Below, piece after piece: positions 1 through 64,000 of a stretch of 64,000 nucleotides of DNA. Each line of letters begins with the position of its first letter. Positions within the stretch are counted from its first letter, which is position 1. Made by a program: the position numbers and the translations under genes. Below the pieces are notes generated by a model, which was given only the letters and a program-made list of their open reading frames with translations, was not told where the DNA came from and did not search any database. Origin of the DNA: Thermoplasmata archaeon (GTDB lineage Archaea > Thermoplasmatota > Thermoplasmata > Lutacidiplasmatales > UBA184); contig DAHUZP010000026.1 in the NCBI GenBank assembly GCA_027306505.1, positions 1 through 64,000 on the forward strand, read 5' to 3'.

Positions 1-339
1 CAGACGCAGTTCGACACGGGCGAGCAGGCCAGAAGGCCGTGAGTAGTCCACGAGGAGGTCCACGTCCGAGGTGGGACTGGCCTCCCCTCGAGCGACCGAG
101 CCAAAGACCCGTAGGCGAGAGACCGCGAATCGTCGGCACAGACGGCGGATCTCTGTGCGATGGGGATCGATCACTTCACGGATCCCGAGACCCGTCGGAC
201 CGTTGGGGCGGGGACGGATCTTCGGTACGTTCCACAGCTTAGACTTGCAGCGAGGACAGATGCGTACCACCGAGGACCTGGGTCTCCACGAATAGACACA
301 ACGATAGCAGTGGACAAAGGAATCTGACGGGCCTTCCAT
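1..339 (-). CDS. Zinc ribbon fused to MNT-type nucleotidyltransferase domain (partial, runs off left edge)
   Basis: Manual reverse-strand translation MEGPSDSFVHCYRCVYSWRPRSSVVRICPRCKSKLWNVPKIRPRPNGPTGLGIREVIDPHRTEIRRLCRRFAVSRLRVFGSVARGEASPTSDVDLLVDYSRPSGLLARVELRL; CxxC...CxxC ribbon, then GSVARGEx5SDVDLLV. Not in ORF track because there is no stop inside the window. Confidence 0.85.
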   Translation of the reverse strand, partial: MEGPSDSFVHCYRCVYSWRPRSSVVRICPRCKSKLWNVPKIRPRPNGPTGLGIREVIDPHRTEIRRLCRRFAVSRLRVFGSVARGEASPTSDVDLLVDYSRPSGLLARVELRL

Positions 340-523
340 GCCCAAGAGGAAACCAGACCGGCTCTTGAAGCTACTGAAGTACCTTACCTCAGGGTGTGTT
401 ATGAAAGTAACTTCACGCGCCGGAGGGGTCGAGCGCGGACCAACCCCCTTCGAGCCGGTCCAGCGGATTCGAACCTTTCAGCCACCGGTACTAACCCCTG
501 AAATCTATGTGCATGAATGTGTA

Positions 524-608
524 TGCAGGGGGAGGGATTCGAACCCACGAACTCCTACGAGACCAGACCCTGAATCTGGCGCCTTTGACCAAGCTAGGCG
601 ACCCCTGC
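524..608 (-). tRNA. tRNA-Leu (anticodon CAG)
   Basis: Reverse complement GCAGGGGTCGCCTAGCTTGGTCAAAGGCGCCAGATTCAGGGTCTGGTCTCGTAGGAGTTCGTGGGTTCGAATCCCTCCCCCTGCA: 7-bp acceptor, anticodon stem CCAGA/TCTGG, long variable arm, T-loop GGTTCGAATCC. Confidence 0.93.
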
Positions 609-727
609 TCGCGCCCTCCCACAAGGCGGGTAGCTTAAGCCTGTCCCTGCAGCGGTCCGGGTCCACCCTGCCTCTCGGGCCGCTGAACCCCAGAGGCCCG
701 CGGGGGGAGCGCGGGGACGACGGTCCC

Positions 728-2734
728 TCAGCTCCAGACCAGGGGGGAAGCGTAGGTGAGCTCCAACGACACCGTAGCTCCCGAAGTGAGGGAGATGCAG
801 GCCATGAATGAGTCACCACCGTAGGAGGTGTAGTTCCCGGACCCGGAGGAGCTGAGCCCGGTGGGGAGGGACCCTGAGCTGGTGTTAAGCGGCACGTTCT
901 GGTAAGCGAGCCCCACTGGGAGCTGGCCGACAAGCAGGTAGACATCGGCCCCGCTCCACCACCGGAACGAGACCTTGCCCACGGGTAGCGTCGTGTTGTG
1001 GATGAAGGGCCAAGGATCGCTCTCGAGGGTCTGGAGGTTGCTCAGCAGGAACGCACAGGGGAGCTCCACGGTCGTCGTCACCGTGAAGGCCGGGACCAGC
1101 GTAGCAACGAGTACGATTGGGACGACGATGGCCGTCGCCACCAGGAGGACTCCCGGGCGGAGCCGTCGTCGTCGGGGTCGCACCGTTCCGACATGCAGCT
1201 TTTCCGAGGCGCTCTGCAAGAGCTCGTGCGGCCCCTCGATCCCTATCCACTCCAGCCGGCCGCTCTGGCGGCCCGACGGGTGGCCATGCTCGCCCCCGGT
1301 CGTGGAGAAGACCAGGTCCCCCACGTTGAACCAGCGATGGAAGAGCCCTCGACGTACGTAGAGGCCGGTCACGTCACGGTGGACGAGGCTGGAGCGCTCC
1401 CGAGCGGCTCCCGCCGGCGTGGAGAGGACCCGAAGGTCCGTCAGCGTGTAGCGCTGCCGCCACCACGTGAACAGAGAGAGGGCGAGGGGAAGCAGGAGCG
1501 CGAAGCCCAGGAAGAACTCGAGCATGGCGAGGTCTCCCGCCGTGTCGAACCAGGAGGCGATCATCACCAGAGGGAGGAAGATGACCACCACGAGGAGGGC
1601 CGCGCCCTCCCACTTCGGGAGGGCGATGGACCATCGCCAGGCCCCCACGACGACCAGGAGGTAGCCCGCGAGGTAGAGTGCGAGGACCGGGCCCACGACC
1701 GTGGTGATCTTGACCGAGCCCAGGATCAGCCCGACCAGCTTCTCGTTGAGATAGAAGCTCGCGTAGAAGAACAGGAACATCCCCACCAACACGGAGGCCG
1801 CCGCCGGGACCTGGAAGGCGTGCAAGAGCGAGCGGCGCAGCTTCAGGGCCGGTTTCTCCTCGGGGAGCAGGGCTCCGGGGGAGGGCTCGGTCCGGTACGG
1901 GTAGGGCCGTCCTTCGCGCGCGAAGAACATCACGAAGACCCAGACGTCCACCGCCAGGATCCCGATGACCTCGCCAACGGCTCCGGGAAGGCTCCCGAAC
2001 CCCGCGATGGCCCCGATGCCCGCGAGCAGGGCGCCCACCATGAGCAAGTAGGTCCCCCAGCCCTCCCGACGGCTGTCCGCCCCAGCCCTCGCGGCGACGA
2101 GCCCGCCGACCACCGCGAGCGGTATCCCGATCGCGAGCCCCCCCTCGCCCGCCTGTTGGAGCAGGTGGGTGTGAGCGGGAGAAGCCCCCGTCCAGGGACC
2201 GAAAGCGAGCGCAAGACCGATCGCCACGCCCCAGGCCCCCAGGGTCGCGTCGATCATCCCGGCGCCGATGGCGAGGCGGCCCTCACGACGCAGGCCAACG
2301 CCCCAGGTGAGGCCCGCGAGGAGAGCCTGGAGGAAGAACCACGCGGAGAAGAGGTCGTGCAGGTTCTGACCAAGGCTGGGGGAGGTCCCTGGAGGGTAGG
2401 GTCCGGGCCCCTGATGCCAGACCCCGATGCCGATGAGCAGGATGCCGGCGAGGAGGAAGTGGGCGCTCCCGAACCACTGGGTCCGGTTCCGGGCGATCCG
2501 GGTCAAGTAGAGCGCGAAGGCGACGATGAGGAGCCCGCTCGAGATCATCCCGGCGTTGTAGAGCCACGGATCGACGTGGCCGGCTCCGGAGGCCCCGAGG
2601 TAGCTCAACGCGAGGGAGGTGACCGACCACCAGGGGTTGAGGTAGGCACAGGTGAAGATCACCACCCAGGCCCAGACGCCGGCGATGGGCCCTAGGTAGT
2701 ACCCTTTCCGGGAGAAGAGGTCCGAGCGGCTCAT
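728..2734 (-). CDS. DUF998-family multi-pass membrane protein with C-terminal bacterial-PH-like domain and TM helix
   Basis: Start MSRSDLFSRKGYYLG; ATGA overlap with the upstream gene; N-terminal half resembles the DUF998 paralog at 2731-3597; LRVLSTPAGAARERSSLVHRDVTGLYVRRGLFHRWFNVGDLVF is PH_2-like. Confidence 0.7.
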   Translation of the reverse strand: MSRSDLFSRKGYYLGPIAGVWAWVVIFTCAYLNPWWSVTSLALSYLGASGAGHVDPWLYNAGMISSGLLIVAFALYLTRIARNRTQWFGSAHFLLAGILLIGIGVWHQGPGPYPPGTSPSLGQNLHDLFSAWFFLQALLAGLTWGVGLRREGRLAIGAGMIDATLGAWGVAIGLALAFGPWTGASPAHTHLLQQAGEGGLAIGIPLAVVGGLVAARAGADSRREGWGTYLLMVGALLAGIGAIAGFGSLPGAVGEVIGILAVDVWVFVMFFAREGRPYPYRTEPSPGALLPEEKPALKLRRSLLHAFQVPAAASVLVGMFLFFYASFYLNEKLVGLILGSVKITTVVGPVLALYLAGYLLVVVGAWRWSIALPKWEGAALLVVVIFLPLVMIASWFDTAGDLAMLEFFLGFALLLPLALSLFTWWRQRYTLTDLRVLSTPAGAARERSSLVHRDVTGLYVRRGLFHRWFNVGDLVFSTTGGEHGHPSGRQSGRLEWIGIEGPHELLQSASEKLHVGTVRPRRRRLRPGVLLVATAIVVPIVLVATLVPAFTVTTTVELPCAFLLSNLQTLESDPWPFIHNTTLPVGKVSFRWWSGADVYLLVGQLPVGLAYQNVPLNTSSGSLPTGLSSSGSGNYTSYGGDSFMACISLTSGATVSLELTYASPLVWS

Positions 2735-3597
2735 GCCCTGGAGGTGACCTCGCGTCGGGCGGGGCGGCGCGCGAAGAACATCAGGATCGCGGTGAGGTCG
2801 ATCGCGATGATGGCGATGGCCTCGACCTCCGCGACGGAGAGGTGCCAGGGATGGACCGTGAGGGCGACGAAGATCGGGGTCAGGATGGCCAGGCCCAGGA
2901 ACCCCAGGCTGAGACGCTTGCGGCGCTCCGCGAGCGCACCAAACCCCCAGATGAAGATCGAGAAATCGGCCTGGTAGAAGAACCAGTCCGAGACGAAGTC
3001 GTGGTAGGCCGACGGGTAGGGCGGACTTCCACCGCAAGTGGGGTTGCAGAAGATGATCGCGTTGTTCACGGTCTCGGTCGTCTCTCCGTGATAGACCCCC
3101 ACCAGGAACAGGAAGATCCCGGCCACCAGAAAGAACGCGCTGCCCGTGGACTGGATCTTGTTCCGCGAGTAGCTCACCATCGCGGCCGCGAAGAGCATGA
3201 GCAGGATCGCGGTCGGGAAGATCACCACGTCGTTGTAGATCCAGTAGAGGCCGGCGGCGGCCCCGGTGGAATTGGCGCCGGCGTCCCCCAACGCGCTGAA
3301 GGAGCTGTTATCGAACCGCCACCAGGAGCGGTTGAGGTAGGCATCGATGGAGACGGCGATCCAGAAGTACGCGACGGCCACCATCCCTGCCCAGAACCCG
3401 AAGGGGGGGAAGTGCACCTTGAGCCAGCCGACCAGCCGCGAGACCTGGCGGTCTATGGGGTGACGGGGACGGGGCCCCCCCCCCGGTGACGCCGGCCAGG
3501 CGGTCAGACTCGAGGGCTCGTCGGGTGAGCTCTCCAGTTCGGCCAACGATCGCCGCCTCCTCGACCATCGCGGCCACCCCCTTCCTCGGCATAATGC
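2731..3597 (-). CDS. DUF998-family membrane protein (start uncertain)
   Basis: Core VHFPPFGFWAGMVAVAYFWIAVSIDAYLNRSWWRFDNSSFSALGDAGANS...; translationally coupled to the next gene; 5' end complicated by a 10-C homopolymer at 3475-3484. Confidence 0.65.
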   Translation of the reverse strand, partial: ALCRGRGWPRWSRRRRSLAELESSPDEPSSLTAWPASPGGGPRPRHPIDRQVSRLVGWLKVHFPPFGFWAGMVAVAYFWIAVSIDAYLNRSWWRFDNSSFSALGDAGANSTGAAAGLYWIYNDVVIFPTAILLMLFAAAMVSYSRNKIQSTGSAFFLVAGIFLFLVGVYHGETTETVNNAIIFCNPTCGGSPPYPSAYHDFVSDWFFYQADFSIFIWGFGALAERRKRLSLGFLGLAILTPIFVALTVHPWHLSVAEVEAIAIIAIDLTAILMFFARRPARREVTSRA

Positions 3598-3687
3598 TAT
3601 CCCCGGCGCGGCGCCACGGCCCACGAGGGTCGAGCGAACGCTCTCGCACAATGATTATCTGAGGCGGGCAGCTCCTCCGGCCGAAGG

Positions 3688-5382
3688 ATGACCGGTCTGG
3701 GGGGGGTGTGCGTAGCCGCCTTCCTGCTGCTGCTGGGGGCTGGCCTTCCTCTGGGGGCGACGGGGACCGGTACCACGGCTTCTCCGATCGCCACCACCGA
3801 ACCCCCTCTTGGTCCGTTGGACCTCGCCCAGGCGAGCCTCGCTCACGGCCAAGGACCGGCCCAGGGCCATGCGTTCTCCTGCGCAAGCGTGGGCCCCCTC
3901 AGCCGGGAGTGCTCCGCCTCCACCCCCGCCGCTCGGTCCTCCTCCTCCCTGACCTCCCCGAGGACCGTGATCGGCTGGCAGCGCCTGTGCTCCTACCAGT
4001 CCTGCCCTCCCCCGGCGCGTGGCGGCGCCGGGATGACCTACGATCCCCTCACCGGCTACGTGGTGCTTTTCGGGGGCATCAAGAACCTGACCACGTCCTC
4101 CGGGACGACCTACAACGATACCTGGGTGTTCAAGAACGGCAACTGGTCCCAGCTCTCCATCCCGGGCCCCTCCCCGCGCCTCGGGGCCTACATGGCCTAC
4201 GACTACGCCGACCACTATGTGGTCCTCTTCGGGGGAGGGCCCTACCTCACGTTGAACAGCTCGCTCTACTACAGCGACACCTGGGAGTTCCAGAACGGCA
4301 CGTGGACCCAACTGCACCCCACGCTCTCCCCCAACCCCCGTGGCCTCGGAGCGATGGTCTGGGACCCCGTCGACGGTTACCTGCTGATGTACGGAGGTAT
4401 GTCCGGGCAGTACGACATCCACAGCGACACCTGGACGTTCGTCGGCGGACAGTGGCACAACCTGAGCCTCGCCGCCCATCCCCCACCGCTCCTCTCTCCC
4501 TGCATGACCTTCGATGCCGCGACCGGGTTCGTGCTGCTCTTCGGGGGAGCGAGCCCCTCGCCCGCGTTCATGTTCGGGGACGACCAGGCGCAGACCTGGA
4601 GCTACGCGCACCAGACCTGGACCAACCTCACCCCCATGATCGCCGGGACCGTACCAGATGGTCGGATCCTCGCGTCCATGGCCTACGACCCCGTCGATGG
4701 GTACGTGGTGCTCTTCGGTGGATGGAACACGACCACCGGTGCGCTCTTCGGGGACACGTGGGCGTTCGTCGGGGGCGCCTGGACGCTCCTCTTCGTGACC
4801 CCCTCGCCCGCGGCGGCGATCATCGGGTCCTCCCTCATCTCCACCCTTCCCACGTCAGGCCTCCTCCTCTTCGGGGGGATCGTGGGCACCTACACGAGCT
4901 ATCACGGGACCAATGCGACCTGGTCGTTCGGGCCGGCCCCCAACCTCGCGGAGACCCCCTACGTGGTCTCCTTCGTGGCGGGCCCCTCCGTCTGCAAGGT
5001 CGAGTTCAACGGCAGCGTGCAGGGGAGCGGTAGCTCGGTCGCCGTGCTGCCGGGTCCCTATGGCGCCGCCGCTCTGCCGTGCCCGGGCTACACCTTCGCC
5101 GGGTGGTTCACGAACGGCGGCGTGAACGTCGCCGGGGAGGGCACCTCCACGATGACGCTCGACGTGACCGGCAACGGCTCGCTCTCCGCCTATTACCAAC
5201 CGATCGCGCTCACGTCCTTCAGCCCTCAGCCGCTCGAGCTGGGCGGCGTCGTCGGCGGGCTCGCGCTCGTGCTGCTCGTCGTGGTCGCGATCTGGCGAAG
5301 GGGCCTGTCGCGCTCGCGTCTCCCCCCGCCTAGGCTGGAGGGGGTGGGGGCTCGGACCACTGGGGACCCCCCGACGAGCTGA
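3688..5382 (+). CDS. Secreted/anchored kelch-repeat (galactose-oxidase-like propeller) surface protein
   Basis: Signal peptide MTGLGGVCVAAFLLLLGAGLPLG; repeated motif YDPxxGYVVLFGG...DTWxFxxGxWxxL; C-terminal TM and basic tail. Confidence 0.85.
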   Translation: MTGLGGVCVAAFLLLLGAGLPLGATGTGTTASPIATTEPPLGPLDLAQASLAHGQGPAQGHAFSCASVGPLSRECSASTPAARSSSSLTSPRTVIGWQRLCSYQSCPPPARGGAGMTYDPLTGYVVLFGGIKNLTTSSGTTYNDTWVFKNGNWSQLSIPGPSPRLGAYMAYDYADHYVVLFGGGPYLTLNSSLYYSDTWEFQNGTWTQLHPTLSPNPRGLGAMVWDPVDGYLLMYGGMSGQYDIHSDTWTFVGGQWHNLSLAAHPPPLLSPCMTFDAATGFVLLFGGASPSPAFMFGDDQAQTWSYAHQTWTNLTPMIAGTVPDGRILASMAYDPVDGYVVLFGGWNTTTGALFGDTWAFVGGAWTLLFVTPSPAAAIIGSSLISTLPTSGLLLFGGIVGTYTSYHGTNATWSFGPAPNLAETPYVVSFVAGPSVCKVEFNGSVQGSGSSVAVLPGPYGAAALPCPGYTFAGWFTNGGVNVAGEGTSTMTLDVTGNGSLSAYYQPIALTSFSPQPLELGGVVGGLALVLLVVVAIWRRGLSRSRLPPPRLEGVGARTTGDPPTS

Positions 5383-8320
5383 CCGGTCCCGGTCCGCTGG
5401 GGGTGGTCGGGCCACGCCGGCGCCGCCGGAGCAACAGCACGGCCGCGACTACGGCCACCACCGCCACCACGGCGATGAGCAGCAGGGGGAGCAGGGATCC
5501 GTACGAGGTGCCGGAGGGCGTGGTCGAGGAGCTCGCGCTCACGGTGAGGGTCGTCGTCGCGGACGCGCTGTGGCCCGCGCTGTCGTTGACGTAGACCCGG
5601 ACGGTGAAGGTCCCGGCGGAGGAGGGGGTGCAGGCGAGCGCGGCGAGGTCGCTCGAGGAGCATCCGCCCGGGAGCCCGGTGTAGGCATAGGAGAGCGTCC
5701 CCGTCCCGCCCGAGGCGCTCACGGACAGGTCCGTGGTCGAGCCGGTCGACAGGCTCGGGGGCAGGGCGCTGAACGAGGTGATGGTGAGCCCTCCGCCCCC
5801 TGAGGCCGGGGTCACCCGCAGGGTGGTGGTGCTCGTCGCCAAGCGGGAGGCGGTGTCGGTCACGTTGACCGTGATGGTGAAGGTCCCCGCCACGGTGGGC
5901 GTGCAGGTGAAGCTCGCGAGCGTGGAGGCGCACCCTGCGGGCAGCCCGCGGTAGGAGTAGCTCAGGGTCCCCGTCCCTCCGGAGGCCACCACCTGGATGG
6001 TGGTCGAGTTCCCGAGCTGGATGGAGCTCGGGGTCGCCGTGAAGGAGGAGATGGTGGGGGCGGCACCGGCGGGGTTGACGACCAGGCTCATGCCCTTGGT
6101 CCCCGAGTGGCCGGTGGTGTCCTGCACGCTCACGGTGACCGAGAAGGCCCCTGTCACGGTGGGCGTGCACGCGAGGCTCGACGTGTTGGCCGAGGTGCAG
6201 CCGGTCGGGAGGCCCGTGTACGCGTAGGTCAACGGGCCGCTCCCTCCGGTCGCGGCCACGCTGAAGGTCGTGCTCTGGCCGACGGCCACCGGGTTCGGGC
6301 TCGCGGAGAAGGTGGAGACGACGATCGGCGTGACCGCGCCCACCGAGAGAGGGCTCGCACCGAGCGCGAACGCTCCGGAGGAGTCCGTCACGTTGACCGA
6401 GGGCGCGTAGCTACCGGTCGCCGTCGGGGTGCAGAGGAGCGAGGGCGTGTCGAGGGAGGTGCACCCGGGCGGCAACAGGGTGTAGAGGTAGTGGTAGGGC
6501 GGGGTCCCTCCGGTCGCCGTGATGTTGATGTAGGTGCTTCCGCCGATGGGCACCGGGTTCTGGCTGTAGGCGAACCCCGTGATCTGGATCGGGGCGTTCA
6601 CCTTGAGGGTGGTCGTCCGGGTCTGGGTGTGCCCGGCCGAGTCGTTCACGTAGACGCGGGGCGTGAAGGTCCCACTGGACTTGGGGATGCACCGGAAGGT
6701 GGCGGGCTGGTTCCCGTTGCATCCGGAGGGCATGCCTGTGTAGGTGTAGATGAGCGTCGGGATCCCCCCCACCGCCACCACCGTCACCGTCGTGCTCGTG
6801 TTGAAGGTCAGGGTCGACGGCGAGATCATGAACGAGGAGATCGAGAGGTCCGGATAGACGTAGAGGGTCGTGAGGGCGGAGCTCGAGTGCGTGGGGGTAT
6901 CGTTGACGTACACCCGGACGTTGTAGGTGCCTGCCGAAGTCGGCCTGCAGGCCAGCGAGGTCGCGTTCACGCTCGAGCACCCCGCGGGCAGCCCGACGTA
7001 GGAGTAGGTGAGCGGCACGGGCCAGCTCGCGTTGACGTTGAGGTGGGTCGTGTCCCCGAGCACGATGCTCGGTCTCCAGGCGGTGAAGTTGTCGATCGTG
7101 GGAGCGCCCACGAGCGCGACCGTGATGTTCGCCTCGTCATGGATCGCGGAGCAGTTGTAGCTCACGTTCGCCCAGATGATGCCCGATCCGACGGCGCCTC
7201 CCGCCGTGAACTTCACCGCGGAACCCGTGGTGGTGTTGAGCGTCCCCAGCGAGGCCGGAGTGACCTGCCAGGCATAATGGGCGCGGGGGACCCAGGCCCC
7301 GTTCTGGTCGAAGGCGGTCGCGTTGAAATCGTGCGAGCCGCCGAGCCCCACCGTAGCGGTGACGGGGGAGATCGCGCTCTGGTTGAGGATGATGACCTTG
7401 TACTTGCCCCAGAGCGAGGCGAGGGCGCCTGCGTAGGGTATGGAGGAGCCGATGCGGACGTGGTTGATGCCCAGCGTCGGGTCCTGCGCGTGGCCTTGGA
7501 TGCCCACGACGCCGAGGGAGGTGTTGAGCTGGGGCACCGCGTTCGCCGCGGCGGGGGTGTAGTCCGTGCTGGTGTGCCCGAGGGGCTCGACGCCGACCGC
7601 CCAGGGAACGACGGTGGTCGGGATCGTGGGCGTAGCGGCCCCGCTCGACCCGTAGGCGATGCCCACGAACGACGGTCCCAGGGTGTAACCGGCCTCGCAC
7701 ATCACCCCGACGGCGACCGAGACCCCGAGGTTGTAGGTGCCGTTCTCCCAGGCGCTCGTTCCCGTGACCGGGCTCCCGTCGTAGGTGTACTTCCACCAGT
7801 ACCCACCCACGTGATTGATCTCGAAGGTGTGGGTGGTTCCGAGGCCCACCAGGTTCGCCGGGTTGTAGATCAGGGTGTTGTTGGGGAGATAGGCGGCCGG
7901 AGCGGCGACGGTCGTGACGAGGTAGTAGGTCTCGGCGACGCCCACCGCGGTGAAGGTCGAGGAGCTGACCGGGTCCCCTACTCCCAGCACGATGTACTGG
8001 TTGTTGGAGAGCGAGGGGTTGCTGGGGGCGGTGATGGTGGAGTTGACGGCGGTGTTGTTGGCCATGGTGGCGTCGTTGAACGTGGCCGAAGCGCCGGTGC
8101 CGGCGGCGGCGATGCTGATCGGGAAGGAGCTCGGGTGGACCGGCGCGTCGGAGCTACGGACGCAGGACCCCCCGGCGGGGGCGAAGAGGTTCGAAGGGAG
8201 GTACAAGGGGGCATCGTGGGGGCCGGCGGGGGCCACCACGGGGGACATGGGCGCGAGGAAGGTCGGCGCACAGAGGACCAGGGCGAGCGGCACCAAGGCG
8301 AGGGCCAAGGACGAACGCAT
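5330..8320 (-). CDS. Large surface protein with tandem Ig/cadherin-like repeats and C-terminal TM anchor
   Basis: Signal peptide MRSSLALALVPLALVLCAPT; about six repeats of roughly 90 aa ending TVxVNDSxGH(S)xxxTTTLxV with conserved GLPxGCxS...LxCTPxxxGTFTV; TM LLPLLLIAVVAVVAVVAAVLLLRRRRR. TATA-like ttttattgg about 27 nt upstream of this ATG. Confidence 0.85.
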   Translation of the reverse strand: MRSSLALALVPLALVLCAPTFLAPMSPVVAPAGPHDAPLYLPSNLFAPAGGSCVRSSDAPVHPSSFPISIAAAGTGASATFNDATMANNTAVNSTITAPSNPSLSNNQYIVLGVGDPVSSSTFTAVGVAETYYLVTTVAAPAAYLPNNTLIYNPANLVGLGTTHTFEINHVGGYWWKYTYDGSPVTGTSAWENGTYNLGVSVAVGVMCEAGYTLGPSFVGIAYGSSGAATPTIPTTVVPWAVGVEPLGHTSTDYTPAAANAVPQLNTSLGVVGIQGHAQDPTLGINHVRIGSSIPYAGALASLWGKYKVIILNQSAISPVTATVGLGGSHDFNATAFDQNGAWVPRAHYAWQVTPASLGTLNTTTGSAVKFTAGGAVGSGIIWANVSYNCSAIHDEANITVALVGAPTIDNFTAWRPSIVLGDTTHLNVNASWPVPLTYSYVGLPAGCSSVNATSLACRPTSAGTYNVRVYVNDTPTHSSSALTTLYVYPDLSISSFMISPSTLTFNTSTTVTVVAVGGIPTLIYTYTGMPSGCNGNQPATFRCIPKSSGTFTPRVYVNDSAGHTQTRTTTLKVNAPIQITGFAYSQNPVPIGGSTYINITATGGTPPYHYLYTLLPPGCTSLDTPSLLCTPTATGSYAPSVNVTDSSGAFALGASPLSVGAVTPIVVSTFSASPNPVAVGQSTTFSVAATGGSGPLTYAYTGLPTGCTSANTSSLACTPTVTGAFSVTVSVQDTTGHSGTKGMSLVVNPAGAAPTISSFTATPSSIQLGNSTTIQVVASGGTGTLSYSYRGLPAGCASTLASFTCTPTVAGTFTITVNVTDTASRLATSTTTLRVTPASGGGGLTITSFSALPPSLSTGSTTDLSVSASGGTGTLSYAYTGLPGGCSSSDLAALACTPSSAGTFTVRVYVNDSAGHSASATTTLTVSASSSTTPSGTSYGSLLPLLLIAVVAVVAVVAAVLLLRRRRRGPTTPSGPGPVSSSGGPQWSEPPPPPA

Positions 8321-8473
8321 GCTCAGGCGAGCGGGTCCCCTCCAATAAAAACCCTCGGAAGTTTGGTGCATGTCGCCCCTCCGCCCGCCGGAGCGCCCCC
8401 GGGGAGCGTGCGGGCCTAAGCTGGGCCGCTCGGAGCTCCACTGACTTGATGCGGGCGTGGCCCTGGTCCGGAC

Positions 8474-9292
8474 ATGCCCGTGCGCCTTCTGGGGGTGCCG
8501 TGGGACGCGACCACGCTGGGTCGCAAGGGCGCCCGGCTCGCCCCCGAGGCCATCCGCAGAGAGCTCGCTCGCCTGCATCCCTTCGACGCCGAGGGAGGGC
8601 GGCCGCTCGCCTGGCTTGCCGGGAGCGACCTCACGCTTTCGGAGGAGCACTCTGACCTCCTGCGCGTGGTCGGACGGGCCGCCGAGCGTGGGGCGAAGAG
8701 CGACCCGGAATCCCCCTTGGTGCTGCTCGGGGGAGACCATGCCATCGCCTACGCTGGGGTGGGCGCCCTCCATGAGCGCTTCCCGGAACTGGAGGTGGTG
8801 AGCTTGGACGCCCACCTCGACCTGCGGTCGCTCGAAGGGCCCCCCACCAACGGGAACTGGGCCGAGCGCATGATCGGGACCTTCGAGCGCCCCCTTTGGG
8901 TCGCCGGGGTCGCACGGTTCGCGAACGATGCGTCCCTCTTCGAGACCGCGAAGCGGCGGGGGGTCCGGTGGGTGTCCTCTTCGACCATCCGCCAACGGGG
9001 GGTCGCCCAGGCCGCCCGAGACCTGGGGATCGAGAGGCTCCGTGGAAAGGACCTCTACCTCACGCTGGACATCGACGTGCTCGACCAGGCCCACGCCCCA
9101 GGGGCCTCCGCCCCCACCCCGGACGGGCTCTCCGTGGACCAGGCGGGGGCCTGGATCGAGCTCCTCGCATCGACCGGGCGGGTACGGGGCTTCGACGTCT
9201 CGGAGGTCAATCCGACAGTCGACCCGGCGGGCATCACCCCCCGGCTCGCGGCCTACCTGTTGCTGACCTTCCTTGCGACCACCGGGCGGTGA
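8474..9292 (+). CDS. Arginase/agmatinase-family ureohydrolase
   Basis: LLGGDHAIAYAG, VVSLDAHLDLR, LTLDIDVLDQAHAPGASAPTPDGLS, FDVSEVNPTVDPAGITPRLAA: metal-binding motifs of the ureohydrolase family. Confidence 0.88.
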   Translation: MPVRLLGVPWDATTLGRKGARLAPEAIRRELARLHPFDAEGGRPLAWLAGSDLTLSEEHSDLLRVVGRAAERGAKSDPESPLVLLGGDHAIAYAGVGALHERFPELEVVSLDAHLDLRSLEGPPTNGNWAERMIGTFERPLWVAGVARFANDASLFETAKRRGVRWVSSSTIRQRGVAQAARDLGIERLRGKDLYLTLDIDVLDQAHAPGASAPTPDGLSVDQAGAWIELLASTGRVRGFDVSEVNPTVDPAGITPRLAAYLLLTFLATTGR

Positions 9293-9480
9293 AAGGGAGG
9301 CCTTCCGCGGGCCCCTTTCGACCCCCTCCCCTTGGCCGAGCCGCCTTCGGCCCTCCGGGGCCACTTTCACGATAGAAAAACGACCCGCGGCAGGTGAATA
9401 GATACATGGAGCATTTATCACGGTCCTGGACGAGTTAGTGTAGGTGGAGATAGGGGCTCCCGGAGCCCCGTTGTCCCGAG

Positions 9481-11517
9481 ATGAGCGCCCCTAGCTTCCG
9501 TGGAGGCCTCCTCGCGGACGGCCCCTCCCCCCGGGGGATGTTCGTGGGAGGCTTCCTTTGGCTCCTGCTCGCGGCGCTTGCGCTCACGGCCTCCCCCGGC
9601 TCGGCCGCCTCCCCGGGGCCAGCTCCGCTCCCGCACATCGTGGAGACCGTCGTCCATCCCGCGGTCACCAGCGGGTGCAGCCAGTACCCCTGCGACGAGA
9701 GCGCCCCGATCACGTGGTACGAGTACTATCCCTGGGGAGGTCCCCAGGGGTTCGGTCTCCCCTACCGCGACGGAGGGGAGTGCATCGAGTTCGACGGATA
9801 CGCGCCGTACAACTCCTGCAGCTTCAGTGGAGGGAACGGGAACTACAACTCGTACTACGGAGAGAACTGCCCGGGGTTCATCTCGAGCCAGACCAACGTG
9901 CAGGCGAACGGCAACCTCTGCTACCTCGGCTATCAGACCTTCCCGATCTACTTCGCGACGCAGCCGGGCAGCGGCAACCTCTACGCGGGGACCTACACGT
10001 TCCAGAACGCGGGAGATGACTGCTCCTCGCTGTTCATGAACAACAACCCCCACATCGACCCGAGCGGCCCGTACACCGGGCTCGTCTTCGGCTGCTTCGC
10101 GGGCCCGTCGGGGTGGTCGAGCTGGTCGGGTTCGACGACCACCTTCCACGGCTTCAGCGACTTCCACGTGGCCTACGCCGAGAGCAACGGTGGCCCCGCC
10201 GCGCTCTCCTACTGGCTCTACACCAACGGGGCCTCCCTCCTCTCCCCGGGAGGGGTCTCCCCGGGAAGCGCTCCGACCCTCTTCCCGCAGGCGGCCATCT
10301 ACGGGGACGTGGTGGCGAGCAACGGCAAACCGATGGGCGGGCTCACGGTCACCATCAACGCGAGCTACGCTCCCTGGAACGGCGGGACCATCTACACCGT
10401 GACGTCCGCCAGCGACGGGAGCTGGGGCTTCGACATCCCGCAGTCCGAGTTCCCGCTCGGGGACCTCTCGAACGCCTACGTCATCTCGGTCAGGCCCCCG
10501 CCCGGGTTCACCATCGTGAAGAGCACGATCAACGGGACGGCGGCGACCTTCCCTGCGAACGTGAACGTGGGGGATGGGTTCGGGGTGAACGTGCAGTTCA
10601 CGGTCGCCCCGCTCGCGGTCTCGGTCCAGATGGGGGCCACGTCCAACCCCGAACGGATATGCTCGGTGAGCGCGCACGCGGGCTGCGGCCTCGCGACGAC
10701 CACCGCGCTCACCTTCTATGCGAACGCGACCGGCGGACCGATGTACCCGTCGACCTCCGGCGCTCCGCTCTTCGATTTCTGGCCCTCGACGAACATCGCC
10801 TGGGTCAGCCCGGTCAGCGCCGTCGCGACCTGCGTGGACGGCTACGGGAACGCGGTGCCCGGGTGTTCGAGCACACCGACCCCGCTCGCGAACGGGGGGA
10901 TCGGGTTCAGCTGGCCGGGCTCGGATTTCGCGCTGGGGGATCGATGGTCCGTCACCTTCACGGCGCAAGCGCTGGGCGGCCCCTATGGGATGGTGCGCTC
11001 CGCTGAGGCATGCACGTTCACCGGGACCAACCAGGGCGCCCACTGCGCGGGGACGACCCCCTCGGGACAATCGAGCGAGCTCGGCTACCAGGACTTTTCA
11101 GGGAACGTGGGCGCGGTCTCCTTCCCGCCGGCTCCGGTCATCGTGGAGCCGCCCTTGGTCTACTATCCACCACCTCCTCCCCCGCCTCCGCCTCCCCCGC
11201 CCCCACCGCCCCCGGGGATGCCGGTGCTCAACCCGGTGAACATCCCCGTGGGTCAGCCGCTCGCCTCCCCGCTGACCTCCCCGGTGGTGAACGCGCTCAC
11301 CACGGCCCTGCCGACGCCGACCCTCTCGGTGAACGTGATGGCGCAACCCCTGGCGACGGGCCTCGTCGCGACCGGTTGGGTGGGGCTCTTCTCCGTCCTG
11401 GGGGTCGGGACCCGCATCAAGCAGCGGAAGATGGTGGCGATGCGCAACGTGGCCCAGGGCGCCCGATCGATACCCTCAGCGCCGAAGGAACCGGGAGCGA
11501 TCGGCCAGTTCGACTGA
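9481..11517 (+). CDS. Secreted surface protein with carboxypeptidase-regulatory-like segment, polyproline linker and C-terminal TM
   Basis: Signal peptide FVGGFLWLLLAALALTASPGSAAS; AIYGDVVASNGKPMGGLTVTINASY; (P)n linker; TM LATGLVATGWVGLFSVLGVGTRIKQRK. Confidence 0.75.
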   Translation: MSAPSFRGGLLADGPSPRGMFVGGFLWLLLAALALTASPGSAASPGPAPLPHIVETVVHPAVTSGCSQYPCDESAPITWYEYYPWGGPQGFGLPYRDGGECIEFDGYAPYNSCSFSGGNGNYNSYYGENCPGFISSQTNVQANGNLCYLGYQTFPIYFATQPGSGNLYAGTYTFQNAGDDCSSLFMNNNPHIDPSGPYTGLVFGCFAGPSGWSSWSGSTTTFHGFSDFHVAYAESNGGPAALSYWLYTNGASLLSPGGVSPGSAPTLFPQAAIYGDVVASNGKPMGGLTVTINASYAPWNGGTIYTVTSASDGSWGFDIPQSEFPLGDLSNAYVISVRPPPGFTIVKSTINGTAATFPANVNVGDGFGVNVQFTVAPLAVSVQMGATSNPERICSVSAHAGCGLATTTALTFYANATGGPMYPSTSGAPLFDFWPSTNIAWVSPVSAVATCVDGYGNAVPGCSSTPTPLANGGIGFSWPGSDFALGDRWSVTFTAQALGGPYGMVRSAEACTFTGTNQGAHCAGTTPSGQSSELGYQDFSGNVGAVSFPPAPVIVEPPLVYYPPPPPPPPPPPPPPPPGMPVLNPVNIPVGQPLASPLTSPVVNALTTALPTPTLSVNVMAQPLATGLVATGWVGLFSVLGVGTRIKQRKMVAMRNVAQGARSIPSAPKEPGAIGQFD

Positions 11518-11624
11518 CCGTCCTTCTGTGGGGACGGCCATGGGCGGTTCCTCCCGCCGCGCGGGACCACCTCGGGCCGGACCCGCTCCAGCTTATGGGC
11601 GGGGTGGGTTCCCTCTCCAGGAAC

Positions 11625-12638
11625 ATGCAGGCGAGCGTGCTGTGGAAGCCCGGGGGACCGGAAGCGCTGCGCTTCGGCACCGTCGCGGACCCGGAGCCCG
11701 GACCGGGCGAGGTGCTGGTCCGGACCCGTGCCACCTCGGTGAACCGCCTCGACGTGTGGATCCGCCAGGGCACCTACCGCGTCCCGCTCCCGCACATCCT
11801 GGGGGTCGACCTCGCAGGGGAGGTGGTCCACGCGGATGTGACCGGCCGGTGGAAGGAAGGTGACCGCGTCGTCGCCTATCCCGCGTTGTCCTGTGGGAAG
11901 TGTCCGTCCTGCCGGAAGGGCCAGGAGAGCCTTTGCCCCACCATCGGGATCCTGGGACGCGAGCGGCACGGGGCCTACGCCGAGCTCGTCGCGGTCCCAT
12001 CGGAGAACCTCTATCCCCTCCCCGACCGAGTAGCGTGGGAGGCGGCCGGAGCGTTCCCGCTCGCCTATCTCACGGCCGAGCACACCCTCTCCAGGGCCGG
12101 CGTCGTCGCAGGGGAGACCGTGGTCATCTTCGGGGCCTCCGGAGGCGTCGGTTGCGCGGTCCTCTCCCGGGCGGTGCGCCGCGGGGCTCGGGTGATCGCG
12201 GTCACGGGCTCACCCCAGCTCGTCCCTCGTCTCCACGTCCTGGGGGCGGAGGAGGTGCTGATGCGCGGGTCTGGCGACCTGGTCGAACGGGTCCAGGCGG
12301 CCACCCGAGGGCGGGGCGCCGATGTGGTCGTGGACACGGTGGGGCAGTTGATGTGGAACACCGGACTGCGGGCCCTCACCCGGGGCGGGCGCTACGTGAT
12401 CGTCGGTGTGACCAGCGGTGCGGAGGCCCCGACGGAGCTTCGCCTGATCTACACGCGGCAGCTCTCCGTGCTGGGGGGGTTCCTAGGGGACCGGGTGGAC
12501 TTCGTCCGTCTGCTGGAGGACCTGGCACGGGGACGGATCAATCCGCAGGTCGCCGAAGTGTTCCCCCTGGGACAGGCCGTGGAGGCCCATCGACGGCTGG
12601 ATGCCCCCCACCTGGGGAAGTTCGTCCTGAGGCCCTAG
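11625..12638 (+). CDS. Zinc-containing alcohol dehydrogenase / MDR-family oxidoreductase
   Basis: MQASVLWKPGGPEALRFGTV...; YPALSCGKCPSCRKGQESLCPTIGILGRERHGAYAELVAVP; Rossmann GASGGVGCAVLSRA. Upstream in-frame ATG at 11595 is an alternative start. Confidence 0.88.
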   Translation: MQASVLWKPGGPEALRFGTVADPEPGPGEVLVRTRATSVNRLDVWIRQGTYRVPLPHILGVDLAGEVVHADVTGRWKEGDRVVAYPALSCGKCPSCRKGQESLCPTIGILGRERHGAYAELVAVPSENLYPLPDRVAWEAAGAFPLAYLTAEHTLSRAGVVAGETVVIFGASGGVGCAVLSRAVRRGARVIAVTGSPQLVPRLHVLGAEEVLMRGSGDLVERVQAATRGRGADVVVDTVGQLMWNTGLRALTRGGRYVIVGVTSGAEAPTELRLIYTRQLSVLGGFLGDRVDFVRLLEDLARGRINPQVAEVFPLGQAVEAHRRLDAPHLGKFVLRP

Positions 12639-12740
12639 CCCCGAGCACCCTGGTCGCGAGGCCCCGTCCCCACCGAAGAGCCCCCTCCGGAGGACGCCCA
12701 CAGGTTCAAGGGCGCCCGGTTTCTCCGTCGGCCGGGCCCC

Positions 12741-13673
12741 ATGCTCATCGAAGCCTCCGGGCTCTCCAAGAACTACGGCAGCGTGCCGGCGCTGGGGCCT
12801 GTCGACATCGCCCTGCCCGAGGGCTCGGTCGGACTTGTGGGCCCGAACGGCGCCGGGAAGACGACCCTGCTGCGCTTGCTCCTGGGGCTGATCCGTCCGA
12901 CCTCGGGCTCTGCCCGGGTGCTCGGGCTGGACGCCTCGCTCGACGGCCTCGAGGTCCGGGCGCGCGTGGGCTACATGCCGGAGCATGAGTGCCTGGTCCC
13001 GGAGATGACCGGGGTGGGCTTCGTCTCCTACATGGGCCGCCTGAGCGGGCTCGATCCTTCCACCTCCCTCAGCCGGGCCCACGACGTCCTGCACTTCGTC
13101 GGCTTCCGCGAGGAGCGCTACCGCCGGATCTCCGAGTACTCGATGGGCATGCGTCAGCGGGTCAAGCTCGCCCAGGCGATCGTGCACGACCCGCCCTTGG
13201 TCCTCCTGGACGAGCCGACGGCCGGGCTCGACCCCCAGGGCAGGGACGAGATGCTCGAGCTGCTGAAGGCGCTCACCCGTCAGACGGGGAAGAGCGTCGT
13301 CCTCTCCTCGCACATCCTGGGCGACGTCGAGGGGGTCTGCGATAACCTCCTGGTGCTGGACGGCGGGCGGGTCATCGCCCAGGGCCCGCTTCGCAAGCTC
13401 CTCTCCCTAGGCGGGAACACGGTCGTCGTGCGGATCCGGGGGGACCCGCGGCCCTTCCTTGCGGCGCTCGCCGTACGGGGATTGCGCTGCGACCAGGTCG
13501 GCGACGAGTATCGGATCGCCCGTCCCCCACGGGGGGAACGGGAGCTCTTCGAGATCGCCCGGGAGACCCGCACGCAGATCCGCCACCTGGGCCGGTCGCT
13601 CCAGTCGGTCGAGGACCTGTTCTTGGAGCTGGTGCGCGACCACGAGTCCCATCCAGGAGCGCGCGCGCCTTGA
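12741..13673 (+). CDS. ABC transporter ATP-binding protein
   Basis: Walker A VGPNGAGKTT, signature ISEYSMGMRQRVKLAQAI, Walker B LVLLDEPTAGLDP. Confidence 0.93.
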   Translation: MLIEASGLSKNYGSVPALGPVDIALPEGSVGLVGPNGAGKTTLLRLLLGLIRPTSGSARVLGLDASLDGLEVRARVGYMPEHECLVPEMTGVGFVSYMGRLSGLDPSTSLSRAHDVLHFVGFREERYRRISEYSMGMRQRVKLAQAIVHDPPLVLLDEPTAGLDPQGRDEMLELLKALTRQTGKSVVLSSHILGDVEGVCDNLLVLDGGRVIAQGPLRKLLSLGGNTVVVRIRGDPRPFLAALAVRGLRCDQVGDEYRIARPPRGERELFEIARETRTQIRHLGRSLQSVEDLFLELVRDHESHPGARAP

Positions 13674-14509
13674 CGCTCTCCCCTCCTCGCTACGCCCTCG
13701 CGGAGCATCGCCTCCGCCCGCGCCAGGACCGGGTATGGACGATCTTCTCCGTGAACGTGCGGCTGCGGGGCCTCCGCATCTTCCCGCTGCTCCTCGTGGG
13801 CTTCGGGTTCGTCGCCACGTTCGTCCCGCTCTTCCTGACCGAGCTCTTCTCGACGTACGGGCTCTCGAGCGGCCCCTCGCTCGCCTCGTTCTATTCGGCC
13901 TACAACAACCTGATGCTGTTCATCTTCACGCTCCTGATGAGCGCGGTCGTCGGCTCCGGCATCATCGCGGACGACCTGCGCACCAAGTCGATCAGCCTCT
14001 ACCTCAGCCGGCCGATCACCGTCCTGGACTACCTCGTCGGCAAGGCCGGGGTCGTAGGCGCCCTGCTCGCCCTCCTCGCGATCCTCCCCGGGGTCCTCAC
14101 CGCGGTCCTGGTGGGCGTGCTGGGCTACGTGAGCGCGACGGTCGCGGCGGAGGCGATCGGGATATTCCTCGGAACGGGGACCCTTCTCGTCCTCGTGTTC
14201 ACCGGCTTCGCGGTGCTCCTCTCGAGCCTCACCGACCGGAAGAGCTTCGCGGGCGCGGGCATCTTCGCCGTGCTCCTCTCCCTGGAGATCGTCGCGTCGG
14301 TCCTCTACGCCGCGACGAACCAGGTCAGCGCGCTCTACCTTGCTCCCTGGGAGGACGTGCTCTCGGTGGCCCGATGGGGATTCGGGGTGAGCACACCCGG
14401 GGCGAGCCTGGACCCCTCCGTCGCCCTGTCGATCGTGATCGCGCTCCCCGTCGTCCTCTACGGGGCGACCTACGTCCGGCTCCGCCGCCTGGAGGTGATG
14501 ACCGAATGA
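13670..14509 (+). CDS. ABC-2-type permease
   Basis: Hydrophobic multi-TM protein; TTG start overlapping the stop of the upstream ATPase; ATGA coupling to the downstream ATPase. Confidence 0.82.
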   Translation: MTLSPPRYALAEHRLRPRQDRVWTIFSVNVRLRGLRIFPLLLVGFGFVATFVPLFLTELFSTYGLSSGPSLASFYSAYNNLMLFIFTLLMSAVVGSGIIADDLRTKSISLYLSRPITVLDYLVGKAGVVGALLALLAILPGVLTAVLVGVLGYVSATVAAEAIGIFLGTGTLLVLVFTGFAVLLSSLTDRKSFAGAGIFAVLLSLEIVASVLYAATNQVSALYLAPWEDVLSVARWGFGVSTPGASLDPSVALSIVIALPVVLYGATYVRLRRLEVMTE

Positions 14510-15441
14510 GCTTCGTTCCGGTCGTGGAGGCGGTCAACGCGACCAAGCGCTACGGGGAGGTCCTGGGCCTCAACGGGTTCACCGCCACCTTCCCGCCGGG
14601 CATCACCGGCCTCGTCGGGCCCAACGGCGCGGGGAAGTCCACCCTCTTCCGGGCCCTGGCGGGGCTCCTCCCGCTCGATGCGGGCAGCCTCACCATCCTG
14701 GGCGAGGGCGTCTGGAACCATCCTGAGCGCAACCGGATGATCGGCTACTGCCCGGACCACGGTGGGCTCTATGGCTGGATGGGGCCGGAACGGTTCGTTC
14801 GGACGCTGCTCGAGGTCGATGGGTTCTCCCCTTCGGAGGCCACCGACAGGGCCCACCGTGCCCTGGAGACCGTGGACCTGCTCCCGGTGAAGGACCGCCC
14901 CATCCGCACGTTCAGCAAGGGGATGCGCCAGCGCGTGAAGGTGGCCCAGGCGATCGCCCATGACCCGAAGGTGCTCTTCCTGGACGAGCCCTTGAACGGG
15001 ACCGATCCCGTCGGGCGCGCGAAGTTCCTCGCCCTCTTCCGTTCGCTGGCCGCCTCCGGTCATCACCTCATCATCAGCACGCACGTGCTCCACGAGGTCG
15101 AACGCCTGACGGACAACATCGTGATGATCTCCAACGGGAGGGCCATCGCGCAGGGGGACCTGCACCGGATCCGTGACCTCCTGGACCAGTACCCGCACAC
15201 CGTCGAGCTCGAGTCCTCCACCCCGAGGGTCCTCGCGAAGGTCCTCGCGGGGCGCGTGGACGTCTTCAGCCTGCAGTTCACCGGACCCGACCGGGTCACG
15301 GTCCAGACCTCCTCCCCGGACTCCTTCTTCCAGGACCTGCCGGAGATCGCTCTCACCGAGGGGGTCTCCCTCACCGGGGTCCGCTCCACGGACGACAGCC
15401 TCGAGGCGGTCTTTCGCTATCTCGCCAAGGGGAGAGGATGA
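14506..15441 (+). CDS. ABC transporter ATP-binding protein
   Basis: LVGPNGAGKSTLFRALAGLLP, FSKGMRQRVKVAQAIAHDPKVLFLDEPLNGTDP; ATG at 14506. Confidence 0.93.
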   Translation: MSFVPVVEAVNATKRYGEVLGLNGFTATFPPGITGLVGPNGAGKSTLFRALAGLLPLDAGSLTILGEGVWNHPERNRMIGYCPDHGGLYGWMGPERFVRTLLEVDGFSPSEATDRAHRALETVDLLPVKDRPIRTFSKGMRQRVKVAQAIAHDPKVLFLDEPLNGTDPVGRAKFLALFRSLAASGHHLIISTHVLHEVERLTDNIVMISNGRAIAQGDLHRIRDLLDQYPHTVELESSTPRVLAKVLAGRVDVFSLQFTGPDRVTVQTSSPDSFFQDLPEIALTEGVSLTGVRSTDDSLEAVFRYLAKGRG

Positions 15442-16220
15442 GCCTCCACCTTCCTCTCCGCCCCACCTGGGTGCTCGCCCGGGTGACCTTCGAGTCCACC
15501 GTTCGCAGCTGGAGGGGTCTTGGCCTCGCGCTGCTCTCCTTCTTACCGGCCGTGGTCGTCGCGGGCCTCTACCTCGCCGGGACCCGTGGCGGGGACCTGG
15601 TGAACGACTACGAGACCCTGGCGGTCCGACTCTTCCTTCCTCTGGTCCTGCTCCTCGTCTCCCTGATGCTCGCGGTCCCTCTCTTCCGCGACGAGATCGA
15701 CGAGCAGAGCATCGGTTACCTCATCACGCGGACCGTGGGCAAGCCCGCGATCGTCCTCGGGAAGTACCTCGGGTACGTGGGGCTCGCCTCGCTCCTGCTC
15801 CTCCCTTCCTGCCTGGTCTCCTACGGGCTCGCGGCCGCCGGGGCGGGCTCGGGGGCCGGGACCCTCTCGGGGGTCTTGCCGGCCCTTCTGGTCTCGACCT
15901 TCCTGGGCATCCTCGCGTACGGGGCCTTCTATCTCTTCCTCGGCCTCGCGACGCGCAGGGCCCTCCTCGTGGGGCTCGTCTACGCGTTCCTCTGGGAGTT
16001 CCTCATCGGGAGCCTGCCGGGGAGCGCTCCGGACCTGTCGGTGATGCACTATCTCCTGACCATTCCCCGGCTCTGGGTGAGCTCTGGGCCCCTCGCGAGC
16101 TACCCGTCGACCCTCACCCTCGCCCAGGCGGTGGGGGTCCCGCTGGGGGTCGCGTGTGCGCTGCTGCTGCTCACCCTGGCGACCTTCTGGAAGCTCCCGC
16201 TCTCCCCCTCTCCTGAGTGA
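15438..16220 (+). CDS. ABC-2-type permease
   Basis: Multi-TM protein; 4-nt overlap with the upstream ATPase. Confidence 0.82.
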   Translation: MSLHLPLRPTWVLARVTFESTVRSWRGLGLALLSFLPAVVVAGLYLAGTRGGDLVNDYETLAVRLFLPLVLLLVSLMLAVPLFRDEIDEQSIGYLITRTVGKPAIVLGKYLGYVGLASLLLLPSCLVSYGLAAAGAGSGAGTLSGVLPALLVSTFLGILAYGAFYLFLGLATRRALLVGLVYAFLWEFLIGSLPGSAPDLSVMHYLLTIPRLWVSSGPLASYPSTLTLAQAVGVPLGVACALLLLTLATFWKLPLSPSPE

Positions 16221-16325
16221 GCTCGAAAGGAAGGGGCCACGGGGGCGGCCCTGCCCTCCGAGACACGCGTTGGCGCCTCCGTTCCCCCCGCCCCCAGTTC
16301 TTTAACTGCGCATCGTAGGGAGGGA

Positions 16326-16907
16326 GTGACGCCCATGCCCAAGTCCCCCGTCCGCCCGCGAACGAAGCCCTCTCGGAAGAACGCACGGCCCAGCGCCGCA
16401 CCTAGGCGACAAGGGCGCGCACCGAAGAAGGGCAAGCCCGCGCCCTCGACCCCGACCAAGCGCACGACTAGGACCCCACCCCCTGAGGTTCCGCCGGGGC
16501 CCGACGACTTCCCGACGTTGGAAGAGGCGGGGGAGGAGAGCCTGGGAAGGGCGCTGCGCGAGTCCCTGGGACTCCCGCCCCTGGAGGAGGACCCTTCCAC
16601 TCCTCCCGAGCCGCTCGCTGAGGAGCTCGCGGAGGAGGAGGCGAACGTGGTGACAGAGGGGGCCGAAGCGCTCGCTCCCGAGCCCCCTCCCGAGGTCCGA
16701 GTGGTGAGCGTCGGCTCCTTCGTCCCGACCGGACACCTCGTGTGCGAGGGCTGCGGCAGGATCGTGCGTTGGGCGATCCCCGAGACCACGCGGAAGGAGC
16801 TCGCCGAGCTCGCGATCACCTCCCCCGAAGGGTGGGAGGTACGCTCGCTCGCTGTGAGCTTCACCGGGTTCTGTCCGAACTGCCGCCGGTCGACCGGGCG
16901 GCGCTGA
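16326..16907 (+). CDS. Hypothetical protein: disordered basic/acidic N-terminus plus C-terminal four-Cys zinc-binding domain
   Basis: CEGCGRIVRW...FTGFCPNCRRSTGRR; TATA-like ttctttaac upstream at about 16297. Confidence 0.65.
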   Translation: MTPMPKSPVRPRTKPSRKNARPSAAPRRQGRAPKKGKPAPSTPTKRTTRTPPPEVPPGPDDFPTLEEAGEESLGRALRESLGLPPLEEDPSTPPEPLAEELAEEEANVVTEGAEALAPEPPPEVRVVSVGSFVPTGHLVCEGCGRIVRWAIPETTRKELAELAITSPEGWEVRSLAVSFTGFCPNCRRSTGRR

Positions 16908-16920
16908 CCTTCCGGGCCCT

Positions 16921-18924
16921 CTACTCGTCGAGAGGGGCCCCGCACTTCGGACAGAAGCGTCGACGTACCCCGACCAGGGAGGCCCCGCACGCCGGGCAGG
17001 CGAGGGGCTTGGAAGACGGCTCAGCGCCGGGGGCGCTGGCGGGCTTCGGTGACCTCTCCTCCGGTTCCTTCGGTCCCTTCTCCTCCGTCGCGGCTCGGGA
17101 GGTCTTGGTCGATGGGCTCGCCTTCTTCGAGCCTGGAACCGTGGTCTTCCGCGTCCCTTCCGCCGGGGCGGCCGCGGGCTCGTCGTCCTCGATGTTACGC
17201 CGAGAGGCCCGTCCGCGCAGGTAGAGGAGAGCGATCAGGAAGGCCAGGACCACGACGACCACCCCGGCCTCCTCCATAGGGAGGTAGGAGCCGGCGCCTC
17301 CCGACCCCGAGCTGCCGGTCACGTTGAGGAAGGCCTGGGCGCTGCCGCTGTACCCCGTCTGGGCGACCGAGAAGGACAGGACGACCTCCCCCGGTGTGGA
17401 AGGGACAGTGTAGGTGGCCAGGACCTCGCCTTGGGCATCCGAGACCCAGGGGGACGCGGGGACGAAGGCCCCCCCGCCGACGCTCGCCGAGAAGGTGACG
17501 TTGACCCGGGGGACCCCTTGGCTCCCGTGAAGGACCCTCAACGTCACGTTCACGGTCCCTCCAGGCGCGGCCGTGGTGGAGGAGAGGGAGACGGTGAGCG
17601 CGAGGGTCGTGGGGCTCACCTGGACGGCGGAGGAGGCGGAGCCCTGGAAGAGCCCGTTGCCCACGCTCGCGTTGATCCAGGTGGTCTGGGGCGAGGAGAC
17701 CAGGGGGGCCGAGTAGTTCCCCTGCGCCTTTCCCTGGGCGTCCGTGGTCCAGGGCAGCGCTGGCGTGAAGGTGCCCCCGGCCGTGCTGCCGAGGTAGACG
17801 GTGAGGCCGGAGATGGGGACGCCCGCAGCAACGGCGCGCAGGGCGATCGCGACGGTCGCCCCACCGGACACCGACCCAGGGGTCGCGTTGAGGGTGACGG
17901 ATAGCGGGGTGGGGGCGGCGGTGGTCCAGAGCGCCGTCCCGTTGGTGACCACGGGCACCGAGGTCCCGAGCTCCAGGGCCCCTGGCGCGAGGTAGCCCCG
18001 CTGGGCCGCCCCCGCCTCGCCCCACGCGGGAGGTACCGTACCGTTCCAGCTCACGACCACGGGCCTGGGGAGATACCAGGGCGCGGTGGGGTTGGCGCTG
18101 GTGCGGACCCGCATCGTGAGCGGAAGGTCCACCATCGACGGGACCCAGGGCGAGCCGGTCCAGGTGCCTAGGCTCACCACCCCGATCCCCCCGGTCCAGG
18201 TGGCCTCCGATCCGTTGAGGGTGATGTTGTTCGATCCGGGGTAGGGGAAGAGCGCCCCCTGATAGAGGACCTCCCACGTGCGGTTCCCGGTGTTCACCGC
18301 TTGGAACGAGACGCTCTCGTTCTGCGAGATCGGGCCCGTGTTGTATCCGCAGCTGATGAAGTGCCCGGTCGTGTTGTCGACCACCAGCCAGAACGGGATG
18401 GGGCCGCTGGGGGTCAGGGAGTAGTTCGCGAAGAGCCCCATCGTGAGGATCTGGTCGGCGATGACCTCCTGCTCGGTGAGGAGGAAGGAGCCGCTCCCGA
18501 CGATGGGCATCGAGTACCCGGAGAGGTTGAACTCGAACCCGCTGTTCGGAACCGCGAGCGGATCGACGCTGTGGGCGGACAGCCCCCCGGTCCCAGCGGT
18601 CGCGGCGCTAGGGCCGACGGTCCGGTGGGAGAGCGGGGCCATGAGCCCAGGGATCGGGCAGGACCCCAGCGCACGGGACGGGCTCGCGGTGACCCGCGGA
18701 GCTTCCCCATGGTCGGGGCCCCCCACCGGGGACGTCGCGCTCAAGGCGCTGGCAACGGAGGATCCGGGCGCGGTGACGCCGGGGACCGAGAAGGTCAACA
18801 GCAGCATGGCCAGGACGAGCAGCACGGGCGCGCCCGCCCGGAGGGGTCCGCGTCCATGGCTGGGGTCCATCCGCTCTTGGGCCTCCGTTCGAGCCATGGC
18901 GCCGGGGCGATGGGCCCTCCCCAC
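16921..18924 (-). CDS. Membrane-anchored surface protein with Ig-like domains and cytoplasmic zinc ribbon
   Basis: Signal peptide VLLVLAMLLLTFSVPGVTA; two Ig-like repeats (LxVTLNATPGSVSGG..., LALTVSLSSTTAAPGGTVNVTL...); TM EEAGVVVVVLAFLIALLYLRGR; C-terminal CPACGASLVGVRRRFCPKCGAPLDE. Exact start uncertain. Confidence 0.78.
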   Translation of the reverse strand: MGRAHRPGAMARTEAQERMDPSHGRGPLRAGAPVLLVLAMLLLTFSVPGVTAPGSSVASALSATSPVGGPDHGEAPRVTASPSRALGSCPIPGLMAPLSHRTVGPSAATAGTGGLSAHSVDPLAVPNSGFEFNLSGYSMPIVGSGSFLLTEQEVIADQILTMGLFANYSLTPSGPIPFWLVVDNTTGHFISCGYNTGPISQNESVSFQAVNTGNRTWEVLYQGALFPYPGSNNITLNGSEATWTGGIGVVSLGTWTGSPWVPSMVDLPLTMRVRTSANPTAPWYLPRPVVVSWNGTVPPAWGEAGAAQRGYLAPGALELGTSVPVVTNGTALWTTAAPTPLSVTLNATPGSVSGGATVAIALRAVAAGVPISGLTVYLGSTAGGTFTPALPWTTDAQGKAQGNYSAPLVSSPQTTWINASVGNGLFQGSASSAVQVSPTTLALTVSLSSTTAAPGGTVNVTLRVLHGSQGVPRVNVTFSASVGGGAFVPASPWVSDAQGEVLATYTVPSTPGEVVLSFSVAQTGYSGSAQAFLNVTGSSGSGGAGSYLPMEEAGVVVVVLAFLIALLYLRGRASRRNIEDDEPAAAPAEGTRKTTVPGSKKASPSTKTSRAATEEKGPKEPEERSPKPASAPGAEPSSKPLACPACGASLVGVRRRFCPKCGAPLDE

Positions 18925-18975
18925 ATAGCCTTCCGGTGGTCCGATCCCCGAGGTCCCGCCGAGACCCCGACCTCA

Positions 18976-20076
18976 TCAGGCCGCCTTGGGTGCGATGGTG
19001 CTCGCGGCGCGGGGAGATGCCCCCTTCGAGGTCGAGGGCTTCGAACTGTCCATGATCTGCCGCTCCACGGCGTAGTTGATGGCGATCTCCGCGAGGTCCC
19101 CCGCGTAGAGCGCGGTCCGCTCCAGGCTCTCCAGGACGTAGGCGAGCGCGACGGCGACCCGGCCGGGGCGTGAGAAGAAGTTGTCGAGGAGCTTCCTACG
19201 GTGCTGGACCAGCCGCTCGGTGTCGTCCAGGACCCGGTTCGCGCCCCTCGTGTCCCCGGAGAAGAGGGTCTCCACCGCGGTGTCGAGGAGAGAGCGGGCG
19301 GTGTCGGCGAGACGGGCGAGCTCGTCGACCTGGGGCTTGGGAGCGGAGGTCCCGGTCATCCAGTCGGTGACCTCGGCGATCCGGACCGCGTGGTCCGCGA
19401 TGCGCTCCAGCACCCTCGAGACCTGCAGGAAGGTCGCGCACTCCGGGAGCGTGAGGCCGAGGGAGGTCAGGTGTCGCTGGTCCCTCAATGCGACGGTCAC
19501 CTGCTTCTGGGTGAACCAGTGCAGTCGGTCCACCTCCCAGTCCCGCTGGCGGACGTCCTGAGCGATGGCCGAGTCGCGTTGAGCGAAGGCCGTGATCGCG
19601 TCGGCCTGCATCGCGCGGACCATGTGATGCATCCGTCGGATCATCGAGGGCAGCGGGAGCGGGTTCACCCCAACCACGTCCTGCAGCGTCACGCCCTCGG
19701 CCGACTCTTCCAGGATCTCGGGGCCGATCATGTGTTGGGCGAAGTCCCGGATGACCTCGCGGGTCTGCGCGCTCATCCGGCTCGGCGTCCGCACCTCGAG
19801 GAGGGTGGCTCCGCCGATGTACTCCGCGACCAAGAGACGGAAAAGGTGGTCACGGTCCATCTCGTTGGAGACGGTGACCTGCCGACGCATGGGCTCGCTC
19901 TTGTCCCCCTCCTGGGTGTAGAGGGTGAGCGATCCGTCCGGACGAGAGGCGAACAGGAGCACGTCACCGGCGGAGAGCCCGCGGGAGGTGACCCACGTCT
20001 TCGGAAGCGAGACGATGTAGGTGCTGCCCCCGGTCCTCTGGATCCTTCTCCCTTCGTAGCCCCCGGGGGTCCTCAT
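18976..20076 (-). CDS. Phosphate uptake regulator: AbrB/SpoVT-like N-terminus plus PhoU domains
   Basis: RRIQRTGGSTYIVSLPKTWVTSRGLSAGDVLLF then PhoU-like helices. Start placed at the second ATG because a TATA element (ctatatag, 20099-20106) sits 26 nt upstream of it. Confidence 0.82.
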   Translation of the reverse strand: MRTPGGYEGRRIQRTGGSTYIVSLPKTWVTSRGLSAGDVLLFASRPDGSLTLYTQEGDKSEPMRRQVTVSNEMDRDHLFRLLVAEYIGGATLLEVRTPSRMSAQTREVIRDFAQHMIGPEILEESAEGVTLQDVVGVNPLPLPSMIRRMHHMVRAMQADAITAFAQRDSAIAQDVRQRDWEVDRLHWFTQKQVTVALRDQRHLTSLGLTLPECATFLQVSRVLERIADHAVRIAEVTDWMTGTSAPKPQVDELARLADTARSLLDTAVETLFSGDTRGANRVLDDTERLVQHRRKLLDNFFSRPGRVAVALAYVLESLERTALYAGDLAEIAINYAVERQIMDSSKPSTSKGASPRAASTIAPKAA

Positions 20077-20320
20077 GGTCTCCATTGAATTGGCCTGTCT
20101 ATATAGGGCTACGGGGGAAACCCTCGACGTACGGTAAAGGCGCTCGAACTTCGACGGCCCTCCTCGACCCTCCCCGGGGGTCCGTCCCTCGCCGCTGCCC
20201 GTTCACCGCCGCACGGGTCGGAGAGATGGTGCGGTCCCTCTCCGCCCGTCCTCTCTCGGCACTCGCCTGCCCCGGACGGGGCATGGATGCGTGCAGCTCG
20301 CCGGGTTCCGATACACACAT

Positions 20321-20345
20321 TTTATATGGCTACCGAATATTTCGG
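20321..20345 (+). promoter_or_regulatory. TATA box (tttatat) and inverted repeat CCGAAtatTTCGG upstream of marR-like gene
   Basis: TATA at 20321-20327; palindrome 20333-20345 between TATA and ATG 20358. Confidence 0.6.
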
Positions 20346-20357
20346 GCTCCGAATCAA

Positions 20358-20864
20358 ATGGCGGATGCCGTTCAGACTGCCCTGACGAGCCCCTCACGCG
20401 GTGAGGCGCGGCTCTCGCACGCCGTCTCCCAGCTCACCCGGCGATGGTTGCGCCTCGCGAAGGGGGAGGCGCGCACGCTGGACCTCAGCCTCCCTCAGAT
20501 CTTCCTCCTGGGGGGGCTCCGGGAGAAGGGTCACATCCCCGTCACTCGATGGGCGGAGCAGATGGGGGCGTCCCCTTCCGCGACGACCGGGCTGCTGGAC
20601 ACGCTCGAGGCGCGCGGGTACGTCCTCCGGGTCCATGATGAGGCGGACCGCCGGCAGGTCCTGGTCTCGCTGACCCCCAAGGGGCGCCGACTGGCAGAGA
20701 AGGTCCGCTCGACCTTCCAGTCCCACTGGACCCAGTTCTGCGCCGGCATCCCGCCGCAGGAGCTCGAGACGGCGGCCGGGACCCTGGAGCTCATCCTCCA
20801 ACGGATGGACGCTGCGGCTCCCGACTGCGACGCGCGCGTGGAGATGGTCGCGCGAGCGAGGTAG
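20358..20864 (+). CDS. MarR-family transcriptional regulator
   Basis: Winged helix: HIPVTRWAEQMGASPSATTGLLDTLEARGYVLRVHDEADRRQVLVSLTPKGRRLAEKV. Confidence 0.88.
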   Translation: MADAVQTALTSPSRGEARLSHAVSQLTRRWLRLAKGEARTLDLSLPQIFLLGGLREKGHIPVTRWAEQMGASPSATTGLLDTLEARGYVLRVHDEADRRQVLVSLTPKGRRLAEKVRSTFQSHWTQFCAGIPPQELETAAGTLELILQRMDAAAPDCDARVEMVARAR

Positions 20865-20868
20865 GACC

Positions 20869-21816
20869 ATGACCCAACCCAGCATAGAGACGCGCGCGCT
20901 CACGAAGACCTTCGGCACTTTCACCGCGCTCGACCACCTCGACCTCAAGCTCGAGGGGGCGAAGTGCGTGGGCTTCCTCGGTCCGAACGGGGCTGGGAAG
21001 ACGACCACTCTCAAGATGCTCACCGACATGATCTTCCCGACCTCGGGGGAGTGCTTCATCAACAACATCCCGGTGGGACGGCAGCGCAAGCTGGCGCTGG
21101 CCGATGCCGGGGTGCTGATCGAGAGCCCGGAGATCTACCCTTCCTTGACCCCCCGACAGGCGCTCGAGATGGTCGCCGACCTGAGGGGGATGCCCTCCGG
21201 AGAGGTCCGGGGCCGGATCGATGAGGTCCTCTCCGAGGTCAAGATGGAGGACTGGGTCGACAAGCGGGTCGGCATGTTCTCCAAGGGGATGAAACAGCGG
21301 ATCAACATCGCCGCCGCCCTCGTCCACGACCCGGACGTCGTCATCCTGGACGAGCCTGCGACCGGTCTCGACCCCCGAGGGATGGCCGAGGTCCGCGAGA
21401 TCGTGCGGAGTCTCAAGAAGCGGAACCGGCTGATCTTCATGAGCAGCCACATCCTGCAAGAGGTCGTCGATGTGTGCGACGAGGTCGCTCTCATCGACAA
21501 GGGCAAGCTGCTCTTCTACGATACCCTCGCCAACGTCACCTCCCGTTTCGCGGAGGGCACCCCCACCATCGACGTGGGCCTCGCCCGCCCCCTCTCGAGC
21601 GACGCGATGCTTCAGAACGTCTCCGGGCTGGAAGGGGTGACCTCCTGCGTCCTGCTCGAACCGAAGCGTCTTCGGCTCAAGTTCAAGGGGGGTCCGGAGG
21701 CCCAGGAGCGGCTGCTCGCGGGCCTGGTGGGCCTTCACATCGGGGTGAACAGCCTCTCGGAGCCCGTGAGCGCTCTCGAGGAGATCTACCTCAAGCAGAT
21801 CGCGAGGGGGGACTGA
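20869..21816 (+). CDS. ABC transporter ATP-binding protein
   Basis: FLGPNGAGKTTTLKMLTDMI, FSKGMKQRINIAAALVHDPDVVILDEPATGLDPRG. Confidence 0.93.
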   Translation: MTQPSIETRALTKTFGTFTALDHLDLKLEGAKCVGFLGPNGAGKTTTLKMLTDMIFPTSGECFINNIPVGRQRKLALADAGVLIESPEIYPSLTPRQALEMVADLRGMPSGEVRGRIDEVLSEVKMEDWVDKRVGMFSKGMKQRINIAAALVHDPDVVILDEPATGLDPRGMAEVREIVRSLKKRNRLIFMSSHILQEVVDVCDEVALIDKGKLLFYDTLANVTSRFAEGTPTIDVGLARPLSSDAMLQNVSGLEGVTSCVLLEPKRLRLKFKGGPEAQERLLAGLVGLHIGVNSLSEPVSALEEIYLKQIARGD

Positions 21817-21821
21817 AGAAG

Positions 21822-22745
21822 ATGGCCGCACCGACCAAGACGGCGATGGGGACCCGCAGCAAGCGGGCGGCGAAGCCCCGGCTCCAAGTACCCCCTTCCG
21901 TCCAGCAGATCTTCAAGCTGACCCGGTTCCAGTTCCGGGAGTACCTCTCCTCCCGGCGGTTCGCGGTGCTTCTCGGGATCGTTCTCGCGATCGGCCTGCT
22001 GCTCACGGTCATCGTCGCCCACTTCCAAGCGTCCTTGCACCAATGCTCCAGCCTCACGCCCGGGTTCCTCTGCTCGAACCTCGCGTTCTACGGCTCGCTG
22101 TGGGGAGGAGCCGCCTCGTTCGTCGTCGTTCTCGCCGCCGTGTTCTTCGGCGGGGACGCGATCGCCGGGGAGTTCCAGAACAAGACCGGCTACTTCCTGA
22201 TGGGCCTCCCGATCCGCCGGGCGACGGTCTACATCGGGAAGTACATCGCGGCGCTCATCGCCTCGTTCTTGGTGCTCGTCCTCTTTCTCCTGATCGTCAT
22301 CGCGAACGGCGCCTACTACTTCGGAGGGAGCGCGCTGCCGTGGCAGCTGCTGCCATCCTTCATCCTCGCCTTCGTCTACCTCATGGCGGTCCTGGGCTCG
22401 ACCTTCATGTTCAGTTCGCTGTTCAAGACCTCCGCCTACGGGTTCGTCCTCACGGCGATCCTCTTCCTCTTTGGGTTCTCCCTCCTCCAGGAACTCGTCA
22501 CTTCCTTGGTCAAGATCGAGCCATGGATGGTCATCTCCTACGCCAGCGGGGCCATCGGGGACGTCTTCTCCACCTCGATCAACTGGGGGCTCTCCGGGAC
22601 CATCACCCATACCCAGTTGGGTCGCGGCGCGACCCTGGTCAGCTACACCTGCGGAGTGGCCGAGGGCGTGGCGATCATCATCGCCTACTTCCTCCTCACG
22701 GCCGTGGCCGGCCTTCTGCTCTTCGAGCGCGAAGAGTTCTCCTAG
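21822..22745 (+). CDS. ABC transporter permease
   Basis: MAAPTKTAMGTRSKRAAKPRLQVPPSVQQIFKLTRFQFREYLSSRRFAVLLG..., multi-TM. Confidence 0.85.
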   Translation: MAAPTKTAMGTRSKRAAKPRLQVPPSVQQIFKLTRFQFREYLSSRRFAVLLGIVLAIGLLLTVIVAHFQASLHQCSSLTPGFLCSNLAFYGSLWGGAASFVVVLAAVFFGGDAIAGEFQNKTGYFLMGLPIRRATVYIGKYIAALIASFLVLVLFLLIVIANGAYYFGGSALPWQLLPSFILAFVYLMAVLGSTFMFSSLFKTSAYGFVLTAILFLFGFSLLQELVTSLVKIEPWMVISYASGAIGDVFSTSINWGLSGTITHTQLGRGATLVSYTCGVAEGVAIIIAYFLLTAVAGLLLFEREEFS

Positions 22746-22751
22746 GTCCCG

Positions 22752-24419
22752 ATGGAGGAGCCAAGCACCATGCCGCCCACCACCTCGACCCAGCCCACGA
22801 GCGATGAGCCGGTCGGCAAGACCGGGACGCACCACCTCTCCCTCCACCGGGGTGCGCACCAAGGGCACGACCCGCACGCGAAGACGATGGAGACCTTCGA
22901 TCGGCCCTACGCCTTCCGGATCATGGCCCTTCTGGCGGCGCTGGTGATGATCACCATGTACATCGAGGGGATGCTCACTCCCTCGCTGCTCTCCATCGCG
23001 AGCAATTTCAACGTGGACATCTCGCAGGTGAGCCTCGTGCTCTCGGTCTACCTCGTGACAGGGGTCGCGCTGAGCCCCATCGCCGGGAAACTAGGTGACG
23101 TCTACGGCAAGAAGAAGGTCCTCACCATCGTCATGGTGATCTACGCCGCCGCGGTCTCGGTCACCGGTTTCTCCCCGACCTTCGGGTTCATGGTCGTCTC
23201 CCGTGCGGTCCAGGGGGTCGGTCTCACGATCATGCCGCTCGCCATGAGCCTCGTCCGGGAGGAGTTCCCCAGGGAGCTCGTGCCCAAGGCCCAGGGGCTC
23301 CTCAGCGGCCTCTTCGGAGGCGGCTTCGCGGTCAGCCTTCCCCTGGGGGCCTGGGTCTCCAACGCCTACGGGTGGCGCTGGACCTACCATTCGGCGGTCC
23401 CTGTGGTCATCGCGCTCACGATCATCGCGATCCTCTTTGTCCGGGAGTCCCCCTACCGTCGGCCGAACGCGTTCATCGACTACGGCGGGGCCGCCGTACT
23501 CGCGGGCTCCCTGGCGATGCTGGTGCTCGCGCTCGCTCAGGGCCCGGTGTGGGGCTGGAGCGACCTGCGCGTGGTGGTCCTGCTCGCGGGAGGGCTGCTC
23601 CTCCTGGTCCCCGTCGCGATCATCGAGCTCTACCACCACCGCAAGGGTCGGGACGTGATCCTCAACCTCCGGCTGCTCAGCGAGAGGAACGTCATGGTGA
23701 CGAACCTGGTGGTCCTCATCGCGGGGTTCGGGATGTTCCTCTCCTTCCAGGCGATCACCTACCGCCTGGAGGACCCGTCCTGGGGCGGAGGGTTCGGCCA
23801 ATCGATCTTCCAGACGGGCCTCTCCTTCATCGCCTTCGCGGTCCCCATGCTCATCTTCGCCCCCCTCGCGAGCCTCGCGGTCACGCGCGTCGGCACGAAG
23901 CCGCTGACCGTCCTGGGCGGTCTCATCGGGGCCGACGGGTTCTACATGGCGACGGGCGCCAACTCCCTCTTCTGGATGCTCGTGACGATGGCGATCATCG
24001 GGGCGGGGATCGCGGTCCTCAACGCCTCGGTGATCAACCTGCTGGTGCTGACCGTGGCGCCACGTGACATGGGGCTCGGCACGTCGCTCAACTCCGTGTT
24101 CCGCTTCATGGGGAGCAGCGTCGGTGCTCCGCTCGCCGCGTCGCTCATGTCCACCTACATGGCGACCTACTACTACCGTGGAGCGATACCCGTCCAGCTA
24201 CCGGACTCCACCGCCTTCGACTACTCCTACTACATCGCCGCCGGGGCCTTCTTGCTCTCGGTCGTCATCGCGCTCTTCGCGAGGGAGATCCTCGGAGCGA
24301 GCGCGGTCGGCGCGGGCGACCCTACCGCCAAGGCCGCTCGAGGCCCCTCGTCCCTCCCCTTCTCGAAGACCGGGAACGTTCCCCGTCCCACGGCCCGGCA
24401 GCTGCAGCCTCCGGGCTAG
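22752..24419 (+). CDS. MFS transporter, DHA2 (EmrB/QacA-like) drug efflux type
   Basis: About 14 TM segments; GVALSPIAGKLGDVYGKKKVL (motif A), VSRAVQGVGLTIMPLAMSLVRE. Confidence 0.88.
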   Translation: MEEPSTMPPTTSTQPTSDEPVGKTGTHHLSLHRGAHQGHDPHAKTMETFDRPYAFRIMALLAALVMITMYIEGMLTPSLLSIASNFNVDISQVSLVLSVYLVTGVALSPIAGKLGDVYGKKKVLTIVMVIYAAAVSVTGFSPTFGFMVVSRAVQGVGLTIMPLAMSLVREEFPRELVPKAQGLLSGLFGGGFAVSLPLGAWVSNAYGWRWTYHSAVPVVIALTIIAILFVRESPYRRPNAFIDYGGAAVLAGSLAMLVLALAQGPVWGWSDLRVVVLLAGGLLLLVPVAIIELYHHRKGRDVILNLRLLSERNVMVTNLVVLIAGFGMFLSFQAITYRLEDPSWGGGFGQSIFQTGLSFIAFAVPMLIFAPLASLAVTRVGTKPLTVLGGLIGADGFYMATGANSLFWMLVTMAIIGAGIAVLNASVINLLVLTVAPRDMGLGTSLNSVFRFMGSSVGAPLAASLMSTYMATYYYRGAIPVQLPDSTAFDYSYYIAAGAFLLSVVIALFAREILGASAVGAGDPTAKAARGPSSLPFSKTGNVPRPTARQLQPPG

Positions 24420-24467
24420 GACCGAGGGCCCTCCCACCGCCGCGGCCCACCGGGGCTCCTTGCCCGG

Positions 24468-27400
24468 TCAAAGGGTAGGCTCGTCGTCCTCCGGCTTCGG
24501 CCTCGAGGGGGCCGGTCGCCGGGGCGGCAGGGTGGCACGGGATGGAGTGGCGGGCTCCGGTCCCTTCGACCTCGTGCCGCGCTCTTCTTCTTCGTCCTCG
24601 TCGTCGTCCTGCCCCTCTCCTGGCCGGGAGGGCGATGGCCGGGGCCTGCGGAGCAGCGAGGTTCGGGTCGCAGGAGAGGGGCGCTCTGGGGCCCCGTCGC
24701 TCTCCTCCCCGCCCTTAGGGTCGCGGTGCCGGAGGACCACCGGCATCCTCTCGAGCGCGCTCTCATGGTCGGGCCCCTCGACCACGTCGGAGCTCTCCCC
24801 GACCGTGTCCAAACGAACGGGTCGGTCGGCGGACCGGGTCCCGGTCCGACCCTCCTCCAGGTCCTCCTCGCCCGATCGGGAGCTCCCCCGTTCGGCACGC
24901 GGCCCTGAGGCGTGCCCGGCAGACGGGCCCTTCCCCGGTTCGGAGGAGCGCTTCGGCCGCACCTCGTCCTCCTCCTCCTCTTCTTCCTGGTCCACTTCGT
25001 CGGCCCCTCCCTTGGTTCGGGTACCTTCCGGGAGCGCGTGGCGGTGGGTATGGGAGGCCCGATGGCGGTGGATCTTCGTCACGAGCAGCGTGTCGGGGTC
25101 CTTGGGGCGGGCCCGAGGCTCCAGGTCGCTGCCCTCCGGGTCCCAGGGCAGGACCTCGTTCGAGTACGGCGGGATGCTCCTCCGCTCGCGAAGGAGCTTG
25201 GTTCCGACCAGCAGGAGGCCGATCAGCGTGAGGACCCAGAGAAGCCAGGACCAGAAGGGCGCACCCGCCAACGGGGTCGCGTACCACACGGTGGCCGTCG
25301 CGGCCGGGAGGACCTGGACCGTCGCCGTCGCCGAGGGCACGGCGAAACCGTTGGAAGCGACCACGGTCGCGTTGACCTCGTAGCTGGTCGCCGAGGGGAC
25401 GGAGAGGTCGACCGAACCGACCTGGGAGGTGAACGTCCTCGGACAGGACCAGGGGCCCATCGGTAGGGCGCCGGAGCTCGAGGCGAAGCAGATCCGTACC
25501 TCCTGGAAGTCCGGCAGCGACTGCGCCACGGTGAGGTCGTTCCACGCGACGTGGATCGTGAGCGCCCCGCCGGTCGCTTGGAGGAGCGGGGGACTGTAGA
25601 GGGGCGTGAAATCGATCGACGGGGAGCTCACCCTGCTCCCGTCAGTGGTCGCGACGGTGAGCACGTAGCTCGTGGTCGCGAGCGCGGGGACCGGCGGAGC
25701 GGTGAGGTTGTAGGGGCCGGAGAACGAGGGAGCGTAGGTGTGCAGGCTCGAGAGGTTGAGCGAAGTGGTGGAGGTGGCACCCGGCAGCGTCTCGTTCACC
25801 CACCAGTTCCCGAAGTGGTCGATCGGGGCCCCGAGCGTCCAGGCGAGGAGCACCTGCCCGGGGAGGCCGGAGGGCGAGGCACCGAGGGTCGGGGCGACGA
25901 GGGGCGTCGTGATGGAGGCGACGCCCGTGAAGTTCCCATAGGCGGTGACCTCGGTCACGGCGACCTCCACCAGGCTGTTCATGGAGGTGCCGGTGACCTG
26001 GTAGGAGGTCACGTTCGCGGCGAGCCCCAGGGGGGTCTCGCCCTGGAAGGTCCCACCATCGATGCTCAGCGCGACGGTCCAGGCGATGAACCCGGGCCCG
26101 GGGGAGGCGGTCCAGTAGGCCTCCACGGTCCCGGGGGAGGGCGCGAGGAGGCTCACCGCGGGAGGCGGGAAGGCCGCCGGAAGGACGGTCACCTCCCGGG
26201 GCGTGGAACGGAAGACGTCGCCGGCGCTATCGTTGACCCAGAGGGTGAGGTTGTCCTTGCCTGACCTGGAAAGGACGAGGCTCAAGGAGGGGGAGCTCAG
26301 CTGGTACCACCCGGGCTCCATGCCCTGGACCTCGAGGGCCATAGAGACGATCGTCCCGCTGCCCCCGGAAACGGTCGCGTTCGCGCCGACGAGCAGAGGG
26401 GCGGTGCCCGAGAGCGGGCCGACGCGGAAGTTCGCGGAGAGCAACGGCAGCACGCTCACGGTGACAGGGGCGGAGACCGCGACGGACCCTTCCGAGTCGG
26501 TCACGGTCGCGACGGCCCAGGCCGGGCCCTGGGCGGGGAAGGCGTGCACGACGCTCGTACCGGAGCCGGTGGTCCCGTCGGAGAAGGTCCAGGAGACGGA
26601 GTAGGTCACTCCTGGGGCCCCGCCCGAGGGGCTCGTGGTGAAGTCGAAGGGCCCGCCCACCTGCGCCTCGGTACGGTTGGAGATCGCGATCGCGCCGAGC
26701 GGAGGGGACCCCAAGGCCGTCAGGTTGCCGCTCTGGTCCATGGTGTAGAGGACGCCGTCCGCGATCGCGAGGGAGGAGTTCACGGCCTTGGGGAGGGGCT
26801 CGAACCAGAGGAGCTGGCCGCTGCTCGCGTTGAGGTCGGCGATGCCGGCCCCGCTACCGGTGATGTTCGCTCCTAGGAACACCTGGTCACCCACGACCGT
26901 CGGAGGACCCGTCGCGTAGAACGTCGTCTTCCAGAGCAGGGCCCCTAAGCTGAGGTTCCAGGCGTAGAGCGGCCCGACCCCATCCGTCGCGAAGACCCGC
27001 CCGTTCGAAGCGGCCGGCGGAAGCAACGTTTGAGCGCCGGAGGATTGGGCCCAGAGGGTGGGGTTCCCTGGGACCCCCGAGGTGAGCACGCCGTCCGAGG
27101 CGGCGACGCTGAAGCGCCCGTCCGCCCAGAGCGTCGCGCCCCGGCTCGAGACGGTGTCGGGGGTGAGCCCCGCGAGCCCGCCGAACGGGGTGAGGGTATC
27201 GACGCCGCCCACCGCCTGGGCATAGAGCTCTCCCGCTCCCTCAGCGGGAGCGTGCGTGGGATCGGCGGAGTAGTTCTGGGTCTGGAGCTCCAGGGCACCG
27301 TTGGTCGCGTTGAGGATCGAGAGGTACTGCTGGGTGAGCACGTAGAGGTTCCCGCCGTAGGGCAGGGGAGCGGCGCCCAGGTCAGGGGAGCCCAAGGGGA

Positions 27401-28109
27401 GGTTCCAGAGCGCCTGGCCCGTCGCGAGGTCCCAGGCGTAGACGCGACCGGAGAGGCCTGCCGCGTACACCTCGCCAGAGATCACACCTCCGACGTCCCC
27501 TCCGATCACGGACGGCCCCGCGACGAGGGGTTCGCGCACGCTCGCGTTCCAGAGCGGGAGGAGCGTGTCCTCTCCGAAGGCCAGGATCGAGCCGTTCCGA
27601 AGGGCGACCACGACCGGGCCGCCCGGGGCCACCGCGATCCCCGTCAGGTTCGCGGCCGAGGGGCCCAGGACCTTCGAGGCCATCGTCGCGGGGGGCCCGG
27701 AGGGCAGCGGGAACTCGGGGGCGAGCCCGGTCGAGCTACCATTCTGGCTCGCCGGTCCTCGAGGCGTGTCCCACCCGGCGAGGGGGAGGGGGCTGGGGGG
27801 GGTGAGGGCCGGTGAGGACGAGGTCGCGGGGGTGTTCGTCCGGACCTGGATGGGTGGTCCCATCGGGGAGGCAAGGGTCACCGAGGGGAGCGACAGGGCG
27901 GAGGCGCGGTGGGGAGGGAGCGCCACGGCCGCCGTGCCGGAGGCCGAGGGTGCGAGGGCGCCGGGAAGCAAGAGCAGGACCGGCAGGAGGAGGAGCAGAG
28001 CGGCAAGGGCCCTGGGGGTAGGCCGGGTCGATGCGGACCGCGATAGGGCAGGGTGCTCTCCCCGAGCGTCGAACGGCCCGCTGGCCCCCTCCGGAGTCGT
28101 CCAGTCCAC
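24468..28109 (-). CDS. Secreted PQQ-like beta-propeller plus PKD/Fn3-like domains, TM, and long charged cytoplasmic tail
   Basis: Signal-like ALAALLLLLPVLLLLPGALA; propeller repeats VYAWDLATGQALWNLPLGSP, LYAWNLSLGALLWKTTF, IADLNASSGQLLWFEPL; TM PFWSWLLWVLTLIGLLLVGTKLLRERR; about 200-aa E/R/S/P-rich tail. GTG start at 28109 is tentative. Confidence 0.75.
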   Translation of the reverse strand: MDWTTPEGASGPFDARGEHPALSRSASTRPTPRALAALLLLLPVLLLLPGALAPSASGTAAVALPPHRASALSLPSVTLASPMGPPIQVRTNTPATSSSPALTPPSPLPLAGWDTPRGPASQNGSSTGLAPEFPLPSGPPATMASKVLGPSAANLTGIAVAPGGPVVVALRNGSILAFGEDTLLPLWNASVREPLVAGPSVIGGDVGGVISGEVYAAGLSGRVYAWDLATGQALWNLPLGSPDLGAAPLPYGGNLYVLTQQYLSILNATNGALELQTQNYSADPTHAPAEGAGELYAQAVGGVDTLTPFGGLAGLTPDTVSSRGATLWADGRFSVAASDGVLTSGVPGNPTLWAQSSGAQTLLPPAASNGRVFATDGVGPLYAWNLSLGALLWKTTFYATGPPTVVGDQVFLGANITGSGAGIADLNASSGQLLWFEPLPKAVNSSLAIADGVLYTMDQSGNLTALGSPPLGAIAISNRTEAQVGGPFDFTTSPSGGAPGVTYSVSWTFSDGTTGSGTSVVHAFPAQGPAWAVATVTDSEGSVAVSAPVTVSVLPLLSANFRVGPLSGTAPLLVGANATVSGGSGTIVSMALEVQGMEPGWYQLSSPSLSLVLSRSGKDNLTLWVNDSAGDVFRSTPREVTVLPAAFPPPAVSLLAPSPGTVEAYWTASPGPGFIAWTVALSIDGGTFQGETPLGLAANVTSYQVTGTSMNSLVEVAVTEVTAYGNFTGVASITTPLVAPTLGASPSGLPGQVLLAWTLGAPIDHFGNWWVNETLPGATSTTSLNLSSLHTYAPSFSGPYNLTAPPVPALATTSYVLTVATTDGSRVSSPSIDFTPLYSPPLLQATGGALTIHVAWNDLTVAQSLPDFQEVRICFASSSGALPMGPWSCPRTFTSQVGSVDLSVPSATSYEVNATVVASNGFAVPSATATVQVLPAATATVWYATPLAGAPFWSWLLWVLTLIGLLLVGTKLLRERRSIPPYSNEVLPWDPEGSDLEPRARPKDPDTLLVTKIHRHRASHTHRHALPEGTRTKGGADEVDQEEEEEEDEVRPKRSSEPGKGPSAGHASGPRAERGSSRSGEEDLEEGRTGTRSADRPVRLDTVGESSDVVEGPDHESALERMPVVLRHRDPKGGEESDGAPERPSPATRTSLLRRPRPSPSRPGEGQDDDEDEEEERGTRSKGPEPATPSRATLPPRRPAPSRPKPEDDEPTL

Positions 28110-28220
28110 GCAAGCTCGAGGAAAGCACCCCTTCAAAGCGCTTGGCTTGGAGTCGAACGGTTCCCTCTCGGCACGACGAAGCCCTTTTCCTCCCTCCCGG
28201 GACGGGGGTCCAGGCCAAGC

Positions 28221-30062
28221 ATGCCCCCAGCGCCGCCCCCGCTCCCCCCTCCGGTGCGCTTCACCTTCGATGGGCTCTACACCTCCGCCCTCCCCGAGGA
28301 GACCCTGCTCCAGGCGCTCTCTCGGCGGCGAGTCCCGGTGCTCACGCGGTCCATCAAGTACCACCGGCCGAGGGGGCCCCTCTGCGGAACCGGGCAGTGC
28401 GCCGGTTGCCTCGTTCGGGTGAACGGCGTCCCCAACGTACGGGCCTGCCGTACCCACCCCAAGGAAGGGGACCGTGTGCACACCGAGAACGCCTGGCCAT
28501 CGGTCCGGCTCGATCTCTTCGGAGCCTTGGACCGGCTCTTCCCCCGTCACATGGACACGATGCACGGCTTCCGGCGACCCCTCTTCCTCCGCCCGCTCTA
28601 CCATCGGGTGGTACGCCGCCTCGCAGGGACCGGCCGCCTTCCCGACCCCTCCCTGGAGATGGGGGGCGCCTCCCTGTCCGTCTCCGCCGGTGAGGCTTCC
28701 GAGGCGCCCTCGCCGGGACCGGCCGTCACCTGTGACGTGCTCGTCGTCGGCGGAGGGGCGAGCGGGGCCCGGGCCGCGCGCCAGCTCGTGGAAGCCCCCC
28801 GGTCGCCCGCGGTCGTGGTGTTGGAGAGGTCGGAGGACTCCCCGCTGGACGCCGGTCCCCTTCCCCCGAACCTCCGGCTGGACCTTCGGACCTCCCTCTC
28901 CTTCCTACCGCCACCCGTCCCAGGGACGAGGGGCTTCGTGGGCCTTGCCAGCCGGGAGGATGGGGGGGCCCTCGAGGTCCGCGCGCGCTCCGTGCTCCTC
29001 ACGACGGGGGCCTACGACGCCTTCTTGCTCTTCGCCGGCAACGACCGGCCCGGCGTCCTCACCGGGGACGGGGCGCTCGCGCTTCGGCGGGCCGGAGGGG
29101 CACCGTCCTTCCGACGGGCGGTGCTCTTCGGCGCGGGGGCCCGGGCCCGCTCGCTCCTCGCTTCGATGCCCGGGAGCTTCGGGGCAATCGTCGCCCCGGG
29201 CCCGCTCGAGCCGGCGACCGCCGACCTGGCCGACAAGGAGGGAGTGAAGGCGTACCCGGACCACCTTCTGCTCTCCGCCCGAGGGAGCCGGAACGTCCGC
29301 AGCGTGCTGCTCCGCGACCGACGCAGCGGCTCCCGTACCTCGCTCCGCGCGGACGGCGTGGTACTCGCCCACCGACGGGTCCCCCACGTCCCCCTCTACT
29401 TCCAGGCCGGCGCCCGGATGACCTGGAGGGGCGCCACCGGCGCGTACTACCCGGAGCTGGACGAGCGCGGTCGGACCAGCGTCGAGGGCCTCTTTGCGGC
29501 GGGAGAAGGAGCTGGGTTCGTAGGGGAGGCCGCCTCAAATGCGAGCGTCGACCGCGCCGTCCGAGGGATCCTAGGGCCCTCGGAGCCGGGCGCGACGGGC
29601 GCCTCCGCCCTGCCGGGCCGGGTGGAGGACTCGGCGAACGAGCTCCTTCCGTACTACCGGGAGCTCCTGCGGCAGCCCTGGCTCGGCAAGCGCGTCGTCT
29701 GTCCCTGCGAGGACGTGGTCGCCGACGAGTTGGACGAAGCGGTGCACGAGGGGTTCACGGGCACCGAGGTGATCAAGCGCTACACCGGGGCTGGCACGGG
29801 CATCTGCCAGGGCCGCTACTGCCTGCCGGACGTGGTGCTCCTCCTCTCGATCCTCGAGGGCCGTCCTCCCTCCCAGGTCGGGTTCATCACCCAGCGTCCG
29901 CCGGCCTGGCCGGTCCCGCTCGCGGACCTCGCACGTCTTCCGACGGACCCGCGCCTCGCTCCGGCCGTAACGGGGAAGCCCTCCCCCTCCCCCTCGACCG
30001 GGGCCTCCCAGGGAGCTCCCGCTGCGGCCGGCGCGGGGGGGTCCCCAGCCTCTTCGGGGTGA
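28221..30062 (+). CDS. FAD-dependent oxidoreductase with N-terminal 2Fe-2S and C-terminal BFD-like Fe-S domain (sarcosine/opine-oxidase alpha-like)
   Basis: CGTGQCAGCLVRVNG...ACR; VTCDVLVVGGGASGARAARQL; VVCPCEDVVADELDEAVHEGFTGTEVIKRYTGAGTGICQGRYC. Confidence 0.82.
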   Translation: MPPAPPPLPPPVRFTFDGLYTSALPEETLLQALSRRRVPVLTRSIKYHRPRGPLCGTGQCAGCLVRVNGVPNVRACRTHPKEGDRVHTENAWPSVRLDLFGALDRLFPRHMDTMHGFRRPLFLRPLYHRVVRRLAGTGRLPDPSLEMGGASLSVSAGEASEAPSPGPAVTCDVLVVGGGASGARAARQLVEAPRSPAVVVLERSEDSPLDAGPLPPNLRLDLRTSLSFLPPPVPGTRGFVGLASREDGGALEVRARSVLLTTGAYDAFLLFAGNDRPGVLTGDGALALRRAGGAPSFRRAVLFGAGARARSLLASMPGSFGAIVAPGPLEPATADLADKEGVKAYPDHLLLSARGSRNVRSVLLRDRRSGSRTSLRADGVVLAHRRVPHVPLYFQAGARMTWRGATGAYYPELDERGRTSVEGLFAAGEGAGFVGEAASNASVDRAVRGILGPSEPGATGASALPGRVEDSANELLPYYRELLRQPWLGKRVVCPCEDVVADELDEAVHEGFTGTEVIKRYTGAGTGICQGRYCLPDVVLLLSILEGRPPSQVGFITQRPPAWPVPLADLARLPTDPRLAPAVTGKPSPSPSTGASQGAPAAAGAGGSPASSG

Positions 30063-30070
30063 GCTCTCGC

Positions 30071-31243
30071 ATGTCTCCCGGACCCCTCAGGAAGGACTAC
30101 GATCTGGTCATCGTCGGGGCGGGCGTTCTCGGGCTCTTCACCGCGCATCACCTCGCCCAGAAGATGGACCCCCGGAGGATCCTGGTCGTGGACCGGGGGT
30201 TCCTCTCCTATGGGGCCTCCGGCCGGAACGGGGGAGGGGTGCGACAGCAGTGGGAGACCCTACCCACCGTGCGGCTCGCCAAGGAGTCCGTCGCGGCCTA
30301 CCGGCGCTTCCCCGTGGAGTTCGGCTTCAACCCCTGGTTCCGGCAGGGCGGCTACCTCTTCCTCGCCTTCTCCACCCAGGAGGAGGAGGCGCTCCGGCGC
30401 GTCCACGCCACGGTCCGTCAGGAGGGGCTGCCCATCGAGTGGCTCTCGGTCCCGGAGGTCCTTCAGGAGGTCCCCGCCCTGGACCCGGAGCGGCTCGTCG
30501 GCGGCTCGTGCCTCCGCTCGGACGGGGTCATCTTCCCGTTCCCGGTGCTCTGGGGGCTCTACCGGTCGCTCCGTCGTGCGGGGGTGGAGGTCTTGACCCG
30601 GACCGAGGTGGTGGGCATCGACCGCGCCGGAGGGCGCGTGAGCGGGGTACGCACCTCCGCCGGGGCCGTCCAAGTACGCAGCGTGGTGAACGCCGCCGGC
30701 GGCTGGTCACGGGACATCTCCGCTCTCGCCGGCCTCTCCACGGTGAACGCTCCGACCCGCCACGAGATCATGGCGACGGAGCCGCTCAAGGCGTTCCTCG
30801 GACCGATGATCGTGACGCTCCGCAAGGGGCTCTACTTCTCCCAGTCCATGCGTGGCGAGGTGATCGGGGGGATCAACCTCCCCCATCCGAAGGGAGGAGC
30901 GGGCTCCATGCCCTCCTCCCTCGAGTTCCTGAGGGAGTATGCTCGGGAGCTGACCACGCTGGTCCCCCGTCTCTCCTCGGTGCGCGTGCTGCGCTCCTGG
31001 GCCGGCTTCTACGACGATACCCCCGACGGCCTCCCGATCATCGGCGAGGACCCGCGTCTGCACGGCTTCGTGCACGCGAACGGCTTCGGGGGTCACGGCT
31101 TCATGCTCGCCCCGGCGGCCGGTCCGCGCGTCGCCCGTACGGTCCTCGGGGAGAGGACGGACCTCGATCCCGCCCTCTTCTCTCCTTCCCGCTTCCTCAC
31201 CGAGGGCGGGCCCCGGACCGTGGAAGGCATCCAGTTGGGCTGA
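30071..31243 (+). CDS. FAD-dependent oxidoreductase (DAO family, sarcosine-oxidase beta-like)
   Basis: YDLVIVGAGVLGLFTAHHLAQK, SYGASGRNGGGVRQQW, GLPIIGEDPRLHGFVHANGFGGHGFMLAPAAG; GTG at 30059 is an alternative start. Confidence 0.85.
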   Translation: MSPGPLRKDYDLVIVGAGVLGLFTAHHLAQKMDPRRILVVDRGFLSYGASGRNGGGVRQQWETLPTVRLAKESVAAYRRFPVEFGFNPWFRQGGYLFLAFSTQEEEALRRVHATVRQEGLPIEWLSVPEVLQEVPALDPERLVGGSCLRSDGVIFPFPVLWGLYRSLRRAGVEVLTRTEVVGIDRAGGRVSGVRTSAGAVQVRSVVNAAGGWSRDISALAGLSTVNAPTRHEIMATEPLKAFLGPMIVTLRKGLYFSQSMRGEVIGGINLPHPKGGAGSMPSSLEFLREYARELTTLVPRLSSVRVLRSWAGFYDDTPDGLPIIGEDPRLHGFVHANGFGGHGFMLAPAAGPRVARTVLGERTDLDPALFSPSRFLTEGGPRTVEGIQLG

Positions 31244-31265
31244 CCTGAACAGGAAGGGGGCGTTC

Positions 31266-31616
31266 CTAGGCCGCCCGCGAAGAGGAGCGGCGTCCGCTGG
31301 GTGGGTCCTCCACGTTCCCGAACGCCTTGGCCCAGGACTCCACGAGGGCTTCCCGTCGCTCGGCCGCAAGGTCGCGCCTTCCGTCGGCCCGGCCGAAGAG
31401 CGGGTCACGGGTGTCGCGGACGTAGCGCAGGAAACCCTCCGGGTCGTGGGAAGCCTGCTCGAAGCCCCATAGGGTGAGCTCGCGCATGAGCGAGGAGCGA
31501 CCGCGCAGTCCCAGCCGTCGACGGGTCCCCGGGTGCAGCCCCGAGCGCGCCGCGCGCCAGGCCTGGGACAAGCTTCGGTGGTCCTTCGTCGAGAGTACCA
31601 TCATCACCATCGGCAT
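31266..31616 (-). CDS. Small protein of unknown function; paralog of 55266-55604 (possible ribbon-helix-helix)
   Basis: MPMVMMVLSTKDHRSLSQAWRAARSGLHPGTRRRLGLRGRSSLMRELTLWGFEQASHDPEGFLRYVRDTRDPLFGR...; strong similarity to the paralog. Confidence 0.75.
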   Translation of the reverse strand: MPMVMMVLSTKDHRSLSQAWRAARSGLHPGTRRRLGLRGRSSLMRELTLWGFEQASHDPEGFLRYVRDTRDPLFGRADGRRDLAAERREALVESWAKAFGNVEDPPSGRRSSSRAA

Positions 31617-31760
31617 GAGCGTTCGAAGGAGGCGTGAGAAGAGGAGCTTAAAATTCGTTTGGTCGCCCCATACATCCACGATAAGGGCCGGTTTCCGAAG
31701 GGGCGTGGCCACTTCGCTCCCACCGGGGGGTCCTCCTCCGTAGCCCGGGGGGTCCCGCGG

Positions 31761-32297
31761 TCAAGCGAGCGCGGGTCCCAGCGGGAAGCGGGCGAGCGTG
31801 GTGTGGCGCGCTCCCTCCGAGGTGAGCAGGCTCGACTTGAGCTCGACGGAACGGACCCAACCGGAGGCGAAGACGGTCTTCTCATGCCGCTCGATCAGTC
31901 CCCGGAACGTCGCGGTGGGGGACCCCGGGCGGATCCGTCGTACGGTGACGTGGGCCGTGAAGGGGCGGTCCTCGACCGGGAAGCCCAAGCCCGCGAGGCC
32001 CCCTTCGGTGCGACGCGCGAGGTCGGCGAGGGGGGCGGCCCCCTCCGAGACCCCGACCCAGAGGACCCTCGGTCGCGCAGAGGAGGGGAAGGCCCCCAGG
32101 CCCCGGAGGGTGACGGGGAAGGCGGAGGCTCCGTGCAGCGCGCGTTCCAGGGTCCGTCCGATCTCCCCGACGCGGTCGTCGGGGACCTCCCCCAGGAACT
32201 TCAACGTGAGATGCGGAGGGGGGGTGGGGGACTCATGGGACGGTCCGAGGCCGGGGACGTGGAAGGTCGGAACGTCCACCGACACGAAGAGCCGCAG
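31761..32297 (-). CDS. thpR: RNA 2',3'-cyclic phosphodiesterase / 2'-5' RNA ligase-like (LigT/ThpR)
   Basis: LRLFVSVDVP; two HxT motifs PHLTLKFLGEV and FTAHVTVRRI. Start codon uncertain; overlaps or abuts the end of the methyltransferase gene. Confidence 0.85.
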   Translation of the reverse strand: MRLFVSVDVPTFHVPGLGPSHESPTPPPHLTLKFLGEVPDDRVGEIGRTLERALHGASAFPVTLRGLGAFPSSARPRVLWVGVSEGAAPLADLARRTEGGLAGLGFPVEDRPFTAHVTVRRIRPGSPTATFRGLIERHEKTVFASGWVRSVELKSSLLTSEGARHTTLARFPLGPALA

Positions 32298-32299
32298 GG

Positions 32300-33493
32300 C
32301 TACCCCTCCCGACGGGCGCCCTCGAGGGCCGTGAGGGTGGGGGTGCCGAACCGGGCGTGGGCCCGCTCGAGCCGGGCTCGCGCGACACGCAGCGCGACGG
32401 GGGAGGCGTCGATCCCGATCCATCGCCGGTGCAGCTCGTGCGCGGCGAGCAGGGTGGTGCCCGAGCCGCAGAACGCGTCCAGCACCAGGCTCCCGGGGTC
32501 CGAGGACGCAGCGATCACGGTCCGCAGCAGCTCCAGGTTCTTCTCCGTGGGATAGGAGGGATAGGGGGGGTCCTTGAACTCCCAGATGTCCTGGCGCTTC
32601 TTCCCACGGGGCACCTTCTCCTCAGCGTAGATCCGCAGCCGAGGGTTGCCGCGCTCCGACCACTCGATCCTTCCCTCCCCGTCCAGCCGCGTCAGCGTCG
32701 AGGGGTCGTACCTCCAGTGCCGGCCCTCCGGGGGCGGGAGGCCTTTCCACGACCGTCCGGTGGGGCCGTCGCGGGTCACCCCCGGGGCGTGCAGCGGGTT
32801 CGTGGTGTACCGGCGTCCCTGGGGGTCCAGGAGAGGAAAGAGGCGCTCGACGTCCTCCGGAGGAAGGCGTTCACGCGACTCGTTCCAGATCCGATCGGCG
32901 GTCTTCGAGTAGAACAGGAGGACGTCCTTCACGTTCCCGTAGGCCGCTCTTCGGAAGTTCTTCGGATTGCACTTGACGCGGGCGATCTCGTTGATGAACC
33001 GGTCCTCGCCGAAGACCTCATCCAGGAGGAGCCGGACGCGGTGACCCACCTTGCAATCGATGTGTACGTAGATCGAACCGCGGTCGGAGAGCAGTCCCCG
33101 GAGCTCCTTCAACCTCGAGCGAAGGAAGGCGAGGAACGGGTCACCGCGCAGGGTGTCCAGGTAGGCGACCTCGGAGGACCCCCGGCCCACCTGGAACGCC
33201 CTCCCGGTGGAGAAGGGGGGGTCGATGTAGACCAGGTCCACCTTCCCGCGGATGGCGGGGTCCGCCTTCAGCCGGAGGAGCCACTCCAGGTTGTCCCCCT
33301 CGAGCAGGAGCCCTTCCGGGCGCTTCCTCTCCGTCCCTCCCGGCGGGGGGGCTCCCGAGGAGGGGGAGGAGGAGGCGGCCGAGGGCGCTCGACCCCTCCG
33401 GGACCGACGGTCGACCCCGGCGAGGGAGGGCCCCGCCCCCGGGAACGTCGGGGCCGCCTCCATCGAGGGGGGACCGCTCACGTCGACCGCCAC
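32300..33493 (-). CDS. Beta-class (permuted) site-specific DNA methyltransferase
   Basis: LEGDNLEWLLRLKADPAIRGKVDLVYIDPPFSTG (motif IV first) then GSLVLDAFCGSGTTLLAAHELHRRWIGID (motif I later). Confidence 0.9.
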   Translation of the reverse strand: MAVDVSGPPSMEAAPTFPGAGPSLAGVDRRSRRGRAPSAASSSPSSGAPPPGGTERKRPEGLLLEGDNLEWLLRLKADPAIRGKVDLVYIDPPFSTGRAFQVGRGSSEVAYLDTLRGDPFLAFLRSRLKELRGLLSDRGSIYVHIDCKVGHRVRLLLDEVFGEDRFINEIARVKCNPKNFRRAAYGNVKDVLLFYSKTADRIWNESRERLPPEDVERLFPLLDPQGRRYTTNPLHAPGVTRDGPTGRSWKGLPPPEGRHWRYDPSTLTRLDGEGRIEWSERGNPRLRIYAEEKVPRGKKRQDIWEFKDPPYPSYPTEKNLELLRTVIAASSDPGSLVLDAFCGSGTTLLAAHELHRRWIGIDASPVALRVARARLERAHARFGTPTLTALEGARREG

Positions 33494-36420
33494 CCCTCGG
33501 GACCCTCCTGCGAGCTATAGGGGTGCGGGGGAAGGACCCATACCCTGGCGCGTTCGGGTCCGGCCCCCTCCCTTTGGAGGAAGTTGCGGAGCCTGCGCGC
33601 GTCCGCCTCCGAACCGACAAGGAAGAGGACCAGGGCCCTCCCGTCCCGGCCCTTCTGGAGGGAACGGCGCAGTCGCTCTGCCTGACGGACCCCGCTCACC
33701 TCCGCCTCCACGTGCACGTCCTTCCCGCTGGAGAAGGACCAGAGCGGTCCTCGGCGGGCCCGGTCCAGTTCCTCCCACCATTGCGTTGGCGCCCAGCCCT
33801 GCGTCGTCTCCGGTCCCGGAAGGACCCTGAGGACCCCGTCGGGCGTGCGGCGGGCAAAGCTGCCCTGGGGTGGGAGCTCCAGCGCGAGCCCCTGTCGGGC
33901 GAAGAACCGGAACGCCTCCCAGAGCAATCGACGGTGCTCCTCGCTCTCTCGGGGGGCTCCGGTCTCGTCCCGGTACCCCAGACGCGCCCAGCCGGCCGGG
34001 GTCAGCTCGATGGTATCGGCCCGACCCGCCGTTCGGGCATCCACGATCCAACGTCGCGCGCGGGCCTGTCGCTCCGCCTCCTCGAGCTCCCAGCGGGAGG
34101 AGCGGCCGCCCCGGTAGAGCGAACGGTCCGAGCTCACCTGCGGGAGCTCGCCCAGGTCCAGCGGGGTCCCCAAGGCCTGGGCACGCGCCGCGCCCAGGAG
34201 CACCGTCCGCTCCGCCTCCTGTGCGACCGAGCCCGGCCCGTGGGCGGCCACGAGCTCTTCGGAGCGGACGTTGCCGTGCTCCCAGGCGGAGCGCTCCGAG
34301 GCCTTGCTCCACCCGGTAACGTCACCGGGGACGGGTCCCGGCAGGGTGAGCAGCTCCGGTCGGCCTTCTCCGTCGCACCGCACCCAGGCGGCATGCGGCG
34401 GGAGGGTGACGATCTGCTCGGCGAGCGAGGGCCACGCGTCGCTCGAGCGAGCTCCCCTCGCCGTCCCACGCGTCCCTCCCCATGGGGTCCCTTCGCTCGC
34501 CCCTCCGTTCCCTGCGCCGCCTCCCACCGCGAGCGAACCCGCGACGCGCAGCGCTTCCGCGGGCGGGAGCCGGAGCGCGATGAGGGTGCCGGCCGCGTCG
34601 AGGGGTGCGCTGGGAAAGAGCCGCTCGAGCCTCGACGCGGACTGCGTCGCAAGCACGCACGCGACGCCGAACTTCCGGCCCTCCTCCACGATCGCGCGGA
34701 GCAGCCGGGGCGAGAACCCCTGCGCCTCGTCGAGGACGAGGAGGACCGAGACCGAGCCTTGGTGGAGGTTCGAGGGACGCCGCAGGAGGCCGAGGTAGGT
34801 GCGGGCGAGCAGCAGGTTCGCGACCGTGAGCGAGATCCCCTCCCCGAGCTCCCCCTTCGGGAGGTGGACGACGAGGCTCCTTCCCCGGGCGAGCTCGACC
34901 TCCGGCCGGAGCTTCTTCGGGCCCGCGCAGGCGACCAGTTCCGCGACCCTGGGGGAGAGGTGGACCTTGGAGAGGCGGTTCTGGCTCGAAGCGAGCAGGT
35001 CAGGCTGCCGCCGCAGGAGCGAGGGCAGCTCTCGAAGACCGTCGGCCAACGCGGGACTGCGCACTTGCTGGGCGAGACGCGGCGCGTGGTCCAGCGGGTG
35101 GTAGAGCAGGTCCGCGACGTCCCGGAGGTTCCCGCCCTCCTGGAGCACGGCCCGGATCCCCGACTCGAGGAAGCGCTCCATCCGAGGGCCCCAGTACTCC
35201 TCCCCTCCTCCGGGGGTCGGGCGAAGGGCCGAGAGCACCTCTCCGGAGAGCAGGTCCTCCTCGGCCGGAGTGAGCCCCGGCTCCCGGAAGGGCGAGCGAG
35301 CGCGCTCTTCCTTCGGCCCGGTCGCCCCTTCGGTTCCCGCACCCGCCAGCCCAGTCTCCATCACGTCCATCCCTACCACCCCGTCACCGGGGCGACGGGT
35401 CGCGTCCATCACGGCGACAAGGTCGGGGGCTTGCGGGCCCATCCTCGCGACGACCGCCGGTCCCAGGTCACCGTGGAGGTCGAAGAGCACGAAAGGCACC
35501 CCGAGCCGGAGCGCGCTCTCGGCGGCGACGTGGGCGAGGAACTGGGTCTTCCCGCTGCCCGTCGTGCCGACGACCGCGACGTGCCGCAGGAGCGAGGGGA
35601 GCGAGAGCCCGACCCCTCGACCATGCCTCCAGGAGGTCCCCAGCGGTAGCTCGCGCCCCGCCGGTGCCTCCCGGGAGCTCGCGCCCGAAGGTGCCCCCGG
35701 AGCGTAGGGGAAGGTCGGGACCCTCCACGGGGACGCGAGCACATCCTCCCCGGGAGGGACGAGCGGTCCGCTGCCGAACCGATCGACCGCGTGGCGTTCC
35801 CACTCCTTCCACGCGTGAGCGTGGGCGGCCGACCCCGGCGCCCAGGGCTCGAAACGGGCCCCCAGCTCCGCCGCGAGGGCGACGCCGCGTCGGTCCCTCA
35901 GCTCGATCGCTCCCCCCACGTCGCTCGCCTCACCGAGCAGGCGCACCGACGCCTGGAGACGGTCGGGGTCCGAGGCCCAGAACAGGCCCTGGACCACCCA
36001 GCGGCCGGGGACCGGCCCGGGCCCGTCCCCGACCGGCCGTCCCGCCGGGATGGAGAACGGAGGGAGGGGGGCGCCCACCCCCTCCCTTCCCTGGGGGCCC
36101 TCGCCCTTCCAGCGCACGAGACCGAAGGCGCAAGGGCCTCGATGACCGGGGGGCACGGGGACGCTCCCGGGTGGGCGGCTCACCAGCCGGTACGGCGAGG
36201 ACGGAGCGGAGCCTCCGGCCGCTCCCAGTACCTCTGGCGAAGCCCGGATTCGGAGCGCCCTCCCCCAGGGGGCCTCCTCCTGCTCTAGGACGAGGTGCGA
36301 GCCGGGGGAGGCTCGGAGAGCCTCCAGCCACCGTCGTACCAGGGCCGAGGCGGGGAGCTCCGCCCCCAGGGCCCAGACGTCGGTCCAGCGGGGGGCGGTC
36401 TGGGTGCGGTCCCCTTTCAT
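33478..36420 (-). CDS. HerA/VirB4/TraG-like ATPase with C-terminal PDG...ExE (nuclease/replication-relaxation-like) domain
   Basis: Walker A VVGTTGSGKTQFLAH, FDLHGDLGPAVVARM, Walker B VLLVLDEAQGFSPRLLRAIVEEGRKFGVACVLATQSASRL; C-terminus RRTPDGVLRV...DVHVEAEVSGVRQAERLRRSLQKG. Confidence 0.85.
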   Translation of the reverse strand: MKGDRTQTAPRWTDVWALGAELPASALVRRWLEALRASPGSHLVLEQEEAPWGRALRIRASPEVLGAAGGSAPSSPYRLVSRPPGSVPVPPGHRGPCAFGLVRWKGEGPQGREGVGAPLPPFSIPAGRPVGDGPGPVPGRWVVQGLFWASDPDRLQASVRLLGEASDVGGAIELRDRRGVALAAELGARFEPWAPGSAAHAHAWKEWERHAVDRFGSGPLVPPGEDVLASPWRVPTFPYAPGAPSGASSREAPAGRELPLGTSWRHGRGVGLSLPSLLRHVAVVGTTGSGKTQFLAHVAAESALRLGVPFVLFDLHGDLGPAVVARMGPQAPDLVAVMDATRRPGDGVVGMDVMETGLAGAGTEGATGPKEERARSPFREPGLTPAEEDLLSGEVLSALRPTPGGGEEYWGPRMERFLESGIRAVLQEGGNLRDVADLLYHPLDHAPRLAQQVRSPALADGLRELPSLLRRQPDLLASSQNRLSKVHLSPRVAELVACAGPKKLRPEVELARGRSLVVHLPKGELGEGISLTVANLLLARTYLGLLRRPSNLHQGSVSVLLVLDEAQGFSPRLLRAIVEEGRKFGVACVLATQSASRLERLFPSAPLDAAGTLIALRLPPAEALRVAGSLAVGGGAGNGGASEGTPWGGTRGTARGARSSDAWPSLAEQIVTLPPHAAWVRCDGEGRPELLTLPGPVPGDVTGWSKASERSAWEHGNVRSEELVAAHGPGSVAQEAERTVLLGAARAQALGTPLDLGELPQVSSDRSLYRGGRSSRWELEEAERQARARRWIVDARTAGRADTIELTPAGWARLGYRDETGAPRESEEHRRLLWEAFRFFARQGLALELPPQGSFARRTPDGVLRVLPGPETTQGWAPTQWWEELDRARRGPLWSFSSGKDVHVEAEVSGVRQAERLRRSLQKGRDGRALVLFLVGSEADARRLRNFLQREGAGPERARVWVLPPHPYSSQEGPEGWRST

Positions 36421-36611
36421 GGTCCCTCCATCAGCGTCCGGAGGGGAGCCGCAAGGACGAACCGGTGCACGATCCGTCCGGGCCCTACGACCCAGAGGAC
36501 GAGGCTCCCGTCGTGGGCTCGGCTGACCCAGAGGCGCGGGGCGATGGGGATCCTCGGGCTCGTCCCCAGGTCACGAACGAGGCTCTCCGGTCGAGGCTCG
36601 GCGGCGAGCAT
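36417..36611 (-). CDS. Small hypothetical protein (64 aa) coupled to HerA-like gene
   Basis: ATGA overlap with the downstream HerA-like start; stop of the upstream ORF abuts its ATG. Confidence 0.6.
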   Translation of the reverse strand: MLAAEPRPESLVRDLGTSPRIPIAPRLWVSRAHDGSLVLWVVGPGRIVHRFVLAAPLRTLMEGP

Positions 36612-37043
36612 CTAGGCCACCTCGTGCGTCCGGAGCTCGTTCGCGCACCGGAGCAGCTCCGCCGCCACGCGGGCGATCCCGGGAAGTCCGGAGGCGATCG
36701 CCCACCGGATCGGCTCGCATCGGGAGAGCTCGCGCCAGATGGGCAGCCCCTCCCTCGACGGCAGGCGGACGTACCAGACCGGCGGGCGGTGGGGGCTGAG
36801 GACCAGGTGGGCGAGGGGGGCGACGGTCAGCGAGAGGGGGATCCTCACCCCTCCGAGGCAGACCGATCCGGCGGGGAGACCGGCGAGGACCAGGTCGCAG
36901 CCCTCTCCGGGAAAGGCGGGAACGGGGCGTTCCTGGGGCCCTCCGTTCGTGAGGGTGCTCCCAGGGTGGGCGGGCAAGTTCGGGTTCGGCGCTACGCAGG
37001 CGATCCCTCGGGCCTGTCGGCCCGTCAGCTCTTCCAGCTGCAT
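36612..37043 (-). CDS. Hypothetical protein (143 aa), first gene of HerA/methyltransferase operon
   Basis: MQLEELTGRQARGIACVAPNPNLP...PPVWYVRLPSREGLPIWRELSRCEPIRWAIASGLPGIARVAAELLRC; contiguous with the next ORF. Confidence 0.6.
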   Translation of the reverse strand: MQLEELTGRQARGIACVAPNPNLPAHPGSTLTNGGPQERPVPAFPGEGCDLVLAGLPAGSVCLGGVRIPLSLTVAPLAHLVLSPHRPPVWYVRLPSREGLPIWRELSRCEPIRWAIASGLPGIARVAAELLRCANELRTHEVA

Positions 37044-37784
37044 GTTTCGGTCCCTTCCCTGCGCGGACGCGCGCGGTCCGGCCGGGGTTCGGGACAGGTC
37101 CCCTGGAGCGCGCTCCCCGTGACCCGGCGCCGGCCCGATGACCGGTGCAGAGGGGGGAGGCGTCGCTCCTGCGAAGCAGGAGCCACAGCAGCGCGGGAGC
37201 CCGGACCGGTGACCTGCCTCTCTGGAGAGAGGGATCACCGCGCCGCGGCGGCGCGACGGGCCCGACAAGGCCCTGCCGCGGCGAGAGCTCCCGTGCCCCG
37301 TCTCACCGGGGTCGTCGGGTCGGCGACCGGTCCTCTCGGACCGGGGAAGTGCTCCTCACGACACGCGATGAGCGGCCTCACCATGGGAGCGCGGGCCCGC
37401 TGTCCTGACCGGGCCTTGGCTCACAGGGCGGACGCCGCTCCGCTTTCCTGCCGGGACCCGCATCCCAGGGCGGAGGCGTCGTGTAGAGGCGTTCGGACCG
37501 GCGGGAAGGTCGAGGACGGGCCACTCTAGGGTGGGTCGTTCCGATCTTCTTCGGCGGTCACGGGCGGGATCCTTCCAAGGGTGCGGCGGAGGAGGCTCGA
37601 GCACCGGTGTGCGGCCGATCAGGGACCGGGGCACGGGGGGTGCGGAGCGTTCCGACGTCGGGGACCGTTGGTCGGAGTTCGTCGATGGGTGGCCGAGAAG
37701 GGCCGAGAGGCCGCTATGAAGCCGGAGGGGCGGAGGCTCCGTCGTGTGAGATGACCGAGCTCCCCCGCACCGGGGCCGCTCCGG

Positions 37785-38156
37785 TCACTGGAGCAGCGAG
37801 CCGATGCCCACGGAGAGGCCGGAAGCGACGACGCCGACCATCATCGCCACCATGAACGTGGGATCGATCGTGGTGAGCTCGTAGCCGGTGACGATCCCCA
37901 GTACCGCCCCGGCCGGGACCAGCATGGCGTAGCCGCCGCCGCGCCGCCAGGCGATGAGGTAGCCGATCGCGGTCCCGATGGACAGGAAGAAGATCAGCGA
38001 GGCCCAGAAGGTGTAGGCGGAGAGGTACCCTCCGTGCGTCATCGCCCGGTTGAGGTAGGGGTAGAGCAGCAGGTCGAGGACCGTGACGCAGACCCCGACG
38101 ATGAAGTACTTTGCCCAGGGGGGCTCCTCCTTGGGGAGGAACGAGCCGTGGGACAT
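37785..38156 (-). CDS. Small multi-pass membrane protein
   Basis: MSHGSFLPKEEPPWAKYFIVGVCVTVLDLLLYPYLNRAMTHGGYLSAYTFWASLIFFLSIGTAIGYLIAW...; about four TM helices. Confidence 0.7.
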   Translation of the reverse strand: MSHGSFLPKEEPPWAKYFIVGVCVTVLDLLLYPYLNRAMTHGGYLSAYTFWASLIFFLSIGTAIGYLIAWRRGGGYAMLVPAGAVLGIVTGYELTTIDPTFMVAMMVGVVASGLSVGIGSLLQ

Positions 38157-38293
38157 TACCTTGGCAACAGGCCCGTGGGGTCGTAAAGCCATCGGAGGAC
38201 CTGCCGGAGGTGCGGACGAGGGCACGAGGGACATCCCACGCTCGTCATCGTTGCCCTCGTCGATTATCTGCCGAACGAGTTGAGTCCCGGGGC

Positions 38294-38752
38294 ATGCCCT
38301 CCCGCAAGACCTCCGCCTCCACGAGCGACCGGCTCCGACGTCGACCGAAGTCCTCCACGCGGTCCGGGGACCTTCCCGGCGGAGAGGATGGGTGGGTGGA
38401 CGTGGTGGCGGACGAGGTCACCTCCCTGCTCGACGAGGAAGGCCTCCAACTGGAGCTGGTGGTCTTCTACGACCCGACCACAGAGGTCCTTCACGCGGTC
38501 GGGTATGACGGGGCGCCGGCACGTTACTTCCGGACCAAGGAGGAAGGGGCGCTACGAGCGCTCGGCCCCACATCGGGTCCCGCGGCGGGATCGCCCTCTC
38601 GCGGCGGCCCTTCCGGTACCTCCGCCACGCGGACCGGCGCCCTACCCGCGGATCCCCTCCCGCTCACGGCGATGGCCGGACGACCCGACGATGGGGCCCG
38701 TCCCTCATTGGACGGCAGCGCGAGGGGAGACCTGTCGGCGGCAGAGGGCTGA
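38294..38752 (+). CDS. Hypothetical protein
   Basis: MPSRKTSAST...GWVDVVADEVTSLLDEEGLQLELVVFYDPTTEVLHAVGYDGAPARYFRTKEEG; coding-like central part only. Confidence 0.45.
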   Translation: MPSRKTSASTSDRLRRRPKSSTRSGDLPGGEDGWVDVVADEVTSLLDEEGLQLELVVFYDPTTEVLHAVGYDGAPARYFRTKEEGALRALGPTSGPAAGSPSRGGPSGTSATRTGALPADPLPLTAMAGRPDDGARPSLDGSARGDLSAAEG

Positions 38753-38807
38753 CCGGTCGGTGGGAAGCGGTCAGCGGAGACGCCAACGAGGAGGGGAGCC
38801 TGGACGC

Positions 38808-39674
38808 TCAGGCGCCGGCGATCTCCTTCGCCTTGATGAACGTCCCCCGGCGCAGCTCCCTGGCCGCGGTCTCGATCTCCTGCTGGGTGTTCATCACGAT
38901 GGGCCCGTACCAGGCGACCGGTTCGTGGAGGGGGCGCCCGCTCACGAGGAGGAACCGACCGCCCTCCGGTCCGGCCTCGGCCTCGACGACGTCGCCGTCG
39001 TCGAGCAGGACCGCCCGCTTGGGGGCGAGGAGACCCTCCTTTCCGGGGAACTTCGTCGCGCCGTCCACCGTGTAGGCGAAGGCGGTGTACCCCTTCTTCA
39101 CGGGGAGACGGGAGCGCTCGCCCGGTAGGAGGGCGACGTCGAGGTAGGTGGGGTCGACATTGAGGCCCCGCACGGGCCCTTCCACGTTCTGGAACCGGCC
39201 CGCGACCACCTTCACCGTCGCCCCGTCCTGCTGGACGACAGGGATGTCCTTCGCCGTGAGCCCCAGATAGGTGGGGTCGGACATCTTGAGCTTCGCCGGA
39301 AGGTTCACCCAGAGCTGGAAGCCCTGGAACATCCCCTCCTTGCGCTTGGGCATCTCCTGGTGGAGGATGCCGCTGCCGGAGCTCATCCACTGGACGTCAC
39401 CGCTGTCGATGCGTCCGACGTTCCCGAGGGAATCCCCGTGCTCCACCTGCCCTTCCAGCATGTAGGTCACGGTCTCGATGCCCCGATGCGGGTGCCAGGG
39501 GAACCCTGCCTCGTAGTCGCTCGGGTTGCAGGAGGCGAAGTTGTCGAGCAGAAGGAACGGGTCGAAGAGGGGTACCTCGCCGTTGCCGAAGGCCCGCTTC
39601 AGGCGGACCCCCGCGCCTTCGAGGGTATCCTCGGCCTTCAGAACTTGCTGGATGCTGCGAACCGCATCGGACAT
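38808..39674 (-). CDS. Pirin family protein
   Basis: DPFLLLDNFASCNPSDYEAGFPWHPHRGIETVTYMLEGQVEHGDSLGNVGRIDSGDVQWMSSGSGILHQEMP. Confidence 0.94.
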   Translation of the reverse strand: MSDAVRSIQQVLKAEDTLEGAGVRLKRAFGNGEVPLFDPFLLLDNFASCNPSDYEAGFPWHPHRGIETVTYMLEGQVEHGDSLGNVGRIDSGDVQWMSSGSGILHQEMPKRKEGMFQGFQLWVNLPAKLKMSDPTYLGLTAKDIPVVQQDGATVKVVAGRFQNVEGPVRGLNVDPTYLDVALLPGERSRLPVKKGYTAFAYTVDGATKFPGKEGLLAPKRAVLLDDGDVVEAEAGPEGGRFLLVSGRPLHEPVAWYGPIVMNTQQEIETAARELRRGTFIKAKEIAGA

Positions 39675-39825
39675 GGGACCCACCTCTGGAAAGGACAGGA
39701 CCGCGGGGGACCTTGATGAAGAGTCGCTACGCCAGCCAGGAGCGGCTCTCGCCCCGGTGAGCGGTCGTTCGTTCCCGAAGGGGACCGGGGCCCGGGGGAG
39801 CTCCCCCCTTCGGTCCTCTCGTCGC

Positions 39826-40428
39826 CTAGGGCTGGGTGACCTCGCGCTTGAGGCGTTGGAAGTAGTGCTTGCGGAACTTCGCGACCTTCGGAGCGATCAC
39901 CGCCCGGCAGTAGGCCTGCCCCGGGTTCTGCTTGTAGTAGTTCCGATGGTACTCCTCGGCGGGGAAGAAGGCCTGGAAGGCCTCCACCTGGGTCACGAGC
40001 CTGTCGTCCCAGATCCCCTCTCGCTCCACCTCCTTCATCACCCGCTCCGCCGAGAGGAGCTGCTCGGGGGAGTGGTAGAAGATGATCGACCGGTACTGGG
40101 TGCCGGTGTCGTTGCCCTGGCGGTTGAGCGTCGTCGGGTCGTGCACCGTGAAGAAGATCCGCAGGAGGTCCTCGTAGGCGAGGACACGGGGGTCGAAGAC
40201 CACCTGGACCACCTCGGCGTGGCCCGTGTCGCCCTCGCAGACCTCCTCGTAGGTGGGGTTCACCGTGACGCCCCCCGAATAGCCCGGCATCACGCTCAGC
40301 ACGCCCTGGAGCTCGGAGAAAACCTCCTCCGTGCACCAGAAGCAGCCTCCCCCGAGGGTGGCCACCTCGTTCGACGGGGAAGCGGACGCGCCGGAGGAGG
40401 TCGAGCGGGCACCAGGAGCGCTCGTCAT
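39826..40428 (-). CDS. msrA: Peptide-methionine (S)-S-oxide reductase
   Basis: ATLGGGCFWCTEEVFSELQGVLSVMPGYSGGVTVNPTYEEVCEGDTGHAEVVQVVFDP. Confidence 0.96.
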   Translation of the reverse strand: MTSAPGARSTSSGASASPSNEVATLGGGCFWCTEEVFSELQGVLSVMPGYSGGVTVNPTYEEVCEGDTGHAEVVQVVFDPRVLAYEDLLRIFFTVHDPTTLNRQGNDTGTQYRSIIFYHSPEQLLSAERVMKEVEREGIWDDRLVTQVEAFQAFFPAEEYHRNYYKQNPGQAYCRAVIAPKVAKFRKHYFQRLKREVTQP

Positions 40429-40540
40429 GCCCGCGGGGAGCGGTCCCCAGGACTTGAAACCTCTGCGGCCTACCCCAGGCGTGCCGGTTTCCGCCCGTAA
40501 GCCTGCCGCGGGTCGACCCCGGTCCCTCACGTCCAGCGCG

Positions 40541-40845
40541 ATGAAGCAGCTCGTGCGCGAAGGTTGGAACCGGCGATCCTACGCCTACCGGCCCGGGCGC
40601 ACCCACGTGGACGGCACCCAGCACTCCGACCGCGAGTGCTGACGATGGCTCCTCCCGGTCCTGCAGGAGCTCCCCCCGGGTGCGCCGGTCCTTGACCTGG
40701 GGTGCGGGGCGGGCATCCCTGCCAGAGGCTGGCTCTCCAATCGCTTCCAAGTGACGGGGGTCGACCTATCGGAGGTCCAGGTGGAGCGTGCCCGTCGCCT
40801 GGTGCCGAAGGGGAGCTTCCACCTGGCGGATCCAACGGGCCATGG
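40541..40845 (+). pseudogene. Truncated class I SAM methyltransferase with in-frame TGA
   Basis: MKQLVREGWNRRSYAYRPGRTHVDGTQHSDREC*RWLLPVLQELPPGAPVLDLGCGAGIPARGWLSNRFQVTGVDLSEVQVERARRLVPKGSFHLADPT; TGA at 40640-40642, then abrupt switch to transposase sequence. Confidence 0.8.
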
Positions 40846-41567
40846 TGGACCTGGCCCTGTCCAACCCGAAGGACCGGGGCTACGCCGGACCCTGGACGCC
40901 CGACCGGCTACGTTTGATCGTCGTGATGGAGGGGACCGTGGAATCGATCCCCAAGGAGCGCCTCCGGGAGATCCTGCACGAGGCGATCTCCTTCCAGGCG
41001 GTGAAGACCTGGAAGGAAAGCAAGGACCCCCAGTTCCGGGAGAAGGTCCGGCGTCTGAGGGCACTGACCCACCGCCCTCACAACCCTCCGGTCGTGGTCT
41101 CGGTGGACGAGATGGGACCGATCCAGCTCGAACCCTACGGCGGCCACAGTTGGGCGCGAGAGGGGCACCCGGATCGGGTGCGGGCCACCTATCGGAGGTT
41201 CGACGGAGTTCGCCACTTCATGGGAATGTACGACCGCTATCACCGAACGATCCGAATGTACATGTCGCGTCGCAAGTGTGGCGCGGACTGGGTGAGGTTC
41301 CTCCGCTACGTGAGACGGTGGTACCGCCCGAACGAGCGGATCTACCTGATCCTGGACAACCTCTCGGCGCACACCACGCCTGCCGCCCTTCGAGAGGCTC
41401 GGCGCCTGAGGATCACGTACGTCCCGATTCCCACGAGTGCCTCCCACCTGAACCCCATCGGGAGCCAGTTCCGAGTGCCGAAACATCGGGCGCTGGAAGG
41501 ACGCGACTACCGGAGCTGGCGCGAGCTCGGGTGGGAGGTCCAGAAGGCGATCCACGAGCTCAATTGA
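40840..41567 (+). mobile_element. IS630-family transposase, N-terminally truncated, third catalytic residue replaced
   Basis: PPVVVSVDEMGPIQ, YLILDNLSAHTTPAALREARR, SHLNPIGSQFRVPKHRALEGRDYRSWRELGWEVQKAIHELN; the family normally has NPIE at the third site. Confidence 0.85.
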
Positions 41568-41691
41568 GAGCGGTTCGTCCCCTCACGAAAGGTCAAACGC
41601 TGTTTGTGGTCGCGGCGCTGGGCGTGCCGTCGCCTCCCCTGGAGGAACCTCTGGTACTGCCGGCGCGACCCCATTGTGTAGATGAGCACCT

Positions 41692-41704
41692 ACATATAAC
41701 ATGT
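41692..41704 (+). promoter_or_regulatory. TATA element and small dyad ACAT-ATAAC-ATGT upstream of arsR
   Basis: catataac about 26 nt upstream of ATG 41722. Confidence 0.5.
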
Positions 41705-41721
41705 CGACTTACATCAACACG

Positions 41722-42087
41722 ATGGCGGCCCCGAAGACCGACCCTGCGCTCGTCGAGCGCCTGGTGCGCCTCGGGGGCGAGGACTCCCCCAGCTGCCTGC
41801 CCGAGTACCAGGACCTCGCTCGGGACGTGGTCAGCACACCCAGGTTCCTCACCTTCCTCAAGCGCGTCAAGGCCCTCGCCGATGAGAACCGCCTCCTTGC
41901 CGTCGCCCTCCTGAAGCGCCGGAAGGAACTCTGCGCCTGCGAGATTCAGGCCGCCACAGGGCTCACCCACGCCACCGTGAGCCACCACATGTCGGTCCTA
42001 GCCGATGCCGGGCTCATCTCGTCCCGACGCGAGGGGAAGTGGATGTACTATCGATTGACAGAACAGAAAGAGGTCAGCATTCCATGA
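41722..42087 (+). CDS. arsR: ArsR-family metalloregulator
   Basis: RFLTFLKRVKALADENRLLAVALLKRRKELCACEIQAATGLTHATVSHHMSVLADAGLISSRREGKWMYYRL; ELCxCE metal site. Start set at the second ATG from TATA spacing. Confidence 0.9.
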   Translation: MAAPKTDPALVERLVRLGGEDSPSCLPEYQDLARDVVSTPRFLTFLKRVKALADENRLLAVALLKRRKELCACEIQAATGLTHATVSHHMSVLADAGLISSRREGKWMYYRLTEQKEVSIP

Positions 42088-42905
42088 AGGGGAGTCCAAG
42101 AGATGCCGTATCCGCCGACCGCCGAAGGAACCAGGTCCGCGACCGATATGGACGGATCGCCTCGAAAGGTGAACTCAAGGTCGTCCCCGCGACGACCCCG
42201 TGCTGCGGGGAGGATGCGGGATCCTCCTGCTGCGGCGACTCGACCGTCTCAACCCAACTCGGATACACCTCCGAGCAGCTCGCCAGCCTCCCCGAAGGAG
42301 CGAACCTCGGGCTGGGCTGCGGGAATCCCACCGCCATCCTTAGCCTCAAGCCAGGCCAGACCGTTCTTGACTTGGGCAGCGGGGCGGGGATAGACTGCTT
42401 CCTCGCATCGAAGATGGTCGGTCCGAAGGGTTCGATCATCGGGGTGGACATGACCCCCCAGATGCTCTCCAAGGCGCGGGAGAACGCCCAGAAGGGGGGC
42501 TACACGAACGTCGATTTCCGGTTGGGGGAGATAGAACATCTCCCGGTCGCCGATAACATGGTCGACGTTGTCATCTCGAACTGCGTTATCAACCTCGCGC
42601 CTGAGAAGGGCCGGGTCTACCGCGAGGCTTTCCGCGTCCTGCGCCCTGGGGGCATGCTGGCCGTCTCCGACGTCGTCGCCACACGTCCCATCACGGAGAA
42701 GGAGCGGGCGGACCCCACACTGTGGTCCTCCTGCTCGTCGGGAGCGCTCGAAGTGAAAGTCGTCAAGTCTCTGCTTAGGCGGGCGGGATTCACCGAAATC
42801 CAGGTGGTACTCAGACAAGCCGAGGAGGCCCCAACGTCCCTCCAGGACCAGGCCTTCATCGGTGTCGTGTCGGCGGATATCCAAGCCAAGAAGCCTCGGA
42901 AGTGA
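42084..42905 (+). CDS. arsM: Arsenite S-adenosylmethyltransferase
   Basis: PCCGEDAGSSCCGD, LGLGCGNPTAILSLKPGQTVLDLGSGAGIDCFLAS, VISNCVINLAPEKGRVYREAFRVLRPGGMLAVSDV. Confidence 0.94.
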   Translation: MKGSPRDAVSADRRRNQVRDRYGRIASKGELKVVPATTPCCGEDAGSSCCGDSTVSTQLGYTSEQLASLPEGANLGLGCGNPTAILSLKPGQTVLDLGSGAGIDCFLASKMVGPKGSIIGVDMTPQMLSKARENAQKGGYTNVDFRLGEIEHLPVADNMVDVVISNCVINLAPEKGRVYREAFRVLRPGGMLAVSDVVATRPITEKERADPTLWSSCSSGALEVKVVKSLLRRAGFTEIQVVLRQAEEAPTSLQDQAFIGVVSADIQAKKPRK

Positions 42906-43369
42906 GTACGACGGCCGAGAAGACCGTCCTCTTCATCTGTGTCGAGAACGCCTGCCGGTCGCTCATGGCCGAGGCCATGTTCAACTGGGACCCCCCAGCG
43001 GGGTGGCGCGCCGACTCGGCAGGAACGAGGCCATCCGCATCGGCGAATCCGCGGACAGGGCCGATGCTTCGCGAACTCGGGTTGGACCTTCCACCGCATC
43101 CACCCCAACTGCTGACCCCCGAAATGATGGACCGCGCGCGGGTCCGGGTCACGATGGGATGCCTCGATGACGCGAGCTGTCCGGCCCGGCTCAAGACGAT
43201 GGAAATGAGGGACTGGTCGCTCCCCGACCCCGCCTCGTTGAACGACGAGGGCTTCCGCCAGGTCCGTGACCGGATTCGGGAACGTGTGAAGAGCCTTCGG
43301 ACAGAGCTCATTCTCTCGGACAGTCGCCGAAGGGGAATCGCCGCGATCGTTGCCGCAAGATCGGAATGA
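42902..43369 (+). CDS. arsC: LMW-phosphatase-type arsenate reductase
   Basis: VLFICVENACRSLMAEAMFNW (CX5R loop), ADSAGTRPSASANPRTGPMLRELGLDL; GTG start overlapping arsM. Confidence 0.85.
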   Translation: MSTTAEKTVLFICVENACRSLMAEAMFNWDPPAGWRADSAGTRPSASANPRTGPMLRELGLDLPPHPPQLLTPEMMDRARVRVTMGCLDDASCPARLKTMEMRDWSLPDPASLNDEGFRQVRDRIRERVKSLRTELILSDSRRRGIAAIVAARSE

Positions 43370-43417
43370 GTACACCTCCGGGACGCACTCCGCCGCCCGT
43401 CGGTATTCGAGGATAGC

Positions 43418-44524
43418 TTGACCACACACCTACCAAGCGAGGCTATTGCGACGGCTTCTCGGCCGAGCCGCCAGCTCGACGTCGCTGACCGGTACCTGCC
43501 CGTCTGGGTCCTCTCGGCCATGGCCTTGGGCCTCGCCTTGGGCCGGGTGTGGCCGGGAATCGGAACAGCCCTAGGCCTCTGGCAGGTCCAGTCAGTCTCG
43601 GTGCCAATCGCGATAGGCCTCTTGCTGATGATGTATCCGATCTTGGCTCGGGTGCAATATGGGCGGATTCGGGAGGTCACCCGAGGGTGGCGATCGACCG
43701 CTTTCCCTCTCGTCCTGAACTGGGTCGTCGGCCCCCTCTTCATGTTTGCGCTGGCGTGGATCCTGCTCCCCGACGCGCCCCTCCTAAGGACGGGGGTCAT
43801 CCTGGTCGGCCTGGCCCGGTGCATTGCCATGGTAATGGTATGGAACCAGCTCGCGGGAGGGGACGCGGAGTACGCCACCGTGCTGGTCGCGCTGAACGCG
43901 GTTTTCCAGATCGTGGCGTATGCGGGACTCGCAGTCTTCTACCTGGCCATCTTGCCCGGGTGGCTCCACCTGCCCGCGCAAGCGACCTCGGTCAATCCCT
44001 CCACGGTGGCGTTGAGCGTACTGGTCTTCCTAGGGGTTCCGCTCGCGGCGGCCCTTGGCAGCCGGGTCGGACTCGCCCGATGGAAGGGTAGGACGTGGTA
44101 CGACGAGCGATTCGCTCCCACCGTGAGTCGGATGACACTCTGGGGACTCCTCTTCACGGTCGTAGTGATGTTCGCCATTCAGGGCCTTTCCATCACCACG
44201 CTCCCTTTCACGGTCCTACGCGTGGTCGCCCCTCTGGTTGCCTACTTCCTCGGAATGTGGTTCCTGGGATTCCTCGGCGCGCGATGGCTCAACTTCGGAT
44301 ACGAGAAGGCGGTGACCGTCGCGTTCACCGCGGCGAGCAACGACTTCGAGCTGGCCATCGCGGTGGCGGTGGTCGTATTCGGGGTCGCTTCTCAGGTCGC
44401 TTTCGCCTCGGTCATTGGACCGCTCGTCGAAGTCCCGGTCCTCCTTTCACTCGTATATGTCGCTCTTCGGAGCCGAAGATGGGCAAGAGCTCACCTCTCC
44501 CACACGCTGAGTGACGACACGTGA
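43418..44524 (+). CDS. acr3: ACR3-type arsenite efflux permease
   Basis: PIAIGLLLMMYPILARVQYG, VGLARCIAMVMVWNQLAGGDAEYATVLVALNAVFQIVAYA, FTAASNDFELAIAVAV. Confidence 0.94.
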   Translation: MTTHLPSEAIATASRPSRQLDVADRYLPVWVLSAMALGLALGRVWPGIGTALGLWQVQSVSVPIAIGLLLMMYPILARVQYGRIREVTRGWRSTAFPLVLNWVVGPLFMFALAWILLPDAPLLRTGVILVGLARCIAMVMVWNQLAGGDAEYATVLVALNAVFQIVAYAGLAVFYLAILPGWLHLPAQATSVNPSTVALSVLVFLGVPLAAALGSRVGLARWKGRTWYDERFAPTVSRMTLWGLLFTVVVMFAIQGLSITTLPFTVLRVVAPLVAYFLGMWFLGFLGARWLNFGYEKAVTVAFTAASNDFELAIAVAVVVFGVASQVAFASVIGPLVEVPVLLSLVYVALRSRRWARAHLSHTLSDDT

Positions 44525-44599
44525 GGAAACCCGTCACGACCGGTGCCGGACCCATACGTGTGAATCCGGGAACCCCTGACCTTTCTGCCCGAGGCCAAC

Positions 44600-45000
44600 A
44601 TGGCTGCTCGGGACCTCCTTCTCCTCTTGGCCTCGGACGACCGCCCTGTCACGCTCAGTCGTGAGGAACGGCGGGACCTCCTTCGGCGATCGCAGCGCTT
44701 GGAGCAACTCGAGAAGGGCCTACGCGAGGCACGGGAGGGTGTTCGTCGCCTCCCCGAGGAGAACGAGCGCCTCCGTCCCGCTCTCGAGAGGGCCCGGGAG
44801 AAGAACGCCCGCCTCACCGACAAGGCCGAGGGTCTCCAGGGCAAGCTCGAAGGACTGCAGAACTCCCTGACGGTCCTGGGCACGGACGCCAGGACGGCCG
44901 CCGCCGTGGGGGTCCCCTCCCGTCGGACCGTCTTTCGCCAGCCCCCCAAGCCTCCCGAGGAGCGGGAGCGATGCGAACCTCCCGAAGATGCTCACCTGAC
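44600..45000 (+). pseudogene. Remnant of IS66-like transposase N-terminus
   Basis: Coiled-coil RLEQLEKGLREAREGVRRLPEENERLRPALERAREKNARLTDKAEGLQGKLEGLQ...RRTVFRQPPKPPEERER, then loss of recognisable sequence. Confidence 0.45.
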
Positions 45001-45166
45001 GCCGTCCTCTCTCACCATGTGGCGCGGCGGGGCTCGCGGCGGCGGGACCGGCGCCTCGAACCCCCCCTCGAGGTGTGGAGGAAGCCCAGGGCGGCCGCCG
45101 ACGCGCGGCCGTAGCGGGACGATGGACCCGATGCCTTGGCCCCTCACGTTCCGGGCCGTTGCCCCC

Positions 45167-45592
45167 TCAGCGAAGGAGGGGTCCCAGTACGAGCAGGCCG
45201 ACCAGCAGGAGGACGAGCACGATCGCGGTGATCATGGCCATCTCGCGCTCGGCGTTCTTGAGGAAGTACCAGCACCCCGTGGACACGCGCGCGATGGGGG
45301 TCACGATCAAGACGAGCACTCCCAGCGTCAGGAAGGCCTGCGAGTGGCCAGCGAGGAGGCCCCTCAGGAGGTCACCGGGATCGAGGTAGTCTCCGATCGG
45401 GTTGGAGCTCAGGACGGAGGACAGCGTCACCACGGGGTGATCTTGGAGGAAGACGAAGACCGCGACCAGGAGCAGGGCGGAAGCGACGAGCAGCCCCACC
45501 CGCAGGACCTGGGACATCCGGCGGTAAGCTTCGGGGGGGAGCTCCCGGGCGTGAGCGTGGGCGCCGTACGTGCCCTGGGGTGGGGCGCTCAT
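45167..45592 (-). CDS. DUF1634 membrane protein
   Basis: Three TM helices; adjacent to and overlapping a TSUP permease gene, the usual partner of DUF1634. Confidence 0.78.
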   Translation of the reverse strand: MSAPPQGTYGAHAHARELPPEAYRRMSQVLRVGLLVASALLLVAVFVFLQDHPVVTLSSVLSSNPIGDYLDPGDLLRGLLAGHSQAFLTLGVLVLIVTPIARVSTGCWYFLKNAEREMAMITAIVLVLLLVGLLVLGPLLR

Positions 45593-46443
45593 GGGAGCCC
45601 CACCCCTCGGAGGATGACCTCCACCGCGAGGACGACGAGGATGACCAGGAAGACCCCCTTGACGAGGCGACTGCTGAGCCCCGGGAACAGGTAGGACCCG
45701 ATGAGCGAACCCGCGGCCGTCCCCAAGGCGACGGGGGCGGCGACCACCGGGTCGATGTAGCCGGCCGCGAGCAGCACGCCGGCGGTCGCGGCCACCGTGA
45801 CCCCGATCATGAAGTTGCTCGTGGCGGTGGCGACCTTGATCGGCAGACGCAACGCCCGCTCCAGGGCCTGGACCTTGAGCACACCGCTACCGATGCCGAA
45901 GAGCCCGGAGACGATGCCAGCGCCGAACATCACGACCAGTGCCGGCCGCGTCGCGATCGCGGCGTAGTCCACTTCCTTGTGATGTTTCGCGTCCACGTAG
46001 TGCCCGGTGAGCCCGAGACGACGGGAGGTCGCGTCCGGCTGTCCTTGGACATGAAGGGGATCGGTCTCGTTCCGCAGATTGCCGGGGACCGAGGCCAGCA
46101 GGATCACCCCCAGCGCGACCAGCAGGGCCGGGACGAGGCCTGAGCGGGAGAGGGCGATGGTGAGGGTGGCCCCGAGGAGCGCGCCCGGAACCGTCGCGAT
46201 CTCAAGGAACATCCCGATGCGGAGGTCGGTCAGATGGTCCTTGACGTAGGCGGAGCCGGTGGCCGCCGAGGTCGCGAGGACGCTGATCGCGCTCGCGCCG
46301 ACGGCATCGATGAACGGGACCTGGAAGAAGATGACGAGGACAGGGACGATGACCACACCGCCCCCAAGGCCGGCGAGCGAGCCGAGGAACCCGGCCCCGA
46401 TCGCGATCAACCCTAGCTCGAGTAGGGTGAGGAGGAGGGACAT
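45589..46443 (-). CDS. TSUP/TauE-SafE family permease
   Basis: GAGFLGSLAGLGGGVVIVPVLVIFFQVPFIDAVGASAISVLATSAATGSAYVKDHLTDLRIGM; TATA cataaac 26 nt upstream. Confidence 0.92.
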   Translation of the reverse strand: MSLLLTLLELGLIAIGAGFLGSLAGLGGGVVIVPVLVIFFQVPFIDAVGASAISVLATSAATGSAYVKDHLTDLRIGMFLEIATVPGALLGATLTIALSRSGLVPALLVALGVILLASVPGNLRNETDPLHVQGQPDATSRRLGLTGHYVDAKHHKEVDYAAIATRPALVVMFGAGIVSGLFGIGSGVLKVQALERALRLPIKVATATSNFMIGVTVAATAGVLLAAGYIDPVVAAPVALGTAAGSLIGSYLFPGLSSRLVKGVFLVILVVLAVEVILRGVGLP

Positions 46444-46633
46444 CGGCGCGTGGCACTTGTGAGGGGTTTATGAGCAGGACCGTGCGAGTTCTGCGCCTAT
46501 CCCCGGGGCCATCCCTCGACCGGACGGACGACGGGCCACGGGGGCGGTGGCTACAGAGGGACGGCTTCCAGGCCCGGTTCCGCGGACCCGGGGCCATCCC
46601 TGGACATATGTAGAAGGGCCCGGATGCTGTGGC

Positions 46634-47737
46634 ATGGCACCGTCAAGGTCGGCGTCCCTGGAGTCACAGTTCGCCCGAGCGGTCCTCTCCCAGAACCTCC
46701 GAGTGAAGCCGGGGGAGAACGTGGTCATCGAGGGTTGGAGCCACGCCCTTCCATGGGCGACGGCGTTGGCCCGGGAGGCCCGTCGTCTCAAGGCCTATCC
46801 CCTGGTGCTCTACGAGGACGAGGGGGCCTTCTGGGACTCGGTGGAGTCCGGCGAGGAGGCGGTCCTTGGCGCAGCGCCCGCCCATGAATGGTCGATGCTG
46901 GGGTCGACCGACGTGTACATCCATATGTGGGGGCCCGGGGACAAGGTCCGTTTGGGCGTGTTGCCCCCCGCCCGTTCGTCCAAGATCTACGCTTGGAACG
47001 AAGCGTGGTACAAGGCCGCGTCAAAGGCCGGGCTCCGGGGGGCACGGCTCGAGATCGGCCGCCCATACCCGACCCTCGCCAAGGCCTACGGCGTCGACCT
47101 CCAGGAGTGGACCGAACAGGTCGCTCGTGCGACCATGGTGGACCCTCGGCGCGTCTCCGCGGCGGCGGGCCCTATCGCCAAGGCGCTCGAGAGGGGCAGG
47201 AGGCTGCGGATCTACGACGACCGGGGCACCGATCTGACCCTTGGCCTCGCTCGGCGGCCTGCCACTCTGAACGTCGGCCAGGTCTCCGCACGGGACAAGA
47301 AGAGCCGGTTCCGGATGCTGACGAACTTGCCGGCGGGGTCCGTGGGGGTTGCGTTGGACGAGAAGGTCGGGGAAGGCACCTTCGTCTCGAACCGAAGCTG
47401 CTACCTCGATGCCGGTCGGGCCATCGACGTCCGCATGGAGCTCCACGACGGTCGACTGTCCTCCAAATCGTTCGGAAGCGGCGGCGAGTTCTTCGAGGAG
47501 AGCTATCGGAAGGGAGGGAAGGGACGGGACCAGCCCGGCCAGCTCCGCATCGGGCTCAACCCCATGCTGCATGACACCCCACAGCTCGAGGACTGTGAAG
47601 CCGGGGCCGTCACGTTCAGCGTGGGCATGAACCAGTTCTATCCCGGCGGAAAGAACCGGTCCCCCTACTTCGGGTTCGCGGTGAACGCCGGGGTCACGGT
47701 CGAGGTGGACGGAAAGCCCCTGAAGCTTCGCTCCTGA
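46634..47737 (+). CDS. M29-family (AmpS/AmpT-like) aminopeptidase
   Basis: NLRVKPGENVVIEGWSHALPWATALAREARR; C-terminal IGLNPMLHDTPQLEDCEAGAVTFSVGMNQFYPGG; TATA acatatgta 26 nt upstream. Confidence 0.75.
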   Translation: MAPSRSASLESQFARAVLSQNLRVKPGENVVIEGWSHALPWATALAREARRLKAYPLVLYEDEGAFWDSVESGEEAVLGAAPAHEWSMLGSTDVYIHMWGPGDKVRLGVLPPARSSKIYAWNEAWYKAASKAGLRGARLEIGRPYPTLAKAYGVDLQEWTEQVARATMVDPRRVSAAAGPIAKALERGRRLRIYDDRGTDLTLGLARRPATLNVGQVSARDKKSRFRMLTNLPAGSVGVALDEKVGEGTFVSNRSCYLDAGRAIDVRMELHDGRLSSKSFGSGGEFFEESYRKGGKGRDQPGQLRIGLNPMLHDTPQLEDCEAGAVTFSVGMNQFYPGGKNRSPYFGFAVNAGVTVEVDGKPLKLRS

Positions 47738-47877
47738 GGCGGCTCGCCGACCCGCCCGCTTCCGACCCGATCGGACCTAGGGTCCCTCGGGGAGAGGCGG
47801 GGAGAGGCGGGGAGAGGGCGCGGGCGGGAGGGGAGGTCCAGGGCCGTTCGGCGTCGTGGTCCCCAGGGAGTTTTTGG

Positions 47878-48462
47878 TCAAGAACCTCTCGAACGCGACC
47901 TGCGGCCGTCCCGACGGGTCTCGGAGGGGGAGAACGATCGTCGCTCCCTCTCGAGGGTCTTCTCGAGCTCCCGCAGATTGTGCCGAAGGTAGACCAGGTC
48001 AGAATGGAACATCGAAACCCCTCGGGTCAGCCTTGCGATCTGGGCGGAATGCCATTTGGACCTCAGCACTCCATCGAGCGACTGGACCAGGCCTAAGAGT
48101 GGCTCCACGCGCAGCCGGTTCCAGTCCGTCGTTGAAGGTAGGTTCCTGAACTCCGACCGGATCCTCTCTAGCTGCCGCCGAAAATCTGGGATCGCGCCCT
48201 TGTACACCCGGTCGACCACGTCCTCGCTCCCCTCCAGGACCGGAAGGAACCCCACGTTCCCCTCGCGCACGCTCTCAACGACCTCCACGCAGGGGTCGGA
48301 GGGATGACCGACGAGGACGTTCGATTGCATGAGGTCCCATACGGACCTGGGCCGCATTCCCACCCCTTCCATCCGGGAGAAGAGGGATGGTCGACGGGCC
48401 GTCGGTTCGTGCGCAGGCTTCGGTCGGTGACCTTCAGCGGACACGATAGTACCCACGGCCAT
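47878..48462 (-). CDS. Hypothetical helical protein
   Basis: MRPRSVWDLMQSNVLVGHPSDPCVEVVESVREGNVGFLPVLEG...LERIRSEFRNLPSTTDWNRLRVEPLLGLVQSLDGVLRSKWHSAQIARLTRGVSMFHSDLVYLRHNLRELEKTLERE. Confidence 0.6.
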   Translation of the reverse strand: MAVGTIVSAEGHRPKPAHEPTARRPSLFSRMEGVGMRPRSVWDLMQSNVLVGHPSDPCVEVVESVREGNVGFLPVLEGSEDVVDRVYKGAIPDFRRQLERIRSEFRNLPSTTDWNRLRVEPLLGLVQSLDGVLRSKWHSAQIARLTRGVSMFHSDLVYLRHNLRELEKTLERERRSFSPSETRRDGRRSRSRGS

Positions 48463-48604
48463 CCGGGTCCGGACGGGGTAAGACCCCCTCGTCAATCCCG
48501 TTCGAGCCGTGGCGAGGCCGTCCCCTTCGGGGGGCCTCGGGGACGGGCCTGCCGCCGTCCATGCACGGACCTCTCGCGTCCCCGGGCGGGACAGGTCCGT
48601 CTTT

Positions 48605-49615
48605 TCACGGTGGCGAGGTGAGCCCCTCTTCGGTGCCGGGGACGGGGACAGAGGGGGGGTGACAGTAGGCCCCGCTGTCGATCTTCTTGAGCTGTCGGAG
48701 CCCTTGCACCAGGCTCCAGCCGCCGATGCCCCCCACAACGAGGAGCACGAGGACCGTGGCGAGGCCGATCGCGTCAAGGTTCGGGATGGGGTTGCCGGTG
48801 CTCAGCGCGATGCTCTCGATCGAAGGGAAGAGGACCACGAAAGCCCCCACCGCCGCGAAGAGCATGCCTCCCCAGTAGAGCGTCTCTCCCCCGGTGTGCC
48901 TACCGAGGTAGCAGACATCGTCCGGGCTGAGCTTGCGCAACCTCGCGAAGCTCGCGAAGACCGCCCCGAAGATGACCTGCATCACCATGGTGCCGAGCCC
49001 GAACATGACCCCGGGCAGTGGCGCGTAGAGGAGGGAAGGCACCTGGGGGGCTAGGATGAAGGTGATGATCGTGGCATACGCCCCGAAGCCGAAACCTGCG
49101 ATGAGCCCGTGGACGGCGGCCATGGAGGTGGGGACGGACTGCACATGGGTCTCCTCCAGCGACCTCCGGGTCACCTCCGACGAATGATGGCCGGCCCCGT
49201 GCGGGAACGGAGGGTCCTGGCCATGGGCCACGCGATGCTCCCCACGATGGAGCCAGCTATCGAAGGGGAGGTGGAGGTAGCGTCCCTTCAGGACGTAGGA
49301 CCCCGCGATGACCATGACGATCCCCACGACGACGTAGACGGGGCCGTCCAAGTTGTACTCCCGGTACACTGCGGCCAAGCCCAGGAAGCCGAGCGTCGTG
49401 AGGAAGGCTCGCTGGACCGTGAAACCCGCGGAGAAGCTGATCCCGGCCTTTGCTCCGCGAAGGGAGCTGTAGCTCCCTATCGCGTAGCTGAACGTGATGG
49501 GCCAGGTGTGCTCGTCGGGGGTGGCCCCGTGCAAGAGGCCGAGGATGAAGGAGATGAGAAGGATCATGGAGAGGGAGAGACCCTGGGGAGGGTTCAACAG
49601 TGTCCCAAGGTCCAT
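48605..49615 (-). CDS. NiCoT/NicO-like metal (Ni/Co) transporter family membrane protein
   Basis: LGLLHGATPDEHTWPITFSYAIG (HX4DH-like), multi-TM, His-rich loop. Confidence 0.7.
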   Translation of the reverse strand: MDLGTLLNPPQGLSLSMILLISFILGLLHGATPDEHTWPITFSYAIGSYSSLRGAKAGISFSAGFTVQRAFLTTLGFLGLAAVYREYNLDGPVYVVVGIVMVIAGSYVLKGRYLHLPFDSWLHRGEHRVAHGQDPPFPHGAGHHSSEVTRRSLEETHVQSVPTSMAAVHGLIAGFGFGAYATIITFILAPQVPSLLYAPLPGVMFGLGTMVMQVIFGAVFASFARLRKLSPDDVCYLGRHTGGETLYWGGMLFAAVGAFVVLFPSIESIALSTGNPIPNLDAIGLATVLVLLVVGGIGGWSLVQGLRQLKKIDSGAYCHPPSVPVPGTEEGLTSPP

Positions 49616-49700
49616 GATCTTCAGCCTCCGCTTTGTCCCGGTTGCCTTACAGCTCGGTCAGCCGCGCGCCTACGAGGACCTCGGGCAAGGCACCGTACTG

Positions 49701-49818
49701 GCCTTCATGGAGCTCGCTTCAGACCACGATCGGTCCTCGTCTTTCCAGGGACCTGTGTCGGCATTCCACCCGGCCCTCATGGAGCTATCTCCAGACCCCG
49801 ATCGGCCCTCCCCTATCG
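49701..49818 (+). repeat. Two-copy imperfect direct repeat, period about 72 bp
   Basis: gccttcatggagctcgcttcagaccacgatcggtcctc and gccctcatggagctatctccagaccccgatcggccctc. Confidence 0.6.
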
Positions 49819-50335
49819 CGGTGGGAGCATCGAGGACGGACGGACCGCTCCGAGGGGGCCCGTCCTTTCGATCCCCTACTTCCCCCCACCACGGTCCGCC
49901 TCCTCCCATACCCTGGCTGCCCCTAAGGCTTGAGACCTGACGTGAACTCTCCCTCCCGATGCCGGACGATCCTTATCGATAGGTCGATCCATACCGCGCG
50001 GCCGACCGTGGGCTATTGCCCCTCGTCACCACTACGTGACGGGTCCGGCCCTCGGCACCGTCGGTCACCCTAAAAGGAGAACCCGCTCTTCATTTGGAAG
50101 GCGGCTTGGGGGGCGTGCGCGGCAAGCGCCGACCCTAGGGTCCTCAATCCCCCGCGGGTCTGCCCGCCGTCGAGCCGGTGCCGTGGGGTTGGCCCCCGGT
50201 CAAGAGCACATCGCGCCCTTCTCGCAAGCCCACCGTGTCGGGAAACGATCAACGGAGGACACGTCGACGGCGCAGTCATCACGGGTCTGCACCCCGTGGA
50301 TAGGGTGCCGACCCCGTTGAAAGCGTTCCGATCGC

Positions 50336-50509
50336 CTACGCCTTGATCGCGTTCTTCAGCTTCGCGACCAGATCGGGCGGCGGGCTCGTGATCCCGTGGG
50401 AGCTCTTGGCGTGCGCCGCCGCGATCTCCATCACTTCGTTCGCGTCCTTCGCTCCTTTCACTTCGAATCCGCAGCTCATGCCGACATCCGCGCAACGAAA
50501 GCTCGCCAT
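50336..50509 (-). CDS. DUF1059 family small protein (57 aa)
   Basis: Manual translation MASFRCADVGMSCGFEVKGAKDANEVMEIAAAHAKSSHGITSPPPDLVAKLKNAIKA; below ORF-track size cut-off. Confidence 0.88.
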   Translation of the reverse strand: MASFRCADVGMSCGFEVKGAKDANEVMEIAAAHAKSSHGITSPPPDLVAKLKNAIKA

Positions 50510-50540
50510 AACTCCTCGTGGCAGGAGTACGAACGATGGA

Positions 50541-50558
50541 CATAACTGTTGTGTTATG
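50541..50558. promoter_or_regulatory. Perfect inverted repeat CATAAC-TGTTGT-GTTATG upstream of DUF1059 gene
   Basis: 6-bp arms with 6-nt spacer, 32 nt upstream of ATG 50509. Confidence 0.55.
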
Positions 50559-50627
50559 CCCGAAACTGGGGTTCAGCCATGGACGGGGCACGGTACCGCG
50601 GCGGGCACATGGGCCGAGCGCCCACCC

Positions 50628-50780
50628 CTAGGGGCTTAGCTCCTTGAGCCGAGCCTCGATGGCCCGGATCTGCCGTCCGAGAGCAGCCTTCTCCTCCTCC
50701 AGATACGCCTTGGCCTCTCCTGGAGAGGGGACGGAAGGATAGGGGAGCCCGTAGCCCCACCAGGACCGGGGGCCGTATCT
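50628..50780 (-). pseudogene. Remnant of DUF5320-like small protein
   Basis: Frame reads *SRYGPRSWWGYGLPYPSVPSPGEAKAYLEEEKAALGRQIRAIEARLKELSP*; typical DUF5320 C-terminus, but a stop lies directly upstream and there is no start. Confidence 0.4.
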
Positions 50781-51038
50781 GCTCTACACTCCCGGAAGGG
50801 GCGCACGGCCGCTCTTGGACGCCATGCACATCCATCCATCCGGCGATGAGCGAGGTCGTCCAACGGGCCTTCTACAGCCTCGCCCCTGTGGAGCCGGAAC
50901 GACGGCTGGTGGCCGAGCCGGTCCCGGCCTGATCTCCGCCGTCCGCGCCTTGCCGCCCCTCACGGGACCCCGACCGGGGTCCCAGGTCAGTCGCGGAGCG
51001 CCGAGGCGGTGACCTCGGCGGAGGCCGGGGCCTCGAAC

Positions 51039-51460
51039 TTACCGTTGCTCCTCCTGAGCCGGGGTCCGCTCGTCGACCAAGGTCGGGGTCGCCAGCGCCT
51101 GGTGGATCTTGATGCGACGAGCAAGGCGCACCCCATTGTGCGAAAGCCGGGACTTGATCGCCCTGAGCGTGCTCTCGATGTAGGACCCGGCGCAGCCACT
51201 CCCCCCCGACGAGACGAGGTCCAAGAGGCGGTCGTAGAGATGCTTCTCCTCCAGGCGAGCAGGGGCGAGTGGCGCGAGGTCGTGTTCTGCTCAGGAGACC
51301 CTGAGCCTGCGGAGATGGACGTCAGCTGTGATGACCGATCGACGAGAGAAGTTATCGTGCCAGCGGGCGATCTCGGGATCGGCCAACAGGCGGCGATGGA
51401 CGGGCGGGGGGCCGCGCGGAGGCACGGTTAGGGCATAGGGCTCATGGAATCCATACCTTT
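51039..51460 (-). pseudogene. Decayed archaeal tyrosine recombinase/integrase, N-terminal (core-binding) region
   Basis: LLADPEIARWHDNFSRRSVITADVHLRRLRVS* AEHDLAPLAPARLEEKHLYDRLLDLVSSGG [frameshift] GCAGSYIESTLRAIKSRLSHNGVRLARRIKIHQALATPTLVDERTPAQEEQR*; in-frame TGA 51291-51293, one frameshift, terminal stop before the catalytic domain. Confidence 0.8.
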
Positions 51461-51524
51461 CTAGGATGGGCCGGGGCGGGCCCACAAGCAAACGGGTTTG
51501 AGTCCCCCGGTGGCGGTCCGCGGG

Positions 51525-51932
51525 TCACCGTCCGACGTGCTGCTCAACCCAGCGCAGGACCCGCTCGGCCCTGGTAACAATCTTCTCCGCTTCCTCGGCA
51601 GTGAGTCCATCCCCCCCGTACTCGACACGGCTCTTGAGGTCAAGGACTGAGAGAACCTGGCGGGTGACCTCCTTCAATCCGTCGGTCGACACTCTCTCCA
51701 TGACTCGGACAACGTCACGGTGATCCTCCCCCCGGCTTCGAACCTCCAGATGGAAAATCGTGAAGGCGTCGCACGCGGAAATCACACCATGGATCGCTCC
51801 CAGTCCCGCCCCGGAATACCGTAGATCACCGAGCGAGTCTCGGGCCAGCGCCAGAAACTCCCTCGCCTTGAGGAGGTATGCAGTGTGCTCCTCTGACGCC
51901 ACTGGCTCGGTTCTGGGGAGGTCCCGGGTCAT
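51525..51932 (-). CDS. HEPN-domain protein
   Basis: EEHTAYLLKAREFLALARDSLGDLRYSGAGLGAIHGVISACDAFTIFHL...KSRVEYGGDGLTAEEAEKIVTRAERVLRWVEQH; ATGA-coupled to upstream nucleotidyltransferase. Confidence 0.82.
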   Translation of the reverse strand: MTRDLPRTEPVASEEHTAYLLKAREFLALARDSLGDLRYSGAGLGAIHGVISACDAFTIFHLEVRSRGEDHRDVVRVMERVSTDGLKEVTRQVLSVLDLKSRVEYGGDGLTAEEAEKIVTRAERVLRWVEQHVGR

Positions 51933-52522
51933 CGGAACCCCAGAAGGTCCGTCCCATCCCGTTCGACGCTGGCGATGAAACTCGGGCTCATTCTGGACCG
52001 GATCTCGGCCCGATCGACCACGATGGGGGCCAGATTGAGCCCGTAACGGGCCCTGACACGTCGCCCAACGGAGAACAATCGGTCGGCGACCTTGTCTCGG
52101 TCAGCCGCACGCTCAACTTCGACAAAGAGGTCCACGTCGCTCGCTCCTCGCTCCTCTCCACGAGCGACGGAGCCGAAAAGCAGCGCCCTACGAACGGGCA
52201 GGCCCCGCAAACCGGTGGCAAGCTCGTGAGAAAGTTCCCCGCTCAGGGCGCGTTCTTTCACGAACAACTGTCTCAACGGGTCGACCAAGGCGTTCTCCTC
52301 GCACAAGCTCCAGAGGTGACTTCGCCCGGCCACCCGACGGTCGACGAGCCCTTCCGATTCGAGGATTCTGAGCGCTGACTGGACATGGGAGACCGGGATC
52401 TCCCCGAGGCGGGCGAGGTTCCTGCCGGTGAAGCTCGAACCCGGGTGTCGGCACAACACCCGCAGAACGTGCAGAACACCCTTCCCGCGGAGGATGTCAT
52501 CCAGGGGTTCGTGAACTCTCAT
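51929..52522 (-). CDS. Winged-HTH plus MNT nucleotidyltransferase (partner of HEPN protein)
   Basis: LRVLCRHPGSSFTGRNLARLGEIPVSHVQSALRILESEGLVDRR (wHTH); RRALLFGSVARGEERGASDVDLFVEVE (MNT). Confidence 0.88.
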   Translation of the reverse strand: MRVHEPLDDILRGKGVLHVLRVLCRHPGSSFTGRNLARLGEIPVSHVQSALRILESEGLVDRRVAGRSHLWSLCEENALVDPLRQLFVKERALSGELSHELATGLRGLPVRRALLFGSVARGEERGASDVDLFVEVERAADRDKVADRLFSVGRRVRARYGLNLAPIVVDRAEIRSRMSPSFIASVERDGTDLLGFR

Positions 52523-53085
52523 TGACCAATATATAGGTCATATGACCTATAAAGAGGTCGCAGCGCCGGGGCGGATTCGGACGCATATGGTGGTGGGGAC
52601 GAGGAAGGGATGTCGCTCGGGCGGCCCTCCTTCCTCACGCACGAGGCCCAGACGGACTCGAACGTGTGTGGTCGTTGGGACACTCCCTCGGGTCGGTGAT
52701 CCCCGCCCTGCGTGGCGTCGTTGATGATGGCCGTAAAGGCGTCGACTCGGCTCACCTTGCCGTTCTCCAACTCGAATACATTCAGGGCCCTGAGCACCAG
52801 GAAGCTGCCGTCCTTCGTGGGAACGCGAACGATAGACTCAGCCACCACGACGTTCCCCTCCTCGGTCATCCTGGTAATTTGAATTCGAAGTCCACCCGAC
52901 CCGGGCGGATTGCCGATGCTCTGAAGGACTGCGGGCCTACCCCGAATCGGAACTCCCGAAGTGTCGGATCCGTCGGCCCACTCGACCCGCACAACGTTAT
53001 CGGTCAGGCATGAACCCAGGGCCTGCCGGTCCAGCCTGCTCAGACACTCGAAGTACTTCGTCACGACCTCCTTGTTCGGGCTCAT
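52519..53085 (-). CDS. SnoaL/NTF2-like protein with atypical C-terminal extension
   Basis: NKEVVTKYFECLSRLDRQALGSCLTDNVVRVEWADGSDTSGVPIRGRPAVLQSIGN...VFELENGKVSRVDAFTA; the tail runs through an att-like repeat and the operator. Confidence 0.65.
   Translation of the reverse strand: MSPNKEVVTKYFECLSRLDRQALGSCLTDNVVRVEWADGSDTSGVPIRGRPAVLQSIGNPPGSGGLRIQITRMTEEGNVVVAESIVRVPTKDGSFLVLRALNVFELENGKVSRVDAFTAIINDATQGGDHRPEGVSQRPHTFESVWASCVRKEGRPSDIPSSSPPPYASESAPALRPLYRSYDLYIGQ
52523..52560. promoter_or_regulatory. Two tandem dyads TGACC-N8-GGTCR spanning TATA elements; central 20-bp perfect palindrome
   Basis: TGACCaatatataGGTCA (52523-52540) and TGACCtataaagaGGTCG (52543-52560); palindrome TATAGGTCATATGACCTATA at 52532-52551. 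Confidence 0.75.
52565..52582 (+). repeat. Copy of the tRNA-Val 3' end (att-like): GCCGGGGCGGATTCGGAC
   Basis: 17/18 identity to 53166-53183 (GCCGGGGCGGATTCGAAC). Confidence 0.65.
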
Positions 53086-53162
53086 GACTCGCGGAGCGGA
53101 GTGCCTTGGGATAACGGTGATGGGGGAGTGGACCCGAGCCGCGCAGCGGCTCGAATCCTCGA

Positions 53163-53235
53163 TGGGCCGGGGCGGATTCGAACCGCCGATTTTCGCGTTG
53201 TAAGCGCGACGTCATCACCCCTAGACCACCGGCCC
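53163..53235 (-). tRNA. tRNA-Val (anticodon TAC)
   Basis: Reverse complement GGGCCGGTGGTCTAGGGGTGATGACGTCGCGCTTACAACGCGAAAATCGGCGGTTCGAATCCGCCCCGGCCCA; anticodon stem TCGCG/CGCGA, loop CTTACAA. Confidence 0.95.
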
Positions 53236-53263
53236 TGGCGGGGTGAGGGGAAGGCCGGATACT

Positions 53264-55144
53264 TCAATCGACCGGCGATCCCACAGGGAGGGCGCTCTCC
53301 TTCCCCCCTTGGGTCCCTGAGGGCCCCTTCCCCCCGTGCGCGCGATGCCGGACCTTCACCACCAGTCCTCGCGGCAGCCGCCCCATCCAGGGTCCTGGAA
53401 CGCGGCTCTCGCCAACCCCAAGGACCTCTCCGTCCCGGACCAGGATCGCCTCGTCTCCGATCCGTAGCCCCGGGTCGGCGCCGATCACCCCTGGCGCGAA
53501 GAGGTCGCCCTTGAGCTCGACCCCGCCGCGGACCTGGACGCGCGAGCTCATGGCCTCGCCGAGGACCTTCCTTGCCCCGGGCACCGTGAGACGCCAGAGC
53601 CCGCTCTCCTCCTTCCACGTGGCGAGGTCCTCGTGCTCAGGGGAGACCAGCCGTTGGAACCAGGGCCGTCCCATCAACCGGACGCCCCCGTCGAAGAGCC
53701 GGTCGCCGGCAGGGGCCCCGAACTGGAAGCGCGCGAGCGACCGGAGCTCCTCGCGGACGCGGGCCATGGGGCCCTGGGTCCGCCGCTCTCCCCTCTCCTC
53801 CCGATCGATCTCCCGGGCCGCGTCGGCGAGACGGCCGAGCGACACGGCGGAGGTGGTGGAGTCCCCCTCCACCGTCCATCGATATCGGTCGGAGGGGAGC
53901 AGTCCCTCGAGCCACGCATACTCCTCCCGCGGGAGATGCACAAGGACCGAGCGGTACGTCCCGGTGTGGAGCAGGTGCTCCAACGCCTGCCGGACCCAGC
54001 GTCGCTCATCCTCGTCCCATGCTCCCGTCACGGGGATGTCGTAGTTCCGTGCTGGAGGGACGCATTCGAGCTCTCGCGGCACGAGCCCCAGGGGAGAGGT
54101 CACGGACATCCAGTGCGGCTCCCCGCCCCGGCCGATCCCTTCCAGGGCACGGGCGATGCGCCGGTGGGATGGGGACCGGGCGTAGGGCTTCGTCTTCGAA
54201 CAGGGCACGAGCAGTAACGTGCGGCGGGACTCGAGCGGCGTGTACCGCTCCAGGAAGCGCCGGCGGTATCGCTGGACCATCGGACGCCGAAGGGCTTCCT
54301 TGGTGGTGTAAGGCCGGATCCCCGAGGCGGTCACCGGGGTGTGGGACTCTTGGTAGCCCTCGCCCAGTTCATCGAAGTAGCGCAGCATCTCGCCCCGACG
54401 CGGTTCCGGCCCCAGACGGGTCTCGACCAGTTCCCGCAGACGGCCCGCCATCGCGTAGCGCCGCACGCGAGAGAGCTCCTCCTGGTACTGAGCGCGCAGC
54501 TTCCTGGCGCGCGCGTCGAGGTCGGGCGCTCCGAGATCGCCGTCCGGGGGGGCGTCCTCCTCGAGCCCCTCGACGTCCGCCCCGAGGTCCTCCCTCCCTG
54601 AGAGGGCGAACAGGCCCTCCGTGAGGTCGAGGAGGTCGATGCCGAGCGAGTAGAGGAAGGCGAGACGTCCGGGGAGCGCCACGCGAGGGGCCCAGAGCAG
54701 GGGGCCCGGGCCCGCGCCCTCCCGAAGGGCGATGGCTTCCCGCACGAAGCCCTCGCTCGAGGTGAAGGCGGCCCGGGCGTTCATCCAGACCACCAGGTCG
54801 AAGGCCCCTTGCTCGAGGCGGGTGCGGGCGGCCGCAGAGAGCGGCGTGCGGACCCCTAGGACGCGGGGACCCATCTCCACCGGGGCCTCGTCCCCGCCGG
54901 TGACCTCGGGCGTGCCGACCGGGAAGCTCAGTTCGATGGCCCGGCCACCTTGGACCCAGCGGATCCCTCGCCACATCTCCCGGGTCGCGGCAGCGGGCTC
55001 GAGCGACGCGGCATCGACCGGAGGGGCTTCCGCGGTCCCATGGGGAGGTGTGGAAAAGAGCAGCCCCGGCAGCGAGAGCTGGAGGTCACCGACGGTTCCC
55101 TCTCCAATGAGGCAGGGGCCGTCGAGCCGCTGGAGCGTGCGCAT
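53264..55144 (-). CDS. arcS: Archaeosine synthase subunit alpha (ArcS/TgtA2-like, with PUA domain)
   Basis: LLLVPCSKTKPYARSPSHRRI; PUA-like GVELKGDLFAPGVIGADPGLRIGDEAILVRDGEVLGVGESRVPG; TGT-like N-terminal region. Confidence 0.85.
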   Translation of the reverse strand: MRTLQRLDGPCLIGEGTVGDLQLSLPGLLFSTPPHGTAEAPPVDAASLEPAAATREMWRGIRWVQGGRAIELSFPVGTPEVTGGDEAPVEMGPRVLGVRTPLSAAARTRLEQGAFDLVVWMNARAAFTSSEGFVREAIALREGAGPGPLLWAPRVALPGRLAFLYSLGIDLLDLTEGLFALSGREDLGADVEGLEEDAPPDGDLGAPDLDARARKLRAQYQEELSRVRRYAMAGRLRELVETRLGPEPRRGEMLRYFDELGEGYQESHTPVTASGIRPYTTKEALRRPMVQRYRRRFLERYTPLESRRTLLLVPCSKTKPYARSPSHRRIARALEGIGRGGEPHWMSVTSPLGLVPRELECVPPARNYDIPVTGAWDEDERRWVRQALEHLLHTGTYRSVLVHLPREEYAWLEGLLPSDRYRWTVEGDSTTSAVSLGRLADAAREIDREERGERRTQGPMARVREELRSLARFQFGAPAGDRLFDGGVRLMGRPWFQRLVSPEHEDLATWKEESGLWRLTVPGARKVLGEAMSSRVQVRGGVELKGDLFAPGVIGADPGLRIGDEAILVRDGEVLGVGESRVPGPWMGRLPRGLVVKVRHRAHGGKGPSGTQGGKESALPVGSPVD

Positions 55145-55265
55145 GGTCGTCTCCCCCAGCGGGCCGGCTCTTCAAGCTCATCGGCCCCCCGGCCCCGGAC
55201 GAAGACGGGGCGGCCCACCCGTCGGGGGGCCTCCCTGCGGCGCCCAGGGCGCGGGGCGTGTGGGT

Positions 55266-55604
55266 CTACGAGCTTCCCGCGCGCTTGCGGGAGCCCTTCT
55301 CCTGGCCCGGGAAGTACCCTTCCCAGGCGGTGACCAGCTTCTCACGCCGCTCCGCGCCGGCGTCGGTCCGACCCCGGCGTCCGAACAGCGGGTCGTGGTT
55401 GTCACGGACCACCCGCAGGAAGCTCTCAGGGTTCTGGCTCGCGAGCTCGAACCCGTAGAGCATGAACTCTCTCAAGAGGCTCGAGCGTCCCCTCCACCCG
55501 ATCCTTCGTCGGACCATCGGGTTCAGCGATCTCTTGGCGAGTCTCCATACGTCTGTCGTGGTCTTGTAGTCCTTCCCGGAAAGGCCGATCATGACCTGCG
55601 GCAT
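55266..55604 (-). CDS. Small protein of unknown function; paralog of 31266-31616
   Basis: MPQVMIGLSGKDYKTTTDVWRLAKRSLNPMVRRRIGWRGRSSLLREFMLYGFELASQNPESFLRVVRDNHDPLFGRRGRTDAGAERREKLVTAWEGYF. Confidence 0.75.
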   Translation of the reverse strand: MPQVMIGLSGKDYKTTTDVWRLAKRSLNPMVRRRIGWRGRSSLLREFMLYGFELASQNPESFLRVVRDNHDPLFGRRGRTDAGAERREKLVTAWEGYFPGQEKGSRKRAGSS

Positions 55605-55754
55605 ATCCCCTCGGAACTCCCCATCTAAGTATCGTATTTAACAGCCCCCTGCGAATATAGATGGCAAGTGCCGGGATTGGCAAAGATTGGGGGCAAAAGC
55701 ACCGTGAGCCTTGACGATTCTTGCAGAAACCGCCCCACTTGGTGAAAACGCGGT

Positions 55755-56639
55755 TCAGATGTAAAACAAGACCATGGTGAGCAGGAACACCCCGCCCATC
55801 GCGAAATGGAGGCGGAAGAGGCGGAGCAGTTGGGATCGGGCGGACCTCAGCCCCACGACCTCCGTCGCGATGAGGGCACCGATCCCTCCCGCGAGGAGCA
55901 GCAACCATGGGGTCGGCCCCAGCGTCGTCCAGCCGTAGAGCGTGAGGAGGGCAAGCGCTCCTGCGAGGAGCGAGCCGACGAGCAGGGGGGTCCGTGCACG
56001 GCCCATCGCGAGGGGGAGCGACCGCAGGCCCTGCGCGCGGTCCGCGTCGAGGTCCCCCAGGCTGTGGACCGACTCGAAGGCGGTCCCGAAGAGGACGAGG
56101 GCGCCCACCGCGACCCAGCCCACGAGCGGGAGCGTTCCGTCGACAGCCAGGTAGACGCCCGCGGGAAGCAACGCCTGGACCGCGCCGAGGCAGACCGTGG
56201 TGAGGGAGGAGTACCGCTTGGTGTAGGAGTAGCCCATCACCAGGGCGAGGGCGGGGATCGCGAGGAGCGGCAGCCAGATCCGGAGGAGACCGGCCGACAC
56301 CAGGAAGAGCGCAAGGTTGAGCGCGACCACCACCTCCGCTTCCCGGACGGAGAGGGCCCCCGTCACGAGCGGTCGGTTCCGGGTCCGCGGGTTCTCCGCA
56401 TCGATCTTCCGGTCGACGATCTGATTGAACGCATGCCCCGTGTTCCTCGCGCCGATGAAGGCGAGCAGGATCAGCACCGCCAGGGGTGGCGAGGGGCGTC
56501 CGTGGGTCGCGACGAGGAGGAAGGCGAGGGCGAAGAAGAGGTTCAATCCCAGGTTCGGGACGGTGAGGAGCTCTCCGATCGCTCGGAGCTTCGACGCCCG
56601 CTGCGGCGTGGACCTCGCGGGCGGGGCCGTGCCGGTCAC
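55755..56639 (-). CDS. ubiA: UbiA-family prenyltransferase
   Basis: FIGARNTGHAFNQIVDRKIDAENPRTRNRPLVTG; GDLDADRAQGLRSLP; multi-TM. GTG start 56639 overlaps the ubiD stop. Confidence 0.9.
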   Translation of the reverse strand: MTGTAPPARSTPQRASKLRAIGELLTVPNLGLNLFFALAFLLVATHGRPSPPLAVLILLAFIGARNTGHAFNQIVDRKIDAENPRTRNRPLVTGALSVREAEVVVALNLALFLVSAGLLRIWLPLLAIPALALVMGYSYTKRYSSLTTVCLGAVQALLPAGVYLAVDGTLPLVGWVAVGALVLFGTAFESVHSLGDLDADRAQGLRSLPLAMGRARTPLLVGSLLAGALALLTLYGWTTLGPTPWLLLLAGGIGALIATEVVGLRSARSQLLRLFRLHFAMGGVFLLTMVLFYI

Positions 56640-58138
56640 GACCCGGGACGCGCGGGACGGGTCCGGGAGAAGCGGGTGAGCGCGCCATCCCCGCGCACCA
56701 GCTCGTCCACCCTCGCGACCACCTGGGGGTCCATCACGGCCTCCTCCGGCCAGGGTCGCGGGTACCCCTCGGACCTCCATTTCTTGGTCGCATCGATGCC
56801 CACCTTCCCCCCTTGGTTCTCCACGCGGTTAGAGATCGACAACTGATCGACCGGGCCGTGCACGTGCTCGAAGTCCTCCCCGGGGTCCGCCTGGAGCCCG
56901 ACGCGGTAGAGCACCTCCGCGTGGTCGTGCGGGTCCACGTCATGGTCCACCACCAGGATGTAGCGTGTGAACATCATCTGGCCGAGACCCCAGAGCGCGT
57001 GCATCACCTTGCGGGGGTGCTGGGGGTAGCTCTTGCGGATCGCCACGATGGCCACGTTGATGAAGATCCCTTCCTGGGGCAGGTCCAGGTCCACCACCTC
57101 AGGGAGGACCGCCTGGATCACCGGGAGGAACAGGCGGGAGACCGCCTGGCCCAGGACCGCATCCTCGGTGGGAGGCTTGCCGCTCACCGTGGAGAGGTAG
57201 ACGGGCCGACTGCGATGGGTGATGTGGGTCACGTGGATCACCGGGAACTCTTCGGGGAGCGAGTAGTAGCCGGTGTGGTCGCCGAAGGGACCTTCGACGC
57301 GCGTCTCCTTGGGGTCCGCGTATCCTTCGAGGACGATTTCCGCCTCGGCCGGCACCTCCAGGGGGATGGTCCGGCAGGGGACCAGCGGTAGGCTCTCTCC
57401 TCGGAGGAAGCCCGAGAACGCGAAGCGACTGATGCCCTCCGGTACCGGCGCGAGCCCCGCGAAGACCGTCGTGGGGTCCGCTCCGAGGACCACCGCGACG
57501 GGCATCCGCTCTCCGTCCTTGCCCCGACGCTGGTAGCGGCGATAGTTCTCCGCGCCGGCCCGGTGGGTCTGCCAGTGGGCCCCGAGGGTCGTCGAGGAGT
57601 ACTTCTGGAGACGATAGATCCCCACCGCTTGGTCCCCGGTCTCGGGGTTGCGGGTGACCACGAGCGGGAAGGTGATCGTGGGGCCACCGTCCTTGGGCCA
57701 GCACGTGAGGATGGGGAGCGTCGAGAGGTCCGGCCGGTCCGTCTCCTCCTCCTGGCAGGCCCCCTTGCCGACGCGCTTGGGGGCGAGCGCGCGCAGTTGG
57801 CCGAGCTGCTCGAGCGTCCCCGCGGGGTCGCTCAGTATCGCCCCAAGCCCCCCGGGGGGTCGGAAACGGAGCAGCTTCCGGATACGCTCGGCCGGCTCGT
57901 CGATCGTCGTGGCCCCCAGCGCGGAAGCGATCCGGCGCTGGGAGGCGAGCAGGTTGAGGGCGACCGGGGTGGAGGAGCCCTCCACGTTCTCGAAGAGCAG
58001 CGCGGGCCCGTCCGATCGCAGCGCCCGCAGGGAGAGCTCCGTCATCTCCAGGCGGGGGGACACCCGGCTCCGGACCCTGAGGAGGTCGCCTTTCTCCTCG
58101 AGGGCTCCGAGGAACTGCCCCAGGTTCTTCCAGGCCAT
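56636..58138 (-). CDS. ubiD: UbiD-family decarboxylase
   Basis: GIYRLQKYSSTTLGAHWQTHRAGAENYRRY; EGPFGDHTGYYSLPEEFPVIHVTHITHRSRPVYLSTVSGKPPTEDAVLG. Confidence 0.94.
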   Translation of the reverse strand: MAWKNLGQFLGALEEKGDLLRVRSRVSPRLEMTELSLRALRSDGPALLFENVEGSSTPVALNLLASQRRIASALGATTIDEPAERIRKLLRFRPPGGLGAILSDPAGTLEQLGQLRALAPKRVGKGACQEEETDRPDLSTLPILTCWPKDGGPTITFPLVVTRNPETGDQAVGIYRLQKYSSTTLGAHWQTHRAGAENYRRYQRRGKDGERMPVAVVLGADPTTVFAGLAPVPEGISRFAFSGFLRGESLPLVPCRTIPLEVPAEAEIVLEGYADPKETRVEGPFGDHTGYYSLPEEFPVIHVTHITHRSRPVYLSTVSGKPPTEDAVLGQAVSRLFLPVIQAVLPEVVDLDLPQEGIFINVAIVAIRKSYPQHPRKVMHALWGLGQMMFTRYILVVDHDVDPHDHAEVLYRVGLQADPGEDFEHVHGPVDQLSISNRVENQGGKVGIDATKKWRSEGYPRPWPEEAVMDPQVVARVDELVRGDGALTRFSRTRPARPGS

Positions 58139-58425
58139 GGATGCTCCCTCCCCCCGAGGCGGGATGCTCCTCACGCGTACCGGCCTATTTGAACGAGGGT
58201 GGGTCTTCGGGGGAACGCGCCCCCGAGGACCCACCCCCGGTCCAGAACGGCGCCTTGGTCCAGCGGGGAAGGCCCTTCACGACCGACCCGCAAGCAAGAT
58301 GGCCCTGGAACCCTCGGGAGGTCGTGGTCCAGGCTCCCGGGCGTGGAAAGGCGGCGGCGCGACGGCCAAAGGTCCGACGGGCGCGGCCCTTCGGCCCGGC
58401 CAAGCGCTCCGAGAGGCCCCTCTCC

Positions 58426-58848
58426 GTGGAGATCGAGAGGGTGGCCGATGCCCCTAACGCCCGTATGCCCGAGAAGGCCACTGAGGGCTCTGCCTGCTTC
58501 GACCTCTACGCCGCGGAGGACGCGGAGCTCATGCCCGGACAGGTGACGCTCGTCCGGACGGGCCTCAAGATGAGGGCCCCTCCGGGGACCTTCCTCGAGA
58601 TCCGTCCCCGCAGCGGCCTCTCCTCCCGGGGCGTCGTGATGGTGAACGCGCCGGGGACCGTGGACCGGGACTATCCCTTGGAAGTGAAGGTCCCTCTGTC
58701 GGTCCTCTTCGGCGGGCCGCGAACGCTGCGGGCCGGAGAGCGCGTGGCGCAGCTGCGGGTGGTCCAGGAGAGCCCCGGGGCGTTCCGTTGGGGACGGGTC
58801 GAATCCAGCACCGACCGGAAGGGCGGGTTCGGCAGCACAGGGGTCTGA
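58426..58848 (+). CDS. dut: dUTP diphosphatase (dUTPase)
   Basis: ATEGSACFDLYA, EIRPRSGLSSRGVVMVNAPGTVDRDYPLE, GERVAQLRVV, RKGGFGSTG: the dUTPase motifs. Start uncertain. Confidence 0.88.
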   Translation: MEIERVADAPNARMPEKATEGSACFDLYAAEDAELMPGQVTLVRTGLKMRAPPGTFLEIRPRSGLSSRGVVMVNAPGTVDRDYPLEVKVPLSVLFGGPRTLRAGERVAQLRVVQESPGAFRWGRVESSTDRKGGFGSTGV

Positions 58849-58899
58849 AGCCTCCCCGTTCACCTTAAGGCGGGTCCCGTTTCGCTTCCCGGGATCACC

Positions 58900-59394
58900 T
58901 TGACCGCGCTAGTTTCGATCCTGATGGGGTCCAAATCCGACTGGCCGACCCTCGAGAACGGTGCCAAGGTCCTGGACAAGCTGGGCGTTGCCTACGAGGT
59001 CCGGGTCCTCTCGGCCCACCGGGCCCCAGACGCCCTTGCGGAGTACGTGAAAGGCGCGGAGAAGCGGGGCCTGGAGGTCTTGATCGCAGCGGCCGGAGGC
59101 GCCGCCCACCTCCCAGGGGTCGCCGCCGCGCACACCGTCCTACCTGTCCTGGGGGTCCCGATCGAGACCTCCGCCTTCCAAGGAATGGACTCGCTCCTCT
59201 CCATCGTCCAGATGCCCTCCGGCATCCCGGTGGGCACGCTCGCCGTAGGCAAGTCCGGGCCCGTGAACGCGGCCCTGCTCGCTGCCGAGATCCTGGGAGG
59301 GAAGCACCCGGAGATCCGCGAGGCCGTTCGACGCTACCGCGAGAACCTCACGAAGGAGGCCCTCGCCCACCCCGACCCGCGGGAAGGGGCCTGA
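58900..59394 (+). CDS. purE: 5-(carboxyamino)imidazole ribonucleotide mutase
   Basis: ILMGSKSDWPTLENGAKVLDKLGVAYEVRVLSAHRAPD, AAAGGAAHLPGVAAAHTVLPVLGVPIETSAFQGMDSLLSIVQMPSGIPVGTLAVG. Confidence 0.95.
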   Translation: MTALVSILMGSKSDWPTLENGAKVLDKLGVAYEVRVLSAHRAPDALAEYVKGAEKRGLEVLIAAAGGAAHLPGVAAAHTVLPVLGVPIETSAFQGMDSLLSIVQMPSGIPVGTLAVGKSGPVNAALLAAEILGGKHPEIREAVRRYRENLTKEALAHPDPREGA

Positions 59395-59396
59395 CC

Positions 59397-60890
59397 ATGT
59401 CCGGAACGCCTCCGCACCCGCCCCGCTACGTCCTCACACCGGCGGGAAAGAAGCTCGTGACCGTGATCCCCGGCGACGGGGTGGGACCCGAGATCGTGCA
59501 GGCGACCCGGCGGGTCCTGGAGGCCGCCCACGCGCCGATCGAATGGAGGGAGCGACGAGCAGGGGCCGAGGTCTTCCGCGAGGGCCTCGCTTCCGGGGTC
59601 CCCGCTTCGACGGTGGAGTCCATCCGTGAGACCCGTGTCGTGCTCAAGGGTCCCCTCGAGACGCCCGTGGGCTTCGGGGAGAAGAGCGCGAACGTCACGC
59701 TGCGCAAGCTCTTCGAGACCTACGCCAACATCCGACCCGTCCGAGAGCTTCCCGGCGTCAAGACCCCCTACACCGGCAGGGGGATCGACCTGGTGATCGT
59801 CCGCGAGAACGTCGAGGACGTCTACGCGGGCATCGAGTACCGTCCGACCCCCGGGGTCGCCGAGGCGCTCAAGCTGGTCACCCGCAAGGGGTGCGAGAAG
59901 GTGGTCCGGCTCGCCTTCGAGCTCGCCCGTGCCGAGGGGCGCAAGAAGGTCCACTGCGCCACCAAGTCGAACATCCTCAAGTTCACCGAGGGGCTCCTCA
60001 AGCGCACCTTCGAGGACGTCTCGAAGGAGTACCCGGACATCCAGGCCCAGCACATCATCATCGACAACTGCGCCCACCAGCTGGTGAAGGCCCCCGAGCA
60101 GTTCGACGTGATCGTCACGACGAACATGAACGGGGACATCATCAGCGACGAGGGGTCGGCCCTGGTGGGGGGGCTCGGCTTCGCGCCCTCCGCGAACCTG
60201 GGGAACGACGTGAGCATCTTCGAGGCGGTGCATGGTTCCGCTCCCAAGTACGCCGGCAAGAACGTGATCAACCCTACGGCGCTCCTCCTCACCGCCGTGC
60301 TATTGCTTCGCCACCTCGAGGAGTTCGACATCGCGACCCAGGTGGAGAACGCGGTCGTCGCAACGCTCGCGGAGGGCAAGGTCGCCACCCGCGACGTGGT
60401 GGGCGACGTGATCGCGGCGAGCACCAGCGCCTTCGCGGACGCGGTGATCGAGAACCTGGGGAAGGCCCCGCCCGCTGACTGGAAGGAGCGCCGCTACCGT
60501 GCCATGCGTCTCCCCCAGGTGACCTCGGCGCCCGGCATGGTCGTCGCCCGGTCCCGGAGGACCATCGGGGTCGACGTCTTCCTGGAGAGCACCCTCAGCG
60601 CCGCGGCGCTCGGTGGCTCGGTCGCTCCTCTCGCGGCCGGGACGCCCTTCAAGCTGCACGGGATCTCCAACCGGGGGACGAAGGTGTACCCTCCCTCCGA
60701 GTCGATGATGGACCAGGTCGACCATTGGCAGTGCCGCTTCCTGCTCTCCGATCCGAAGGCGGAGGCGGAGGAGAAGGCCCTCCTGGACCTCGTGCAGAGG
60801 GTAAGCGCGAAGCACCGGTGGTGCGCGACCCAGCGCCTCGAGGAGATCGACGGGGAGCCGAACTTCACCCGTCCCCAGGCCGAGGACTAG
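59397..60890 (+). CDS. icd: Isocitrate dehydrogenase, Thermus-type with C-terminal extension
   Basis: VIPGDGVGPEIV, GLDLVIVRENVEDVYAGIEYRPT-like segment, NMNGDIISDEGSALVGGLGFAPSANLG; 497 aa with an extra C-terminal domain. Confidence 0.88.
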   Translation: MSGTPPHPPRYVLTPAGKKLVTVIPGDGVGPEIVQATRRVLEAAHAPIEWRERRAGAEVFREGLASGVPASTVESIRETRVVLKGPLETPVGFGEKSANVTLRKLFETYANIRPVRELPGVKTPYTGRGIDLVIVRENVEDVYAGIEYRPTPGVAEALKLVTRKGCEKVVRLAFELARAEGRKKVHCATKSNILKFTEGLLKRTFEDVSKEYPDIQAQHIIIDNCAHQLVKAPEQFDVIVTTNMNGDIISDEGSALVGGLGFAPSANLGNDVSIFEAVHGSAPKYAGKNVINPTALLLTAVLLLRHLEEFDIATQVENAVVATLAEGKVATRDVVGDVIAASTSAFADAVIENLGKAPPADWKERRYRAMRLPQVTSAPGMVVARSRRTIGVDVFLESTLSAAALGGSVAPLAAGTPFKLHGISNRGTKVYPPSESMMDQVDHWQCRFLLSDPKAEAEEKALLDLVQRVSAKHRWCATQRLEEIDGEPNFTRPQAED

Positions 60891-61389
60891 CGGGCCCCTT
60901 CGGTCGGGAGACCCCGTCCAACCGCCAGATCTGCTCCTCCACCTGCTCCCCCCGGACATCGGAGAAGCCGTGGTCGGTGCCGGCGGGCACGAAGCCGCAG
61001 TTCCTGAGCACGTGCTGGGTGGCGAGGTTGTCGTGGACCACCCGGGCGTAGACCGACCTCTGCCCGGCCTCGAGGAGGAAGAGGTGGAGGGCCCGCGATG
61101 CGATCCCCCGTCCCCACCACTTTCGGTCCATCCAGTACGTGACCGAGGGCAGTCATAGGAGCTCGAGGAACACCGCGTACCCGACGGTCTCTCCCAGGTG
61201 AAGGACCGTCCGTTGTAGGACAGAGGGGTCCGCGAGGGCCCTCTGCCAGTGCCGGTCGAAGGCTTCCCGGTCGTTCGGGTCCTTCGCCGTGAAGGCCGGC
61301 TCGCGGGCGGCGATCGGGTCCCGCTCCAGGTAGAAGAAGCGGTCAAGGTCCGATGGGCGTACCTCCCGAAGCCTGACCGACCCCTCCAT
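60865..61389 (-). pseudogene. GNAT acetyltransferase split by an in-frame TGA
   Basis: MEGSVRLREVRPSDLDRFFYLERDPIAAREPAFTAKDP...VGYAVFLELL*LPSVTYWMDRKWWGRGIASRALHLFLLEAGQRSVYARVVHDNLATQHVLRNCGFVPAG; both halves in the same frame, TGA at 61153-61155. Confidence 0.85.
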
Positions 61390-62029
61390 GCCCCGGTTCC
61401 CGGACCGACCCCTCAGGGGCGGTAGCCGCGGGGGCGAGGGGAGAGGAAGACGCCCACCCTGGGAGCCCAGGACCGACGCGGAGGGGAACCATTACGAGCC
61501 GGCGCCGACGTGCCGACAAGCCGTGCCGAGCGGACCCCCCTCCTCCCCTTGGGAACTACGCGTTAGCCTCGGCGTGCACCGACCGGGAGCGGGCACCGAC
61601 TTCCGCGGCATGGTCTACCTCCACCCCCCGGGTCCCTCTCCCAAGGTCCGCGCCCGAGCGCGCGACGCGGGCGGTCTTCCCTTGTGGTACCTCACCTCCT
61701 CGTCCTCCACGTTGAGGGAGATGAGGACCCCTCGGGAGGAAGTCCCCCCCGACCGTCGTCACCTCAGGGGGTGGGCCCGGTCCGTCCGTGCCCTGGAGGT
61801 GAACGTGGAGGTGAGCGACCTGGGGACGGTCCTGCAGGCGCGGTACCGGGTCCCCGAGGGCCTGTGGCTCCACTCGCTCCTCGTCGGTCGTCCCCGCGTC
61901 GGCCCCCCCCTTCGCTTCGAACGGGTCGAGCGGGTAGGGGACCCCCCTCCAGGGCCGCTCGAGCTCGTCTCAGGGACCGTTCGCTACGAGGTGCGAGTGG
62001 AGCGTCAAGGCCAAGAGGAAGGAAGTTAG
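61388..62029 (+). CDS. Hypothetical protein
   Basis: Open frame of 213 aa; C-terminal half (ALEVNVEVSDLGTVLQARYRVPEGLWLHSLLVGRPR...) looks coding. Confidence 0.45.
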   Translation: MPRFPDRPLRGGSRGGEGRGRRPPWEPRTDAEGNHYEPAPTCRQAVPSGPPSSPWELRVSLGVHRPGAGTDFRGMVYLHPPGPSPKVRARARDAGGLPLWYLTSSSSTLREMRTPREEVPPDRRHLRGWARSVRALEVNVEVSDLGTVLQARYRVPEGLWLHSLLVGRPRVGPPLRFERVERVGDPPPGPLELVSGTVRYEVRVERQGQEEGS

Positions 62030-62050
62030 TCCCCGGCTAGGAGGCGCCCC

Positions 62051-62779
62051 ATGATCCGACCCGGCGAACCCATCGGCCCGTCCACCTACCACCGACCGTA
62101 CCTGGCCCTCATCTTCGACTTGGATGGGACCATCATCCAATCCGCGCTCGACTTCCATGCGATGCGCAAGGCGGTCATCGAGATCGCCCAGCACAATGGG
62201 GTCCCCCCTGGGGAGCTTCACACCACGCACTCGGTCCCCGAGCTCATCGACCACGCGAAGACACGGCTGCACCAGATGACCGGCAACGACTCCCTCTCGC
62301 TCCGCTTCGAGGGGGAGGTCAACCGAAAGCTCGATGAGATCGAGATGGCCGCGCTCCCCACCGCACGGCCCATCGCGGGAGCGAAGGAGGCGCTGGGGAC
62401 CCTCCATCAGAGCGGCTACCGTCTGGGGCTCCTCACTCGGAGCTGCGAGGGGTTCGCGAAGAGCTCCCTGCATAGCGCGGGCATGCTCCCCGTGTTCGAG
62501 AAGCTGCGGACCCGCAACGACTCGGGGCCCGTGAAGCCCCACCCGGAGAGCCTTCTCCTGCTGCTGAAGGACCTGGGCGTGGGCAAGGAGCGGGCGCTCT
62601 TCGTGGGGGACGGGACCCAGGACCTGGAGTGCGCGAAGGCGGCCGGCGTGGACTTCATCGCGATCGTCCACCCCGGGGAGAAGGCCCAGGAGAAGGAGGC
62701 CGCTCTACAACGGCTCGGACCCTTCCATCTGGTCCACTCCTTCCAAGAGCTTAGCCGGCAGGTCACCGGCGGGAACTAG
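62051..62779 (+). CDS. HAD-superfamily hydrolase (phosphoglycolate-phosphatase-like)
   Basis: LIFDLDGTIIQS, RLGLLTRS, KPHPESLLLLLKDLGVGKERALFVGDGTQDLECAKAAGVDFIAI. Confidence 0.93.
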   Translation: MIRPGEPIGPSTYHRPYLALIFDLDGTIIQSALDFHAMRKAVIEIAQHNGVPPGELHTTHSVPELIDHAKTRLHQMTGNDSLSLRFEGEVNRKLDEIEMAALPTARPIAGAKEALGTLHQSGYRLGLLTRSCEGFAKSSLHSAGMLPVFEKLRTRNDSGPVKPHPESLLLLLKDLGVGKERALFVGDGTQDLECAKAAGVDFIAIVHPGEKAQEKEAALQRLGPFHLVHSFQELSRQVTGGN

Positions 62780-62912
62780 GGTCCGATCCTCAGGCCGCCC
62801 TGGTCAATAGGGGTGCAGGGGCCCGCCCTCGATCTCGGGGCAGCCTCTTGGTGAGGCCGAGGCCCTGGGGAACTCGGTGAACGTCGCGAGGTAGGGCGTG
62901 GGTGCGGTCGAA

Positions 62913-63071
62913 CTAGCCGCTTACGGCGAGAACGCCTTTACCATCGCACGCCCGGCAAGCCACGGGGTGGTCCTTCACCTCGGGGAAGTGGTGGGTCCGC
63001 TTCCCCTCGCAGCAAGGACATCCCAGCTCTCGTTCCAAACGCTCCTCGCTCTCCTCTTCGGGCGCAGGCAT
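62913..63071 (-). CDS. Small zinc-finger protein (52 aa)
   Basis: Manual translation MPAPEEESEERLERELGCPCCEGKRTHHFPEVKDHPVACRACDGKGVLAVSG; CxxC...CxxC; not in ORF track. Confidence 0.65.
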   Translation of the reverse strand: MPAPEEESEERLERELGCPCCEGKRTHHFPEVKDHPVACRACDGKGVLAVSG

Positions 63072-63449
63072 CGCGAGGTGGGTAGGCGCAGGGGTCCTTG
63101 AAGCCGACGGGGGCCTCCTCCAGGGGGCCCGGCCGCGAGGAAACCCTCTGCCGAAGGCAGCCGAGGGGGCCCACCCCGGCCGGCGTCCCTCGGAGGACGC
63201 GCCCGCGGAGCCGTCCAGGGCGGGTCCATCGGGCGCCGGTCAAGCCGCCCGCTCCCTGACCCCCCTCGAGCGGAACCCGCCGGGCTTATCGAGGGGTTCC
63301 CACACCCCTTTAATGGCGGCCTCTCTGGCCCCGCCTCCTCCTGCCCCGGGGTCTCCTGACGAGCCCACTCCCAGCCTCCCTCCGAAAGCCCTCGGCAGGA
63401 CGACGGTCCAAGAGAGCCTCGAGCCCCTCCTGCTCACCGAGCCTCTGCC

Positions 63450-63655
63450 CCGCGAGCGGCATGACCTACGCTTGGACCCTCAGCACCAACCTGGGGACCG
63501 TGAGCCCGCTCTCCAAACCGGCCACAACGTGCACGGCAGGAGTAGCGTCCGGGACCGTGACCTTGAACGTGAGCGTGAACCTGGGCACGGTCACGAAGAC
63601 CGCCACGGCCCAGATCACGGCGGGCTCGGCGGCCACGGTATCCATCGACCCGTGA
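63450..63655 (+). pseudogene. Remnant of Ig/PKD-like surface-protein repeat
   Basis: MTYAWTLSTNLGTVSPLSKPATTCTAGVASGTVTLNVSVNLGTVTKTATAQITAGSAATVSIDP*; no signal peptide or complete gene around it. Confidence 0.5.
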
Positions 63656-63732
63656 GACCCGTACCCCGCTGCAGGGGGTGAACTTGAGGGGCGCGCTCGC
63701 CCAGCGGGGCCCGGGGGCGGTGGAGCGACGGG

Positions 63733-64000
63733 TCAGGGCTCGAGCGCTTTCGGGGCCTCTTCCGGTTCGAGATAGAAGGCGAAAGCGTGGATCACCGCCC
63801 GCTCGGCGGTCGCCCAGGCTTCCGGCACCTGCTTCCAACCGTCCCGAAGGTCTCCTACCGCGTAGAGGCCCGGTATCGGGCCCGATCCGTCCGAGGCCAG
63901 GACGCGGCAGTCGTCGTCCGTCGCGACGTATCCCTCCGAAGTGACCTGCCCTCCGAGCGAGGCGGGCACCTCGCTGTGCGTGCTGTACCAGCCCATGGCG
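63733..64000 (-). CDS. Thioredoxin-reductase-like NAD(P)/FAD oxidoreductase (partial, C-terminus)
   Basis: GYVATDDDCRVLASDGSGPIPGLYAVGDLRDGWKQVPEAWATAERAVIHAFAFYLE. Confidence 0.8.
   Translation of the reverse strand, partial: AMGWYSTHSEVPASLGGQVTSEGYVATDDDCRVLASDGSGPIPGLYAVGDLRDGWKQVPEAWATAERAVIHAFAFYLEPEEAPKALEP

Follow-up and report, generated by a model that had tools for sequence, protein, structure and literature searches.

The minus strand of the window (the whole 64,000-nucleotide stretch of DNA that was analysed) carries five tightly packed genes, at the centre of which P0003 joins a HerA/VirD4-like ATPase to a predicted nuclease domain in a single chain. Rather than a novel restriction system, the putative operon probably represents inherited machinery for DNA processing, because its methyltransferase, judged by sequence comparison, is a recent and local addition. 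The best explanation, to which we give about an even chance, is a core operon of small partner(s), translocase-nuclease and LigT whose product would pump and cut DNA in the cytosol, with the methyltransferase as a late insertion.

Gene content and layout of the operon

The genes are, in order:

P0001, 36612-37043, minus strand: first gene, small protein of 143 aa
P0002, 36417-36611, minus strand: small protein of 64 aa
P0003, 33478-36420, minus strand: 980 aa, HerA/VirD4-like ATPase, winged helix and PD-(D/E)XK-like nuclease
P0004, 32300-33493, minus strand: 397 aa, GTG start, beta-class DNA methyltransferase, M.Tsp45I-like
P0005, 31761-32297, minus strand: 178 codons, LigT / RNA 2',3'-cyclic phosphodiesterase

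The initial annotation had described five minus-strand open reading frames with tight junctions, and this description holds: the coordinates agree, the TAG of P0001 adjoins the ATG of P0002, P0002 and P0003 overlap at ATGA, P0003 and P0004 overlap by 16 nt, and the P0005 frame begins immediately past the P0004 TAG. The operon region is 70-74% GC and long spurious ORFs are common on both strands, so that ORF length alone is little evidence; the genes are established by homologues kept in the same order elsewhere (the ATPase in 43 further loci, LigT in 33). Genomes of the Lutacidiplasmatales are about 69% GC and 2.1 Mb (PMC9287336). The window's genome, G000, is a 2.96-Mb assembly that is ~88% complete; its family is referred to as f1, and G011 and G012 are its congeners. 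Upstream of the operon, at a distance of a few kb, lies a DDE_3 transposase-like ORF (window 40788-41567, plus strand).

P0005 scored 107.5 bits against TIGR02258 (cut-off 65.7), in keeping with its designation as LigT-like, and no other LigT match was found in the genome; on account of this score and of its being the sole copy, it is probably a housekeeping RNA 2',3'-cyclic phosphodiesterase. Its frame has a CTG (32295-32297, minus strand) at the position where ATG or GTG is found in 16 of the 20 start positions located among orthologous loci (the window included), and P0005 either uses a non-canonical start or starts elsewhere.

P0003 combines a HerA-like ATPase with a putative nuclease domain

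Three parts were distinguished in P0003:

Residues 1-255, 35656-36420, minus strand: N-terminal alpha/beta domain without a transmembrane helix
Residues 256-700, 34321-35655, minus strand: translocase ATPase with Walker A G285-K291, Walker B D564-E565, R582 and Q593
Residues 701-966, 33523-34320, minus strand: winged helix and PD-(D/E)XK-like nuclease with D861, E905, E907 and K923

The N-terminal domain may resemble ferredoxin-like repeats, and no membrane segment was found in P0003, the maximum 19-residue hydropathy across the first 260 residues being 0.66. The ATPase matches DUF87 and TrwB_AAD_bind in Pfam, and the TrwB/TraG ATPase domain (PF10412) was detected in 40/40 members, with 27.3 bits for P0003 against a cut-off of 20.5. 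Within this part G285, G288, G290, K291, D564, E565, R582, K583 and Q593 are invariant in 40 aligned orthologues. An AlphaFold2 model (pLDDT 82 for the whole of P0003, 89 for the C-terminal 237 residues) was compared with known structures using Foldseek, and the whole model gave HerA (4d2i) as its best match (E = 5e-11), along with SIR2-HerA, TrwB and DndH-C, the last having the top target-normalised TM-score (0.71) among the 50 matches listed. By curated model score P0003 does not count as a canonical HerA, reaching 16 bits against NF040819 and 23 bits against NF040937 (cut-offs of 970 and 800, respectively), the former cut-off being strict enough that known archaeal HerAs used as controls also fall below it. 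Its best NCBIfam score was to CedD (40 bits, cut-off 600) and its best PADLOC match was to mad8 (~45 bits), which matches all 40 members (to 6e-18).

The C-terminal part contains the nuclease motif PD...EAE...K on a predicted alpha-beta core, and E825, H829, Q852, D861, E905, E907 and K923 are invariant in the 40 aligned orthologues, four of these (D861/E905/E907/K923) forming the predicted acidic/lysine active site. BamHI provides a precedent for E-x-E replacing E-x-K. Foldseek analysis of the C-terminal domain alone against the PDB gave no significant match, the lowest E-value being 0.06; of the 50 matches listed, Can2 (8q3y; prob 0.97, E = 0.26), which we take to be a PD-(D/E)XK nuclease, had the highest probability. 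The motif, the conservation and the predicted topology are therefore the main grounds for the nuclease assignment. Of the HerA-like ATPase and nuclease-like fusion proposed initially, the ATPase is thus borne out by both profile and structural comparison and the nuclease by its motif and invariant residues, its structural search having returned nothing significant.

The ATPase-nuclease locus is conserved and vertically inherited

Relatives of P0003 were found in 83 of the 106 genomes of the order (a count that may include paralogues among a few weak matches) and in 33 of the 39 near-complete ones, with full-length orthologues recovered essentially within one family of one order. Comparison of 41 orthologous loci within the host's family shows a conserved core made up of the P0001 family, the ATPase-nuclease fusion and LigT. 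The P0001 family, which has no match in Pfam, NCBIfam, PADLOC or PHROG, is directly upstream of the ATPase in 29 loci. In 32 loci LigT follows downstream in the same orientation, in most cases starting 1-80 nt past the ATPase stop; the distance is 1118-1180 nt in the window and G012, where the methyltransferase lies between the two genes, and 3.4 kb in one locus, and in nine loci no LigT is within reach.

Relatives of P0002 were identified in G012, G009, G006, G007 and G004, where they either separate P0001 from the ATPase gene or immediately precede the latter; G004 holds two P0002 repeats, and G012 also keeps the stop-start adjacency of both small genes. A leave-one-out HMM built from training sequences chosen by eye recovered P0002 at E = 2.5e-6 against 2556 shuffled sequences. 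Membership of P0002 in the P0001 family was considered and is unsupported (E = 0.18 and 1.2). The small genes, which had been suggested to be accessory parts, are therefore conserved alongside the ATPase, and the small partner, ATPase and LigT are kept together across most sampled genera while the methyltransferase is not. Such adjacency of small partner and ATPase, and of ATPase and LigT, persisting despite heavy divergence, makes it very improbable that these genes are loose neighbours with unrelated functions that share a promoter by chance, even though a sole-copy, likely housekeeping LigT and a methyltransferase that comes and goes would suit that explanation.

The P0003 tree requires 6 changes of genus label, which is the minimum possible and was equalled in 0/200 shuffles. 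In close pairs, the dN/dS (omega) of the ATPase was 0.05-0.38 and that of the nuclease domain 0.12-0.44, which shows that purifying selection acts on the two enzymatic domains alike. Since the tree follows the genera, both domains are constrained, and the Walker and D/E/E/K residues are invariant, P0003 is a vertically inherited chromosomal gene.

Two other origins were examined and rejected. A viral or plasmid gene was rejected for P0003, as no relatives were found in viral contigs or phages and plasmids gave only distant VirD4-like matches. Nor is it part of a sporadic defence island, being near-fixed in its archaeal family and vertically inherited; a scan of ten flanking genes gave no other convincing defence gene, since the mad2 and Csa3 matches in the flanks correspond to a generic methyltransferase and to an ArsR-type HTH. 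Separately, three loci (L103, L104 and L114) encode a second, paralogous ATPase in the same family (~830 aa), apparently without the nuclease domain. In L109 (G001:C39, 5581-6030), the frame of a P0003 relative is broken ahead of the nuclease motif, and part of its ATPase sequence is duplicated in inverted orientation, reflecting either a rearrangement or an assembly error.

The methyltransferase appears to be a late insertion

P0004 (METHYLTRANSFERASE) matches PF01555 (N6_N4_Mtase; 137.6 bits, cut-off 26.7, E = 8e-40) and has the motif order DPPF before FCGSGTT, in agreement with its annotation as a beta-class N6/N4 methyltransferase. Relatives at E <= 1e-20 occur in 7/106 genomes, and the gene is present in the operon only in the window and G012, being absent from 39 of the 41 loci. 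The window's species and G012 are well diverged, with ATPases 55% identical and methyltransferases 74% identical. By this distribution the methyltransferase appears to be a recent, genus-level newcomer to the operon. In G011, of the same genus, a 57%-identical P0004 homologue faces a Tsp45I-family endonuclease (PF06300, E = 6e-56); at this locus (L095, G011:C52) the methyltransferase (1516-2721, plus strand) and the endonuclease (2696-3475, minus strand) are convergent and form an apparently complete restriction-modification (R-M) pair. P0004 relatives on bacterial plasmids (45-50% identity) have as their neighbour either a type II endonuclease or a gene labelled hypothetical. The Tsp45I endonuclease (PF06300) was not found in G000 (~88% complete) or G012. 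As its G011 relative faces an endonuclease that was not found in the window's genome, P0004 is probably an orphaned M.Tsp45I-type enzyme, and the simplest history is that a Tsp45I-type R-M system lost its endonuclease and its methyltransferase ended in the P0003 operon. The Tsp45I site is GTSAC, and P0004 probably methylates adenine within this predicted site. Residues 1-55 of P0004 (window 33329-33493, minus strand) form a proline/serine-rich low-complexity N-terminal extension beyond the region matched by relatives.

The initial annotation had placed the methyltransferase at the core of a modification plus translocase/nuclease system, and this was not borne out by the rarity of the gene in the operon and in the order. 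A true modification-restriction system, in which methylation by P0004 labels the host's GTSAC sites, the translocase-nuclease destroys unmarked DNA and the small proteins serve as sensors, is quite improbable. It would explain why two well-diverged species keep the methyltransferase at one position, with a 16-nt overlap with the ATPase gene in the window, and 'HerA/FtsK capture' restriction systems of the DndH type exist (PMC10853773); however, the translocase-nuclease occurs without the methyltransferase in 39 of 41 loci, the methyltransferase goes back to an R-M system of the Tsp45I type, and GTSAC is not avoided. GTSAC avoidance in host DNA as a trace of restriction was rejected on an observed/expected ratio of 1.01 in the window's own genome. 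P0004 suggests a case of a restriction methyltransferase that shed its endonuclease and lodged within an unrelated DNA-processing operon.

Relatives of P0003 occur in mobile or conjugative-looking contexts

Proteins with a layout similar to that of P0003 were found in mobile or conjugative-looking contexts in L101, L102, L113 and a Halalkalicoccus plasmid (L132). L101 (G000:C23), in the same genome as the window, encodes a second ATPase plus PD-(D/E)XK-like protein of 1057 aa (70-3243, plus strand), which is adjoined by an integrase-like ORF (3541-5214, minus strand) that was read by eye and has no Pfam domain; L101 is a probable integrated element. In L102 (G005:C55), L113 (G011:C29) and L132 (Halalkalicoccus jeotgali plasmid 2), a VirB4-like gene is followed by a VirD4-like, P0003-similar ATPase, an arrangement that is a probable archaeal conjugation module. 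Distant relatives with an EVEVS/EAE-type motif are also present in other families of the class. In view of these mobile-looking contexts, it is plausible that P0003 is a domesticated mobile-element ATPase-nuclease, and P0003 bears on how cells recruit conjugation-type ATPases.

DNA transfer would fit the contexts of these closest same-layout proteins, which counts against the best explanation given above. P0003 would then be a domesticated part for conjugation or import, a VirD4-type coupling ATPase that carries a relaxase-like nuclease and is kept on the chromosome as the Ced system is, for which Ced/Ted set a precedent (PMC9905601). The TrwB_AAD_bind domain throughout the family, CedD as the best NCBIfam score and the VirB4-like genes beside similar-layout relatives all point this way. 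We nevertheless regard a transfer role as unlikely, if still appreciable, given that P0003 has no transmembrane segment, that the CedD match is far below its cut-off, and that no VirB4, VirB6 or pilin-like genes were recognised around the window's operon or conserved beside the 41 loci, whose neighbours are partly annotated. Of the observations named in the initial annotation as refuting it, ATPase homologues routinely occurring without the methyltransferase were seen; routine occurrence without the small genes, or embedding in recognisable conjugation gene sets, was not.

Proposed activity and comparison with known systems

In the favoured explanation, that of an inherited cytosolic machine, the ancestral operon would have comprised three to four vertically inherited genes, namely one or two small partners, the single-chain translocase-nuclease and LigT. 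P0003 would be a soluble HerA/VirD4-type ATPase, expected from its homologues to form a ring that, with the winged helix and small partners helping it grip DNA, pumps DNA to the PD-(D/E)XK-like domain at its C-terminus, where it would be cut. Its job would be the cytosolic processing of DNA ends or of incoming foreign DNA, against which it counts that no gene beside the operon indicates repair or defence. LigT would be a co-transcribed housekeeping RNA enzyme, and the methyltransferase would have been inserted late, in one genus, from a Tsp45I-type R-M system minus its endonuclease.

No curated family was found whose members join ATPase, winged helix and nuclease in a single polypeptide accompanied by conserved small partners. 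Literature searches on MADS, Tsp45I and HerA/NurA in Thermoplasmatota brought up nothing directly usable. P0003 shares its PF10412 ATPase domain with the VirD4/TrwB/TraG coupling proteins and has similar-layout relatives on archaeal elements, but differs in lacking a membrane anchor and recognised T4SS genes nearby, in its vertical descent and in its fused nuclease. Like DndH and the 'HerA/FtsK capture' systems, it holds a nuclease and a HerA/FtsK ATPase in one protein (PMC10853773), whereas it has no SF2 helicase domain match, its domain order is reversed (ATPase first), and neither DndF/DndG nor phosphorothioation genes were seen. The mad8 ATPase and mad2 methyltransferase similarity to MADS is generic for an ATPase plus a methyltransferase; the mad8 match is weak, and the mad1-mad8 set is incomplete, with no other mad genes seen nearby. 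P0004 belongs to the same methyltransferase family as the Tsp45I R-M system, in which the endonuclease faces the homologue in the congener G011, but in the window's genome it is embedded in another operon.

HerA is present and NurA undetected in the host's family

P0003 also resembles HerA-NurA, the archaeal DNA-end resection pair, in being a HerA/FtsK-class translocase with a nuclease, and its top Foldseek matches are HerA structures. It differs in being a single protein whose nuclease part is PD-(D/E)XK-like, whereas NurA has an RNase H fold, and in that a separate HerA is also encoded in the window's genome. HerA was found in 30 of 31 f1 genomes. In the window's own genome (~88% complete) no NurA-like neighbour of HerA was seen, and PF09376 detected NurA in 0/61 f1 genomes, as did profile A4, built from 12 Thermoplasmata NurA proteins. 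As a positive control, profile A4 matched 15/20 chosen genomes, nearly all outside the profile, at 1e-67 to 1e-113, and in a 400-genome sample of the class it matched 86 genomes, most below 1e-50 and none from f1. NurA is strong in ~20 other families of class Thermoplasmata. P0003 bears on the question of which machinery handles DNA ends in archaea that have HerA but undetected NurA.

A domesticated mobile-element-type translocase-nuclease could have become a core gene and displaced NurA, so that a HerA-NurA-like machine made of one chain and aided by two small partners would exist beside a NurA-less HerA, and its nuclease could have taken over DNA-end resection after NurA was lost in f1. We consider this improbable: P0003 has its own ATPase and should make HerA unnecessary, and a very divergent NurA or another nuclease could act with HerA. 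The family distribution bears on both sides. Families f2 (G001) and f11 likewise have a P0003 relative and no detected NurA, whereas some members of f19 (G244, G256 and G393) have both, and independent losses are few. Because of these few cases and the f19 exception, an anticorrelation by family between P0003 relatives and NurA is suggestive and is not claimed.
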